Translations under genes and position numbers: made by a program
Origin: Oscillospiraceae bacterium
GTDB taxonomy: Bacteria > Bacillota > Clostridia > Oscillospirales > JAGBHD01
Length of the DNA: 51,246 nucleotides
Direction: 5' to 3'
Assembly (NCBI GenBank): GCA_018110785.1
Contig: JAGBHD010000007.1
Span: 1 to 51,246 of the forward strand
Shown: in pieces, positions 1 through 51,246 of the stretch
How positions within the stretch are numbered: the first letter of the stretch is position 1
Layout: each line of letters begins with the position of its first letter
The notes under the pieces: model-generated
Told to the model about the DNA's origin: nothing
Seen by the model: the letters and a program-made list of their open reading frames with translations, nothing else
Database searches by the model: none

Positions 1-1
1 A

Positions 2-841
2 GATGTAAAGTTTTCAAAAGGTCAAAAAAGAATCGCAGAATATATAGAGAAAAACTATGATAAGGCTGCTTTTATGACAGCGGCAAAGCTGGGTGCTTCG
101 GTAGGAGTCAGCGAATCTACAGTTGTGCGTTTTGCAACCTCTCTGGGTTATAGCGGTTATCCCGATTTCCAAAAAGCATTATCCGAACTTATCAAAACAG
201 AGCTAACCTCTGTTCAGAAAGTTGAAATAACCTCTGAAAAAATTGGCGGAGATGTGCTTGGCGGAATCTTCAGCCACGATATAGAAATGATAAGAAGAAC
301 AATAGAGGGAATAGATAAAAAGGCATTTGATGCCGCAGTCGAGAAGATATATAAAGCTCGCAAGATTTATATAATCGGAGTTCGCAGCGCCTATTCTTTG
401 GCAAATTTTATTCATTTTTATTTCAGACTTTTTTTCAGTGATGTATGCTTAGTTGACACAACGAGTACCGAAGAGGTTTTCGAAACCATTATGGATATCG
501 GGAAAGATGATGTTCTGATCGCAATAAGCTTCCCCCGCTATTCCAGCCGTACCGTTAAAGCGGCAAAGTTTGCCCATTTCGAAAACGCTTCGGTTATCGC
601 GATAACCGATTCTGTATTTTCCCCTTTGGCAAAGTATGCCGATTCGCTTTTGGTAGCAAACAGTACGGCGGCATCGTTTGTTGATTCATTGGTAGCGCCT
701 ATGAGCCTTTGTAATGCCCTTATATCGGCTGTCGGTCTTCGCAAAAAAAATGAGGTAAGTAAGACATTTGAAAAATTAGAAAAGATTTGGGATGAATACG
801 GAGTTTATGAAAAAGGCGGAACACGCGATGATGCCGAATAA
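2..841 (+). CDS. MurR/RpiR-family transcriptional regulator (5' end cut by the window)
   Basis: A DNA-binding regulator with an N-terminal RpiR-type helix-turn-helix and a C-terminal SIS (sugar isomerase) domain, which in this family senses a phosphosugar. The open frame runs back from the first ATG at 74 to base 2 without a stop. The upstream residues (KGQKRIAEYIEKNYDKAAF) match the normal start of the HTH_6 domain, so the gene begins before the window and the ATG at 74 is internal. The HTH core reads VGVSESTVVRFATSLGYSGY. The SIS part (about 90-230 from that ATG) contains the phosphosugar-site-like IGVRSAYSLA and ISFPRYSSRTVKAAK. It overlaps the next gene by a few codons, so they are probably co-transcribed. 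The controlled sugar pathway cannot be read from this window. Confidence 0.9.
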   Translation, partial: DVKFSKGQKRIAEYIEKNYDKAAFMTAAKLGASVGVSESTVVRFATSLGYSGYPDFQKALSELIKTELTSVQKVEITSEKIGGDVLGGIFSHDIEMIRRTIEGIDKKAFDAAVEKIYKARKIYIIGVRSAYSLANFIHFYFRLFFSDVCLVDTTSTEEVFETIMDIGKDDVLIAISFPRYSSRTVKAAKFAHFENASVIAITDSVFSPLAKYADSLLVANSTAASFVDSLVAPMSLCNALISAVGLRKKNEVSKTFEKLEKIWDEYGVYEKGGTRDDAE

Positions 842-2060
842 AATAACAACCGATGTTGCCGTTATTGGTGGTGGTGCGGCAGGACTTATCGCGGCGGCAG
901 AATCCGCCAAAAGAGGTCGGCGTACCCTTTTGATAGAGAAAAACCAAAGAACGGGCAGAAAACTTTTGATAACGGGCAAGGGCAGATGCAATGTAACCAA
1001 TAATTGCTCAGCCGAGGAGCTTATGCGCTCTGTTCCCGTAAACGGAAAGTTTCTTTACAGCGCTTTTTCGCTCTTTTCCTCTGAGGATACGATAAATCTT
1101 TTTGAGTCGTTAGGAGTTCCTTTAAAGACCGAGCGTGGAGGAAGGGTTTTTCCTTTAAGCGATAAGGCTATGGATATAGCCGATGCCCTTTTAAATAACG
1201 CTAAAAAAAGCGGAGTGAAATTTTTGTTTTCTCCCGCAAAAGATATAGAGAAGAAAGAGAATTCGTTTTGTATTACGACCGATGAAGCAGAGATATCGGC
1301 TCAATCGGTAATAATCGCAACGGGCGGAAAATCCTATCCGCTGACAGGCTCTACGGGCGATGGATATATCTTTGCCGAAAAATTCTCGCATACTATAGTT
1401 TCTCCCCGAGCGGCGCTTATTCCTCTTATAACAAAAGAAAAAGATGCCGCTGAGATGCAAGGGCTTTCTTTAAAAAATGTATCCTTAAAGCTTGTAAGAG
1501 AGGATAAGAAAAAACCTGTTTATGAAGATATCGGCGAAATGCTCTTTACCCATTTCGGTATTTCAGGCCCGCTGGTTTTAACCGCGAGCTGCTATATAGA
1601 AGACGGAGCGAAATATAAGGTATCTATAGATTTAAAACCGGGGCTTAGTATAGAAAAGCTCGATGCAAGACTTCTTCGCGATTTCTCGGAAAATTCAAAC
1701 AAATCGCTTCGCAATATTCTGCCGCTTTTGCTTCCATCTAAAATGATACCCGTAATTCTGAAAAGGGCTTGTCTTTCGGGCGAAATACGAGCAAACAGCA
1801 TATCTTCGGAAGAAAGAAAAAAACTAATAGAGGTTATTAAAAATTTAACCTTTGAAATAGAGGACAGCCGCCCTATAGAAGAAGCAATAATAACCCGCGG
1901 CGGTATATCTGTTCGCGAGATAGATCCTAAAACGATGCAGTCAAAAATAACAGAGGGACTTTTCTTCGCGGGCGAGGTTATAGATGTTAACGCTTTTACA
2001 GGCGGCTATAATCTGCAAATAGCATTCAGTACCGGATTTAAAGCCGGACAAAACGCATAG
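828..2060 (+). CDS. BaiN/HI0933-type FAD-dependent oxidoreductase
   Basis: A cytoplasmic flavoprotein of the HI0933/BaiN family, often labelled 'aminoacetone oxidase family FAD-binding enzyme'; the natural substrate is generally unknown. The N-terminus has the dinucleotide-binding motif VIGGGAAGLIAAAESAKRG, followed by the family signature GRKLLITGKGRCNVTN. The C-terminus has the FAD-contact segment ITRGGISVREIDPKTMQSK and GLFFAGEVIDVNAFTGGYN. The length of about 410 residues is normal. An upstream in-frame ATG at 792 would overlap the regulator by 50 bases. I prefer ATG 828 (or 831), because AAGGCGGA at 812-819 sits at good spacing and the Rossmann motif then begins near residue 10. It precedes cmk with 14 bases between stop and start. 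Confidence 0.9.
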   Translation: MMPNKITTDVAVIGGGAAGLIAAAESAKRGRRTLLIEKNQRTGRKLLITGKGRCNVTNNCSAEELMRSVPVNGKFLYSAFSLFSSEDTINLFESLGVPLKTERGGRVFPLSDKAMDIADALLNNAKKSGVKFLFSPAKDIEKKENSFCITTDEAEISAQSVIIATGGKSYPLTGSTGDGYIFAEKFSHTIVSPRAALIPLITKEKDAAEMQGLSLKNVSLKLVREDKKKPVYEDIGEMLFTHFGISGPLVLTASCYIEDGAKYKVSIDLKPGLSIEKLDARLLRDFSENSNKSLRNILPLLLPSKMIPVILKRACLSGEIRANSISSEERKKLIEVIKNLTFEIEDSRPIEEAIITRGGISVREIDPKTMQSKITEGLFFAGEVIDVNAFTGGYNLQIAFSTGFKAGQNA

Positions 2061-2074
2061 TAAGGAGAATGAAT

Positions 2075-2734
2075 ATGATAGCAGTAGCAATCGACGGACC
2101 TGCAGGAGCAGGCAAAAGCAGTATAGCAAGAGCAGTTGCTAAGAAAAAAGGATATATCTATGTTGATACGGGCGCGCTTTATCGTACAATAGGGCTTTAT
2201 TGTATAAGAAAGGGTATTTCTTATAATGATGCCGAAAGCGTACTTTCGGAAATAAAAGTAGAGCTAAAATATGAAAACGGCGAGCAGGCTATGTATCTTT
2301 TAGGAGAAAACGTAACCTCTCTTATAAGAACAGAAGAGGTTTCTATGGCAGCATCAGCCGTTTCTGCAGTTCCTGCTGTTCGCGCCTTTTTATTGGAAAC
2401 CCAAAGAGATTTAGCAAGAAAAAATAATGTTATAATGGACGGCAGAGATATCGCAACGGTAGTTCTCCCCGATGCTAAGGTTAAAATCTTCTTAACGGCT
2501 TCCCCCGAATGCCGAGCAAAAAGAAGAGTAACGCAGTTGGCAGAGAAAGGAATTATAGAAGACTATAATAAGGTCTTGGAAGAGGTAAACACTCGCGACT
2601 ATAATGATTCCCATAGAGCTGTAGCACCTCTAAAGCCATCGGAAGAAAGCGTTGTAATTGATACAACCGAAGATAGCTTCGAGGATTCTGTAGAGAAGAT
2701 TTTGGCGGTTATAGAAGAGAAGACAGGAGAGTAA
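2075..2734 (+). CDS. cmk: Cytidylate kinase
   Basis: Phosphorylates CMP and dCMP to the diphosphates with ATP in pyrimidine salvage. The P-loop is DGPAGAGKSS at the N-terminus. It is followed by the CMP-kinase segment YVDTGALYR and, near residue 125, MDGRDIATVV and the LID-type ECRAKRR. The length of about 219 residues is typical. Two ATGs are available: 2069 lies only 1 base after AAGGAG (2062-2067), whereas 2075 has 7-base spacing, so 2075 is chosen. It starts the conserved clostridial cluster cmk-plsC-ispH/S1; plsC follows after 3 bases. Confidence 0.96.
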   Translation: MIAVAIDGPAGAGKSSIARAVAKKKGYIYVDTGALYRTIGLYCIRKGISYNDAESVLSEIKVELKYENGEQAMYLLGENVTSLIRTEEVSMAASAVSAVPAVRAFLLETQRDLARKNNVIMDGRDIATVVLPDAKVKIFLTASPECRAKRRVTQLAEKGIIEDYNKVLEEVNTRDYNDSHRAVAPLKPSEESVVIDTTEDSFEDSVEKILAVIEEKTGE

Positions 2735-2737
2735 AGA

Positions 2738-3334
2738 ATGTTCTATAAGATAGCGAGAGCGATAGTTCTTTTTCTTATTCGCTTATGGTTTAGAATAGAG
2801 GTCCGCGGCAGAGAAAATCTCCCGAAAGAGGGCGGATATATTGTAATTGCCAATCATCAGCGATTAATTGATCCTATTATCGTAACAGAAGCGGTTATAG
2901 TTAAGCTTTCTATAATGGCAAAAAAAGAGCTTTTTAAATATAAATTTCTCGGAGCCGCTTTTTCTTCTCTCGGTGCCTTTCCTGTTGACAGAGGCAAGGG
3001 AGATATGTCGGCTATAGAGACGGCGGAGAATAATCTTAAAAATAAAGAGGTGCTTTTAATTTTCCCCGAGGGAACCCGATCTAAAACGGGAGAGCTTCTC
3101 CGCTTTAAAAACGGAGGAGCGCTGGTGGCTCTGGAAACGGGAGCCGATGTCTTGCCGGTAGTTATAGATTATAAAAACGGCGCAAGAATATTCGGAAAAA
3201 TAGTAGTTTCCATTCTTCCTGTTATAAAAAACGAAGAGCTTGGAAACGGCGAAAAATCTATGCACGCTATGAAAAATGCAACAAGACTGATGCAAAGCAA
3301 AGTGTCTGATGAGTTGGAGGAACTTCGTAAATGA
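2738..3334 (+). CDS. plsC: 1-acyl-sn-glycerol-3-phosphate acyltransferase
   Basis: Transfers an acyl chain to lysophosphatidate to make phosphatidate at the membrane (phospholipid synthesis). The catalytic HX4D motif is seen as NHQRLIDP near residue 39. The second acyltransferase block contains FPEGTRSKTG near residue 110. A hydrophobic N-terminus (about residues 5-18) would bring it to the membrane. Length is 198 residues, normal for the short PlsC type. AGGAGAG lies just upstream. The last codons overlap the ispH start by 4 bases (ATGA), indicating translational coupling within the cmk-plsC-ispH/S1 operon. Confidence 0.95.
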   Translation: MFYKIARAIVLFLIRLWFRIEVRGRENLPKEGGYIVIANHQRLIDPIIVTEAVIVKLSIMAKKELFKYKFLGAAFSSLGAFPVDRGKGDMSAIETAENNLKNKEVLLIFPEGTRSKTGELLRFKNGGALVALETGADVLPVVIDYKNGARIFGKIVVSILPVIKNEELGNGEKSMHAMKNATRLMQSKVSDELEELRK

Positions 3335-5268
3335 TAAAAACGGCGAAAAGCGCAGGCTTTTGCTTCGGGGTTGACCGAAGCGTAAAATTAGTTTATGCGC
3401 TTTTGGAAAAGGGAGAAAAAATAGCAACGGTAGGCCCTATAATACATAACCCCTTTGTGGTTGAGGATTTAAAAGAAAAGGGCGTTATAACCGAGGAAAA
3501 TATCGCCGATATTCCCAAAGGATATACCGCCGTTATCCGTTCGCATGGAGTTCCTTTGTCGGTTTATAATGAGCTTAGTGAAAAAGATGTCAATTTCAGA
3601 GATGCAACCTGTCCGTTTGTTTCTAAAATACATGCGATAGTAAGAGAAGAGTATCAATCGGGGAAGAAGATTTTAATAGCGGGAAATAAAAACCATCCCG
3701 AAATAATCGGTATAAATGGGTTTTGTGAAAACAGAGCGATTGTATTTAAAAACGAAGAAGAGCTTATAAAGCTTAGTCAAAACGGAGAAATAAATGGTGA
3801 AAATGACTATGTTTTGGTCGCTCAAACGACCTTTAATAAGAATGAATGGCAAAAATGTATAAAATTTCTCAAAAAACTCTATACAAATATTCGATTTTTT
3901 GATACAATATGTAATGCAACGGCTGAACGACAGCTCGAAGCGGAAAAAATTGCCGCAGAAAGCGATATAATGTTCGTTATCGGCGGGCGCAACAGCTCTA
4001 ATACAAACCGATTGAGAGAGGTTTGCGAAAAATATTGCAAAACAGTTTTAATTCAGTCGGCTTCGGAGTTGGAAAAGCAGGATTTAATCGGAAAATTTCG
4101 CATTGGCATAACCGCCGGAGCTTCCACCCCTGCTTACATAATTGAGGAGGTACAAAACAAAATGAGCGAATTATTAGAAAATGAAGAGTTTTCCTTTGAG
4201 GAAGCATTGGAGCAATCGTTCAAGAAAATTTATAGAGGAGCAAAGGTTAAGGGTGTAGTTGCATTTGTAGCGCAGAATGAGATCGGTGTTGATATCGGCT
4301 CTAAATATGCAGGCTATGTTCCGTTCAGCGAGTATTCCGATGATCCGGAAGCTAACCCTAACGATTTAAAGCGCGGAGATGAACTTGATTTAGTTGTTGT
4401 TTCCGTAAGCGATCAGGAAGGCAGAGCAATGCTTTCCAAAAAGCGTTTTGATAAAACAGATAGCTTTAATAAAATTGAAGCTGCATATAATGATGGCGCT
4501 CTCTTAGAGGGAACTATTACAGATGTTGTAAACGGCGGTGTAATCGCATTTACAATGGGCTCCAGAGTATTTATCCCCGCATCTCAGACAGGGGTTAAAA
4601 AGGGCGACGATATGAGTGTTTTAAAGGGCAAGAAGGTAACCTTTAAGCTTATCGACTTAAACGCTCAGAGACATCGTGCAGTAGGCTCTATAACAGCTCC
4701 CGAAAGAGAGAAGAGAAAGGCTGAAGCTGAGAAGTTCTGGAATGAAGCTAAAGTCGGCGATACATATACCGCTAAAATTAAATCCTTAACTTCCTTTGGC
4801 GCATTCGCTGATCTCGGCGGAGTTGACGGCCTTATCCATTTAACAGAGCTTTCTTGGAAGAGAATTAAGAATCCTTCCGAGGTTGTTTCTGTAGGCGATG
4901 AGGTAGAAGTATATATTAAAGAGCTCGATGCAGAGAAGAAGAGAATTTCTTTAGGCTATAAAAAAGCAGAGGATAATCCTTGGGAAAAGATCAAGGCTGT
5001 AAACGTTGGTGATGTAGTTAAGGTTAAAATCGTATCTTCAACCAAATTCGGTCTTTTCGCAAATGTTATTGATGGCATTGATGGTCTTATCCATATAACA
5101 GAGCTTTCTTGGGACAGAGTTGAGAATCCTACCGATATTATCAAGGTAGGAGAGGAAACTGATGCAAAGATTATCGCGATTGACTACGAGAATAAAAAGG
5201 TTAGCCTTTCGGTTAAGCAGTTAACCGAGAAGCCTGCCGCTTCCGTAGAAGAAGCTTCGGCTGAATAA
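3331..5268 (+). CDS. ispH: IspH-S1 fusion: HMBPP reductase joined to four S1 RNA-binding domains
   Basis: The N-terminal part (about residues 1-275) is 4-hydroxy-3-methylbut-2-enyl diphosphate reductase, the last enzyme of the MEP isoprenoid pathway. Its three Fe-S ligands are visible as Cys11 (AGFCFGVDR), Cys94 (DATCPFVSK) and Cys194 (DTICNATAERQ). The remainder (about 300-630) holds four S1 domains at roughly 302-371, 389-456, 474-543 and 559-628. The last two have the clearest S1 signatures, such as SFGAFADLGGVDGLIHLTEL. It ends with a short acidic, Ala-rich tail. This fusion is known in Clostridia and is commonly annotated as bifunctional IspH/30S ribosomal protein S1. A strong Shine-Dalgarno-like sequence and in-frame ATG lie at the domain junction, so the S1 part may also be made alone. 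Confidence 0.96.
   Translation: MIKTAKSAGFCFGVDRSVKLVYALLEKGEKIATVGPIIHNPFVVEDLKEKGVITEENIADIPKGYTAVIRSHGVPLSVYNELSEKDVNFRDATCPFVSKIHAIVREEYQSGKKILIAGNKNHPEIIGINGFCENRAIVFKNEEELIKLSQNGEINGENDYVLVAQTTFNKNEWQKCIKFLKKLYTNIRFFDTICNATAERQLEAEKIAAESDIMFVIGGRNSSNTNRLREVCEKYCKTVLIQSASELEKQDLIGKFRIGITAGASTPAYIIEEVQNKMSELLENEEFSFEEALEQSFKKIYRGAKVKGVVAFVAQNEIGVDIGSKYAGYVPFSEYSDDPEANPNDLKRGDELDLVVVSVSDQEGRAMLSKKRFDKTDSFNKIEAAYNDGALLEGTITDVVNGGVIAFTMGSRVFIPASQTGVKKGDDMSVLKGKKVTFKLIDLNAQRHRAVGSITAPEREKRKAEAEKFWNEAKVGDTYTAKIKSLTSFGAFADLGGVDGLIHLTELSWKRIKNPSEVVSVGDEVEVYIKELDAEKKRISLGYKKAEDNPWEKIKAVNVGDVVKVKIVSSTKFGLFANVIDGIDGLIHITELSWDRVENPTDIIKVGEETDAKIIAIDYENKKVSLSVKQLTEKPAASVEEASAE
4144..4164 (+). promoter_or_regulatory. 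Candidate internal ribosome binding site and start at the IspH/S1 junction
   Basis: GAGGAGGT at 4144-4151 is followed 10 bases later by an in-frame ATG at 4162 (Met278). Translation from here would give a 368-residue protein containing only the four S1 domains. The same bases encode the Glu-Glu-Val of the IspH C-terminal helix, so the match could be coincidental. The position exactly at the domain boundary is what makes it plausible. Confidence 0.4.
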
Positions 5269-5293
5269 TTTTTGCGGTTTCGGGAAAAACAAT

Positions 5294-5332
5294 CGGCACC
5301 GTAAGCATATTTGCCCTCGGTGCCGTTTTATC
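5294..5332 (+). terminator. Rho-independent terminator after the ispH-S1 gene
   Basis: CGGCACCG (5294-5301) pairs with CGGTGCCG (5318-5325) and is followed by TTTTATCT. The loop itself has a small GCA/TGC pairing. It closes the cmk-plsC-ispH/S1 transcription unit before the PRPP synthase gene. Confidence 0.8.
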
Positions 5333-5365
5333 TAAAAACAAGGGTTAAAAAGGAGAAAAGGTAAG

Positions 5366-6508
5366 ATGGATGTTAAAACAATTTTCAGCACAGATGATCA
5401 TGTAGCCCCTCTGGGACTGTTATTAACAGAGGGAGTAAAAGAACTTGGAGGATTGGTTGACAAGCATCTTGTCCGCTGGGCAAACGAGGGCGGACTTAAT
5501 AAAGAAACCTTTGTTATAGAAAGCCATTGTCCCCGTTTTTCTTCGGGAGATGCAAAAGGTATGATAAAATCTACCGTTCGCGGTGATGATATTTATATAT
5601 TTGTTGATGTAGGAAACTATAGCTGCAAATATAATATGCATGGCAACGAAAACTGCATGTCCCCCGATGACCATTATGCGGATTTGAAGCGCCTTATTCA
5701 GGCAGTAAGCGGAAAGGCAAACAGAATAAATGTTATTATGCCGATGCTCTATGGCGCCCGTCAGCATAGAAGAACATACCGCGAATCGTTAGACTGTGCT
5801 TTCGCTTTGCAGGAGTTAAGTTCTATGGGGGTTATAAACCTCGTAACCTTTGATGCGCATGACCCCAGAGTTCAGAATGCAGTTCCCCTTATGGGCTTTG
5901 ATAATATTATGCCTACATATCAGGTCTTAAAGGCGCTTTTCAAAAATGTTCCCGACCTTGTAACGGATAAAGAGCATTTTATGATAATAAGCCCCGATGA
6001 AGGCGCTATGGGCAGAAATATGTATTATGCTTCTGTATTAGGCGTTGACCTCGGTATGTTCTATAAACGTCGCGACTATTCTAAGATAGTAAACGGAAGA
6101 AATCCGATTGTAGCCCATGAGTATTTGGGAACATCTGTTGAGGGCAAGGATGTATTCATTGCCGACGATATGATTTCTTCGGGCGAATCCATGCTTGATA
6201 TCGCATATGAATTAAAAAAGCAGAATGTAAACAGAGTTTTCTGCTATGCTACATATGGTATCTTTACAAATGGATATGAAGCTTTTGATAAGGCTTATGC
6301 AGAGGGCGCAATAGGCGGTGTTTTAAGCACAAACTTGAGCTATCTTGATCCCGAGCTTAAAAAGAAGCCTTGGTTTATCGAGGTTGATGTTTCCAAATAT
6401 GTAGCTTATTATATTGCGGCTCTCAATCATAATGTTTCGGTAAGTAATATTATCGACCCCCATGCAAAAATTAAAGCTCTTTTGGAAAAAAGAAATAATT
6501 CTAAATAG
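5366..6508 (+). CDS. prs: Ribose-phosphate pyrophosphokinase (long form)
   Basis: Makes 5-phosphoribosyl diphosphate from ribose 5-phosphate and ATP for nucleotide, His and Trp synthesis in the cytoplasm. The C-terminal phosphoribosyl-binding loop reads VFIADDMISSGESMLDIA, and the catalytic-loop region has FYKRRDYSKIVNGRN. An aspartate-rich segment, MIISPDEGAMGRN, precedes it. At 380 residues it is longer than the usual prokaryotic enzyme of about 315, but long PRPP synthases of this kind are common in Clostridia. The start follows AAAAAGGAGAAAAGG. It stands alone after the ispH-S1 terminator and before the left inverted repeat of the fic region. Confidence 0.88.
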   Translation: MDVKTIFSTDDHVAPLGLLLTEGVKELGGLVDKHLVRWANEGGLNKETFVIESHCPRFSSGDAKGMIKSTVRGDDIYIFVDVGNYSCKYNMHGNENCMSPDDHYADLKRLIQAVSGKANRINVIMPMLYGARQHRRTYRESLDCAFALQELSSMGVINLVTFDAHDPRVQNAVPLMGFDNIMPTYQVLKALFKNVPDLVTDKEHFMIISPDEGAMGRNMYYASVLGVDLGMFYKRRDYSKIVNGRNPIVAHEYLGTSVEGKDVFIADDMISSGESMLDIAYELKKQNVNRVFCYATYGIFTNGYEAFDKAYAEGAIGGVLSTNLSYLDPELKKKPWFIEVDVSKYVAYYIAALNHNVSVSNIIDPHAKIKALLEKRNNSK

Positions 6509-6517
6509 TTAAAAAAC

Positions 6518-6550
6518 GACTTTAAAGGCAACTTCTCATAAGGATTATTT
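6518..6550. repeat. Left arm of the inverted repeat flanking the fic region
   Basis: ACTTCTCATAAGGATT at 6531-6546 is the exact reverse complement of 7963-7978, about 1.43 kb away. The match continues inward with one mismatch to 6550. An outer GACTTTA block (6518-6524) is also shared with the right arm, at a spacing that differs by 2 bases. The arm can itself fold, because CATAAGGAT is nearly complementary to ATCCTATG at about 6555-6562. It begins 9 bases after the prs stop codon. Confidence 0.7.
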
Positions 6551-6583
6551 GAATATCCTATGAAATAAGCCAATTAACGAGTG

Positions 6584-6628
6584 CAAACAGAAACCGATCA
6601 GTATTTTGCTGATCGGTTTTGTTTGTAT
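6584..6628 (+). terminator. Terminator-like hairpin upstream of fic
   Basis: AAACCGATCAG (6591-6601) pairs with CTGATCGGTTT (6609-6619). The stem is extended by an outer CAAAC/GTTTG pairing (6584-6588 with 6621-6625) and contains a T-rich 3' side. It would end transcripts coming from prs and insulate the fic promoter. Confidence 0.75.
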
Positions 6629-6676
6629 AAAACTGCCGTTATCGGCAAAAATATAAATAAATATTATTTTGTTTAA

Positions 6677-6705
6677 TTGACATTTTGCCGATATTGTAGT
6701 ATACT
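6677..6705 (+). promoter_or_regulatory. Consensus sigma-A promoter for fic
   Basis: TTGACA at 6677-6682 and TATACT at 6700-6705 are separated by 17 bases. GGAGGT at 6721-6726 then precedes the fic start. This near-perfect promoter lies inside the inverted-repeat boundaries, so the cassette carries its own expression signal. Confidence 0.8.
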
Positions 6706-6732
6706 AATAACAGCAAATTTGGAGGTCTGTAT

Positions 6733-7629
6733 ATGAAATATCTATCCGTTAAAGAGGTTGCTTTACTTTGGAATACATCCGAGCGTAGTGTTCGTAATTA
6801 TTGTGCCGCAGGTCGTGTCCCCGGCGCTTTTCTTACAGGCAAGACTTGGAACATTCCCGAAAATGCAGAAAAACCTGAAAGAAGTAATAAAAGCAAACCT
6901 GCACCGCAGACTTTGCTTGATATTCTAAAAGAGGAAAAGCGCAGTCAGACCCACGGCGGAATTTATCATAAAATACAGATTGAACTGACCTATAACTCCA
7001 ATCACATCGAAGGCAGTCGCCTCACCCACGATCAGACGCGCTATATCTTTGAAACCAACACTATCGGCATAACTGATGAGGGCGTGCGTGTTGACGATAT
7101 TATCGAAACTGCTACCCACTTCCGTTGCATCGATGAAATTATCGAGAGTGCAAAATCGCAGCTTAGCGAAAAGTTTATTAAACATTTGCATTTCATCCTC
7201 AAGACCGGTACAAGCGATGCTAAAAAAGATTGGTTTGCGGTCGGTGATTATAAAAAGCTACCTAACGAGGTCGGCGGTATGGAAACAGCTCTCCCCGAAG
7301 ATGTATCTCGTGATATGAAAAAACTCCTCAGCAGTTATAACAGTAAAGAGAATGTAACGCTCGAAGATATTATTGAGTTCCACGTGCAGTTTGAGCGCAT
7401 CCACCCGTTCCAAGATGGTAACGGTCGTGTCGGCAGATTGATTATGTTTAAAGAATGCTTAAAACACGGTATTGTACCATTTATCATCGAAGATAAAATT
7501 AAAATGTTCTATTACCGCGGATTGAAAGAATGGGATCAGGAAAAAGGATACCTTACCGACACCTGCCTCTCCGCACAGGATGCATTCAAAAATTATTTAG
7601 ATTATTTTAGAATACCATATACAGATTAA
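6733..7629 (+). CDS. Fic/Fido-domain protein with N-terminal DNA-binding helix-turn-helix
   Basis: Fic proteins usually transfer AMP (or another nucleotide moiety) from NTP to a protein side chain. The core motif HPFQDGNGRVGR is intact with catalytic His224. An N-terminal inhibitory motif of the (S/T)xxxE(G/N) type is present as SNHIEG (Ser89 to Glu93), so activity is probably autoinhibited in the class II manner. Residues 1-50 form an excisionase/MerR-like helix-turn-helix (YLSVKEVALLWNTSERSVRNYC). A short Lys/Pro-rich linker follows. Base use is richer in C-ending codons (ATC, CAC, CGC) than the neighbours, consistent with transfer. It is flanked by inverted repeats and followed by a truncated membrane ORF. 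No antitoxin-like partner is visible, and the target is unknown. Confidence 0.92.
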   Translation: MKYLSVKEVALLWNTSERSVRNYCAAGRVPGAFLTGKTWNIPENAEKPERSNKSKPAPQTLLDILKEEKRSQTHGGIYHKIQIELTYNSNHIEGSRLTHDQTRYIFETNTIGITDEGVRVDDIIETATHFRCIDEIIESAKSQLSEKFIKHLHFILKTGTSDAKKDWFAVGDYKKLPNEVGGMETALPEDVSRDMKKLLSSYNSKENVTLEDIIEFHVQFERIHPFQDGNGRVGRLIMFKECLKHGIVPFIIEDKIKMFYYRGLKEWDQEKGYLTDTCLSAQDAFKNYLDYFRIPYTD

Positions 7630-7653
7630 ATTTTTATTCCTAAAAGAAGAAAA

Positions 7654-7818
7654 ATGGACGTTGTTTTAGCTATAATTGCAGGATTGGTTTCGATATGTGT
7701 TGCAATTTTTGGTGCTGTTTTTGTAAATATAAATAATACGAAAATGCAGACAAGGAAACTAAAACAAGAACACTATGTTAAATATATAGAATCAGTTCAT
7801 AAATACTTAATCTATTAA
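7654..7818 (+). CDS. Small membrane ORF, probably the broken start of a larger gene
   Basis: A 54-residue frame starts with MDVVLAIIAGLVSICVAIFG (one strong transmembrane helix, residues 3-26) and continues into a charged stretch KMQTRKLKQEHYVKYIE before stopping at HKYLIY. A single N-terminal helix followed by an abruptly ended basic helix looks like the N-terminal fragment of a longer phage- or plasmid-type membrane protein. Another frame downstream reads INNYIQGISSEELE, which may be the shifted continuation. Upstream is only a weak AAAAGAAG. It lies 24 bases after fic, inside the inverted repeats. I do not recognise a function and consider it a likely pseudogene fragment. Confidence 0.45.
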   Translation: MDVVLAIIAGLVSICVAIFGAVFVNINNTKMQTRKLKQEHYVKYIESVHKYLIY

Positions 7819-7907
7819 AAATAAATAATTATATCCAAGGTATATCAAGCGAGGAACTAGAGTAGTATTCCTGAAGCACCGATAGAAAAAGCAAGTTAAA
7901 AACAGAA

Positions 7908-7935
7908 AGGACGGACAGCCAAAACTGTCCGTCCT
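7908..7935. repeat. Perfect 11-bp hairpin
   Basis: AGGACGGACAG (7908-7918) pairs with CTGTCCGTCCT (7925-7935) around a 6-base loop. On the plus strand no T-run follows. Read on the minus strand it is followed by TTCTGTTTTTAAC, so it could terminate leftward transcripts or be part of the cassette end. Confidence 0.6.
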
Positions 7936-7951
7936 GACCTGAGCCACCGCC

Positions 7952-7989
7952 TTACGCTAAAAAATCCTTATGAGAAGTAGCGTAAAGTC
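7952..7989. repeat. Right arm of the inverted repeat flanking the fic region
   Basis: AATCCTTATGAGAAGT at 7963-7978 is the exact reverse complement of the left arm at 6531-6546, and an outer TAAAGTC (7983-7989) matches the left GACTTTA. This arm is also enclosed by its own 8-bp inverted repeat, TTACGCTA (7952-7959) with TAGCGTAA (7978-7985), so it can form a stem-loop. No obvious target-site duplication is visible outside the arms. Confidence 0.7.
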
Positions 7990-8023
7990 ACATTTTTTAT
8001 TTTCCTGTTAGATTGTTAAACTG

Positions 8024-8052
8024 TTGACATTCTCGGCAGAGGGATTTATAAT
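8024..8052 (+). promoter_or_regulatory. Perfect consensus sigma-A promoter for the fucO-like gene
   Basis: TTGACA (8024-8029) and TATAAT (8047-8052) are separated by exactly 17 bases. An AAAGGA ribosome binding site follows at 8087-8092. No operator-like inverted repeat is seen over the promoter, so strong constitutive expression is likely. Confidence 0.85.
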
Positions 8053-8102
8053 AAAAATAAGAGCCTTAGAGATAAATTTAATTTTGAAAGGACGAAAAAC
8101 CT

Positions 8103-9248
8103 ATGAACAAATTTATGTTAAATGAAACCTCTTATCATGGCGCAGGAGCCATCAGCGTTATACCCGATGAGATTAAAGCGCGCGGCTTTAATAAAGTCTT
8201 TGTTGCTACCGATCCCGATCTTATCCGTTTCGGAATTTCCAAAAAGGTAACCGACCTTTTAGAAAAAGCAGGAATAGAATACAGCATCTATTCCGATATT
8301 AAAGCTAACCCTACAGTTGAGAATGTTCAGGGCGGAGTTAAAGCCTTTAAAGAAGCAAAAGCAGATGTAATTGTTGCTATCGGCGGCGGAAGCGCAATGG
8401 ATACCGCTAAAGCTATCGGTATTATTATAACAAACCCCGAATTCGAAGATGTTCGTTCCTTAGAGGGCGTAGCTCCTACTAAGAACCCTTCAGTTCCGAT
8501 TATCGCCGTTCCTACAACAGCAGGAACTGCCGCAGAGGTTACAATCAACTATGTTATAACCGATGTTCAGAAAAAGCCCAAATTCGTTTGCGTTGATGCT
8601 CATGATATCCCCGTAGTAGCAGTTGTTGATCCTGAAATGATGTCAACAATGCCTCCTGCATTAACCGCGGCAACAGGTCTTGATGCTTTAACCCATGCAA
8701 TCGAAGGCTATATAACAAAAGGCGCTTGGGAGCTTTCCGATATGTTCCATTTAAAGGCTATCGAAATTATCTCCCGTTCTCTCCGCGGAGCAGTAGCTAA
8801 TACCGCTGAGGGAAGAGAGGGAATGGCTCTCGGTCAGTATATCGCAGGAATGGGATTCTCTAATGTAGGTCTCGGTGTTGACCATTCTATGGCTCATACC
8901 CTTTCTGCTTATTATGATATGCCTCACGGTAAAGCTTGCGCAACCCTTTTACCCGCAGTTATGGAGTATAATGCTCCCTTTACAGGCGAGAAATATCGCG
9001 AAATTGCAAGAGCTATGGGCGTTAAAGGTGTTGACGAAATGACAGCTGATGAGTATAGAAAGGCAGCGGTTGATGCAGTTGCAACTCTTGCTTCCGATGT
9101 TGGTGTTGAATGCTCCTTAAAGGGCATAGCAAAAGAAGAGGATATACATCAGATGTCTGTTGATGCTTATGCAGATGCTTGCCGTCCCGGAAATCCGAGA
9201 GAAACAAGCGTTGAAGATATAGAAGCTATCTACAAAAGCTTAATGTAA
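8103..9248 (+). CDS. fucO: Lactaldehyde reductase (iron-containing alcohol dehydrogenase)
   Basis: A group III, iron-dependent alcohol dehydrogenase. FucO reduces L-lactaldehyde to 1,2-propanediol with NADH in anaerobic fucose and rhamnose use. The protein resembles E. coli FucO over its whole length, for example PEFEDVRSLEG, AVPTTAGTAAEVTINYVITD, DALTHAIEGYIT and GQYIAGMGFSNVGLG. The NAD-binding GGGSAMDTAKAIG is present, as are the metal ligands Asp and His of DALTH and the His residues of MAH and MPHG. Length is 381 residues, as in the family. It is a single-gene unit with its own promoter and terminator and a smooth, highly expressed-looking codon choice. A broader alcohol/aldehyde reductase role is possible; the fucose operon at 33.4-37.3 kb makes the lactaldehyde role attractive. 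Confidence 0.9.
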   Translation: MNKFMLNETSYHGAGAISVIPDEIKARGFNKVFVATDPDLIRFGISKKVTDLLEKAGIEYSIYSDIKANPTVENVQGGVKAFKEAKADVIVAIGGGSAMDTAKAIGIIITNPEFEDVRSLEGVAPTKNPSVPIIAVPTTAGTAAEVTINYVITDVQKKPKFVCVDAHDIPVVAVVDPEMMSTMPPALTAATGLDALTHAIEGYITKGAWELSDMFHLKAIEIISRSLRGAVANTAEGREGMALGQYIAGMGFSNVGLGVDHSMAHTLSAYYDMPHGKACATLLPAVMEYNAPFTGEKYREIARAMGVKGVDEMTADEYRKAAVDAVATLASDVGVECSLKGIAKEEDIHQMSVDAYADACRPGNPRETSVEDIEAIYKSLM

Positions 9249-9256
9249 AATATTTT

Positions 9257-9286
9257 AAAAGCCCTCGAAAGAGGGCTTTTTATTTG
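9257..9286 (+). terminator. Terminator after fucO
   Basis: AAAAGCCCTC (9257-9266) pairs with GAGGGCTTTT (9271-9280) around a GAAA tetraloop and is followed by TATTT. Confidence 0.9.
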
Positions 9287-9312
9287 CATTTAATAGGAAC
9301 TATTATTATAAT
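9284..9312 (+). promoter_or_regulatory. Probable promoter for trmO
   Basis: TTGCAT (9284-9289) and TATAAT (9307-9312) are 17 bases apart. GGAGGGG at 9319-9325 follows as the ribosome binding site. Confidence 0.6.
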
Positions 9313-9330
9313 AGTCTTGGAGGGGATATA

Positions 9331-10005
9331 ATGGAAATAAAACCGATTGCATATATTGAAACCGATTTTAAGGAGAAGTTTGGAATACCTCGCCAAAGCG
9401 GCAGAGTTTCTTCTGTCGGAAGAATTGTTTTCGAACCTGAATTCAGGGTATCTGAGGCTATTAGAGGGATAGAGGAGTTTTCTCATCTTTGGCTTATATT
9501 CGATTTTTCTGAGTGTCATAGAGAAGAGTTTTCTCCAACAGTTCGTCCGCCAAGACTAGGCGGAAATAAAAGAATGGGCGTTTTTGCAAGTCGTTCTCCT
9601 TTCAGACCTAATTCCTTGGGCCTTTCCTCTGTTCGACTTTTAAGTATCCAAAAAACTGAAACCGAGGGAGAGGTTTTAATAGTTTCAGGAGCCGATCTTT
9701 TATCGGGAACACCGATTTATGATATAAAGCCATACCTCCCCTTTACAGATTGTCATTCCGATGCTGTCGGCGGTTATGCAGATGATTTTAAAGACTATAA
9801 ATTATCGGTTTCTTTCCCCGAAAAGCTTCTGTTAAAGGTCGAAGAAAAAAAGAGAGAAACCCTTATCGCGATTTTGGAGGAAGACCCTCGCCCCTCTTAT
9901 CAGAATGATGCTGAAAGGATATATAAATTTCGGTTTTCAAACTATGAAATTGGCTTTAAGGTTATTGATAAAATAGTTTTTGTAATTTCTGTCGAAAAGG
10001 CTTGA
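9331..10005 (+). CDS. trmO: tRNA (N6-threonylcarbamoyladenosine37-N6)-methyltransferase
   Basis: TrmO (TsaA/YaeB family) methylates t6A37 of tRNA with S-adenosylmethionine, a decoding refinement. The protein shows the family's distinctive beta-barrel motifs: RQSGRVSSVGRIVFEPEFR near residue 24, the catalytic and cofactor block RPPRLGGNKRMGVFASRSPFRPNSLGLS near residue 73, and GTPIYDIKPYLPFTDCH near residue 128. A C-terminal domain makes it 224 residues, a normal two-domain length. The start is set by the GGAGGGG site. It is monocistronic; the promoter of the next gene overlaps its last codons. Confidence 0.94.
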   Translation: MEIKPIAYIETDFKEKFGIPRQSGRVSSVGRIVFEPEFRVSEAIRGIEEFSHLWLIFDFSECHREEFSPTVRPPRLGGNKRMGVFASRSPFRPNSLGLSSVRLLSIQKTETEGEVLIVSGADLLSGTPIYDIKPYLPFTDCHSDAVGGYADDFKDYKLSVSFPEKLLLKVEEKKRETLIAILEEDPRPSYQNDAERIYKFRFSNYEIGFKVIDKIVFVISVEKA

Positions 10006-10030
10006 CTGAAATTTTTTAGGATAGTATAAT
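10002..10030 (+). promoter_or_regulatory. Promoter for the metallophosphoesterase gene
   Basis: TTGACT (10002-10007), overlapping the trmO stop codon, and TATAAT (10025-10030) are 17 bases apart. The leader to the start codon is about 60 bases and contains a weak GCGGTT/AACCGC pairing. Confidence 0.75.
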
Positions 10031-10097
10031 GAAGCAAATAGCGGCGGTTTTTGGAGTTTTTAGAGAATAGGGGTTAACCGCAGAATGGAGAAAAATT

Positions 10098-11201
10098 ATG
10101 AGCGAAGTAATTAAAAGAAATTATTTAAGCGAGCAGTATCTTTGTGCGGCAAAAAAGAATTTTACTCTTCAGAACAATCTTTCAAATTCAAATTCAAAGG
10201 TTTTAATAGGTCATTTTTCCGATATACACACCGATAGAGAGCGTTTCAGAAATGCTATGAAGCTTTTCGAGCGCTATAGCCCTGATTTTGTTATCCATAC
10301 AGGCGACACAGTCCGCTGGAATACAGATGATGATAGCTCCTTTTTCTATGCCGATATAGATAAAAGACCTTTTCCTATCTATAACTGCATAGGAAACCAC
10401 GAAACCTTTAATAATACCCGAACAAACTCTAATGAAGAGCTTTATGAAAGATTTATAAAGCCTCTTCCAAACATAATAAACGAGGACGAAAAATGCTATT
10501 ACTATGCCGATGATGATAAGCATAAAATCAGAGTAATTGCGCTTCATAATTACGAATATTATACACCCGAAGCCCCCCAATATTTAAGAAACTGGTATGC
10601 TTTCTTGCAGCCGCAGTGCGATTGGCTTATTAAAACACTTAAAGATGCTGCAGAAAAGGATTTAAGCGTTATAATCTTCGACCATGAGGGCGATGAAAGA
10701 ATACCGCCTAATCATAATGATTTGTGCTTTACTCAGAGATATGCTCCGAGTAGTCCTTGGGGACCGCCTAAATTTCGCCGCCAGAACAGACCGCATATCG
10801 TAAATGATATTGTTGATGCATTTAAACACGGCAAGGCGCTCAAGAAAGAATACGAATGGAAAGATTTCGGTCAAACCGTAAAGGTTGATACAGTATTCGA
10901 GAAAAAAGGCGATTTTATCTGCCATTTAAGCGGTCATTTCCATGGCGATTTCGTAGGCTTCTTGCCGTCATACCCCGATCAGCTTTCTATAACAATGACC
11001 TGCTCGGCTTGTTATCCTGAGGGAGGACATAATTTCGGTGAGGAGCTTTCCGACCTTCCCCGTATTCCCGGAACAGTTTCGGAAGATGCTGTTAACTTTT
11101 ATACTATAGATAAAGAAAAAAGAACTATCTCTATAGTTCGTTTCGGTGCAATAGTAAACGACGAAATGAAAATGAGAGTCGGCTTAAAGCTGAATTACTA
11201 A
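10098..11201 (+). CDS. Calcineurin-like metallophosphoesterase
   Basis: A two-metal phosphoesterase of unknown substrate. The metal-binding motifs appear in order: SDIHTD near residue 42, HTGDTVRW near residue 68, CIGNHETF near residue 97, FDHEGDE in the middle and the final GHFHGD near residue 280. No signal peptide or transmembrane helix is apparent, so it should act in the cytoplasm. The start has GGAG at 10087-10090 in front of ATG. At 367 residues it is longer than the minimal fold, with extra loops such as RYAPSSPWGPPKFRRQ that may define the substrate. It is a single-gene unit with its own promoter and a shared downstream terminator. Confidence 0.85.
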   Translation: MSEVIKRNYLSEQYLCAAKKNFTLQNNLSNSNSKVLIGHFSDIHTDRERFRNAMKLFERYSPDFVIHTGDTVRWNTDDDSSFFYADIDKRPFPIYNCIGNHETFNNTRTNSNEELYERFIKPLPNIINEDEKCYYYADDDKHKIRVIALHNYEYYTPEAPQYLRNWYAFLQPQCDWLIKTLKDAAEKDLSVIIFDHEGDERIPPNHNDLCFTQRYAPSSPWGPPKFRRQNRPHIVNDIVDAFKHGKALKKEYEWKDFGQTVKVDTVFEKKGDFICHLSGHFHGDFVGFLPSYPDQLSITMTCSACYPEGGHNFGEELSDLPRIPGTVSEDAVNFYTIDKEKRTISIVRFGAIVNDEMKMRVGLKLNY

Positions 11202-11214
11202 TTATGAAGATAAA

Positions 11215-11262
11215 TAAAAAAATTAATCCCTTTCGGACTAAAACCGAAAGGGATTAAATATT
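11215..11262. terminator. Bidirectional terminator between convergent genes
   Basis: TTAATCCCTTTCGG (11223-11236) pairs perfectly with CCGAAAGGGATTAA (11244-11257). A-rich sequence lies on the left and T-rich on the right, so it serves both the phosphoesterase and the minus-strand CofE-like gene. Confidence 0.9.
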
Positions 11263-11946
11263 TTATATAGCTCTTATAATTCCGCATGGGGTTTTCTGAG
11301 TCGATTGACCGAGTGGGTTATCGCTTAAAATTTTCGCTAACCATTCTTCGGTAATTTCAGGGTCGCTTGTGCCGCAAAGGGTGCAAGAGATAGGATTGGC
11401 ATCAACTATAACAACGGGTGTTCCCAGCGCCCGAGCAGCTCTTTTTGCATCTTCGTTAGGATTTAAAACAGATAAAACTATCTGCTGATCGTAAGGCGGG
11501 ATAGTTCTTAAAGAGGGACCGTCAATATGACTTACCTTAGTTCCCGCGATTATATAAAACCAACCTCTCTTGCGAAAAGCCTTTCCTATAGCGCCCGCCG
11601 CTGCCGCAAAAAGAATTCGAACAGCGCCAACCTCGTCTATAGCTGCCTGCATCGTTTGAGGAAGCCCTAAGCCCTCTGAATAGGTCGGCTCTACATATTT
11701 GGAAAGCATTCTCGCAAATCGGGAAACCTTAACGTCTTCAAGCTTTATTGTTCGCCCTTGAGAGCAAGCAACCATTTTTTCGCTTATGAAAACGATATCG
11801 CCTTTTTGCAAAAGCGGGGCGGCATATTCCCTTAAAACCTCTATAAAATCAGTCTCAGCCGTTACAAGGCAGGTTTTAACGGGAATTCGCTCGTATTTTT
11901 TTCCGTCTAAAACAACCGACGGTTTTTCATTTATATTTTCTGACAT
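11263..11946 (-). CDS. CofE-like (F420-0:gamma-glutamyl ligase family) protein
   Basis: The protein matches the F420_ligase (CofE) fold family, whose founding members add glutamate to coenzyme F420-0 using GTP. Visible family traits are the early GDIVFISEKMVACSQGR, the central AAAGAIGKAFRKRGWFYIIAG and the acidic VVIVDANPISC. The last part holds paired cysteines (SCTLCGT). At 227 residues it is the length of a minimal CofE. Members occur in Clostridia that are not known to make F420, where the reaction is unknown. It lies 12 bases downstream of trpS on the same strand, so the two are almost certainly co-transcribed. I call the family, not the reaction. Confidence 0.8.
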   Translation of the reverse strand: MSENINEKPSVVLDGKKYERIPVKTCLVTAETDFIEVLREYAAPLLQKGDIVFISEKMVACSQGRTIKLEDVKVSRFARMLSKYVEPTYSEGLGLPQTMQAAIDEVGAVRILFAAAAGAIGKAFRKRGWFYIIAGTKVSHIDGPSLRTIPPYDQQIVLSVLNPNEDAKRAARALGTPVVIVDANPISCTLCGTSDPEITEEWLAKILSDNPLGQSTQKTPCGIIRAI

Positions 11947-11958
11947 AATTTTCTCCGT

Positions 11959-12966
11959 TTAAAAAGGTTTTTTAATAAAACCGCATTTTTTATAAACCTT
12001 GTCAAGAGTTCTGAAAGAAATCTTGTTTGCCATCTCAGCGCCCTTGGTATAGCAGTTTTCTAAATATGCCTTGTCGGCAGAATAGCGCTTGTAATTTTCT
12101 CTGATAGGACGAAGCGCATCGGAAACAGCCTCACCTACAGCGGCTTTAAAGTCGCCATAGCCTTTGCCATCGAATTCTCTTTCAATTTCGTCGAAGCTTT
12201 TGCCTGTAACTGAGGCGTAAATTGCCATAAGGTTGTTTATTCCGTCTTTTCCTTCCGAGTATCTTACGATAGAATCAGAATCGGTAACCGCGCGTTTAAA
12301 TTTGCGCATAATAACATCGGGCTCATCTAAAATAGCAACAAATCCGTTAGGATTTTCGTCCGACTTGGACATTTTCTTTGTAGGATCAGCTAAAGACATT
12401 ATTCTTGCGCCCGTTTTCGGAATATAAGGCTCGGGTATTTTAAAGGTATCTCCGCAAACCGAATTAAATCTTGCCGCAATATCGCGAGCAAGCTCTAAAT
12501 GCTGCTTCTGGTCAGCCCCAACAGGCACCATATCTGTTTGATAAAGCAAAATGTCGGCTGCCATTAAAACAGGATATGTGAAAAGACCGGCATTGATATT
12601 ATCGGCGTGTCGCGCGGATTTATCCTTAAACTGAGTCATTCTCGATAACTCCCCAAACTGAGTAAAGCAGGAAAGCACCCAAGAAAGCTCAGCATGTCGT
12701 GCAACATGGCTCTGAATAAATAAAATAGATTTATCGGGATCTATTCCGCAGGCGAGAAGAAGCGCATAAGAATTTAAAATCTGCTGACGGAGTTTTGTCG
12801 GGTCCTGACGAACAGTTATAGCGTGCATATCAACAACGGAGAAAAGACAATCGAAGTCTTTCTGCAAATCATTCCAGTTTTTAATAGCTCCGATATAGTT
12901 TCCTAAGGTAAAAACACCCGTCGGCTGAATGCCGCTGAATATTCTTTTTTTCTGAATTTCTTCCAT
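11959..12966 (-). CDS. trpS: Tryptophanyl-tRNA synthetase
   Basis: Charges tRNA-Trp with tryptophan. Class I signatures are clear: the HIGH-type TLGNYIGAIKNW near residue 21 and KMSKSDENPNG near residue 200. The conserved SGIQPTG lies just before the first motif, and GADQKQHLELARDIA precedes the KMSKS loop. Length is 335 residues, as for bacterial TrpS. It is transcribed away from glgB. The roughly 200-base divergent region shows no clear T-box, so tRNA-sensing control is not supported here. Confidence 0.97.
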   Translation of the reverse strand: MEEIQKKRIFSGIQPTGVFTLGNYIGAIKNWNDLQKDFDCLFSVVDMHAITVRQDPTKLRQQILNSYALLLACGIDPDKSILFIQSHVARHAELSWVLSCFTQFGELSRMTQFKDKSARHADNINAGLFTYPVLMAADILLYQTDMVPVGADQKQHLELARDIAARFNSVCGDTFKIPEPYIPKTGARIMSLADPTKKMSKSDENPNGFVAILDEPDVIMRKFKRAVTDSDSIVRYSEGKDGINNLMAIYASVTGKSFDEIEREFDGKGYGDFKAAVGEAVSDALRPIRENYKRYSADKAYLENCYTKGAEMANKISFRTLDKVYKKCGFIKKPF

Positions 12967-13087
12967 AATTTACTCCGTTTCTGCAAGCTTATCGCTTATA
13001 TTATAGATAACAACAGGATTATTTTAGCATATTGTAACAAACAATGAAAGGGTTTTTTGTATTTTTGACGAAATAGACGAATTTCGA

Positions 13088-13116
13088 TTGAAAATTTTTA
13101 TAACTTATGATAAAAT
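13088..13116 (+). promoter_or_regulatory. Possible promoter for the glg operon
   Basis: TTGAAA (13088-13093) and TAAAAT (13111-13116) are 17 bases apart, followed by a very AT-rich leader. TATAGT at about 13120 is an alternative -10 region. Confidence 0.45.
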
Positions 13117-13184
13117 TGTTATAGTATAGGAATACATTTTGGGCAAAATAAATAGAATTTATATTGTATGTAAAGGAAAATAAA

Positions 13185-15095
13185 ATGAAAAGTAAAAATG
13201 ATGTTCCTATCTACCTCTTCAAAGAGGGTACAAATTTTAAATCCTATGAATTTTTCGGAGCCCATAAAAAGGGAAAAGATATAGTTTTCAGAGTTTATGC
13301 TCCCAATGCAAAATATGTTTCGGTAGTCGGCGATTTTAACGGTTGGAATACCGAAAGCAGTCCAATGGAGCAAATAGGAAACAGCGGAGTTTTTGAAAAA
13401 ACCATATCAGGTGTTAATAGGTTTGATAATTATAAATATTTTATAGTAAGCTATAATGGAAAAGAGTTTATGAAGGCAGATCCTTTTGCGTTCCATTCAG
13501 AAACAAGACCTAAAACCGCCTCTAAGGTATATCCATTAGAAGAGTTTAGCTGGACTGATGAAGAGTGGTTAGAAAGCCGAAAGCAAAAGGATACCTTTAA
13601 AAGCCCGATGAATATATATGAGGTCCATTTAGGCTCTTGGAAGCAGTATGATACCGAATATGAGTTTGACCGATTTTTAAACTATAGAAAGATAGCCGAC
13701 GAGCTTTCTTTATATGTTAAAGAAATGGGATATACCCATATAGAGCTTCTTCCTATAGCCGAATTTCCATATGACGGCTCTTGGGGGTATCAGGTAACAT
13801 CCTATTTCGCACCTACAAGCCGATTTGGAGAACCAAAGGATTTTATGTATTTTGTTAATAAAATGCATAAAGAGGGAATAGGAGTTATTCTCGATTGGGT
13901 ACCTGCCCATTTTCCGAAAGACGAGCACGGACTTGCCGAATTCGATGGAAGTCCCCTTTATGAATATTCCGATTATTTAAAAAAGGAGCATAAATCTTGG
14001 GGTACGTATGTTTTTGATTACGGAAAAGCAGAAGTCAGAAGCTTTCTTGTATCAAGTGCCTATTTTTGGCTCAATAAATATCATATCGACGGGCTCAGAG
14101 TTGATGCAGTAGCCTCTATGTTATATCTTGATTACGATAGACAAGGCGGTAATTGGAGAGCTAATATCTATGGCGGCAACGAAAATTTAGAGGCAATAGA
14201 TTTTCTGAAAGCTCTTAACTCAACAATCGGGAAAGAGGTTCAGGGCGCCTTGATGATAGCCGAGGAGTCAACAGCATTTCCGCTTGTAACCCGTCCGCCC
14301 GAAATAGGTGGCTTGGGATTTCATTATAAATGGAATATGGGTTGGATGAACGATGTTTTGTCCTATATGGAAAAAGACCCTATATATAGAAAATATCATC
14401 ATAATAAGCTTACCTTTTCTTTGCTTTATGCCTTTTCGGAAAATTTTATTCTCCCCATATCCCATGATGAGGTGGTTTATGAAAAGCGTTCGCTTTTAGA
14501 TAAAATGACGGGAAGCTATGAGGAAAAATTTTCATCTGACAGAGCTTTCTTAGCATATATGATGGCGCATCCGGGTAAAAAACTAAATTTTATGGGAAAC
14601 GAAATAGGACAGTTTAACGAATGGAACTATAGAAGAGAATTAGATTGGAATTTGCTCAACTTCCCGATGCACCAAAAATTCAAAGAATTTAATAAAGATT
14701 TAAATAATTTCTATAAAAATACCCCTGCATTTTATGAAATCGAATCCTCTTGGGAGGGCTTTCGCTGGATCGTAAGCGATGACAGTGAGCAGAGCGTTAT
14801 TTCATTTATGCGAACAGATGAAAAAGGGGAAAGCATTATTGTAGTTTGTAATTTCTGTCCGGTTATGCGGGAAAGCTATAAAATCGGTGTACCCGAGACA
14901 GGAAAATATAAAGTGGTTTTCTCAACCGATGAAACAAAATACGGAGGAAACGGTTGCGGAGCTGATACCTATGAGGCTCATGAAACGCCGATGCATGGCT
15001 TCATAAATAGTATCGACCTTACTTTACCGCCGCTATCTGTGATTTATTTGGCGAAAACCGAAGAACAAAACAAAAGAGGGATTAGTTTATGTTGA
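13185..15095 (+). CDS. glgB: 1,4-alpha-glucan branching enzyme
   Basis: Makes alpha-1,6 branches in glycogen. An N-terminal CBM48-type beta domain ([20 protein letters not shown]) is followed by the GH13 barrel. The catalytic residues are seen as Asp307 (GLRVDAVAS), Glu360 (AEEST) and Asp428 (SHDEVV). A C-terminal beta domain ends the protein at about 636 residues, the usual length. A longer frame starts at TTG 13164, but ATG 13185 has AAAGGAA (13172-13178) at good spacing and is preferred. Its end overlaps the start of glgC by 7 bases, which implies translational coupling in a glgB-glgC-glgD operon. Confidence 0.96.
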
Positions 15096-16291
15096 GAAAA
15101 AAAGAATGTATCGCAATGTTGCTCGCAGGCGGACAAGGAAGCAGACTTAAGGTTTTAACCGAGAATATCGCAAAACCTGCTATTCCTTACGGCGGAAAAT
15201 ATCGAATTATTGATTTTCCGCTTTCCAACTGTGTAAACTCCGGAATTGATACTGTAGGGGTTTTAACGCAGTATCAACCGCTTGTGTTGAATGAATATAT
15301 CGGCGGCGGCGAGCCTTGGGACTTAGACCGCGTAGGCGGAGGAGTTCATGTTTTGCCGCCTTATCAGAAAACAGGCAAGTCGGATTGGTATAAGGGAACG
15401 GCAAATGCGATTTATCAGAATATTCCCTTTATTGATAGATACGACCCCGAATATGTGTTAGTTCTTTCAGGCGACCATATCTATAAGATGGACTATAATT
15501 CAATGCTGACAGAGCATAAGGCTCGCTCGGCGGATTGTACTATCGCAGTTATGGAAGTTCCGATGGACGAAGCGAGCCGTTTCGGAATTATGAATGCAAA
15601 AGAAGACGGAACTATCTATGAATTCGAGGAGAAACCCAAAAACCCAAAAAGCAATTTAGCTTCAATGGGTATTTACATATTCTCTTGGAAAAAAATGAGA
15701 AAATATCTTATCGACGATGAGAATGATGAAAAATCTCATAAAGACTTTGGCCACGATATAATCCCCGCAATGCTTAATAAGGGCGAAAAGCTTATAGCTT
15801 ATCGTTTTGAGGGATACTGGAAAGATGTTGGAACAATAGATAGCTTATGGGATGCCAATATGGACCTTATAAATCCCAATGTTCCTATGAATCTCCATGA
15901 TAAAAATTGGAAGATATATTCGAGAAATCCTGCTTCTCCGCCTCAGTATATTTCCGAAAAGGCAGAGATTGAGGATTGTATGATATCCGATGGCTCTAAA
16001 GTTTATGGTAAGGTAAACTTCTCAGTTATCTATACCAATGTTACTATTGAAGAGGGCGCAGTTGTTACCGACAGTATAGTAATGCCGGGCGCGGTGATTA
16101 AAAAGGATGCGGTTGTCGAGTATGCGATAATCGGCGAGAATGCAGTAGTTTCCGAGAAATCCAAAATAGGCGGCAGACCTGAAAACTATTTAGATAAAGA
16201 ATGGGGCGTTTGTGTTGTAGGTCCCGATGCTGTTTTAGAAAAAGGAACTGTTTTAGAGCCTGCGGGAATGATCGGTAAGGAGGAAAACTAA
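15089..16291 (+). CDS. glgC: Glucose-1-phosphate adenylyltransferase, catalytic subunit
   Basis: Forms ADP-glucose from glucose 1-phosphate and ATP, the committed step of glycogen synthesis. The N-terminal nucleotidyltransferase motif [20 protein letters not shown] is intact, and [20 protein letters not shown] follows. [10 protein letters not shown] lies at the sugar-phosphate site. The C-terminal third is a left-handed beta-helix of hexapeptide repeats ([20 protein letters not shown]). Length is 400 residues. It sits between glgB (7-base overlap) and glgD (1 base between), and GlgC and GlgD probably form a mixed tetramer, as in other Firmicutes. Confidence 0.96.
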
Positions 16292-16292
16292 G

Positions 16293-17408
16293 ATGATCCA
16301 TAATAATTGTTTAGGTATAATTTTTGCAAATATGCATGATGAATTCTTAGGAGAGATGACCTCCCGCAGAACAACAGGTTCTGTACCCTTTGGAGGAAGA
16401 TATCGCCTTATAGACTTTGCTCTTTCCAATTTAGTGAATTCAGGTATTTCAACAGTCGGAGTTATAACCAAGCATAATTATGCTTCCCTTATGGACCATT
16501 TAGGCAGCGGCAGAAGCTGGGACCTCGCGAGAAAGCGCGGCGGACTTGTTATGCTCCCGCCTTACGGCAGACCGGGAACAGGGGTTTATAACAGCCGCTT
16601 AGAGGCTCTTTCGGGCGCGGTAGGATTTTTGTCAACCAGAAGCGAAGAATATGTTTTAATGACCGATACTAATGTTGTCGCCAATATGGATTTTTCCGAT
16701 GTTTTGAAATATCATAAGGATTCGGGAGCCGATGTAACCTTAGTTTATAAAGAAACTAAAATGCCTACAGAGTCGGGAAGATACCGCGTTTTAGAAACTA
16801 AAAAAGACAGAGTAACCGATATTTTAATAAATCCTAAAACCTCGGAAAATGTAAAGCTCGTTTTAGGCGTAACGGTTATGAGCCGAAAGGCTGTTTTGGA
16901 GCTTTGCGATGAAACTAACAGCCGCGGTCTTCAGGATATGGTAAGGGATTATTTCAAAAAGAATATGGATAGCCTTAAAATTATGGCTTATGAATTTAAA
17001 GGTTATGCTGAGTTTGTAACAAGCCAGAAATCCTATTACGAAGCTAATATGAATCTTCTCTGCGATGAAAACCGCGAAAATCTCTTTATAGAGGGAAGTC
17101 CTATCTATACAAAGGTTCGTGATGATTTTCCCGCTTCGTATGGAATAGACAGTAAGGTTAAAAATTCCATAGTTGCCGATGGCTGTATTATCGAGGGAAC
17201 GGTTGAAAATTCTATTCTCTTCCGCGGTGTAACAGTTAAAAAAGGAGCAGTTGTCCGCGACTGTATCTTAATGCAGGGCAGCGAGATAGGGGAAAACTGC
17301 AAAATAGAATACGCAATAACCGATAAAAATGTAGTTGTTTCCGAATACAAGGCAGTAAGCGGAACGCGCGACTATCCTATATATTTCGCAAAAGGCAAAA
17401 AGGTTTAA
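16293..17408 (+). CDS. glgD: Glucose-1-phosphate adenylyltransferase regulatory subunit
   Basis: A GlgC paralogue that in Firmicutes pairs with GlgC and raises its activity. The N-terminal catalytic loop is degenerate: the Glg[10 protein letters not shown] is replaced by IIFANMHDEFLGEMT, while FGGRYRLIDFALSNLVNSG is retained. The hexapeptide beta-helix remains at the C-terminus (IVADGCIIEGTVENSILFRG). At 371 residues it is slightly shorter than GlgC, as usual. AAGGAGG upstream gives strong translation. The operon ends in a terminator immediately after its stop. Confidence 0.93.
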   Translation: MIHNNCLGIIFANMHDEFLGEMTSRRTTGSVPFGGRYRLIDFALSNLVNSGISTVGVITKHNYASLMDHLGSGRSWDLARKRGGLVMLPPYGRPGTGVYNSRLEALSGAVGFLSTRSEEYVLMTDTNVVANMDFSDVLKYHKDSGADVTLVYKETKMPTESGRYRVLETKKDRVTDILINPKTSENVKLVLGVTVMSRKAVLELCDETNSRGLQDMVRDYFKKNMDSLKIMAYEFKGYAEFVTSQKSYYEANMNLLCDENRENLFIEGSPIYTKVRDDFPASYGIDSKVKNSIVADGCIIEGTVENSILFRGVTVKKGAVVRDCILMQGSEIGENCKIEYAITDKNVVVSEYKAVSGTRDYPIYFAKGKKV

Positions 17409-17411
17409 TAA

Positions 17412-17447
17412 TAACGAGCCGCTTTCGAGCGGCTCGTTAAATTTTTA
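17412..17447. terminator. Terminator of the glg operon, overlapping the stop of the convergent gene
   Basis: TAACGAGCCGCT (17412-17423) pairs with AGCGGCTCGTTA (17428-17439) around a TTCG tetraloop, followed by AATTTTTAT. The right arm includes the stop codon of the minus-strand lipoprotein gene. Confidence 0.9.
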
Positions 17448-18522
17448 TAGTTAAATCGAAAACTTTATTTTCTATCCCCGTTTTAGCCGTTATAACCGAA
17501 TATCCCTTTGATAGAATAAATTTCTTTGCCGCCTCTCTTTGCGAATTTTCAGCAAAGCGAAGCGGAAGATTTTCAGAAAACGAAGATAATAGTTTTTCTA
17601 TTTTATTAGGATTAAAATCGCTAAGGAAAAGTCCCTCTTTTATATAGTAATTGTCGGCTCGGCTAGTGCTTTTTGGCAGCGGCATATCCGAAGCGGCAGC
17701 GGCAGAGCGCATCTCCTCTTCGGTTATCAGAAAATGAGAATAAATAGTAGTATCCGCATAGTCATCGTTTGTTATATCGAGATGATAAAATTTCCCTGAA
17801 ATTTCAACCATATTCCAGCTGTGCGGTACAGAAGAAGCTTCCCCGTGAACTAAAATCGCGCGAAGACCGAGCTTTTCTGCGAGATATTTAAAGGCCTTTG
17901 AATAGCCCTCGCAAACCGCCTTTTTATCTGCCAAAGCCCCTAAAATCGAATAAGCATTCTCCGTTTTAGCATAGCTTACTTCTTTGCAAAGAAAGTTATG
18001 AATAGCTAAAGCCTTATTATAGTCCGATTTATTTTCAGCATCCTTTATAATTTTTTCTGTAGCCGCTTCTACCTCCGAAAGTTTTTCATAGTAGCTTTCT
18101 TTATCTAAAACATATGAAAACTCAAGCGTTATCTTATCTCCCTTTGAAATAAGCTTGTAGCTATCCGAAAGCTGAAAAATATCGGGATTATCCGAAAGAT
18201 AATATTCTAAAATTTTTTTAGAGTCCGTATCTGTTATGCCTTCTATTTTAGCCGAAGATGAAAAGCTTCTTATAGCTTTATCTATAATTTCATATGCTTT
18301 CTTTTCTTCTGCGGAAAGTAACGACTTTCCGTAAAGAAATCTTATCGGCTCTTTTTTCTCATAAAATACCTCGGAAACCGAAGCCGAGCTTTCGTATAAA
18401 ATCTCGCTTTCTTCATATAAAGGGGAAGAATTTTCATAGGAGCTTTCGGATAAAGGAAGCACCTCTTTTTCGCAGGAACAAAGCAAAAATAAAGATAATG
18501 AAACAAGAATTTTAATCTTCAA
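17437..18522 (-). CDS. Transglutaminase-like lipoprotein
   Basis: A predicted cell-surface lipoprotein with a C-terminal transglutaminase-like (papain-fold) domain. The triad is visible as Cys in AVCEGYSKAF, His in PHSWNMVEI and Asp in YHLDITNDD, so a cysteine protease or transpeptidase-like activity is possible. The start is TTG at 18522, with AGGTGA 4 bases before it. This gives LKIKILVSLSLFLLCSC (initiated with Met), a signal peptide ending in lipobox LCSC. An upstream ATG at 18585 would bury that signal behind 21 residues and is less likely. A Ser/Glu-rich linker follows the lipidated Cys. It runs convergent to the glg operon and divergent from the efflux-adaptor gene. Confidence 0.8.
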   Translation of the reverse strand: MKIKILVSLSLFLLCSCEKEVLPLSESSYENSSPLYEESEILYESSASVSEVFYEKKEPIRFLYGKSLLSAEEKKAYEIIDKAIRSFSSSAKIEGITDTDSKKILEYYLSDNPDIFQLSDSYKLISKGDKITLEFSYVLDKESYYEKLSEVEAATEKIIKDAENKSDYNKALAIHNFLCKEVSYAKTENAYSILGALADKKAVCEGYSKAFKYLAEKLGLRAILVHGEASSVPHSWNMVEISGKFYHLDITNDDYADTTIYSHFLITEEEMRSAAAASDMPLPKSTSRADNYYIKEGLFLSDFNPNKIEKLLSSFSENLPLRFAENSQREAAKKFILSKGYSVITAKTGIENKVFDLTIKI

Positions 18523-18575
18523 AAAATCACCTGTTTTTATTTTTTTACCTAATTGTGAAAATATCCCGAAAAAGG

Positions 18576-18605
18576 TTGAAATCAATGTTTTTATTATGCT
18601 AAAAT
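18576..18605 (+). promoter_or_regulatory. Possible promoter for the ABC export operon
   Basis: TTGAAA (18576-18581) and TAAAAT (18600-18605) are 18 bases apart, upstream of the AAGGGGG ribosome binding site at 18627-18633. Confidence 0.45.
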
Positions 18606-18639
18606 AAAATGAATTTTTGTGTATTTAAGGGGGCTTTTT

Positions 18640-19272
18640 ATGAGGTCTTTATTAAAATTGCTTACCGCCGCCGCAACATTAGTGTTATTTCTCTTTTCGG
18701 GCTGTGCATTTCTGCCTGAGGAAGAGGAGGAAATAGCCCTTCCATATGCGGCGCCTAGCATTCCCGATTATAAGCTTCATACAATCAAGGAAAGCGGCGT
18801 TGAATCTACCTTTACAGGTATAGGAAATGTTGTTTCGGTTTCGCGCGATAATGTGGTTGTAGAGGTTCCTACCGCGCGATATACAGAGCTTTATTCGGGT
18901 ATGACTCTTAAATGCACATTTAAAGACTTCGAATATACAGGAACAATAATATATACCTCTGCCGAAGAAACTAAAAACCCCGAAGATTATGGTCTTCATT
19001 CGGGAGTTTCCGGTATAGGTGTAAGAATAAAAAACGTTCCGCGAGGAATTTCCGAGGGGGCAACAGTTTCTGTTTATGCGCTTTTAGCCTCTAAAAGCGG
19101 TATCTTAACCGTTCCTACTTCCGCCGTTTATGAGTATAACGGAAAAAATTATGTTTATGTATGGGATGGGCTTGTCCGTGTTGAAAGAGAAGTGGAGCTC
19201 GGAATAAAATCAGCTTCCTTTTATGAAGTTATATCGGGTCTTTCTGTCGGCGAGCAGGTAACCTGCAGATAA
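18640..19272 (+). CDS. Short efflux-adaptor-like lipoprotein
   Basis: A predicted lipoprotein: the N-terminus is a signal helix ending in lipobox FSGC, then an acidic run (EEEEE) and a beta-rich domain. The C-terminal part (SGILTVPTSAVYEYNGKNYVYVWDG, then VELGIKSASFYEVISGLSVGEQV) matches the membrane-proximal region of MacA/HlyD-type membrane-fusion proteins. At 210 residues it lacks the coiled-coil hairpin and full lipoyl halves of typical adaptors. ATG 18640, with AAGGGGG 6 bases upstream, is preferred over the earlier GTG at 18619. It is followed 12 bases later by the permease, so it should serve that transporter outside the membrane. Confidence 0.75.
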   Translation: MRSLLKLLTAAATLVLFLFSGCAFLPEEEEEIALPYAAPSIPDYKLHTIKESGVESTFTGIGNVVSVSRDNVVVEVPTARYTELYSGMTLKCTFKDFEYTGTIIYTSAEETKNPEDYGLHSGVSGIGVRIKNVPRGISEGATVSVYALLASKSGILTVPTSAVYEYNGKNYVYVWDGLVRVEREVELGIKSASFYEVISGLSVGEQVTCR

Positions 19273-19284
19273 AGGAGAGAGAAA

Positions 19285-22080
19285 ATGTTTAAATTTGCGG
19301 TTAAAAAGCTTATAAAAAACAAATGGCTCTCTGCCTGCCTTATAATCGGCTGTACCCTTGCGGTTGCAGTTTTAAGCTCGGTGCCTATTTATCGCGATGC
19401 AGTTATGCAGAGAATGCTGGAAAAGGACCTCGAGCGAATTTACAGCGAGAAAGGGGTTTATCCGGGCGTTGTAAAATTGAGAGCCAATGTTCAGTCGGTA
19501 GGAAATCAGAGCGACCTCACAAGAACAGAGGCTTATGATAAATATAAAACTGAGTTTACCGAGATTTTATCGGAAACTATGAATGTTCCTCTGATAAACA
19601 GCTATGAAAGAATAACCTTTGCTAATCTCAGAGCCTATAGATACCCCAAAGATAAAAAGGATAACGGTGCATATGTAAGCTTAATGGGACAAAATTCTTT
19701 AGAGGAGCATATCAATATTATCGCAGGAAGAATGTGTTCCGATAAAATATCGGAAGACGGTGTTATAGAGGTTATTGCCAATCAGATGACTCTTTATAAT
19801 ACCAAAATGGTAATGGGCATAGATTATATGATAACCCCCGATATAACAAGCGGGATAGAGCTTAAAATCCGAATAGTAGGAGTTTATGAGGCGAAAAGCG
19901 AAGATACCGATTATTGGCAGAGAGATGAAAGTGAGCTTAATAACGCGATTATCGGTTCCTTCTCCCTTTTAAGCGGAGATTTCGCTAAAGAAAATGAAAC
20001 AATGCTTTCGGGATTTACCGTCTCAAATAACTATAATTATAAAGAGATGCGGGTAGATAATGTTGAAAAAATGGTAAAGGGCTTAAAAGAAATAGAGGGT
20101 AAATTTCTTTGGCTCGGAAGCGTTTCGGCACCTGCAAGAGAGATAATGGAAAGCTATCCCGAAAGAGCAGATAAGCTGTTTTTAACCCTTACCGTTTTGC
20201 AGATACCTCTTATTTTAATTCTTGTTTTATATATCTTTATGGTATCGGGGCTTTTAATTGAGCACGATACGAACGAAATCTCGGTTTTAAAAAGCCGAGG
20301 CGCGAAATCGGGGCAGATCGTAAAGGTTTATTTAGCGGAAAGTATGGTTTTCGGCGGTGCATCTTTTATTTTAGGAATTCCGCTGAGCTTTCTTATCTGC
20401 AGATTTTTAGGCCTTTCAAACGGATTTTTAGAGTTTGTAAACCGCAAAACAATATTTTTAAACTTTTCTTTTGAGATTATCCTTTTTGCACTTGTAGCCT
20501 TAATAGTCTTTGCTATAACTATGTTAATTCCATCAGCTATAGCGTCAAAAACCGATATAGTAGATTTAAAGCGCAGCCGCTCGAAGATAGGTAAGAAAGC
20601 GATATGGGAAAAATTTTATTTAGATGTTTTGCTCGTATTATTATCACTTTACGGGCTTTATAACTACCGCTCCCGTCAAAGCGTTATAATATCTTTAGGA
20701 ACAAGCTCTGATTCTGTTCCTATCGATCCCTTCCTGTTTATAATGTCGGCGTCATTTATTGTAGGAGCAGGAATGCTCTTTTTAAGATTATATCCTTATC
20801 TAATGCGGGGAATTTTCAAAATAGGAAGAAAGCATTGGAGCCCTACTATCTATGCATCGTTTGTTAATACCTCCCGATCGGGCGGTAAAGATAGATTTAT
20901 AATGCTGTTTTTGATATTCTCATTATCAATAGGTATCTTCAATGCAACTGCCGCGCGTACCCTTTCCAAAAACGAAGAGGAAAAGATAGCATATAAAACG
21001 GGCGCAGATATTGTTATGAGCTTTGAATGGCGACAGACTACCGATGAAAGCGGAAAAACGATAAATGTTGAAGCAAAAACCGACTCAATAAGCGCTATAG
21101 AGGGAATAGAAAAGGTAACAAAGGTTATAAACGAAACCAATAGCGTAGTTTACGGAAAGAAAGCCAAAACTACCCGCGGAACAACCCTTATGGGAATAAA
21201 TCCCGATGAATTTCGGGAGATTGCTTGGTGGCGCGAGGATATTTTAGAAAATAATATGGATTATTATCTGCAGCTGCTTAAAAACAACTCTGCGGCAGTA
21301 TTGCTCTCCTCCTCTTTAAAGGAAAAGCTTTCGGTTGAGCTGGGAAATACTATCAATATTCAGGTTTTAAATGGGGACAGACTTACCTGCGTTGTAGCCG
21401 CATTTATCGACTATTGGCCTACATATTATGAAAATATAGATGGCGAATTAGAAGAAAAGGATATGATAGTTATGAATTATAACTATCTCCAAAACCAAAG
21501 TGCGCCCTTATATTACAGTATCTGGGCTAAAACCAACGAAACTGTTGATACAAAAACTATATATGACGGAATAGAAGCAACAGGTCTTAAGCTTATTTCC
21601 CTTTCCGACCGCCGTCAGGAAACGATAGCCGCAAAAGGCGATGCCCTGTTTCAGGGTATAAACGGAACGCTAACCATGGGCTTTGTTATGACCTTGGTTA
21701 TAAGCGCGATAGGCTTTATAATCTTCTGGGTTCTCTCGGTTAAAAAGCGTTCCTTGCAGTTCGGAATTCTCCGCTCAATGGGGCTTAGGCAAAAAGGCAT
21801 AACAGCAATTCTTTCTTGGGATCAGTTTTTTGTTTCGGGAACATCAGTATTAGTAGGCTTAGCCGTCGGTTTTATAACCTCTAAGCTTTATATACCGGTG
21901 CTTCAGATTTCAGCCGCCGCATCAGATCAAATACCCCAGCTGTTAATAACCTCATCATCGGCAGATTATATAAGAATAGTCGTATCGGTGCTTGTTATGA
22001 TAATTATAGGTATAATGGTTTTATCGGGTGTTACTAGAAGAATGAATATCGGTCAAACATTAAAACTCGGGGAGGACTAA
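19285..22080 (+). CDS. FtsX/MacB-type ABC transporter permease (duplicated, two FtsX units)
   Basis: A 931-residue integral membrane protein. A first helix (about residues 14-33) is followed by a large extracytoplasmic domain (about 40-290), then three helices between about 295 and 425 around the FtsX signature DTNEISVLKSRGAKSGQIVKVYL. A second unit starts near 460 and has another large external domain (about 560-790). It ends with three helices carrying VKKRSLQFGILRSMGLRQKG. Such proteins do not pump across the membrane themselves but use cytoplasmic ATPases to move the external domains, as MacB and LolCDE do. Two ATPase genes follow immediately. The substrate is unknown. Confidence 0.88.
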   Translation: MFKFAVKKLIKNKWLSACLIIGCTLAVAVLSSVPIYRDAVMQRMLEKDLERIYSEKGVYPGVVKLRANVQSVGNQSDLTRTEAYDKYKTEFTEILSETMNVPLINSYERITFANLRAYRYPKDKKDNGAYVSLMGQNSLEEHINIIAGRMCSDKISEDGVIEVIANQMTLYNTKMVMGIDYMITPDITSGIELKIRIVGVYEAKSEDTDYWQRDESELNNAIIGSFSLLSGDFAKENETMLSGFTVSNNYNYKEMRVDNVEKMVKGLKEIEGKFLWLGSVSAPAREIMESYPERADKLFLTLTVLQIPLILILVLYIFMVSGLLIEHDTNEISVLKSRGAKSGQIVKVYLAESMVFGGASFILGIPLSFLICRFLGLSNGFLEFVNRKTIFLNFSFEIILFALVALIVFAITMLIPSAIASKTDIVDLKRSRSKIGKKAIWEKFYLDVLLVLLSLYGLYNYRSRQSVIISLGTSSDSVPIDPFLFIMSASFIVGAGMLFLRLYPYLMRGIFKIGRKHWSPTIYASFVNTSRSGGKDRFIMLFLIFSLSIGIFNATAARTLSKNEEEKIAYKTGADIVMSFEWRQTTDESGKTINVEAKTDSISAIEGIEKVTKVINETNSVVYGKKAKTTRGTTLMGINPDEFREIAWWREDILENNMDYYLQLLKNNSAAVLLSSSLKEKLSVELGNTINIQVLNGDRLTCVVAAFIDYWPTYYENIDGELEEKDMIVMNYNYLQNQSAPLYYSIWAKTNETVDTKTIYDGIEATGLKLISLSDRRQETIAAKGDALFQGINGTLTMGFVMTLVISAIGFIIFWVLSVKKRSLQFGILRSMGLRQKGITAILSWDQFFVSGTSVLVGLAVGFITSKLYIPVLQISAAASDQIPQLLITSSSADYIRIVVSVLVMIIIGIMVLSGVTRRMNIGQTLKLGED

Positions 22081-22081
22081 T

Positions 22082-22762
22082 ATGGGAGCAAGAATAGAAG
22101 GCAAAAATATTGTCCGCGAGTTTAAGGTTGCGGGTGAAAGAATAGTAGCTTTAAACGGCATAAATATCGAAATCCAAGAGGGCAGCTTTGTTATTTTAAA
22201 GGGCCGATCGGGATCGGGTAAAACAACCCTTATAAATATCCTCGGCGGACTCGACGAGCCGACAAAGGGCGAAGTTTTTATCGACGAAAAGGAGATAACC
22301 GCGCTTTCAGAAACTGGCAGAGATGATTTCAGAAGAAAATCAGTCGGCTTCGTTTTTCAGTCGGTTGCTTTGATTTCTGCGATGACTGCCTTTGAAAATG
22401 TGGATTTTGCCCTCAGAATAGCAGGATACCCCCAAAAAGAGAGAGAAAACAGGGCTAAAGAATGCTTAGAGGCGGTAGGACTTTCGGAAAGAATTTATCA
22501 TAAGCCGTCAGAGCTTTCGGGCGGTGAGCAGCAGAGGGTTGCAGTTGCAAGGGCTATCGCGCATAAGCCTAAAATTATCTTCGCCGATGAGCCAACCGCA
22601 GAGTTAGATGCAGAAAAATCCTTTCAGATAGTAGAACTTTTGAAAAGGGTAAGTAAAGAATTGAAAATAACGGTTGTTATGACAACTCATGATCCTAATT
22701 TGCTTTTTGCAGCAGATAATGTATATACTTTAGAGGACGGTGAGATAATAGATGTCCGTTGA
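22082..22762 (+). CDS. ABC transporter ATP-binding protein (first of two)
   Basis: A MacB/LolD-class ATPase. Walker A is GRSGSGKTT near residue 39, the Q-loop region reads GFVFQSVALIS, the signature is LSGGEQQRVAVA, Walker B is IIFADEPTAELD and the switch His lies in MTTHDPN. Length of 226 residues is typical. It begins 1 base after the permease stop and overlaps the second ATPase by 11 bases, so all are one operon. Signature and Walker motifs are intact, so it is predicted to be active. Confidence 0.93.
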   Translation: MGARIEGKNIVREFKVAGERIVALNGINIEIQEGSFVILKGRSGSGKTTLINILGGLDEPTKGEVFIDEKEITALSETGRDDFRRKSVGFVFQSVALISAMTAFENVDFALRIAGYPQKERENRAKECLEAVGLSERIYHKPSELSGGEQQRVAVARAIAHKPKIIFADEPTAELDAEKSFQIVELLKRVSKELKITVVMTTHDPNLLFAADNVYTLEDGEIIDVR

Positions 22763-23654
22763 AGATATTATTGTTATAGAAGAGCTTGTTAAAATTTATA
22801 AATCCAAGGATATCGAAGTTCTCGCCCTGCAGGGCCTCGATTTAAGGGTTAAAAAAGGCGAAATAGTAGCAATTATCGGAAGTAGCGGAAGCGGCAAATC
22901 TACCCTCTTAAATATGATAGGAGGGCTTGATAAGCCCTCAGCAGGAAGTCTTTTTGTTGATGGAAAGGATTTGCTTTCTTTTACCCCGAAGGATTTTATA
23001 GAATATAAGCGAGATACGGTAGGCTTTGTTTGGCAAAACAGCGCCCGAAACCTAATTCCTTATTTAACCGCATATGAGAATATCGAAATCCCGATGATTT
23101 TAAGCGGGAAAAAGGATAGCTCCTATATTTTGGAGCTTTTGGAAATGGTGGGCTTATCTCATCGGAAAAATAATAAGCTTTCCGAGCTTTCGGGCGGCGA
23201 ACAGCAGAGAATTGCTATTGCAACCGCCCTCGCTAATAAACCCAAAATTCTTTTAGCCGATGAGCCTACAGGCGCCGTTGATACCAAAACGGCAGGAATG
23301 ATTTTAGATGTTTTCAGAAATCTCAGAGACCGCCTTGGGATAACCATCGTTATAGTAACCCATGATAATATGATTTCAAACCATGTTGAAAGGGTTGTAT
23401 CTATAAGAGATGGCAAAACAAGCAGTGAGCTTATATTAAAGGAAGAATACCGCGATTTTGCGCTTCAGAATAAAGCTGAGCGCGCGGCATCGGAAAAAAC
23501 CCATAACGAGTTTGTCGTTGTCGATAGATACGGCCGTTTGCAGTTGCCGAAAAATTTTGCCGAAGCAATAGGGCTTGACAAATCGGGTAAGGCAAGAGTA
23601 GAATTAAATGGGGCGAGAATAATAATAACAGCGCCCGAAACGGAGGAAAATTAA
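22752..23654 (+). CDS. ABC transporter ATP-binding protein with C-terminal AbrB-like domain
   Basis: A second ATPase of the same export system. Walker A is GSSGSGKST, the signature LSGGEQQRIAIA, Walker B ILLADEPTGAVD and the switch His is in VTHDN. Unlike its neighbour it is 300 residues long. The extra C-terminal part (about 245-295) reads FVVVDRYGRLQLPKNFAEAI and then GLDKSGKARVELNGARIIIT, which resembles the swapped-hairpin AbrB/SpoVT domain. That domain may dimerise the ATPases or have a regulatory role; DNA binding is not shown. The start overlaps the upstream ATPase, implying coupled translation and possibly a heterodimer. Confidence 0.9.
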   Translation: MSVEDIIVIEELVKIYKSKDIEVLALQGLDLRVKKGEIVAIIGSSGSGKSTLLNMIGGLDKPSAGSLFVDGKDLLSFTPKDFIEYKRDTVGFVWQNSARNLIPYLTAYENIEIPMILSGKKDSSYILELLEMVGLSHRKNNKLSELSGGEQQRIAIATALANKPKILLADEPTGAVDTKTAGMILDVFRNLRDRLGITIVIVTHDNMISNHVERVVSIRDGKTSSELILKEEYRDFALQNKAERAASEKTHNEFVVVDRYGRLQLPKNFAEAIGLDKSGKARVELNGARIIITAPETEEN

Positions 23655-24149
23655 ATGCAGGATACATATGCAGAATGTATGGTAAAACATAGAAGTACTG
23701 TTTTAGATATCATCTGCCAATTCTTGTTAGTTATTTTAGCGGCAGTTTTGGTATCTCTTGTAGTTATATTTGTAAAAGGAATAGGGGCGCTTTTAGCGGT
23801 TCTTATAATCTATGGCGCTTATTATCTTATAACATCAAGATTTTTAGAGTATGAATATATCTTTACAAACGGAGATTTGGATGTTGATAAGATAATTAAC
23901 CGCAAAAAAAGAGAGCGTCTTATAACCGTAAAATCTGATGAAATCGAGAAATTTGCGCTCTATAACCCCAATGAGCATATAAACGGAAACTATCAAACAA
24001 AGATTTTCGCGGCAGAAAACGATAAAGATCCTCAGAATATGTGTCTTGTAGTTCATAGCAAGAAAAAAGGAAAAACCTTGATTGTTTTTTCTCCTAATGA
24101 AAAAATTTCTGAGGCAATTAAAAAATTCGCCCCGAAAGCTGTTCTTTAA
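23655..24149 (+). CDS. Small membrane protein with two N-terminal helices (DUF6106-like)
   Basis: A 164-residue protein of unknown function. Residues 17-40 and 42-61 form two closely spaced transmembrane helices. The C-terminal 100 residues are a soluble, probably cytoplasmic, beta-rich domain with YEYIFTNGDLDVDKIINRKKR and VVHSKKKGKTLIVFSPNEK. This looks like a PH-like or DUF6106-type domain, but I cannot confirm the family by eye. It begins right after the ATPase stop (AGGAAAATTAAATG) and ends the export operon before a terminator. A role as an accessory subunit of the transporter is inferred only from position. Confidence 0.7.
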   Translation: MQDTYAECMVKHRSTVLDIICQFLLVILAAVLVSLVVIFVKGIGALLAVLIIYGAYYLITSRFLEYEYIFTNGDLDVDKIINRKKRERLITVKSDEIEKFALYNPNEHINGNYQTKIFAAENDKDPQNMCLVVHSKKKGKTLIVFSPNEKISEAIKKFAPKAVL

Positions 24150-24155
24150 TATTTT

Positions 24156-24190
24156 ACAGGCAGTTCACCAAGTTGAACTGCCTGTTTAAT
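24156..24190 (+). terminator. Terminator of the first ABC export operon
   Basis: ACAGGCAGTTCA (24156-24167) pairs with TGAACTGCCTGT (24174-24185) around a 6-base loop, followed by TTAAT. The T-run is short but the stem is strong. Confidence 0.75.
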
Positions 24191-24222
24191 CTTCAAAATA
24201 TACTTAAAAGGAGAGAGGTTTT

Positions 24223-25041
24223 ATGATAAAAGCATTAAAACGGTTGTCAAAAATATCCCTTTCTCATTATATAAAGCTGATTTTTCGCTCGGCTCTCTTC
24301 ATTTCAGCGGCGGTTATTTATATTATAAACCGCATAAATAAAACGGGAATGCCTTTTGGCGATAGCGAACATAAAGCATTAGTCCTTGGGGTTATATGGT
24401 TGGTTTTTGTTATAGAGATGATTTTTCGTTTTTTTCCATCTAAAATCGAAAGTATGGGGTGCCAAAAGCAGTTTGCCCGAAACTTTAAAAATACGAACGC
24501 GTCTAAAGAAAAACCCAAACTGCAATCTGCTAAATCGACCTTTGCCGTTGCCGCTTTTTGGATAGGGTTAAATGCGATTATCGGTTTGCTTTATTATATT
24601 CATATAATTGATGAGGGAATTCTTTTTCTTATAAGCTTAGCATTTTCCGTATGCGATATGATATGTATTTTATTCTTCTGCCCTTTTCAAACATGGTTTA
24701 TGAAAAATAAATGCTGTACGAGCTGTAGGATATATAATTGGGATTATGCAATGATGTTTACTCCTCTTGTGTTTATAAAAAGCTTTTATACATGGAGCAT
24801 TTTGTTATGCGCTGTAATGCTGCTTGTAAGGTGGGAGATAACGGTTTTTAAATATCCCGAAAGGTTTTCCGAAGAAACGAATGCTTGCTTATCCTGCGCG
24901 GGTTGTCAAGAAAGGCTTTGTTCGCATAAAAAGCAGCTGCGAGGATTTCTTTTGAGAAACAAAAGCAGACTGCAATTAAAGGGAAACGAGATACTAGGTA
25001 AGGTAAACAATATTCAAAAAAAGCTAAGAAAAAATGGTTAA
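24223..25041 (+). CDS. Uncharacterised membrane protein with cysteine clusters
   Basis: A 272-residue protein with about five transmembrane helices (near 18-36, 50-68, 106-125, 132-152 and 183-202). Cysteines are grouped on the loop and tail: FMKNKCCTSCRIYNWDYA between helices four and five, and NACLSCAGCQERLCSHKK after the last helix. The pattern CCxxC plus CxxCxxCxxxxC could bind an Fe-S cluster or zinc on one face of the membrane. A positively charged C-terminal tail rich in Lys/Arg follows. I recall similar proteins in Clostridia but cannot name a characterised family. It has its own AAGGAGAGAGG ribosome binding site and lies between two ABC systems; no function is assigned. Confidence 0.75.
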   Translation: MIKALKRLSKISLSHYIKLIFRSALFISAAVIYIINRINKTGMPFGDSEHKALVLGVIWLVFVIEMIFRFFPSKIESMGCQKQFARNFKNTNASKEKPKLQSAKSTFAVAAFWIGLNAIIGLLYYIHIIDEGILFLISLAFSVCDMICILFFCPFQTWFMKNKCCTSCRIYNWDYAMMFTPLVFIKSFYTWSILLCAVMLLVRWEITVFKYPERFSEETNACLSCAGCQERLCSHKKQLRGFLLRNKSRLQLKGNEILGKVNNIQKKLRKNG

Positions 25042-25042
25042 A

Positions 25043-25085
25043 AAATTAGGGCGACAAAACTTTTTTTGTCGCCCTAATTTTTTTA
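25043..25085. terminator. Strong bidirectional terminator
   Basis: A stem formed by AAATTAGGGCGACAAAA (25043-25059) and the complementary TTTTGTCGCCCTAATTT ending at 25080 is followed by more T residues. It separates the Cys-rich membrane protein from the convergent 26-residue peptide and permease. Confidence 0.92.
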
Positions 25086-25100
25086 TGAATGAAATTTAAA

Positions 25101-25181
25101 CTACTTTTTATGTCTGAGAAGCAAGATTATGGCGGAAAAAAGTAATAAAAACGCAGAAAAAGTTACAACAATTTTTTTCAT
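25101..25181 (-). CDS. 26-residue single-helix membrane peptide
   Basis: A tiny ORF begins 17 bases downstream of the permease stop on the same strand and has AAGGA at 25194-25198 upstream. It encodes MKKIVVTFSAFLLLFSAIIL followed by LLRHKK. The composition is Lys-Lys, one strong hydrophobic helix, then Arg-His-Lys-Lys, exactly what a small regulatory membrane peptide would look like. The spacing from ribosome binding site to start (12 bases) is somewhat long. It is the last gene before a strong terminator, so it should be transcribed with the ABC genes. Function is unknown. Confidence 0.5.
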   Translation of the reverse strand: MKKIVVTFSAFLLLFSAIILLLRHKK

Positions 25182-25198
25182 TTTTTGTTATTTTCCTT

Positions 25199-27859
25199 TT
25201 AAATATTTTCATTTTTTAAGGCGTCTATCGGGTTGTCTTTTTTGATTTTTCTCATTGCATATATCATTGTTGAGAAAACAACCGCAAAAACGCTGAGAAT
25301 TGATATTCCGAGAGCGGCAACAGGAAGCCTGAAATTTACTTCGAGAGCATTCATCGCCGCAAGATAAATAAGAAAGGTTATTCCTATGGAAACGGGAATT
25401 CCGAGCATTAAAGCGCGGCTTCCGTATAAAAGACATTCGAAGCCCATCATTTTGTTAAAGCCTTTTTTGGTCATACCAACTGATTTGAGCATCGCGAATT
25501 CTCTTCTTCTGAGGGCTATGTTAGTTGAAATGGTATTAAATACATTGGCGGCGGCAATTAAGGAAATTAAGATTATAAATCCATAAGCGAAAACCTTGAT
25601 GATTAAAATAACATTTCTGCTGAATTCAACATCAGCGGCATAATCCTGAAAGGTGTTAGAGCTAAGCCCTAAGGAAACTAATTCTTTTTTCATTTCCTCA
25701 TAGCTTATAGAATGGTTATCGGAAGTAAAGAAATACTGATAGGAGCTTCCGGATAGGTTATAATCGGGGAGCACCGCGGTTTTAAAGCTTTCGGGATAAA
25801 TCATAACAACGCCGATATTATTTTGCTCTATATAAAAGGGCTTTTCATATATCGTTTTTCCCGAATAAAGGGGAGCTTTTGTTATAACCTCGCTTTGGGG
25901 AAGCTCGATAATTTCGTCCTTTGTTCCGTCTTTTAAAAACTGACAGATGATTTCGCCGTTTTCGTTTTCATATTCGTTTGAAATATGATAGCCCTCGATG
26001 GTTTTTTCGGTATAAACGGAAGTTTCAAAGCTATCAGAGGATAGAACATTGATATTAACATATTTGCTTTTTTCGGAATCGAAGGAAACATTTCCGTCTA
26101 AGGTTACGGCGAGAGGCTTTTGAGGGTTTAAAAAGCTTTCTTCCGAGAGGTTATGGACTTTTAAAAGCTCTTTGAAGCTCTTATCATCAATAAACATAAC
26201 GACGGTATAGGCTGAATCTTCTTTTAAAGTAAGATATTCTTCGCTTAGATATTTTTTATCTATTTCGCATCTAAAGGGAATTCTTTGAACATAGGCTCCG
26301 TCGGTTACGCTTTCTTTAGAAGAAAGAAGACTTAAAAGCTCATTTTTAGAAATATCTTTAAAATCGGATTCATCGCAGAAAAGGCGGAGGTCGTAACCGT
26401 TGTCGCTAAGACCTTCGGTTGCAGAGAGGGTTAAATAATCGGTAAAGGCGGAGGCGGAAACGAATAAAACTATGCTCATAAAAAGGCTTACTACTGTGCT
26501 TCTGTATTTCTTTTTATTTCGCTTATAATGCTTATTTGCCAAAACTCCCGAAAGCCCGAATAATTTATATATTATTTTAGAGGTTTTTATCGGCTTTTTG
26601 GTTTCTTTAATATCGGAAGACTGCCTTATAGCCTCAACAGCCGAAACACCAGCACCTCTTTTTGAGGGGATAAATGCCGAAATCAAAACGGTTATCAAGG
26701 CGATAACAGCCGCCGCGATAATCGAAATAAATGAAACCTTGGTTTCCATTGGAAGAGGGAAGTTTGCAAGTCCTGCGAACTTTTCGCCGACAAATAAAAG
26801 GGTTATTCCTATTCCGCCAACACCCGTTATAATGCCTATCGGAATTCCGATAGCACTGACGACGAGGGCTTCGAAAATAACCATTCTTCTCAGCTGCTTT
26901 TTTGTAGCACCGATAGAGGAGAGAAGACCGAACTGCTTAGTTCTTTCCGAAACGGAAATAGAGAAGGCATTATAAATTAAAGAAACCGAGCCGAATATAA
27001 TAAGCGCTATAACGATGGCGGCGAAAGAGGACATAGCGGCAGTAAAGCCATCAAATCCGAAAGAGCCGGAATACATTAAAACATCGGTATTTGTAGTTCC
27101 CGATAGCTCCATTTCTTTCATAAAATCATAAGTGTCGTCGGGGTTTTTCATTTTAAAATAGGCATCATAGTTATAATGAACGGAGGTGTTTTTATCGGCT
27201 ATGGTTATAGCCGTATAGCCTGGGGCAGAAAGGGGCTCGAAATTCGGGCGCTCATAAAAGCCAACGACCGTATAGCTTCTTCGCTCTTTCGGCTTTAATA
27301 TTTCGTTTGTAAGCTCGGCTGAGCCATCAGTATATACAAAGGCAGGATTATGTTGGCCGAGCGTTTCGCCATCTAAAATTCGAGAGCCTATATCAAAAGA
27401 AAGCCTATCTTCGAGCTGATATAATATTCCGCCATCTTCCGAGAGATGAAGAGGCAAGAGGATTTCGCTATCGTTTTCGGGGTATCTTCCGTTTACTATA
27501 TGAACGGGCATATTTTTTTCGAAATCTTCACCCGCACCGATAATAAAAAGATAGGGCTTATATTTGTTTTTGCAGTTTTCCAAATATGAATAGCCTAACT
27601 GCTGATCATAAACGGCATCTTCTATTTTTCCTGTTGCAAAAAGCTCTGTATATGTTCTCCATTCGATATCGAGGGCGCTTCCATGCCAATTACCGTTGTT
27701 ATAAACGGCATTTTTTAAAAGGAAATTCTGAAAGCTCGAAGCAAAGGTTGTAACGGCGGTTATCATAGCCGCCGAAAGAATAATTCCTATTATTGTAACA
27801 ATTGTTCGGGTTTTATTTTTCTTTAAGGTCTGAATAGTTACTTTATTAAAAACATTCAT
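25199..27859 (-). CDS. FtsX-family ABC transporter permease
   Basis: An 886-residue integral membrane protein with a duplicated FtsX layout. Helix one is at residues 17-37, a large external domain spans about 45-265, and three helices at about 268-400 carry SVSERTKQFGLLSSIGATKKQLRRM. Another helix near 450 starts the second unit, whose external domain spans about 475-750. Three final helices include NIALRRREFAMLKSVGMTKKGF. This is typical of permeases working with peptide- or antibiotic-sensing ATPases. It overlaps the ATPase gene by 4 bases and belongs to a module with the adjacent two-component system. The likely role, inferred from context, is defence against or export of a peptide or envelope-active compound. 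Confidence 0.88.
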   Translation of the reverse strand: MNVFNKVTIQTLKKNKTRTIVTIIGIILSAAMITAVTTFASSFQNFLLKNAVYNNGNWHGSALDIEWRTYTELFATGKIEDAVYDQQLGYSYLENCKNKYKPYLFIIGAGEDFEKNMPVHIVNGRYPENDSEILLPLHLSEDGGILYQLEDRLSFDIGSRILDGETLGQHNPAFVYTDGSAELTNEILKPKERRSYTVVGFYERPNFEPLSAPGYTAITIADKNTSVHYNYDAYFKMKNPDDTYDFMKEMELSGTTNTDVLMYSGSFGFDGFTAAMSSFAAIVIALIIFGSVSLIYNAFSISVSERTKQFGLLSSIGATKKQLRRMVIFEALVVSAIGIPIGIITGVGGIGITLLFVGEKFAGLANFPLPMETKVSFISIIAAAVIALITVLISAFIPSKRGAGVSAVEAIRQSSDIKETKKPIKTSKIIYKLFGLSGVLANKHYKRNKKKYRSTVVSLFMSIVLFVSASAFTDYLTLSATEGLSDNGYDLRLFCDESDFKDISKNELLSLLSSKESVTDGAYVQRIPFRCEIDKKYLSEEYLTLKEDSAYTVVMFIDDKSFKELLKVHNLSEESFLNPQKPLAVTLDGNVSFDSEKSKYVNINVLSSDSFETSVYTEKTIEGYHISNEYENENGEIICQFLKDGTKDEIIELPQSEVITKAPLYSGKTIYEKPFYIEQNNIGVVMIYPESFKTAVLPDYNLSGSSYQYFFTSDNHSISYEEMKKELVSLGLSSNTFQDYAADVEFSRNVILIIKVFAYGFIILISLIAAANVFNTISTNIALRRREFAMLKSVGMTKKGFNKMMGFECLLYGSRALMLGIPVSIGITFLIYLAAMNALEVNFRLPVAALGISILSVFAVVFSTMIYAMRKIKKDNPIDALKNENI

Positions 27860-28539
27860 CGGCGGATTACCTCATCGCGGGTAATTTTACCGTCTTCAAT
27901 AGCTATAATTCTATCTGCTTGTAAAGCTATGCTCTCATCATGGGTTATTACTATAAGGGTCTGATTATATTTCTGATTAGACATTTTAAGCAGCTCTACT
28001 ATTTCCTTGCTGTTTTTGCTATCCAAGTTTCCCGTTGGCTCATCGGCTAAAACAACAGCGGGGGCATTCATAAGCGCTCTGCCTATAGAAACGCGCTGCT
28101 GCTGACCGCCCGACAGCTGATTAGGAAGATGATTTTCTCTGCCCTCGAGCTTTAATATAGAGATTAGCTCTTTTAATCTTTCTTCATTTACCTTTTGGCA
28201 GTCCATTAAAACAGGGAGGGTTATATTTTCGGTTACATTAAGAACGGGGATAAGATTATAAAACTGATAAATAAGCCCTACCTGACGGCGGCGAAAGATA
28301 GCGAGGCTTTCATCATCTCCTGCATAAACATCGCAACCGTCCATAAAGACCTTGCCGCTCGTTGGCTTATCAACACCGCCGAGAATATGCAGAAGCGTAG
28401 ATTTTCCCGAGCCTGATGGTCCGATTATGGCAATAAATTCGCCGCGGTTTACCGAAAATGATATGTTGTCGAGGGCTTTTACTTCATTTTCGCCTTTGCC
28501 GTAGATTTTACTTAGGTTTTCAACTCTTAATATTTCCAT
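27856..28539 (-). CDS. ABC transporter ATP-binding protein (two-component-linked)
   Basis: A 227-residue MacB/BceA-class ATPase. Walker A is GPSGSGKST near residue 39, the Q-loop GLIYQFYNLIP, the signature LSGGQQQRVSIGRA, Walker B VVLADEPTGNLDS and the switch ITHDE. All catalytic motifs are present. GAAAGGAAA precedes the ATG. It is the first gene of the ABC unit and its end overlaps the permease start by 4 bases. A candidate promoter and inverted-repeat operator lie directly upstream. Confidence 0.94.
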   Translation of the reverse strand: MEILRVENLSKIYGKGENEVKALDNISFSVNRGEFIAIIGPSGSGKSTLLHILGGVDKPTSGKVFMDGCDVYAGDDESLAIFRRRQVGLIYQFYNLIPVLNVTENITLPVLMDCQKVNEERLKELISILKLEGRENHLPNQLSGGQQQRVSIGRALMNAPAVVLADEPTGNLDSKNSKEIVELLKMSNQKYNQTLIVITHDESIALQADRIIAIEDGKITRDEVIRR

Positions 28540-28566
28540 AGCAGATTTTCCTTTCGATAGGTTATG

Positions 28567-28628
28567 AATATATTTTAACCTTACAATATGACAAGGGGGT
28601 GAATTTAAAATAACAAAAATGTCATATT
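28567..28628 (-). promoter_or_regulatory. Promoter and candidate operator of the ABC genes
   Basis: On the minus strand TTGTCA (28594-28589) and TATATT (28572-28567) are 16 bases apart, just upstream of the ATPase start. A perfect 9-bp inverted repeat, AATATGACA (28585-28593) and TGTCATATT (28620-28628), overlaps the -35. Its half-sites are 35 bases apart centre to centre. It is a good candidate binding site for the response regulator encoded next door. Confidence 0.55.
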
Positions 28629-28633
28629 ACGAA

Positions 28634-28667
28634 ACAAAGGAACGGTTTTTTTAAACTGTTCCTTTGT
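28634..28667 (-). terminator. Hairpin at the end of the two-component genes
   Basis: ACAAAGGAAC (28634-28643) pairs with GTTCCTTTGT (28658-28667), with a further GTTT/AAAC pairing inside after one imperfect pair. It includes the stop codon of the histidine kinase gene. No good T-run follows on the minus strand, so termination may be partial. Confidence 0.4.
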
Positions 28668-29655
28668 AAAATCTTATTGTAAATAAAGTTCCTGAGCCCT
28701 TATTATTTTCTGCCTTTATGTACCCGCCCTGAGAGTTTATAATCATTCTTGAAAGGGAAAGACCGATGCCGAAGCCCTTATCTCCCGCGGTTTTTCCCTT
28801 ATAAAACCGCTCGAATATATGAGGCAAATCTTCTTCAGAAATTCCGCTTCCGTTATCGCTTATAATAATTTCCGAATAAAGGGCATTTTCCGAAGCGGAG
28901 ATTTTAATTTTTCCGCCTAAGGGAGTGTGCTCGGTGCAGTTTTTTATAATATTGCCGAGCGCCTCGCTTGTCCATAAAATATCGCCCTCAAAAAATCCGC
29001 TTGAATCTGTTTCAATAGTTTGCTCTTTAAGTTCGATAGGAACTAAAAGGGGAGAAATAGCTTTATCTATAAGCTCCTTTAAGGAAATTTTCTCTTTTTT
29101 AAATTCTATAGTTCCTGCATCAAGCTTAGATATTTTTAAAAGGGCGGTTATAAGCCAATCTATTCTTGAGAGAAGCTCATATAATTCGTGGGTAAGCTTT
29201 AGTCTTCTCTCTTCCGATATATTAGGCTCTGAAAGAAAGGAAATGAGCAGATTTATTGAGGTTAAAGGCGTTCTTATCTGATGGGAGATATCGGCTAAGG
29301 AATCGGCAAGATATATTTTATCATCCTTTAGCTTTTGGCTATATTCTCTGAGCCTTACCGTCATTTTATAAATCTCGCTTTGCAAGATTCCAAGCTCTCC
29401 CTCGCTGAATTCAGAGAATGTTATTTTGTTATCACCATGCAAGATGAGGTTTATTTCGGAAGAAAGAAGCGAAATTTTCTTATATCTTTTATAGGTTGAG
29501 ATAAGAAAAATAATAAAAAGAATAAGGCAGAGAATTAGGGTAAAATTCCCGAAAGGGATATGCCAAAGATAGGCGGAGATAATCGCGGGAATTGCGAAAA
29601 CACCGAAAGCGATAAGTGTTCTTCTTATTTCGGGATTGCGAAGAAGATTTATCAT
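28651..29655 (-). CDS. Sensor histidine kinase, short-loop (intramembrane-sensing) type
   Basis: A membrane sensor kinase of 334 residues. Two transmembrane helices (about 13-30 and 36-53) are separated by only a few residues, so there is no extracytoplasmic sensing domain. The phospho-acceptor is His125 in DISHQIRTPLTS. The ATPase domain shows IIKNCTEHTP (N box), DNGSGISEEDLPHIFERF (G1/F) and GFGIGLSLSRMI (G2). Kinases of this layout commonly sense through a partner ABC transporter, as in Bce- and Vnc/Vex-type modules. Its start overlaps the response regulator's end by 4 bases. The ABC genes lie downstream with their own promoter. Confidence 0.92.
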   Translation of the reverse strand: MINLLRNPEIRRTLIAFGVFAIPAIISAYLWHIPFGNFTLILCLILFIIFLISTYKRYKKISLLSSEINLILHGDNKITFSEFSEGELGILQSEIYKMTVRLREYSQKLKDDKIYLADSLADISHQIRTPLTSINLLISFLSEPNISEERRLKLTHELYELLSRIDWLITALLKISKLDAGTIEFKKEKISLKELIDKAISPLLVPIELKEQTIETDSSGFFEGDILWTSEALGNIIKNCTEHTPLGGKIKISASENALYSEIIISDNGSGISEEDLPHIFERFYKGKTAGDKGFGIGLSLSRMIINSQGGYIKAENNKGSGTLFTIRFYKGTV

Positions 29656-30323
29656 AGCTCCACCTTATAACCCAAGCCGCGAATAGTTTTGATAATTTCG
29701 GGGTTTTGCGGGTCGCTTTCAATTTTTTCTCTGAGCCTTTTTATATAAACGGTTAAGGTGTTGTCGTTTACAAATTCGCCTGCGATATCCCAAATAGCCT
29801 CTAAAAGGTAGGCTCTTGAAAGAACAGAGCCGCGGTTGTTAAGAAAAACAAGAAGCAGACGATATTCGAGGGCGGATAAATATAAATCCTTGCCGTTCTT
29901 TAAGGCGATACCTTTTTCGGTATCTACCTCTAAATTTTCTATTTTGATAACTGTTCCGATATTGCCCGTTAGGCGGAGAATGTTTTTAATTCTCATAACA
30001 AGCTCTCGCGGTCTGAAAGGCTTTGAGATATAATCGTCAGCGCCGAGGTTAAAGCCTGTAACGGTAGAATATTCATCGCCCGAAGCGGTTAAGAATATAA
30101 CGGGAAGAGAGTAGTTTTCCTTTATTGCCGAGCAAACTGCGAAGCCGTTTCCATCGGAAAGGGAGATGTCGAGAAGAACGATATCGAATTTTTCACGCTC
30201 TAAAATTTCGAGCGCCCCTTTTTGCCCCGATGCGCTTTTAACGAAAAAGCCCTCGGAGGAAAGAAACTCTGTTAAATTAGAAACTATTAAGCTATCGTCT
30301 TCGACAAGCAGAATTTTCGTCAT
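29652..30323 (-). CDS. OmpR/PhoB-family response regulator
   Basis: A receiver domain (about residues 1-118) with acidic pocket EDD at 8-10, phospho-acceptor Asp52 (VLLDISLSDGNG), TAS near 80 and the conserved Lys in SKPFRP near 102. A C-terminal winged-helix domain contains LSALEYRLLLVFLNN and VYIKRLREKIESDP, ending with the usual IRGLGYKVEL. ATG 30323, with GGTGA 5 bases before it, is preferred over an in-frame GTG at 30332. It pairs with the kinase downstream and most likely controls the adjacent ABC genes. Confidence 0.94.
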   Translation of the reverse strand: MTKILLVEDDSLIVSNLTEFLSSEGFFVKSASGQKGALEILEREKFDIVLLDISLSDGNGFAVCSAIKENYSLPVIFLTASGDEYSTVTGFNLGADDYISKPFRPRELVMRIKNILRLTGNIGTVIKIENLEVDTEKGIALKNGKDLYLSALEYRLLLVFLNNRGSVLSRAYLLEAIWDIAGEFVNDNTLTVYIKRLREKIESDPQNPEIIKTIRGLGYKVEL

Positions 30324-30346
30324 TATATTCACCAGCTTTCAAACTA

Positions 30347-30375
30347 ACTATACAGTAAACAAAAGAATTTTGCAA
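30347..30375 (-). promoter_or_regulatory. Promoter of the response regulator-kinase genes
   Basis: On the minus strand TTGCAA (30375-30370) and TATAGT (30352-30347) are 17 bases apart, placing the start of transcription about 17 bases before the ATG at 30323. Confidence 0.6.
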
Positions 30376-30395
30376 GACGGTTTATTTTCCCTCTA

Positions 30396-30429
30396 TTCGA
30401 CATCTTTCTTTTAAGGCTTTATATATAAT
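30396..30429 (+). promoter_or_regulatory. spoIIG-type promoter with Spo0A box
   Basis: TTCGACA at 30396-30402 is an exact reverse-complement Spo0A box (TGTCGAA). It lies 21 bases upstream of a perfect -10, TATAAT (30424-30429), where no good -35 is found at normal spacing. The Bacillus spoIIG promoter has the same logic: a SigA-type -10 activated by Spo0A~P bound near the -35. Confidence 0.6.
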
Positions 30430-30449
30430 GGAAGAAAACGGAGGGCGAA

Positions 30450-31301
30450 ATGGTAATTTACATAGATATTTTGATAGCCGTAAATTTAATTATAAATTAC
30501 CTGCTTTTGTCCGCAGTAAAGCATATTGTAAAGGCTGAAGGCGGGAAATGGCGAATGCCGCTTTCGGCAGCTTTCGGGGCGGCATATTCTTTGGTTATTT
30601 TATTGCCTCCCTTTTCTTTTTTGTTTTCTTCCTTTTTAAAGCTTTCGATTTCTGCGGTTATGATAGCTATTGCTTTCAGAAAGACGACCTTTAAAATCTA
30701 TCTTAAAAGGTTTATCTGCTTTTACATAATAAGCGCCGTATTCGGCGGCGGAATGTATATTCTCTATTTCTTTTTCGGCTCTGCTATTATGGAAATCGGC
30801 AACGGCATTACATATTTAAAAATTTCGGCGCCCGTTTTAGTTCTTTTCGCGGGCGGAATATATTTTTTTCTGAGGTTGTTACAGCGATTCTTTTTCCGCT
30901 CGGCCTCGGAAAAGGAGATTTTAAGAATTCGCATAACAAAAAACGGCAAAAAAACAGAGCTTTTCGGCCTTTGCGATAACGGAAACAGACTTTACGACAG
31001 AATGGAAAATCTGCCCGTTATAGTTTGCTCTAAACGAGCGGTAGAGACCATTATAGGCGAAAGAGAGAAAGAATTTTTCGGCGGTAATATAAGCCTTTTA
31101 AAGCCGCCTTATAAATTAGTTCCCTTTAATTCTGTTGGCGGGAAAGGGCTTCTTCCCGCATTTTCTCCCGACAAAACAGAGGTTTTTAAAAACGGGGAAT
31201 GGAAAACCCATTCAAGGGTTACTGCCGCGGTTTATAATGAGAATTTAGGCGATTATGATTGTATATTACCTAAAAATTTTTGTGAGGATGATGATTTATG
31301 A
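30450..31301 (+). CDS. spoIIGA: Sigma-E processing peptidase SpoIIGA
   Basis: An aspartic-protease-like membrane enzyme that removes the pro-sequence of sigma-E in the mother cell after the forespore signal. The N-terminal half has about five transmembrane helices (about 5-22, 38-55, 60-76, 90-108, 126-143). The C-terminal half is the protease domain with the putative catalytic Asp176 in [10 protein letters not shown]. The usual DTGN is DNGN here. GGAGGG precedes the ATG. It overlaps sigE by 4 bases, the classical spoIIG arrangement. Confidence 0.9.
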
Positions 31302-32017
31302 AGCTTTTATTTCCTAAAATACAAAAGGAGATATCAAGGCTTTTTTTGCGCCTTTTAGGGAAAGATGTATGCCATTATATAAACGGACCTGAAACTCTGC
31401 CGCCCCCATTAACAAACGAAGAGGAAACGGAGATTTTTTCGCGCTTAAACAGCGGAGAGGACGTAAGAGAGGAGCTTATAACGAGAAATCTGCGCCTTGT
31501 TGTATATATAGCAAAGAAGTTTGAATCAACGGGAATAAATTTAGAGGATTTGATTTCGATAGGAAGCATAGGACTTATAAAGGCGGTTAATACCTTTCGC
31601 CCCGATAAAAATATCAAGCTTGCTACATATGCTTCGAGATGTATTGAAAACGAAATTCTTATGTATCTTAGGAAAACCGCTTCTTTAAAAAACGAGGTTT
31701 CTATCGACGAGCCTTTAAATGCCGACCCCGACGGGAACGAGCTTTTGCTTTCGGATATATTGGGGACAGACGGAGATACCGTTAATCTAAATATAGAGAG
31801 CATAACCGAAAAGGAACTACTGATAAAGGCAGTAAATAAGCTCGGAAGCCGCGAAAAAATGATAATGGAGCTTCGCTTCGGACTTAATTCCGGCAAGGAA
31901 AAAACCCAAAAAGAGGTTGCCGATATGATAGGAATTTCTCAATCCTACATCTCCAGACTTGAAAAGCGCATTATTAAAAAGCTTAAAAAAGAAATGGAAA
32001 AGCAGCTTACGCGATAG
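31298..32017 (+). CDS. sigE: Sporulation sigma factor sigma-E (pro-form)
   Basis: The mother-cell sigma factor. Residues 1-25 form a basic, amphipathic pro-sequence ([18 protein letters not shown]). Region 2 follows with [32 protein letters not shown], then [17 protein letters not shown] and region 3. Region 4 holds the DNA-binding [23 protein letters not shown]. At 239 residues it matches other SigE proteins. Its start overlaps spoIIGA by 4 bases. In Bacillus sigG follows, but here the next gene is unrelated and on the other strand. Confidence 0.95.
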
Positions 32018-32110
32018 TCTTTTGGCGCTTATCGCGCAATGAAATAAACCCTTTGGTGCTACAAATTTAAAATATTATGTGCGAAATTATGACGATTGTC
32101 AATAAATGAA

Positions 32111-32156
32111 TGAAAAAACACCACAGATTCTGAAAAGAACCTATGGTGTTTTTTCA
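32111..32156. terminator. Bidirectional terminator after sigE
   Basis: TGAAAAAACACCA (32111-32123) pairs with TGGTGTTTTTTCA (32144-32156), with an additional inner TTCT/AGAA pairing. A and T runs at the two sides allow use in both directions. The right arm reaches the stop of the minus-strand SLOG-like gene. Confidence 0.88.
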
Positions 32157-32630
32157 TAAGGTATCGGCGAGATTTATGACTTCTTTCTTTTTTCGCATTG
32201 CATATTTAAAGGCTTTATACGGTAGGCTTTTTTTATCTCTTACATAGAAAACAGATAAGTCGGAACGGTTTATAATTTCTTTATAGCATTTCATAACAGC
32301 TAAGCTATGAGTGGCTTTAACGCTTTCTTTTATAAATTCAAGATTATCAAAAAAGGAATGATACATTCCCATATTATTAAGATACATTTTAGTATAATAG
32401 GGAACGAAGCAGGAAAGGGTTATATCCGAAAGCTCTTTAACGGTATGCTTATCACCGAGAACAACATTGAGCGCTTCTCGCTCGAACTTAGTTTCGGTAG
32501 AAACAAAAACTCCCGACGGCTTTTTATCAGCAATAATTTTTCTTACGGCTTTTTTTATATGAGGCTTGATATTATCGAAATTTTCTAGCTTCTCTTCTCC
32601 TAAAAAAGAAATAGTGTAATTATTTGGCAT
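32154..32630 (-). CDS. SLOG/DUF1273-like Rossmann protein
   Basis: A 158-residue soluble protein resembling the small SLOG proteins (YpsA/DUF1273-type), which are thought to bind nucleotide-related ligands. Family-like features are the opening YTISFLGEEKLENFD, the central FVSTETKFEREA, LSCFVPYYTKMY, the RSDLSVFYVRDKK strand and the end KYAMRKKKEVINLAD. The canonical GHR and glycine-rich pieces are partly replaced (GEEK), so ligand binding may differ. ATG 32630 with GGAG 8 bases upstream is preferred over a TTG at 32660 that overlaps the preceding gene. It is co-directional with the XRE regulator and probably co-transcribed. The function call is tentative. Confidence 0.65.
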   Translation of the reverse strand: MPNNYTISFLGEEKLENFDNIKPHIKKAVRKIIADKKPSGVFVSTETKFEREALNVVLGDKHTVKELSDITLSCFVPYYTKMYLNNMGMYHSFFDNLEFIKESVKATHSLAVMKCYKEIINRSDLSVFYVRDKKSLPYKAFKYAMRKKKEVINLADTL

Positions 32631-32656
32631 AAAATACTCCAATTTAAAATCCGATA

Positions 32657-32929
32657 TCAAACATTACATAACATGGTATCAGGAAAGATAGAGGGTAAAA
32701 TCAATTTATCAGGCTGAATATCTAAGGCATCTGCGATATCAAAGAAAACATCTAAAGAAAAACTATGAGCTACATTCGGAGCCTCTATAAGGCTTAAAAG
32801 GGAGCGACTGATGCCTACTTTTTCTGCTAATTGTTCTTGTGATAACCCTCTGATTTTACGAAGAGTTGATATGGCGATACCTATTTGAATTAAACGGTCT
32901 CTATTTTTAAAGTTAACATCTTTTCCCAT
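32657..32929 (-). CDS. XRE-family transcriptional regulator
   Basis: A 90-residue DNA-binding protein with a Cro/CI helix-turn-helix: LRKIRGLSQEQLAEKVGISRSLLSLIEAP at about residues 22-50. The third helix contact region is intact. The short C-terminus (ALDIQPDKLILPSIF) resembles other small XRE proteins and has no ligand domain. GGAGGG lies just upstream of the ATG. An AT-rich TATAAT (minus strand, 32961-32956) is a possible -10. It precedes the SLOG-like gene, which it may regulate. Confidence 0.88.
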   Translation of the reverse strand: MGKDVNFKNRDRLIQIGIAISTLRKIRGLSQEQLAEKVGISRSLLSLIEAPNVAHSFSLDVFFDIADALDIQPDKLILPSIFPDTMLCNV

Positions 32930-33152
32930 AAAACCCTCCGCTAAGTGTTAATCTAATTATAATTTGCGGACATAAAAATATCAGTAAGGATAAATAAGCA
33001 TATGAACAAATTTATAAGCAAATGTAGTATTTGATAAGATTTATTATATAGGATAAGATTGTTAAAATGTTTGGTATTACTAAACAAGAAATATTTTTTA
33101 TGAGGAATTTTTATCGGGAGATGGCATTAAATTCTTTTTTAGATACACTCCG

Positions 33153-33187
33153 CTTCCCAAAATCAACATTTCTTTAATTTTGGGAAG
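33153..33187. repeat. 11-bp inverted repeat
   Basis: CTTCCCAAAAT (33153-33163) pairs with ATTTTGGGAAG (33177-33187) around a 13-base loop. No T-run follows, so it is not a typical terminator. It lies within the degenerate AraC-like region. Confidence 0.6.
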
Positions 33188-33326
33188 TGGGAGCGAGGGG
33201 AATTGGAATTTTTGCATATTCCGCAAAAGATTAAAGGCTCCATTTAAAAAAAGATATGGGATTTCGCCTAAAGAATTTAGAAAAATAAGGGGCAAAACAC
33301 TTGACTTTATAGGCTGCGACGAGTAA
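33183..33326 (+). pseudogene. Remnant of an AraC-family regulator C-terminus
   Basis: The frame ending at the TAA 33324-33326 reads, near its end, APFKKRYGISPKEFRKIRGK. This is the hallmark of the last helix-turn-helix of AraC-type regulators (FKKxxGISPxxFRK). Upstream the frame is degenerate and closed by stops, and no intact N-terminal domain is found in any frame. The gene is therefore dead and largely lost. AraC regulators often sit beside glycoside-hydrolase genes such as those downstream. Confidence 0.5.
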
Positions 33327-33329
33327 ACT
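33301..33329 (+). promoter_or_regulatory. Promoter of the fucose operon
   Basis: TTGACT (33301-33306) and TAAACT (33324-33329) are 17 bases apart, inside the AraC remnant. AAAGGAG at 33352-33357 then precedes the first gene. Confidence 0.65.
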
Positions 33330-33365
33330 TTACTTAAATAAACCCTTTAAAAAGGAGAGATAGTT

Positions 33366-33971
33366 ATGGCAGAATATACACGCAAAAAATGGGATAAGGA
33401 TTGGAAAATGAAGGCTTGGGAGGCTTGTCTTCAGAAGATAAGCTACAGAGCTGATATTGCTTTTTTGGGAGATTCGATAACCCATTTAAGCCAGTTTCAA
33501 AAGGATTTTCCCGATAAGGAGATTATAAGCCTCGGAGTTCCCGGATACCCAGTTGCGGCATTTTGGGAATATGTTCAGATGCTTAAAGCTTCAGGGGCTG
33601 AAAAGGTGTTTATAATGGGCGGAATTAACGGACTTAAGGACGATAATATTGATGAAATTGTTGCTGATTATAAAGCCCTTTTAGATTATATAAACGAGGA
33701 AGTTCCCGAAAGAAAATTTTATATTCAGAGCGCTCTCCCCGTAACCGAAAGCGCCCAAGAGAGATACTGCCAGAATACAAGCGTTCGTATTTATAATGAA
33801 AAATTAAAGGCTTTAGCTAAAGAATACGGCGCTACATATATCGAGCTTCATAAATTTTTCTTAGACGAAAAGGAAAATTTAAAAGAGAATTTAACGGGCG
33901 ATGGTGTTCATCCGTTACCTGCAGTTTATAAAAAATGGGCAGAGGAAATTAAGCCCTATATTTACGAATAA
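33366..33971 (+). CDS. SGNH-hydrolase-fold esterase (copy 1)
   Basis: A 201-residue GDSL/SGNH hydrolase. Block I is FLGDSITHLS with the nucleophile Ser, block II has GVPGYP, block III is GGINGL with the Asn, and block V is DGVHPL with the Asp and His. All four residues of the catalytic set are in place. No signal peptide is present, so it is cytoplasmic. SGNH enzymes in such settings often remove O-acetyl groups from sugars; that role is inferred. It is the first gene of an operon with fucU, GH95 and a second SGNH copy, to which it is clearly paralogous from the first residues (MAEYTRKKW versus MPEYARRRW). Confidence 0.8.
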   Translation: MAEYTRKKWDKDWKMKAWEACLQKISYRADIAFLGDSITHLSQFQKDFPDKEIISLGVPGYPVAAFWEYVQMLKASGAEKVFIMGGINGLKDDNIDEIVADYKALLDYINEEVPERKFYIQSALPVTESAQERYCQNTSVRIYNEKLKALAKEYGATYIELHKFFLDEKENLKENLTGDGVHPLPAVYKKWAEEIKPYIYE

Positions 33972-33985
33972 AAAGGAGAAAGGCT

Positions 33986-34405
33986 ATGTTAAAAGGAATT
34001 CCTTCAATTATTTCACCTGAGCTTCTTAAAATTTTAATGGAAATGGGACACGGCGATGAAATAGTTATCGGCGATGGCAATTTTCCCGGAAAATCAACAA
34101 ATGAAAACTGTGTTCGCTTAGACGGACACGGCGCGGTTGATGTTTTAAAGGCAATACTTACCCTTTTTCCGCTTGATACATATCAGCAGCCTGTTTATAT
34201 AATGGAAAAGGTAAAAGGCGATAATGCGCCGACACCTATCTGGGACGAATATGATAAGATTATTGCAGAGCATTCCGACGCTAAAATTGAAAGACTTGAA
34301 AGATTTGAGTTTTACGAGAGGGCAAAGAAAGCTTATGCCGTTGTTATGACGGGGGAAAGCGCGATTTACGCTAACCTCATTCTTAAAAAGGGAGTTATAA
34401 AATGA
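33986..34405 (+). CDS. fucU: L-fucose mutarotase
   Basis: Interconverts alpha- and beta-L-fucose so that the right anomer reaches fucose isomerase. The 139-residue protein follows E. coli FucU closely, including PELLKILMEMGHGDEIVIGD with His22 and Asp30, and at the end FEFYERAKKAYAVVMTGE and ILKKGV. It belongs to the RbsD/FucU family; the FucU-type C-terminal FYERA supports fucose rather than ribose. An AAAAGGAGAAAGG site lies upstream. Its last 4 bases overlap the GH95 start, so the two proteins are translationally coupled. Confidence 0.93.
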   Translation: MLKGIPSIISPELLKILMEMGHGDEIVIGDGNFPGKSTNENCVRLDGHGAVDVLKAILTLFPLDTYQQPVYIMEKVKGDNAPTPIWDEYDKIIAEHSDAKIERLERFEFYERAKKAYAVVMTGESAIYANLILKKGVIK

Positions 34406-36648
34406 GCAAAAAGACCTTTTATTTATCCCCTGCAAAGAAATGGACTGAAAGTTTGCCTTTAGGAAACGGCAAGATTGGCGCTTCGGTTTTCGGCGGAACA
34501 AAAAAAGAGAGAATAACATTAAACCACGATACTTTATGGTCGGGAAGACCGAAAAGAGCCGAGATAAAAAACTTTAAAGCGGGCTTTGAGAAGGCGAAGG
34601 AACTTTTTCGCGCCGACCGTCGCTTAGAGGGAGAAGAGGTTTTAAAGGAAAACTGCCTTGGCGGAAAATGCGAAACCTATCTTACCTTTGGCGAGATGGA
34701 TATAAAATTTAAGGGAATTAAGGCTAAAAATTATAAGCGTACTCTCGATTTGGAAAATTCGATAGCAACGGTTGAGTTTACCTCTAAAAATGTAGAATAT
34801 AAAAGGGAGTATTTTATTTCCTATCCCGATGATGTTTTTGCTGTTCGTTTGAGCGCATCTGAAAAGGGAAAGATATCCTGCCTTGTTTCGATGAGTTCTC
34901 CTTTGAAATCCCAAAAGGTTTTGAAAGACGATACTTTCTTTATAAACGGCGAATGCCCAGGAGAGTCTTATGACCCCGAGACCTTTAAGAGAAAATACAA
35001 ATATTTCAGCGAGCCTAAGAAAAAGGGCGTTCATTTCTCGGGCGGTATTTTGCCCGTAGTTTCGGGTGGAAGCGTAGAATTTTCGAAAAAGGGAATAAAG
35101 ATAGAGTCTGCTGATGAAGCGGTGCTTTTCTTTACAATAAAAACAAACTACGAGGATTATGCTTCTTTCCCCGGTCTTTCTAAAATATCTTATTTTGATA
35201 ATGCGGAAAGCACCCTAAAAGCGGCAGAAGAAAAAGGCTATGAGGCTATTTTATCAGACCATATAGCCGATGTTAAACCGCTTTTCAACAAGGTATCCTT
35301 ATATCTCGGCGAGAGCGACAGAGAGAATGTTCCTACCGATAAGAGATTACAGCTTTTCAAGGAAAACCCCGAGGATATAAGCCTTTATACCCTTTTATTC
35401 AATTTTGGCCGTTATCTTATCATAGCTTCTTCGAGAAAAGGAAGTCTTGCGGCTAATTTGCAGGGTATTTGGAACGATAGCATGGATCCGCCTTGGAATT
35501 CCGACTATCATATAAACATAAATCTGCAGATGAATTATTGGCCTGTTTTAATGTCGGGACTTTCTGATTGCTATGAGCCTTTGATAAAATATATTTCTTC
35601 TATAGCTAAGACAGGTGAGGAAACGGCTAAAGAGCTTTATGGTTACAAGGGCGCTGTTTTGCACCACGGCTCTGATATATGGGCTCATTCTACACCGCTT
35701 ATGAGTCATCCTGTATATGGATATTGGCACGGCGGCGGAGGCTGGATGTGCGAACATCTTTTCGAGTATTATGAATATACGGGCGACAAGGACTTTTTAA
35801 GAGATACAGCATATCCGATAATGAAGAAATTTGCTGAGTTTTATCTTTGCCTTTTAGAGGACAGAGGAGACGGAGTAAAATCTATCTTTATGTCAACCTC
35901 GCCTGAGAATATGTATATGCTCCCAGGCAAAAAAGGAAAGCTTCAGGAATGCTCAGTTGCTAAATCTTCAACTATGTCCGATACGATTGCTTTTGAGCTT
36001 TTTACAAACTGCTTAAAGGCTATTGATATACTATCTCTTTCCGATGAAGAATTTAAAAATGAGCTCGAAACAGCGATTTCCGAAATGAAGCCTTTTTCTA
36101 TCGGAAGCGACGGCAGGCTTTTGGAATGGGATAAGGAACTAATAGAAAAAGAGCCGCTTCACCGCCACGCTTCGCATCTTTACGGCTTACATCCCGCTTC
36201 TTTAATAACAACAGAAAAGACTCCTGAGCTTGCAGAAGCCTGCAAGAAAACTTTAGAGTGCAGAGGAGACGGCGGAACGGGCTGGAGCCTTGCTTGGAAG
36301 GTTAATTTCTTTGCGCGCTTAGGCGACGGCGAGAAGGCACTAAAGCTTATAAATATGCAGCTTAATCCCGTTTCGGGAAATACAGTTTCCTATAAGCAAG
36401 ACGGCGGCACATATCCCAATATGTTTGATGCTCATCCGCCTTTCCAGATTGACGGAAACTTCGGAGTTGTAAGCGGAATTATAGAAATGCTAATAAGAGT
36501 CGAAGACGGAAAGGTTATAACCTTACCTGCGCTTCCGAAAAAATGGGCAAACGGAAAGCTCACAGGCGTTAGGATAAAGGGAAACAAGGTTTGCGACTTA
36601 GAATGGGCAGACGGAAAGCTTGTAAACTTTAAAGAATATACAGAATAG
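34402..36648 (+). CDS. Glycoside hydrolase family 95 alpha-L-fucosidase (or alpha-L-galactosidase)
   Basis: GH95 enzymes remove terminal alpha-1,2-linked L-fucose by an inverting mechanism. The N-terminal beta domain opens with LPLGNGKIGASVFGG and ITLNHDTLWSGRP, the GH95 signature. The (alpha/alpha) barrel follows. Catalytic-site motifs are visible: INLQMNYWP with the Asn residues, HASHLYGLHP, and FQIDGNFG with the conserved Asp. At 748 residues it is a normal length for a domain-complete, unattached GH95. No signal peptide or anchor is seen, so it acts inside the cell on imported oligosaccharides. Co-translation with fucU supports fucose as the product; galactose-side activity in the family cannot be excluded. 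Confidence 0.92.
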   Translation: MSKKTFYLSPAKKWTESLPLGNGKIGASVFGGTKKERITLNHDTLWSGRPKRAEIKNFKAGFEKAKELFRADRRLEGEEVLKENCLGGKCETYLTFGEMDIKFKGIKAKNYKRTLDLENSIATVEFTSKNVEYKREYFISYPDDVFAVRLSASEKGKISCLVSMSSPLKSQKVLKDDTFFINGECPGESYDPETFKRKYKYFSEPKKKGVHFSGGILPVVSGGSVEFSKKGIKIESADEAVLFFTIKTNYEDYASFPGLSKISYFDNAESTLKAAEEKGYEAILSDHIADVKPLFNKVSLYLGESDRENVPTDKRLQLFKENPEDISLYTLLFNFGRYLIIASSRKGSLAANLQGIWNDSMDPPWNSDYHININLQMNYWPVLMSGLSDCYEPLIKYISSIAKTGEETAKELYGYKGAVLHHGSDIWAHSTPLMSHPVYGYWHGGGGWMCEHLFEYYEYTGDKDFLRDTAYPIMKKFAEFYLCLLEDRGDGVKSIFMSTSPENMYMLPGKKGKLQECSVAKSSTMSDTIAFELFTNCLKAIDILSLSDEEFKNELETAISEMKPFSIGSDGRLLEWDKELIEKEPLHRHASHLYGLHPASLITTEKTPELAEACKKTLECRGDGGTGWSLAWKVNFFARLGDGEKALKLINMQLNPVSGNTVSYKQDGGTYPNMFDAHPPFQIDGNFGVVSGIIEMLIRVEDGKVITLPALPKKWANGKLTGVRIKGNKVCDLEWADGKLVNFKEYTE

Positions 36649-36658
36649 GAGAAAAGTC

Positions 36659-37264
36659 ATGCCAGAATATGCTCGCAGAAGATGGGAAAAGGATTGGAAG
36701 ACTAAGGCTTGGGAAAACTGCGTTATAAAATCGGGGATAAAGACCGATTATGCATTTGTAGGCTCATCGAGCACATACATAAGCAATTTCGGAAAGGAAT
36801 TTCCCGATAAAAAGATAATGACCTTTGGAGTTCCAGGATATCCTGTTGCGGCATTTTGGGAAATGGGCGAAATGTTAAAGGCAGTTTCTCCTAAAAAGAT
36901 ATTTATTCTCGGCGGGATAAACGGAATGAAAGAGGGCGGCGCCGACGAAATTATCGAGGACTACAGAGAGCTTTTAGATTATTTCGGCGAAATGGTGCCC
37001 TCGGCAGAGCTTATAGTTCAGGCTATTTGGCCCATAACCAAAAGCGCTACCGAGCGCTATTGCTCGATTGATACTATTAAAGATTTCAACGAAAAGCTCG
37101 AAAAATTAGCAAACGAAAAGGGAAAGAGATTTATAAACATTTATAACGAGCTTACCGATGAAACAGGTTATCTAAAAAGCGATATAACGAGCGACGGAAT
37201 TCATTGCGGACCTTTTGCCTATAATAAATGGAAGGAAGCAGTAAAGACTTATATCTATGAGTAA
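36659..37264 (+). CDS. SGNH-hydrolase-fold protein (copy 2, altered active site)
   Basis: A 201-residue paralogue of the first SGNH gene, the same length and matching along most of its length (for example FGVPGYPVAAFWEMG and FILGGINGMK). In block I the GDS motif is changed to GSS (FVGSSSTYIS): the presumed nucleophile Ser remains, but the neighbouring Asp is Ser. Block V keeps Asp and His (DGIHCGP). Activity may therefore differ in rate or specificity, or be lost. It lies 10 bases downstream of the GH95 gene and ends the operon. No signal peptide is seen. Confidence 0.8.
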   Translation: MPEYARRRWEKDWKTKAWENCVIKSGIKTDYAFVGSSSTYISNFGKEFPDKKIMTFGVPGYPVAAFWEMGEMLKAVSPKKIFILGGINGMKEGGADEIIEDYRELLDYFGEMVPSAELIVQAIWPITKSATERYCSIDTIKDFNEKLEKLANEKGKRFINIYNELTDETGYLKSDITSDGIHCGPFAYNKWKEAVKTYIYE

Positions 37265-37340
37265 AGAGATAGGCGGAATTGGAAGTTCGGATAAGCTGAT
37301 TTTCGGAGAATTTGAAATAAAGTAAGTTTTTATCATTCAA

Positions 37341-37369
37341 TTGACAAAATTTTGGTAAAGTGATAAAAT
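37341..37369 (+). promoter_or_regulatory. Promoter of the ATP synthase operon
   Basis: TTGACA (37341-37346) and TAAAAT (37364-37369) are 17 bases apart. Transcription would begin near 37376. Confidence 0.75.
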
Positions 37370-37384
37370 AGAAGTGTTAATAAA

Positions 37385-37420
37385 AAAGGAGCCAGCTGTC
37401 TGAGGGGGAGCGGCTCCTTT
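37385..37420 (+). promoter_or_regulatory. Leader hairpin of the ATP synthase operon
   Basis: AAAGGAGCC (37385-37393) pairs with GGCTCCTTT (37412-37420), with possible extra pairing inside. It lies about 9 bases after the predicted transcript start, is followed by TTATGTTTTT, and ends 9 bases before the AGGAG ribosome binding site of atpI. It could act as a 5' stabiliser or an attenuator; it might also be a terminator of upstream transcripts. Confidence 0.6.
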
Positions 37421-37440
37421 ATGTTTTTCAGGAGAATTTT

Positions 37441-37827
37441 ATGAAGAAAATAGATTCGGTTGTTTTAAAAGAAACTAAATATATAGCCTTTTTTGCGCTA
37501 ATATTTAGCCTTTGTTTACAGTCTGTTTTTCTTATAATAGGGAAATGGGATTATACCGTTTTGCTCGGAAATCTTTTAAGCTTTTTTGCGGCGGTTGTTA
37601 ATTTTCTTCTTATGGGCATAACTATACAAAATGCGGTAAAAAAAGAGGAAAAGGATGCAAAAACAGCTATGAAGGTTTCATCGACCTATAGAAACCTCTT
37701 TATTCTTGTAATAACCGTTATAGGAATAGTTTTAAAATGCTTTAATACTGTTTCGGTTATAGTTCCGCTGTTTTTTCCCAGAATAGCTATCGCGATAAAA
37801 CCGTTGGTTGATAAAAATAAAGCTTAG
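37441..37827 (+). CDS. atpI: ATP synthase subunit I-like membrane protein
   Basis: A 128-residue protein with about four transmembrane helices (about 14-34, 40-62, 85-102, 104-122) at the head of the F1F0 operon, the usual place of atpI. AtpI proteins help assemble the c ring. The sequence itself is poorly conserved, as is typical, so the call rests on topology and position. CAGGAG lies 7 bases before the ATG. It is followed 18 bases later by atpB. Confidence 0.75.
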   Translation: MKKIDSVVLKETKYIAFFALIFSLCLQSVFLIIGKWDYTVLLGNLLSFFAAVVNFLLMGITIQNAVKKEEKDAKTAMKVSSTYRNLFILVITVIGIVLKCFNTVSVIVPLFFPRIAIAIKPLVDKNKA

Positions 37828-37845
37828 GAAGGAGTGGATAATCTA

Positions 37846-38736
37846 ATGAAAAAAAGAAACCGCATATTTTTAGCGGTAGATATTATTTATATGGCTATGA
37901 TAATTCTGCCGATTATTTGCGGAATAGTTTTAAAGGTTTTGACCAAGCCGCCAAGTAATGGGATAAATGTATCGGGAGCGCAGATATTTTTTAAAATCCC
38001 GATGCCTATTCAGGATCTTCTTATTACTGAAGCTCAGATAAATTCATGGCTTGTTATAATTTCGATATTGGGATTGGTTTTATTTTTAACTCATGGGTTA
38101 AGAACGAAAAATATAAGCCGCCGACAGCATATAGCTGAATGGATAGTTGAAAAGGTCGAGAACATGGTAAAGGACAGTATGGGAGAATATTTTATTGGAT
38201 TTTCTTCCTTTATTGTTGCTATTTTAGGCCTTTCGGGTTTTTCGAGCCTTTTATCGTTATTCGGATTATATCCGCCAACCTCCGATATAAATATTGTTGC
38301 GGGTTGGGCGATTTTAGTATTTATTCTTATAACCTATTATAAATTCAAATGCGGTCCTATAGGATATTTAAAGAGCTTTGCGGAGCCGGTTGCATTTTTA
38401 ACTCCGCTTAATATTATAAGCGAGGTTGCAACCCCGATTTCTATGGCGTTTCGTCATTACGGAAATGTTCTTTCGGGATCTGTAATATCGGTTCTTGTTG
38501 CAACGGGTTTGCAGGGATTATCTTCTATAATTTTAGGGTGGTTGCCCGGATTTTTAGGAGAGTTTCCCTTATTTCAAATAGGTCTTCCTGCTATTCTTTC
38601 AATATATTTTGATGTGTTTAGCGGTTGCTTGCAGGCATATATTTTCGCGATGTTAACCATGATGTATGTTTCGGGAGCATTTCCGATGGAAGATTATTTT
38701 GCAAAAAAACAAAAAAGAAAATTAAAAAAATCATAA
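37846..38736 (+). CDS. atpB: ATP synthase F0 subunit a
   Basis: The stator subunit that forms the ion half-channels against the c ring. Helices are seen near 7-27, 60-78, 109-130, 140-155, 190-210 and 230-275. The essential Arg lies in AFRHYGNVLSGSV, the most conserved motif of the subunit. ATG 37846, with AGGAAGGAG 11 bases upstream, is preferred over a GTG at 37834 that overlaps the ribosome binding site. Length is 296 residues, slightly longer than the E. coli protein. It is the second gene of the operon. Confidence 0.93.
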   Translation: MKKRNRIFLAVDIIYMAMIILPIICGIVLKVLTKPPSNGINVSGAQIFFKIPMPIQDLLITEAQINSWLVIISILGLVLFLTHGLRTKNISRRQHIAEWIVEKVENMVKDSMGEYFIGFSSFIVAILGLSGFSSLLSLFGLYPPTSDINIVAGWAILVFILITYYKFKCGPIGYLKSFAEPVAFLTPLNIISEVATPISMAFRHYGNVLSGSVISVLVATGLQGLSSIILGWLPGFLGEFPLFQIGLPAILSIYFDVFSGCLQAYIFAMLTMMYVSGAFPMEDYFAKKQKRKLKKS

Positions 38737-38748
38737 TTTTGGAGGTAA

Positions 38749-39039
<291 letters not shown>

Positions 39040-39057
39040 TATAGGGAGATATAGGCT

Positions 39058-39564
39058 ATGCAAACTTTAGATGTCATTTCTGTTAATATATGGCAGATTT
39101 TGATTTCTCTTATAAATCTTGTTTTGCTTTTCCTTATTATAAAAAGGTTTTTATTTAAGCCCGTTAAAAAAATTATGGAAAAGCGCGAAAATGAAATAAA
39201 TGATAGATATAATTTAGCAAAAGAGGCTGAAGACACTGCCTTGGAAAGCAAGAAAGAATGGGAAGAAAAGCTTTCGGGCGCCTCAAAGGCAGCTGATGAT
39301 ATTTTGAAAAATGCAACCGAGCAGGCAAAATATCGCGGCGATATTCTTGTTTTAGAAGCGAAAGAAAAGGCTGACGGCATTATAAGAATGGCGAAAAACG
39401 AAGCCGAGCTTGAGAGGAAAAAGGCTGCCGATGGCATAAAGAGAGAGATTGTTGATGTTTCGGGTAAACTTGCTGAAAAAATGCTCGAAAGGGAAATCAA
39501 CACTGAAGACCACAGAGCTTTAATAGATTCTTTCATTGAAGAAATAGGTGATAACAATGACTGA
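39058..39564 (+). CDS. atpF: ATP synthase F0 subunit b
   Basis: The peripheral-stalk subunit. One N-terminal transmembrane helix (about 8-28, ISVNIWQILISLINLVLLFL) is followed by a long, charged, Ala-rich coiled coil (about 40-160) that reaches to F1. Length is 168 residues, normal. AGGGAG lies upstream. Its end overlaps atpH by 8 bases. Confidence 0.93.
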   Translation: MQTLDVISVNIWQILISLINLVLLFLIIKRFLFKPVKKIMEKRENEINDRYNLAKEAEDTALESKKEWEEKLSGASKAADDILKNATEQAKYRGDILVLEAKEKADGIIRMAKNEAELERKKAADGIKREIVDVSGKLAEKMLEREINTEDHRALIDSFIEEIGDNND

Positions 39565-40087
39565 AATCGCTAAAGAATACGCGACAGCGCTTTTTATGCT
39601 TTCCTTAGAGGAAAATAAAAAAGAGGAATATTGGGAAGCCCTTGAATTGGCAAATGCAGTTTTTTCAGAAAACCCCGAATACAAAGAGCTTTTATCCTCG
39701 CCGAGTATTTCTCTTAAAGAAAGACTTTCGGTGCTATCCTCGGCTTTAGGCGGCTTTGTTCCTGAAAAGGTGCTTTCCTTCTTGCAGCTTCTTTGCGAAA
39801 AGGGAAGAATATCGGTTTTCGAAGATTCTATGGCTGAATATAAAGCTTTGTTTGATGCTTCCGAGCATATTTCAAATGCTAAAATAATAAGCGCGATAGA
39901 ATTAACATATGAAGAAAAAAAGAAGCTTTTAGATAAGCTTGAGAAGATATCTAAGGGTAAGGTTAATGCTGAATATGAAATAGATAAATCTCTTATCGGC
40001 GGTATTATTATAGAGCTTGACGGCAAGGTTTTAGACGGCAGTTTAAAATATCGCTTAGATGAAATAAAGGGAGTGATGAATGAATGA
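39557..40087 (+). CDS. atpH: ATP synthase F1 subunit delta
   Basis: Connects the b stalk to the top of F1. The helical N-terminal domain opens with [18 protein letters not shown], and the C-terminal stretch carries [29 protein letters not shown], the typical end of delta subunits. ATG 39557, with AGGTGA 5 bases upstream, is preferred over a GTG at 39548. Length is 176 residues. It overlaps atpF by 8 bases and atpA by 4 bases. Confidence 0.92.
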
Positions 40088-41577
40088 ATGCCAGACCTGA
40101 AGAAATAAGCAGTGTAATTAAAGAACAAATAAAAAATTATAAATCGAAAATAGAAATGAAAGAAACCGGAACGGTTATTCTCGTTGGTGACGGAATTGCA
40201 AGGGTTTACGGGCTCAGAGAATGTATGGCAAGCGAGCTTTTGGAATTTGAAGACGGAAGCTTCGGTATGGCGCAAAACTTAGAAACCGAAACCGTTTCAG
40301 TTGCGCTTTTATCAGATAAAAACGGTATTCGCGAGGGAACAACCGTTAAGAGAACGGGAAAGGTTTTATCTGTTCCTGTAGGAGAGGCGCTTTTAGGAAG
40401 GGTTGTTAACGCATTAGGAGAGCCTATTGACGGGAAAGGCCCTGTTGTAACCGATAAAAGCAGACCTATTGAATCGGAAGCCCCCGGAATAATTGAAAGA
40501 AAGAGCGTTTCTGTTCCGCTTCAAACGGGAATTAAAGCAATAGATAGCATGATTCCTATAGGCAGAGGACAGAGAGAGCTTATTATAGGCGACAGACAGA
40601 CGGGCAAAACCGAAATAGCTATAGATACAATAATCAATCAGAAAAATACCGATGTTATCTGCATCTATGTTGCAATAGGTCAGAAAAACAGCTCGGTAGT
40701 TCAGCTTGCAAACGAGCTTACAAAAGCGGGAGCGATGGAATATACGATAATTGTTTCCGCATCTGCTTCTGAATCGGCACCGCTTCAATATGTTGCCCCG
40801 TATTCGGGCTGCGCTATGGCGGAATATTTCAGAGAGCAAGGCAAGGATGTTTTAATAATTTATGATGATTTGTCTAAACACGCGGTAGCTTACCGTGCTT
40901 TATCTCTGCTTATTCGCCGCCCACCCGGAAGAGAGGCTTATCCGGGAGATGTATTCTATCTTCATTCCCGCCTTTTAGAGCGCGCGGCATGCGTTGCGCC
41001 CGAATACGGCGGCGGCTCGATAACAGCTCTGCCCTTAATCGAAACTCAGGCAGGTGATGTTTCGGCATATATACCTACAAATGTAATATCTATAACAGAT
41101 GGTCAGATATTCTTGGAAACCGAGCTTTTCCATTCGGGCGTTATGCCTGCGATAAACCCCGGTATTTCGGTTAGCCGAGTAGGCGGCTCTGCTCAGCTTA
41201 AAGCTATGAAAAAGGTTTCGGGAGAGCTAAAGCTTCTTTATTCCCAATATAGAGAGCTTCAGGCATTTGCTCAGTTTGGAAGCGATCTTGATGCAGATAC
41301 CAAATCGAGATTGGCTTTGGGAGAAAGAATAGTTGAGGTTTTAAAACAGGGAAGAAATTCTCCTGTCAGAGTAGGCTGTCAGGTTGCGATAGTTTATGCT
41401 GTAATTAACGGATATTTAAACGAGATACCCGTAAATAGGGTTAAAGAATATGAGAGAAATCTTTATGAACTGCTTGAAAATAAACACGGAGATTTCTTAA
41501 AACGAATTGAAGCGGGTTCTTGGGATGAAAATGATATAGAAGAGCTAAAAACGGCCTTGAACGAAATGAAGAGGTGA
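40084..41577 (+). CDS. atpA: ATP synthase F1 subunit alpha
   Basis: The non-catalytic nucleotide-binding subunit of F1. The P-loop is [11 protein letters not shown] near residue 173. The alpha signature [17 protein letters not shown] appears near residue 360, and [13 protein letters not shown] near 260. Length of 497 residues is usual. The start overlaps the atpH stop (ATGA), indicating coupled translation. It sits in the standard H-A-G-D-C order. Confidence 0.97.
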
Positions 41578-41581
41578 AGCT

Positions 41582-42385
41582 ATGGGCGCTGATATAAAAC
41601 AATTACGCACCCGAATAAAAAGCGTTAATTCAACCCTTCATCTTACAAAGGCGATGGGGTTGGTTGCCTCCTCGAAAATCCGAAAGGCTACCGAGGCTAT
41701 GTTAAAAGGTCAGGAATACTCTTCGGCTCTTATAGAAACCGTAGATGAACTTTCTTCTTATGAGGAATGTCGAAAAAGTCCTTATATGAAAGAGAGAGAG
41801 GGAGGCAAAATCTGCCTTGTTGTTATCGCGGGAGACAGAGGGCTTGCGGGCGGTTATAACGCTAATGTTTTCAGGCTAATGAGAAATTTTCCTGATGCTA
41901 TGGTTATTCCTATAGGCAAAAGGGCCTGCGAGAGATTTTCGGGAGAGCTTTTATATGCCGAAAAATTCTCATATTCACTTGCCAAAGAAATGGCAGAGGA
42001 TATTTGTCGGGGATTTTTGAATGGAGAATTCGATAGGTTTGGCATAGTTGCAACAAAGTATAATTCGCTTATGTCGCAAGATGCTTATGTTAAATGGATT
42101 TTACCTCTTCAAAAAAGCGAGAAAAAAGCATCTTCAAGCGCTATTTTCGAGCCTGATGAAATAACCGTTTTAAATGCTGTTATACCCGAATATATAGCAG
42201 GAATAATAATTTCCTCTGTTAAAGAGAGCTTTGCTTGTGAGGTTGCCGCAAGACGGGTTGCCATGGATAGCGCAGGAAAGAATGCAAAAGAAATGTTAGA
42301 TGACTTAGGTCTTCAGTATAATCGCGCTCGACAGGGCGCAATAACTCAGGAAATCACCGAAATTGTTGCCGGAAGCGAGGCATAG
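41582..42385 (+). CDS. atpG: ATP synthase F1 subunit gamma
   Basis: The central rotating shaft. The N-terminal coiled coil reads RTRIKSVNSTLHLTKAMGLVASSKI, and the C-terminal helix ends MLDDLGLQYNRARQGAITQEITEIV, both signatures of gamma. The Rossmann-like middle contains VVIAGDRGLAGGYN. At 267 residues it is about 20 shorter than typical, mainly in the middle domain. GAGGTGAAGC provides the ribosome binding site 4 bases after the atpA stop. Confidence 0.94.
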   Translation: MGADIKQLRTRIKSVNSTLHLTKAMGLVASSKIRKATEAMLKGQEYSSALIETVDELSSYEECRKSPYMKEREGGKICLVVIAGDRGLAGGYNANVFRLMRNFPDAMVIPIGKRACERFSGELLYAEKFSYSLAKEMAEDICRGFLNGEFDRFGIVATKYNSLMSQDAYVKWILPLQKSEKKASSSAIFEPDEITVLNAVIPEYIAGIIISSVKESFACEVAARRVAMDSAGKNAKEMLDDLGLQYNRARQGAITQEITEIVAGSEA

Positions 42386-42389
42386 ATAG

Positions 42390-44068
<1,679 letters not shown>

Positions 44069-44071
44069 AAA

Positions 44072-44100
44072 AAGAGCCAACGAAAAAACCGTTGGCTCTT
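44072..44100. terminator. Terminator of the ATP synthase operon
   Basis: AAGAGCCAACG (44072-44082) pairs with CGTTGGCTCTT (44090-44100) around a short A-rich loop. A-runs on the left give T-runs on the minus strand, so it probably also serves the convergent DUF4364 gene. Confidence 0.85.
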
Positions 44101-44105
44101 ATCAT

Positions 44106-44669
44106 TTATTCATCGGATTTTCTTGATAGAAATTCTATAACCTTGCTATAAAAATAAGAGGTGTTTTCCAAAAATAACTCTCTTACCTGATTTGCGGTAT
44201 TTTCGTCGGGAACTAAAAGAGAAAGGGTTAATAAGTCTTCGTTTCGGTCTTTAACCGCCATATTAACCTTATATCCGCCCTCGACCTTTACTATTTCGGC
44301 GCTGTTTTCCTTTTCGCTTTTATAGCGGGCGAGGATTTTAAGAAAGGCTTTGCCGCATTTTTCCCTAACCGACAGAGGAACTAATTTATAAAACTGAGCG
44401 CTGCTGTTTTCATTTTCCCTTGACAGAGAAATAAGGGTTTCTCCGTTTTCGGTTTTTTCAATTATCTGGCCGCTGTTTTTCATTTCTACCATCGCCTGAG
44501 ATAAATCGAAATAATTAACAAGCCCCTCGGACAAAATAGCTTTCCGAAGCAGCTCGTCTGATATTTTTTCTTTAGAAATTGATAAAAGATAGGAAATCAA
44601 AAGCTTGATTTCAAGGGGGTTTTTAAGCCCACCCGGCTCAATATCACCGCCGAAAATTTCTTCGCTCAT
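44106..44669 (-). CDS. DUF4364 family protein
   Basis: A 187-residue soluble protein of the DUF4364 family, common in Clostridia and of unknown function. The N-terminal half looks like a winged-helix fold: LKNPLEIKLLISYLLSISKEK and GLVNYFDLSQAMVEMKNSGQI. The second half is a mixed alpha/beta domain with YKVNMAVKDRNEDLLTLSLLV and a C-terminal helix. ATG 44669, with GGAGG about 8 bases upstream, is preferred over the TTG at 44684. It has its own consensus promoter and is convergent with the ATP synthase operon. Confidence 0.85.
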   Translation of the reverse strand: MSEEIFGGDIEPGGLKNPLEIKLLISYLLSISKEKISDELLRKAILSEGLVNYFDLSQAMVEMKNSGQIIEKTENGETLISLSRENENSSAQFYKLVPLSVREKCGKAFLKILARYKSEKENSAEIVKVEGGYKVNMAVKDRNEDLLTLSLLVPDENTANQVRELFLENTSYFYSKVIEFLSRKSDE

Positions 44670-44692
44670 TTCTTTCGCCTCCAAACAAAAAA

Positions 44693-44721
44693 ATTATAGC
44701 AGAAAAAAAGTTTTAAGTCAA
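44693..44721 (-). promoter_or_regulatory. Promoter of the DUF4364 gene
   Basis: On the minus strand TTGACT (44721-44716) and TATAAT (44698-44693) are 17 bases apart. A plus-strand TATAAT at 44738-44743 could serve the divergent DUF3343 gene, although its -35 is poor. Confidence 0.75.
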
Positions 44722-44798
44722 ACCGATTTTATCGGCATATAATGAAAATGGGAAAGTAAATTCCCAAAAGAAGTTTTTAAGGATGATAGGCAGTGGTA

Positions 44799-45002
44799 AT
44801 GCGTCATTTAATTTTCGGTTCCGCAACTTCGGCTCAAAAGGCAAAAAAGGTTTTGGAAAGAGGCGGCATGACGGTATCTATCGTTAAAACTCCCGAAAAA
44901 TACAGCCGCCACAGCTGCAGCTACAGCATCAGAACGACCGATTCGGATTTTGCTTTAATGCTTTTGAAAAAAGCCGGAATAACGGTTAAAGGAAAATATT
45001 GA
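44799..45002 (+). CDS. DUF3343 (putative Se/S carrier-like) small protein
   Basis: A 67-residue protein of the DUF3343 family, suggested to carry sulfur or selenium for a neighbouring desulfurase. The fold reads HLIFGSATSAQKAKKVLERGG (strand-helix), then YSRHSCSYSIRTTDSDFALML with the single conserved-position Cys in the middle. The usual CG pair is CS here. An earlier GTG at 44793 is possible, but ATG 44799 is taken. It sits just before a cysteine desulfurase gene, the expected partner, with a hairpin between them. Confidence 0.8.
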   Translation: MRHLIFGSATSAQKAKKVLERGGMTVSIVKTPEKYSRHSCSYSIRTTDSDFALMLLKKAGITVKGKY

Positions 45003-45003
45003 A

Positions 45004-45031
45004 AAGAGGGCTAATATAGCCCTCTTAAATT
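45004..45031 (+). terminator. Hairpin between DUF3343 and the cysteine desulfurase
   Basis: AAGAGGGCTA (45004-45013) pairs with TAGCCCTCTT (45017-45026), followed by AAATTTT. It could be a partial terminator that lowers expression of the downstream gene. GAGGTGAGC then provides the ribosome binding site. Confidence 0.65.
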
Positions 45032-45045
45032 TTATGAGGTGAGCT

Positions 45046-46191
45046 ATGATTTATTTTGACAATGCGGCAACGACCTACCCTAAGCCAGAAAGCGTTATAG
45101 CGGCGGTTAATAATGCGATGAAAATGGGAGTTAATGTAGGCAGAGGAAGCTATAATTTGGCGGCGGCTTCGGGAGATACGGTTTTTTCGGCGAGAGAAGA
45201 AGCGGCAAGGCAGTTTGGAGCAGAACCCGAAAATATAGTTTTTACTAAAAACTGCACCGAAGCGCTAAATTTAGCAATAAAAGGAATAGTTTTAAAGGAA
45301 AAAAGAAAACCGATACATATTATAACTACCGATTTAGAGCATAATTCGGTATTAAGGCCGATAGAAAAGCTAAAGATGCAGGGGTTATGCGAATATTCCG
45401 TTATAAAAACGGGAGAAAGCAATGAGCAAACAATAAACTCGTTTTTTTCAAGTCTTCGCAGAAATACCCGACTTATTGTTATGACTAACGCATCTAATGC
45501 ATTTGGAACTGTTTTACCCGTAGCAAAGGTCGGGAAATTAGCGAAGGAGAGGGGAATTTATTTTATAGTAGACTGCGCGCAGACTGCGGGAAATTTGCCT
45601 ATAACGATAGAAAAATACAACGCCGATATTTTATGTATGCCCGGACATAAGGGATTATTTGGCCCTATGGGAACGGGAATGATGATTCTAAGAAAAGGTC
45701 TTTTATTGGAAACAATTTTAGAGGGTGGAACAGGAAGCTACTCCTCTCTTTTAACACCGCCCGAAATTTCACCTGACCGATATGAAGCGGGGACCATAAA
45801 TCTGCCCGGAATCGCGGGGCTCAGAGAGGGACTTAAGTTTTCATATAAAAACCGCGAAGCGGCATATTTAAAGGAGATGGAGCTTATTAGATTTTTATAT
45901 AAAGAAATAAGCTTATTGCCGTCAGAGATTTATACGCCTTTTCCTGAAAATTATCGGCAGATGCCCCTTTTATCTTTTAACATAAAAGGAAAGGACAGCA
46001 GTTTTGTAGGAGAGATGCTCGCGGAGGAAAATGTGGCAGTAAGAACGGGTTTTCATTGCGCCTATTTATCGCATAAGCATTTCGGTACGGCGGGTATCGG
46101 AACTATAAGAATAAGCCTTTCGAGGAATAACACCAAAAAAGAGGCAGAAGAATTTATATATAGGCTTAAAAAAGTGTTGAATAAAATTTAA
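45046..46191 (+). CDS. Cysteine desulfurase-type class V aminotransferase
   Basis: A PLP enzyme that takes sulfur (or selenium) from cysteine (or selenocysteine). The N-terminus YFDNAATTYPKP is the desulfurase signature. The PLP-binding Lys202 lies in MPGHKGLFGPMGTG, with the preceding Asp in FIVDCAQTAG. The mobile catalytic Cys338 lies in AVRTGFHCAYLSHK. Length of 381 residues fits the NifS/SufS-like group that is found beside DUF3343 genes. No scaffold (iscU/sufU) gene is present, so supply to general Fe-S assembly is not indicated; a dedicated role with DUF3343 is inferred. Confidence 0.88.
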   Translation: MIYFDNAATTYPKPESVIAAVNNAMKMGVNVGRGSYNLAAASGDTVFSAREEAARQFGAEPENIVFTKNCTEALNLAIKGIVLKEKRKPIHIITTDLEHNSVLRPIEKLKMQGLCEYSVIKTGESNEQTINSFFSSLRRNTRLIVMTNASNAFGTVLPVAKVGKLAKERGIYFIVDCAQTAGNLPITIEKYNADILCMPGHKGLFGPMGTGMMILRKGLLLETILEGGTGSYSSLLTPPEISPDRYEAGTINLPGIAGLREGLKFSYKNREAAYLKEMELIRFLYKEISLLPSEIYTPFPENYRQMPLLSFNIKGKDSSFVGEMLAEENVAVRTGFHCAYLSHKHFGTAGIGTIRISLSRNNTKKEAEEFIYRLKKVLNKI

Positions 46192-46204
46192 TTTATGGTA
46201 AAAT
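46177..46204 (+). promoter_or_regulatory. Possible promoter of the cda operon
   Basis: TTGAAT (46177-46182), inside the end of the desulfurase gene, and TAAAAT (46199-46204) are 16 bases apart, upstream of AAAGGATAGG before cdaA. Confidence 0.5.
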
Positions 46205-46244
46205 AAAAAGTGGGAAATCATTAGTGAAAAACTAAAGGATAGGA

Positions 46245-47138
46245 ATGAAGAGTATGGGACAGTTTTTCTATATCGTTAAGGAAACATTTTTAAGCCTTAT
46301 CAATACGGGAAACATAGTGGTTGATCTTATTGATATTGCACTGGTTGCGGTTTTCGTTTATTACGGAATAAAGCTTATCAAAGAGATAAGAGCCTTGCAG
46401 CTTGTAAAGGGTATCATTTTCTTGCTTTTAGCCTATGCTGTAGCGGCATTGGTAGGCCTTAATACCGTAACCTACATATTGAAGGTTGTTTTTGATTTAG
46501 GCGCGGTAGCGTTATTGGTTGTTTTTCAGCCCGAGCTTCGCAGATTTTTGGAAAAGATGGGAACAGGCTCTATAACTCCGTTTAAGCGAATTTTCTCGCT
46601 TAATAATATCAGCGAAGAGGATTACAAAGAATGGGAAGAAGCTCTTGTAACCCTTTGCGACGCTGTTTCATCGCTTTCTTTAAGCAGAACGGGCGCATTA
46701 ATAGTTATAGAAAGAAAATCCCGATTAGGGGTTGAGATTGAAAAGGGAGGAACGGTTATAAATGCCAAGATATCGCCCGAGCTTTTGGGAACGATCTTTT
46801 ATGAAGGCTCCCCGCTGCACGATGGCGCCGTTATAATAAGAGATGCAAAAGCCCATGCGGCAGGCTGTTTTTTGCCCCTCCCCGTACATTCCGATCACAT
46901 ACCGAAAAGCTTAGGTTCTCGCCATCGCGCTGCAATAGGAATGAGCGAAAGCTCCGATGCGATAGTTGTTATAGTTTCAGAGGAAACGGGCGTTATTTCA
47001 ACCGCCTGCAACGGATATCTTACCAGAAACTATACGAAAGCCGCGCTTTTTGATTATCTAAAAAAAGAGGTATTACCGTCAGATGAGGAACAAAAGGCGG
47101 AGAAAAAATCGATTATAAAAAGGATGATGCGGAAATGA
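46245..47138 (+). CDS. cdaA: Diadenylate cyclase CdaA
   Basis: Makes c-di-AMP from two ATP, a signal for potassium, osmotic and cell-wall homeostasis. Three N-terminal helices (about 20-37, 46-65, 72-92) anchor it in the membrane. The DAC domain has the DGA motif (LHDGAVIIRDA) and the RHR motif (GSRHRAAIGMSE), both needed for catalysis, then VSEETGVIS. Length of 297 residues is normal. It overlaps cdaR by 4 bases; the pair is conserved in Firmicutes. Confidence 0.96.
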   Translation: MKSMGQFFYIVKETFLSLINTGNIVVDLIDIALVAVFVYYGIKLIKEIRALQLVKGIIFLLLAYAVAALVGLNTVTYILKVVFDLGAVALLVVFQPELRRFLEKMGTGSITPFKRIFSLNNISEEDYKEWEEALVTLCDAVSSLSLSRTGALIVIERKSRLGVEIEKGGTVINAKISPELLGTIFYEGSPLHDGAVIIRDAKAHAAGCFLPLPVHSDHIPKSLGSRHRAAIGMSESSDAIVVIVSEETGVISTACNGYLTRNYTKAALFDYLKKEVLPSDEEQKAEKKSIIKRMMRK

Positions 47139-48400
47139 AGCGTTTTCTAAAGATAAGAAATAAAATCTCCGGACTTATGGGAAACAATAAGTTTTTAGCA
47201 GTTCTTTCGGTTATCATCGCTTTCGGCCTTTGGTGCTTCGTTGCATTAACGGTAAATACCGAAGGATATGCTGTTATAAGAAATGTTCCTATAGAGTTTT
47301 CAACCGGTAATTTTGAAAGCGAGCTTTCGGTTATAACAAAATCTGCCGAAACTGTTGATATCGTAGTTTACGGAAGCCGTTCTGTTGTAGGTGTGCTCTC
47401 GAAAGAGGATTTTTCCGCAAGGGTTGATTATGCAAACATTACTGCAGCCGGTAATTATAGTCTTTCTCTAAACGTTGCACCCGCAAATGCAACAACAGAG
47501 TATAATATATCCTCATATTCTGTTAATACCGTAGAAGTTATGCTCGATAGAATTATATCGAGAAAATTTGAAATAACCCCTGAGCTTGTAGGGGCAACTG
47601 TTGCCGAGGGCTTTGTTTTGCAAACTCCGATTTTAGCAAGAACAGAGGTAACCTTAACGGGAGCTGAAAGCGAAATAGATGCGGTAAGCACATGTGCCGC
47701 TAAGGTTAATATCAATGCAGAGCTTACCGAAACCAAGAGCCATACCGTTCCTTTGGAATTCAGAAATGCAGAGGGCGCTGTTTTAAACCTTAAAAATGTA
47801 TCGGCGGATATAAGCGAAGCGGAAGTAACAGTTTCGGTTTTAAAGGAAAAAGAGGTTGGCGTTAAATTTTCTTTTACAAATGTTCCTGCGGGCTTTGATG
47901 TAAATACCCTATCTTATACATTAAGTCAAGATAAGATAAAAATAGCAGGGCCTGCCGCTTCTGTTGACGATTTAACCGAAATAAATATCGGATATATTGA
48001 TATTACCGAGCTTACCTTAGGCGGAAATATGGAAATCGCGGTTACATTGCCTACGGGAATTATGAATCTCGAAGAGATAGAATCGATAAATGTAAGCTTT
48101 GATTTCGATGGATTTATACAGAAGATTTTCTCAACACAGAATATAAATGTTGTAGGAGCATCGGCAAAGTATGATATTACAGTTTTAACAAAGAGAATAA
48201 CCAGGATAAATGTTATCGGCCGTCAGGAGCTTTTAACAAAGCTTACCTCAGACGATATAGTTGCCGAGGTTGATATCAGTTCTCTCGGAGAGGTAACGGT
48301 TGGAACACAGACTGTTCCTGTTAAAATAACTATAACCTCCTCAAATGAGATTTTTGCAACGGGAGATTATACCGCTAATATTTCGGTCAGAGAGAAATAA
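47135..48400 (+). CDS. cdaR: CdaA regulator CdaR (YbbR-domain protein)
   Basis: A membrane-anchored protein with extracytoplasmic YbbR repeats that modulates CdaA. One N-terminal helix (about 20-40, KFLAVLSVIIAFGLWCFVAL) is followed by a Val/Thr-rich beta domain, in which segments such as VPIEFSTGN and VPLEFRNAEG recur, giving about four repeats over 421 residues. The start overlaps cdaA by 4 bases. glmM or glmS, usual downstream partners, are absent here. Confidence 0.9.
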   Translation: MKRFLKIRNKISGLMGNNKFLAVLSVIIAFGLWCFVALTVNTEGYAVIRNVPIEFSTGNFESELSVITKSAETVDIVVYGSRSVVGVLSKEDFSARVDYANITAAGNYSLSLNVAPANATTEYNISSYSVNTVEVMLDRIISRKFEITPELVGATVAEGFVLQTPILARTEVTLTGAESEIDAVSTCAAKVNINAELTETKSHTVPLEFRNAEGAVLNLKNVSADISEAEVTVSVLKEKEVGVKFSFTNVPAGFDVNTLSYTLSQDKIKIAGPAASVDDLTEINIGYIDITELTLGGNMEIAVTLPTGIMNLEEIESINVSFDFDGFIQKIFSTQNINVVGASAKYDITVLTKRITRINVIGRQELLTKLTSDDIVAEVDISSLGEVTVGTQTVPVKITITSSNEIFATGDYTANISVREK

Positions 48401-48401
48401 G

Positions 48402-49970
48402 ATGGCAATTATTATATCAAATATAAGAGCTGAATCCAAAGAAAAGGCGGTATCAGCCGCATTTAAAACGATAGGTATTTCTAAAAACGCGGCAAAATAT
48501 GCTGAAATTTATAAAATATCTACCGATGCCAGACATAAAAAGCTTTCTTTGGTTTTTTCGGTTATATTAGAGCTTTTAAATAAAGAAAATGAACAAAAAA
48601 TAGCAAAAAGCTCTCCTCATATTTCCCTCGTTGCCGAGGGGGAGGAGGAGATAAAGTCGGGCGATGAACCTTTAAAATCTCGCCCCGTTATAGTTGGCTT
48701 CGGACCGGCGGGAATGTTTGCCGCTCTAACATTAGCACAAAACGGATACCGCCCGATAGTTTTAGAACGCGGAGCCGATATTGAGAAAAGAACCGCCGTT
48801 TGCGAAAGCTTTTTTGACGGCGGGGCTTTTTCTAGGAAGACTAATGTTCAGTTCGGCGAGGGCGGAGCAGGAACCTTTTCCGATGGAAAGCTTACTACGA
48901 GAATAAACGATCCTCTTTGCAGACTTGTATTAAAAAGATTTTATGAGTTTGGCGCAGAGGAAAAGATATTATATGATGCAAAGCCCCATATAGGAACGGA
49001 CAAACTAAGAATAGTTGTTAAAAATCTTCGCGAAAGGGTAATTTCACTCGGCGGAGAGGTTCTTTTTGAAACGGCTTTAAAGGAGATAAATTTAAAAGAG
49101 GGTAAAATTACTTCTTTGATAACCGACAAGGGAGAAATTCCCTGTGATGTTCTTATTTTAGCCGCAGGGCATAGCGCAAGAGATACCTTCGAAATGCTGA
49201 AAGCCAAAGGGGTAGCAATGGAACAAAAGCCCTTTTCGGTAGGGCTCAGGATAGAGCATAAAGGGGAAAATATAAACCGAGCTATGTTCGGCGAGGGCTA
49301 TGATAAAGGGCTTTTCGGAAATGCCGAATATCAGCTTTCTTTAAGAGAAAACTCCCGCGCGGTATATACCTTTTGTATGTGTCCCGGAGGGGTAGTTGTT
49401 CCCGCTTCAAGCGAAGAAGGCCATCTTTGTATAAACGGAATGAGCTATGCGGCGCGAGATGGGGAGAATGCAAACAGCGCTTTAGTTGTATCGGTTGACG
49501 CTAAAGATTTCGGAAACGATTTAATGAGCGGTATTCATTTTCAGAGAAAGCTCGAAGCTAAAGCATTTTTGCTCGGAGGCAAGGACTATACAGCTCCTAT
49601 CCAATCGGTAGGAAGCTTTTTAGGACATAAAAGCCCGATTACGGTAACCCCGAGCTACTCTAGAGGGGTTAAAGAAGCTAATCTAAAGGAGATTTTTCCT
49701 GAAGAGATAAGCCTTATGCTATCTAAAGGTATTTTGAATTTTGATAGAAAGATAAAAGGATTTTCTGATTTCGGAGCTGTTTTAACCGCTGCGGAAACAA
49801 GAACATCTTCTCCTTTGAGAATTATAAGAGAGGAAAACAGAGAATCTAAAAACACAAAGGGGCTTTACCCCTGCGGCGAGGGCGCGGGATATGCCGGCGG
49901 AATTATGAGCGCCGCGGTTGACGGAATTAAAACAGCCAAAGCTATTATAGAAAGATACAGCGTTAAATAA
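48402..49970 (+). CDS. FAD-dependent dehydrogenase (NAD(FAD)-utilising family)
   Basis: A cytoplasmic flavoprotein of about 522 residues of the long family that is often seen beside cdaR or glmM in Clostridia. The N-terminal 90 residues are a small domain with basic helices. The FAD-binding core begins with PVIVGFGPAGMFAALTLAQNGYRP. The family signature TNVQFGEGGAGTFSDGKLTTR follows, and LILAAGHSARDTF and the C-terminal GLYPCGEGAGYAGGIMSAA complete the FAD site. An in-frame ATG at 48345 lies within cdaR; ATG 48402, 1 base after the cdaR stop, is chosen. The substrate is unknown. Confidence 0.88.
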   Translation: MAIIISNIRAESKEKAVSAAFKTIGISKNAAKYAEIYKISTDARHKKLSLVFSVILELLNKENEQKIAKSSPHISLVAEGEEEIKSGDEPLKSRPVIVGFGPAGMFAALTLAQNGYRPIVLERGADIEKRTAVCESFFDGGAFSRKTNVQFGEGGAGTFSDGKLTTRINDPLCRLVLKRFYEFGAEEKILYDAKPHIGTDKLRIVVKNLRERVISLGGEVLFETALKEINLKEGKITSLITDKGEIPCDVLILAAGHSARDTFEMLKAKGVAMEQKPFSVGLRIEHKGENINRAMFGEGYDKGLFGNAEYQLSLRENSRAVYTFCMCPGGVVVPASSEEGHLCINGMSYAARDGENANSALVVSVDAKDFGNDLMSGIHFQRKLEAKAFLLGGKDYTAPIQSVGSFLGHKSPITVTPSYSRGVKEANLKEIFPEEISLMLSKGILNFDRKIKGFSDFGAVLTAAETRTSSPLRIIREENRESKNTKGLYPCGEGAGYAGGIMSAAVDGIKTAKAIIERYSVK

Positions 49971-49986
49971 AAAAGAAGGTTTTTTA

Positions 49987-51246
49987 GTGAAGAAATGGGA
50001 ATATGCTCCGATAGAAAGCGGGGCAGTAGAGAAGATAAAGAGAGATTTCTCGGTGTCCTCGCTTTTGGCGAAGGCTTTAGTTTCTCTCGGCCTTTCTTCC
50101 GAAGAGGAAATTTCTGAATTTTGCGGACCTAAAAAAACCGATTATGATCCCTTTATAATTCCTGATATGGAAAAGGGACTTATGAGAATAAACGATGCTA
50201 TCGATCGCGGAGAAAAAATCGCTGTATATGGAGATTATGATGCTGACGGTGTAACGGCAACGGCGGTGCTTTATACCTATTTAGAGGGAATGGGCGCCGA
50301 TGTTACATATTATATTCCAAACCGATTATCGGAAGGCTATGGAATGAACAATGCCGCTATAGACCGCCTTTTTTCGGAAGGGGTTACCCTTATTGTAACG
50401 GTGGATAACGGAATTTCTGCTACAGAAGAGGTAGAATATGCTAAAACATTAGGCATAGATACAGTTATAACCGACCATCATAAGCTGTCGGGCGAAATGC
50501 CTTCGGCAGTCGCCGTTATAAATCCGCAAAGGCAAGATTGTCCTGAATTTAAGGAGCTTTCGGGTGTCGGAGTTGCATTTATGTTAGTTGCGGCAAACGA
50601 GGGAGATATAGAAACGGCTTTAGAATACTATAGCGATTTAGTTGCTATAGGAACAACGGCTGATGTTGTTCCTATGAAAGGTATAAACCGTTTGTTTTTA
50701 AGAAGAGGAGCAGAGAGCATAAAGTATGGCTCGAATGCGGGTATTGCCGCTCTGCTTTCCGAATCGGGCAGAGAAATTGATTCAGCAGCAATTTCTTTTG
50801 GAATAGTTCCTAAAATTAATGCATCGGGAAGAATGGGTGATGCCGAAAAAGCTTTGCGTCTTCTTCTATCGGAAGATGAAGAGCAAGCGGCTTATCTCGC
50901 TGAAGCCGTTAATCTCGATAACCACCGCCGTCAGGAGATAGAGACTGAGATATTAAAGGAGGCGGCAGAGATTATAGAAAGGGAAAACCTTTTAAAATAT
51001 CCTGTTATAATCGTTTCTAAAGAAAATTGGCATCAAGGCGTTTTAGGAATTGTTGCGGCGAAGATAAGCGAGCTTTATGAGCGGCCTGCTATTGTTTTTT
51101 CCGAAGAAGCCGATGAGGCTATAGGAAGCGGAAGAAGCTTCGGAGATTTCTCGCTTTTTGAAGCATTAAAAGAATGCAAGAAATATTTAGTTCGCTTCGG
51201 AGGGCATAAATTAGCGGCAGGGCTTACCATAAAAACAGAAAATATC
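49987..51246 (+). CDS. recJ: Single-stranded-DNA-specific exonuclease RecJ (3' end cut by the window)
   Basis: A 5'-3' ssDNA exonuclease for recombination and mismatch repair. 420 codons are visible from a GTG start with AAGG 7 bases upstream, and the frame is open to the window end. DHH-phosphoesterase motifs are seen: YGDYDADGVTATAVLYTY, then TVDNGIS and VITDHHKLSG. The DHHA1 region follows with NWHQGVLGIVAAKISE and GSGRSFGDFSLFEALK and RFGGHKLAAGL. The remaining C-terminal domain lies outside. It is close behind the FAD-dependent dehydrogenase (16 bases), probably co-transcribed. Confidence 0.95.
   Translation, partial: MKKWEYAPIESGAVEKIKRDFSVSSLLAKALVSLGLSSEEEISEFCGPKKTDYDPFIIPDMEKGLMRINDAIDRGEKIAVYGDYDADGVTATAVLYTYLEGMGADVTYYIPNRLSEGYGMNNAAIDRLFSEGVTLIVTVDNGISATEEVEYAKTLGIDTVITDHHKLSGEMPSAVAVINPQRQDCPEFKELSGVGVAFMLVAANEGDIETALEYYSDLVAIGTTADVVPMKGINRLFLRRGAESIKYGSNAGIAALLSESGREIDSAAISFGIVPKINASGRMGDAEKALRLLLSEDEEQAAYLAEAVNLDNHRRQEIETEILKEAAEIIERENLLKYPVIIVSKENWHQGVLGIVAAKISELYERPAIVFSEEADEAIGSGRSFGDFSLFEALKECKKYLVRFGGHKLAAGLTIKTENI

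Follow-up and report, generated by a model that had tools for sequence, protein, structure and literature searches.

A candidate 26-residue membrane peptide encoded behind an ABC permease in an Oscillospiraceae bacterium

The window analysed here, a stretch of 51,246 nucleotides from an Oscillospiraceae bacterium, carries on its reverse strand genes in the order response regulator, histidine kinase, ABC ATPase and FtsX-type permease, followed by a short open reading frame (ORF) and a terminator-like hairpin (Table 1). The short ORF translates as MKKIVVTFSAFLLLFSAIILLLRHKK (26 codons, C terminus LLRHKK), and we consider it probable that it is translated. Our favoured reading, held tentatively and with somewhat less than even confidence, is that its product is a lineage-specific small accessory membrane protein, the last cistron of a cell-envelope-stress regulator–kinase–ATPase–permease operon. 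The features observed in support of this reading are the frame, its start codon, a ribosome-site-like sequence, a predicted helix and the position before the terminator. An earlier note on this DNA had described a peptide with charged ends and a single hydrophobic helix, encoded in line with the permease and ATPase genes and ahead of a terminator; the translated ORF and the arrangement in Table 1 bear out each of these points. The note named no strand and did not mention the AAGGA.

Table 1. Features of the regulator–kinase–transporter operon and of the ORF behind it
Feature	Position	Strand	Description
Response regulator	29652..30332	(-)	226 aa; receiver and Trans_reg_C domains
Sensor histidine kinase	28651..29655	(-)	334 aa; two N-terminal helices joined by almost no loop (intramembrane-sensing type)
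ABC ATPase	27856..28539	(-)	227 aa; closest NCBIfam models LolD and MacB, neither reaching its cut-off
FtsX-type ABC permease	25199..27859	(-)	886 aa; 8 predicted helices, two large loops (about 240 and 276 aa)
AAGGA, Shine–Dalgarno-like	25194..25198	(-)	immediately 3′ of the permease stop codon, 12 nt 5′ of the ORF ATG
Short ORF	25101..25181	(-)	26 aa, ATG to TAG; one predicted hydrophobic helix, residues 4–22; basic ends MKK and RHKK
Terminator-like hairpin	25040..25083	(-)	20 pairs, 6 GC; common to the operon and a convergent (+) gene

The ATG of the ORF lies 17 nt past the permease stop, and 15–17 nt separate the ORF's own stop from the beginning of the hairpin stem, depending on how far the stem is drawn. 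The spacing of the AAGGA is at the edge of the normal range, tolerable but not ideal: AGGA stands at a spacer of 12 in 7 of 298 called genes of the same genome, with a peak at spacers 6–11. Hydrophobicity is 2.75 in the ORF frame and 0.6 and 1.2 in its other two frames. The codon score is barely positive (+2.2 over 25 codons), and two further frames overlap the ORF, one of 34 residues on the same strand and one of 38 residues on the other. Because both ends of the peptide are basic, they do not fix the orientation of the helix. The peptide has no match in Pfam or NCBIfam, and no second copy was found in its own genome. Genes under about 30 codons usually escape annotation.

The two kinase helices lie near residues 13–31 and 35–53 by hydropathy; with almost no outside loop, the kinase probably takes its signal inside the membrane. 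In sequence comparison with the PDB the permease gives weak matches to MacB, YtrF and PsdB, and another close permease was not found in its own genome. Across the whole window there is no Rfam match at gathering scores and no tRNA. The convergent gene that shares the terminator (24223–25041, forward strand) encodes a 272-residue multi-helix protein with cysteine pairs (CCTSC, CLSCAGCQERLC), which has no Pfam match and an NCBIfam match at chance level only. A second ABC module, also convergent to the first, occupies 19285–24149 on the forward strand and comprises a 931-residue FtsX-like permease weakly similar to the 886-residue one, two ATPases, of which the second is extended at its C terminus, and a 164-residue DUF6106 protein.

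An open frame in this position is unremarkable in itself; the combination of ATG, ribosome site and helix is not. Among 20,000 dinucleotide shuffles of the 113-nt gap between the permease stop and the stem, 72% contain a frame of at least 20 residues, whereas hydrophobicity at the level of the ORF is reached in 0.155%, together with an ATG in 0.025%, and together with an ATG and a ribosome site in none. Under a block-shuffle null in which the T-rich local composition is retained and the frame is open by construction, the hydrophobicity is reached in 2–8%, so the helix by itself is only suggestive. We also sampled 368 kb of the same genome (the window plus 20 stretches), which hold 294 ATG frames of 18–60 residues between called genes, where ‘between genes’ is only approximate because the codon-score caller misses genes. 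Hydropathy is at least 2.4 in 5 of these frames, 32 have a ribosome site and 21 lie just behind a gene; with thresholds fixed after the ORF had been chosen by eye in the window, one frame combines all three properties, the ORF at 25181–25101. On a second hydropathy scale, a short hydrophobic ORF with an ATG and a ribosome site occurs at 1 of 301 gene ends, and it is again this ORF. The gene calls come from a codon-score script, which missed a 298-residue gene at 6733–7629 that is absent from all counts; the 272-residue gene was added by hand for the terminator-gap, 294-frame and 301-end counts and is absent from the codon-score, spacer and block-shuffle runs.

The gap behind the permease is unusually long. 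The sample offered 159 gene ends, and for 90 of them a terminator lies within 260 nt; among these the distance from stop to stem is 5.5 nt at the median and 19 nt at the upper quartile, and it reaches 100 nt or more in 8, the permease’s among them. The gap becomes ordinary if the ORF is the last gene, leaving 15 nt to the stem. Among 19 gaps of at least 36 nt, this one alone holds an ATG frame with a ribosome site (at least 12 residues) that ends before the terminator, and in one other a GTG frame preceded by a ribosome site extends 11 nt into the stem. A structured RNA as the cause of the gap was dropped as a candidate. The stretch that includes the terminator folds far better than shuffles (z -4.6); the gap alone folds no better than shuffles (z 0.15), so that RNA structure does not account for it. 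Fold prediction for the gap places part of the AAGGA in a paired region. Frameshifting or read-through from the permease was likewise dropped, many relatives’ permeases stopping at an identical ...NENI or ...NENL.

Related permease loci were collected by sampling the order and the class, as well as the families and genera to which the nearest matches belong, with at most 30 loci taken per search; in three of the searches the matching genomes numbered 97, 58 and 75, and all locus counts are among the matches listed. Left out were 10 of the first 79 loci, which lack the permease C terminus or have less than 100 nt behind it, and L119 of the next 14. The set comprises 83 other loci, of which 10 have at least 48% identity to the window permease, 37 have 40–48% and 36 fall below 40%. 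The first locus scan used a hydropathy scale that under-rates tryptophan, with a threshold of 2.0 at which L109 would be missed, and 82 loci were rescanned with another scale. Under the final limits (ATG, ribosome site and helix; 18–60 residues; start within 100 nt; 0.7), such an ORF is present at 3 of 84 permease loci among the matches listed: the window, L109 and L124. The search for similar short ORFs behind homologous permeases that the earlier note had proposed thus yields look-alikes at 2 of 83 loci, both from one genus, but none at the other 81 among the matches listed, including the closest (L036, 55%; L123, 53%; L076, 53%). Both look-alikes are among the 10 loci with at least 48% permease identity.

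Shuffling the 200 nt behind each stop gives a mean of 0.095 such loci per set, with two loci in 1 of 200 sets and three in none, and reverse-complementing the downstream DNA gives such a frame in 2 of 84. One of the reverse-strand cases, L123, looks like a true small gene, which places the background of real small membrane genes above zero. There, on the strand opposite the permease and no more than 300 nt past its stop, a 41-residue frame with a ribosome site (MSKKQKSTYSLPVRILAIILTILVASGVVTYLIMFILNLFS) may resemble small membrane proteins of the Prli42/DUF4044 kind. A looser rescan (300 nt, 16–70 residues, 0.55) also listed a 67-residue frame with a ribosome site at +251 in L084 and several frames that have no ribosome site, such as one of 23 residues at +76 in L079; the final limits leave out both. 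The peptide itself has no match at E 0.01 in 393 other genomes of the order, none of them from the family of the window genome, and viral contigs contain neither a permease relative nor an exact 30-nt match.

Regulator, kinase, ATPase and permease genes are consecutive on one strand in 9 of 10 neighbourhoods, with up to about 1.5 kb between kinase and ATPase and with a foreign gene between them in L106; the tenth, L103, offers just the permease, on a contig of 5.9 kb. Identities to the window proteins, short partial matches left out, are 66–81% for the regulator, 47–64% for the kinase, 77–88% for the ATPase and 40–55% for the permease. In L106, a 34-codon piece matching the permease C terminus (76%) lies at 11297–11398 on the reverse strand, between the kinase gene and the unrelated gene that precedes the ATPase, and is a trace of duplication or rearrangement.

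The look-alike peptides of L109 (MKKLWWIPVVAASALVLGLWRRARRAE) and L124 (MKKFWWIPAIATSALVLGLWRRAKRAG) have 27 residues each, on an MKK–helix–RR plan. They start 67–68 nt past the stop of permeases that are 49–51% identical to the window permease, after a strong ribosome site (AAAGGAG); the two loci belong to the same genus and count as one lineage. Between them the peptides, identical at 21 of 27 residues, are as conserved as the permeases (79% identical), and the peptide frame is free of indels. The ORF has pN 0.099 and pS 0.195 (pN/pS 0.51, from ten changes only), compared with pN 0.119 and pS 0.394 in the permease. Nucleotide differences amount to 11.9% in the ORF and 12.8% in the next 80 nt, so the similarity extends beyond the ORF; differences reach 21% over the first 52 nt past the permease and 47% over the 15 nt 5′ of the ATG, with AAAGGAG present in both. 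A third genome of the genus (L123) has a hairpin and T-run in this place instead, as judged by eye, and among 246 genomes of the family the L124 peptide matches only in G903, the source of L109. The 14 kb read around L109 in G903 (L125) contain no regulator or kinase match, so the look-alike there follows an ATPase–permease pair alone; the L124 contig begins at the ATPase. The 27-residue peptides align with the window peptide only in M, K, K and three more residues, and judged from sequence the resemblance is one of plan (MKK, helix, basic tail) and not of provable homology.

Other relatives keep longer proteins in the same slot. The gene next after the permease encodes a longer protein with an N-terminal helix or a lipoprotein-like signal in at least 11 of the 83 other loci. 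Ten of these were scanned against Pfam, L021 being the eleventh and outside the scan, and seven match: DUF218 (L036, L112), VanY-type carboxypeptidase (L117), Transglycosylase (L044), C39-like peptidase (L038), DUF5050 (L005) and DUF5301 (L007). We infer from these proteins that the cell envelope is the theme of the operon. The slot proteins of L033, L034 and L118 have no Pfam match. Those of L033 (8739–9014) and L034 (6922–7293), both on the forward strand, are single-helix proteins of 92 and 124 residues directly behind the permease and alike by eye, possibly another candidate accessory protein of the same transporter family. Genome contigs contain three permease relatives at 36–41%, two of them with the 92/124-residue helix protein after the permease.

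A narrow literature search found no description of a peptide behind this kind of permease. The nearest comparison is with VraH of Staphylococcus aureus VraDEH, a small membrane protein whose gene follows directly on those of VraDE, under kinase–regulator control and with a basic C terminus; it is reported to interact with the ATPase VraD only when the permease VraE is present (passages of PMC5786555, PMC7438565 and PMC6291627). The window system shares, as a sequence prediction, a single-helix small membrane protein encoded behind an ATPase–permease pair, together with a kinase–regulator system and a basic C terminus. The likeness has limits. VraH is reported to carry the C-terminal motif YYKRREEKGK (a passage of PMC5786555), whereas the window peptide ends in LLRHKK. 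The BceB-type permease is described as having 10 helices with one outside domain of 200–250 residues between helices VII and VIII, whereas a simple hydropathy scan of the window permease gives 8 segments and two large loops. We regard the favoured reading as comparable to VraH, the peptide not being VraH by motif nor the permease BceB by helix count. Intramembrane-sensing kinases have two helices and almost no outer loop (a passage of PMC5786555), the BceRS–BceAB kinase is described as having two helices and a short loop of about 25 residues, and the window kinase has this architecture by hydropathy. In Bce-like modules such kinases are activated by the transporter (a passage of PMC7438565).

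A second precedent is YsaD, which is encoded with the ABC transporter YsaCB and appears to modulate signal relay to the kinase system (a passage of PMC7438565). With YsaD/YxeA of the Lactococcus and Bacillus Bce-like modules the window shares a small protein encoded with an ABC transporter and a kinase pair, but YsaD has 119 residues, is predicted to be secreted and belongs to TIGR01655; the 26-residue peptide has no TIGR01655 match and reaches no NCBIfam family at E 0.1 or E 1. That the peptide modulates the permease or the kinase, as had been suggested earlier, is plausible by analogy with VraH/VraDE and YsaD/YsaCB. The single-helix plan is shared with KdpF, AcrZ and YohP of Escherichia coli. 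KdpF is a small subunit of a transporter. AcrZ is an interaction partner of the pump AcrB and increases resistance to some AcrB substrates (a passage of PMC7267776), and YohP has 27 residues (a passage of PMC7549839). The partners of AcrZ and KdpF, an RND pump and a P-type ATPase, differ from the putative partner of the window peptide.

It is a real possibility, if one short of evens, that the ORF is a chance or non-functional frame within the transporter mRNA’s 3′ untranslated end, perhaps weakly translated but idle. The frequency of open frames in the shuffled gap and the two overlapping frames argue for this, as do the T-rich stretch, which favours hydrophobic codons, the marginal AGGA spacing and the lack of the ORF at 81 of 83 related loci among the matches listed. 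Against it stand the rarity with which an ATG, a ribosome site and a helix coincide in this position (at 1 of 301 gene ends and in none of the 20,000 shuffles), an unusual gap that the ORF accounts for, and the look-alike in the same slot of a second lineage. The helix could instead be the N-terminal anchor left from a larger envelope-protein gene that once lay behind the permease and was shortened by a deletion up to the terminator, and the helix-bearing or lipoprotein-like proteins in this slot (DUF218, VanY, Transglycosylase, the 92/124-residue proteins) are consistent with such an origin; but the frame has a basic tail and stops cleanly a short way ahead of the terminator, and free-standing 27-residue versions exist in L109 and L124, so we think a remnant unlikely.

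Two further readings accept a functional peptide and assign it another role. It might regulate the histidine kinase instead of the transporter, giving feedback by binding to the two kinase helices. The near-loopless kinase and the apparent role of YsaD point in this direction, and the L109 and L124 peptides hit NCBIfam MgrB, at a chance-level E of 0.12–0.13 far under the cut-off; in L125, however, the look-alike follows an ATPase–permease pair, neither a regulator nor a kinase being matched across the 14 kb read, and we regard a kinase-directed role as distinctly unlikely. We give very little credence to a peptide exported by the transporter in the manner of Pep27, or to a hydrophobic peptide of the type I toxin kind, even though the size and hydrophobicity range of type I toxins in general fits a 26-residue peptide. 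The pneumococcal operon is written vex123-pep27-VncRS (a passage of PMC6177237), and the likeness to Pep27 that the earlier note had drawn holds in position only: in both cases the peptide gene stands beside or after ABC transporter genes and near kinase genes, but pep27 lies between vex and vncRS, so that the kinase pair follows it, whereas the window ORF closes an operon opened by the kinase pair. Pep27 is also reported to be secreted. Nothing was found to support the suggestion, in the same note, that the exporter might carry the peptide as its substrate; neither a cleavable leader nor an export motif is evident by eye, and a promoter scan lists no site on the reverse strand between 25101 and 27494.

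According to the favoured reading of an accessory membrane protein, the peptide would be translated from the transporter mRNA as its last cistron and would insert as a single helix beside the permease in the membrane. Its basic tail may then touch the permease or the ATPase and tune transport or signalling, as reported for VraH, with the kinase presumably activated by the transporter as in Bce-like modules. A broader proposal, which we put forward as rather doubtful, is that 26–27-residue peptides with an MKK–helix–basic-tail plan form a recurring class defined by plan and not by sequence, arising repeatedly in Clostridia-like bacteria behind one kinase/ABC-permease operon family, too short to be caught by gene finders or homology search, and serving as a replaceable third transporter subunit in the position that envelope enzymes occupy in other relatives. 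The reported role of a small subunit like VraH is to determine the drugs against which its transporter gives protection. If the ORF is real, a third membrane component may be hidden in other kinase/ABC modules, and location after the permease combined with the helix plan would serve better than sequence in a search for it; if the ORF is not real, the case shows how far statistics without close relatives can carry an appealing short frame.

Elsewhere in the window, the 298-residue protein encoded at 6733–7629 on the forward strand resembles, by eye, a DNA-binding/Fic-type fusion (HPFQDGNGRVGR). Directly 3′ of its gene, at 7654–7818 on the same strand, lies a 54-residue frame with a strong helix at its start.
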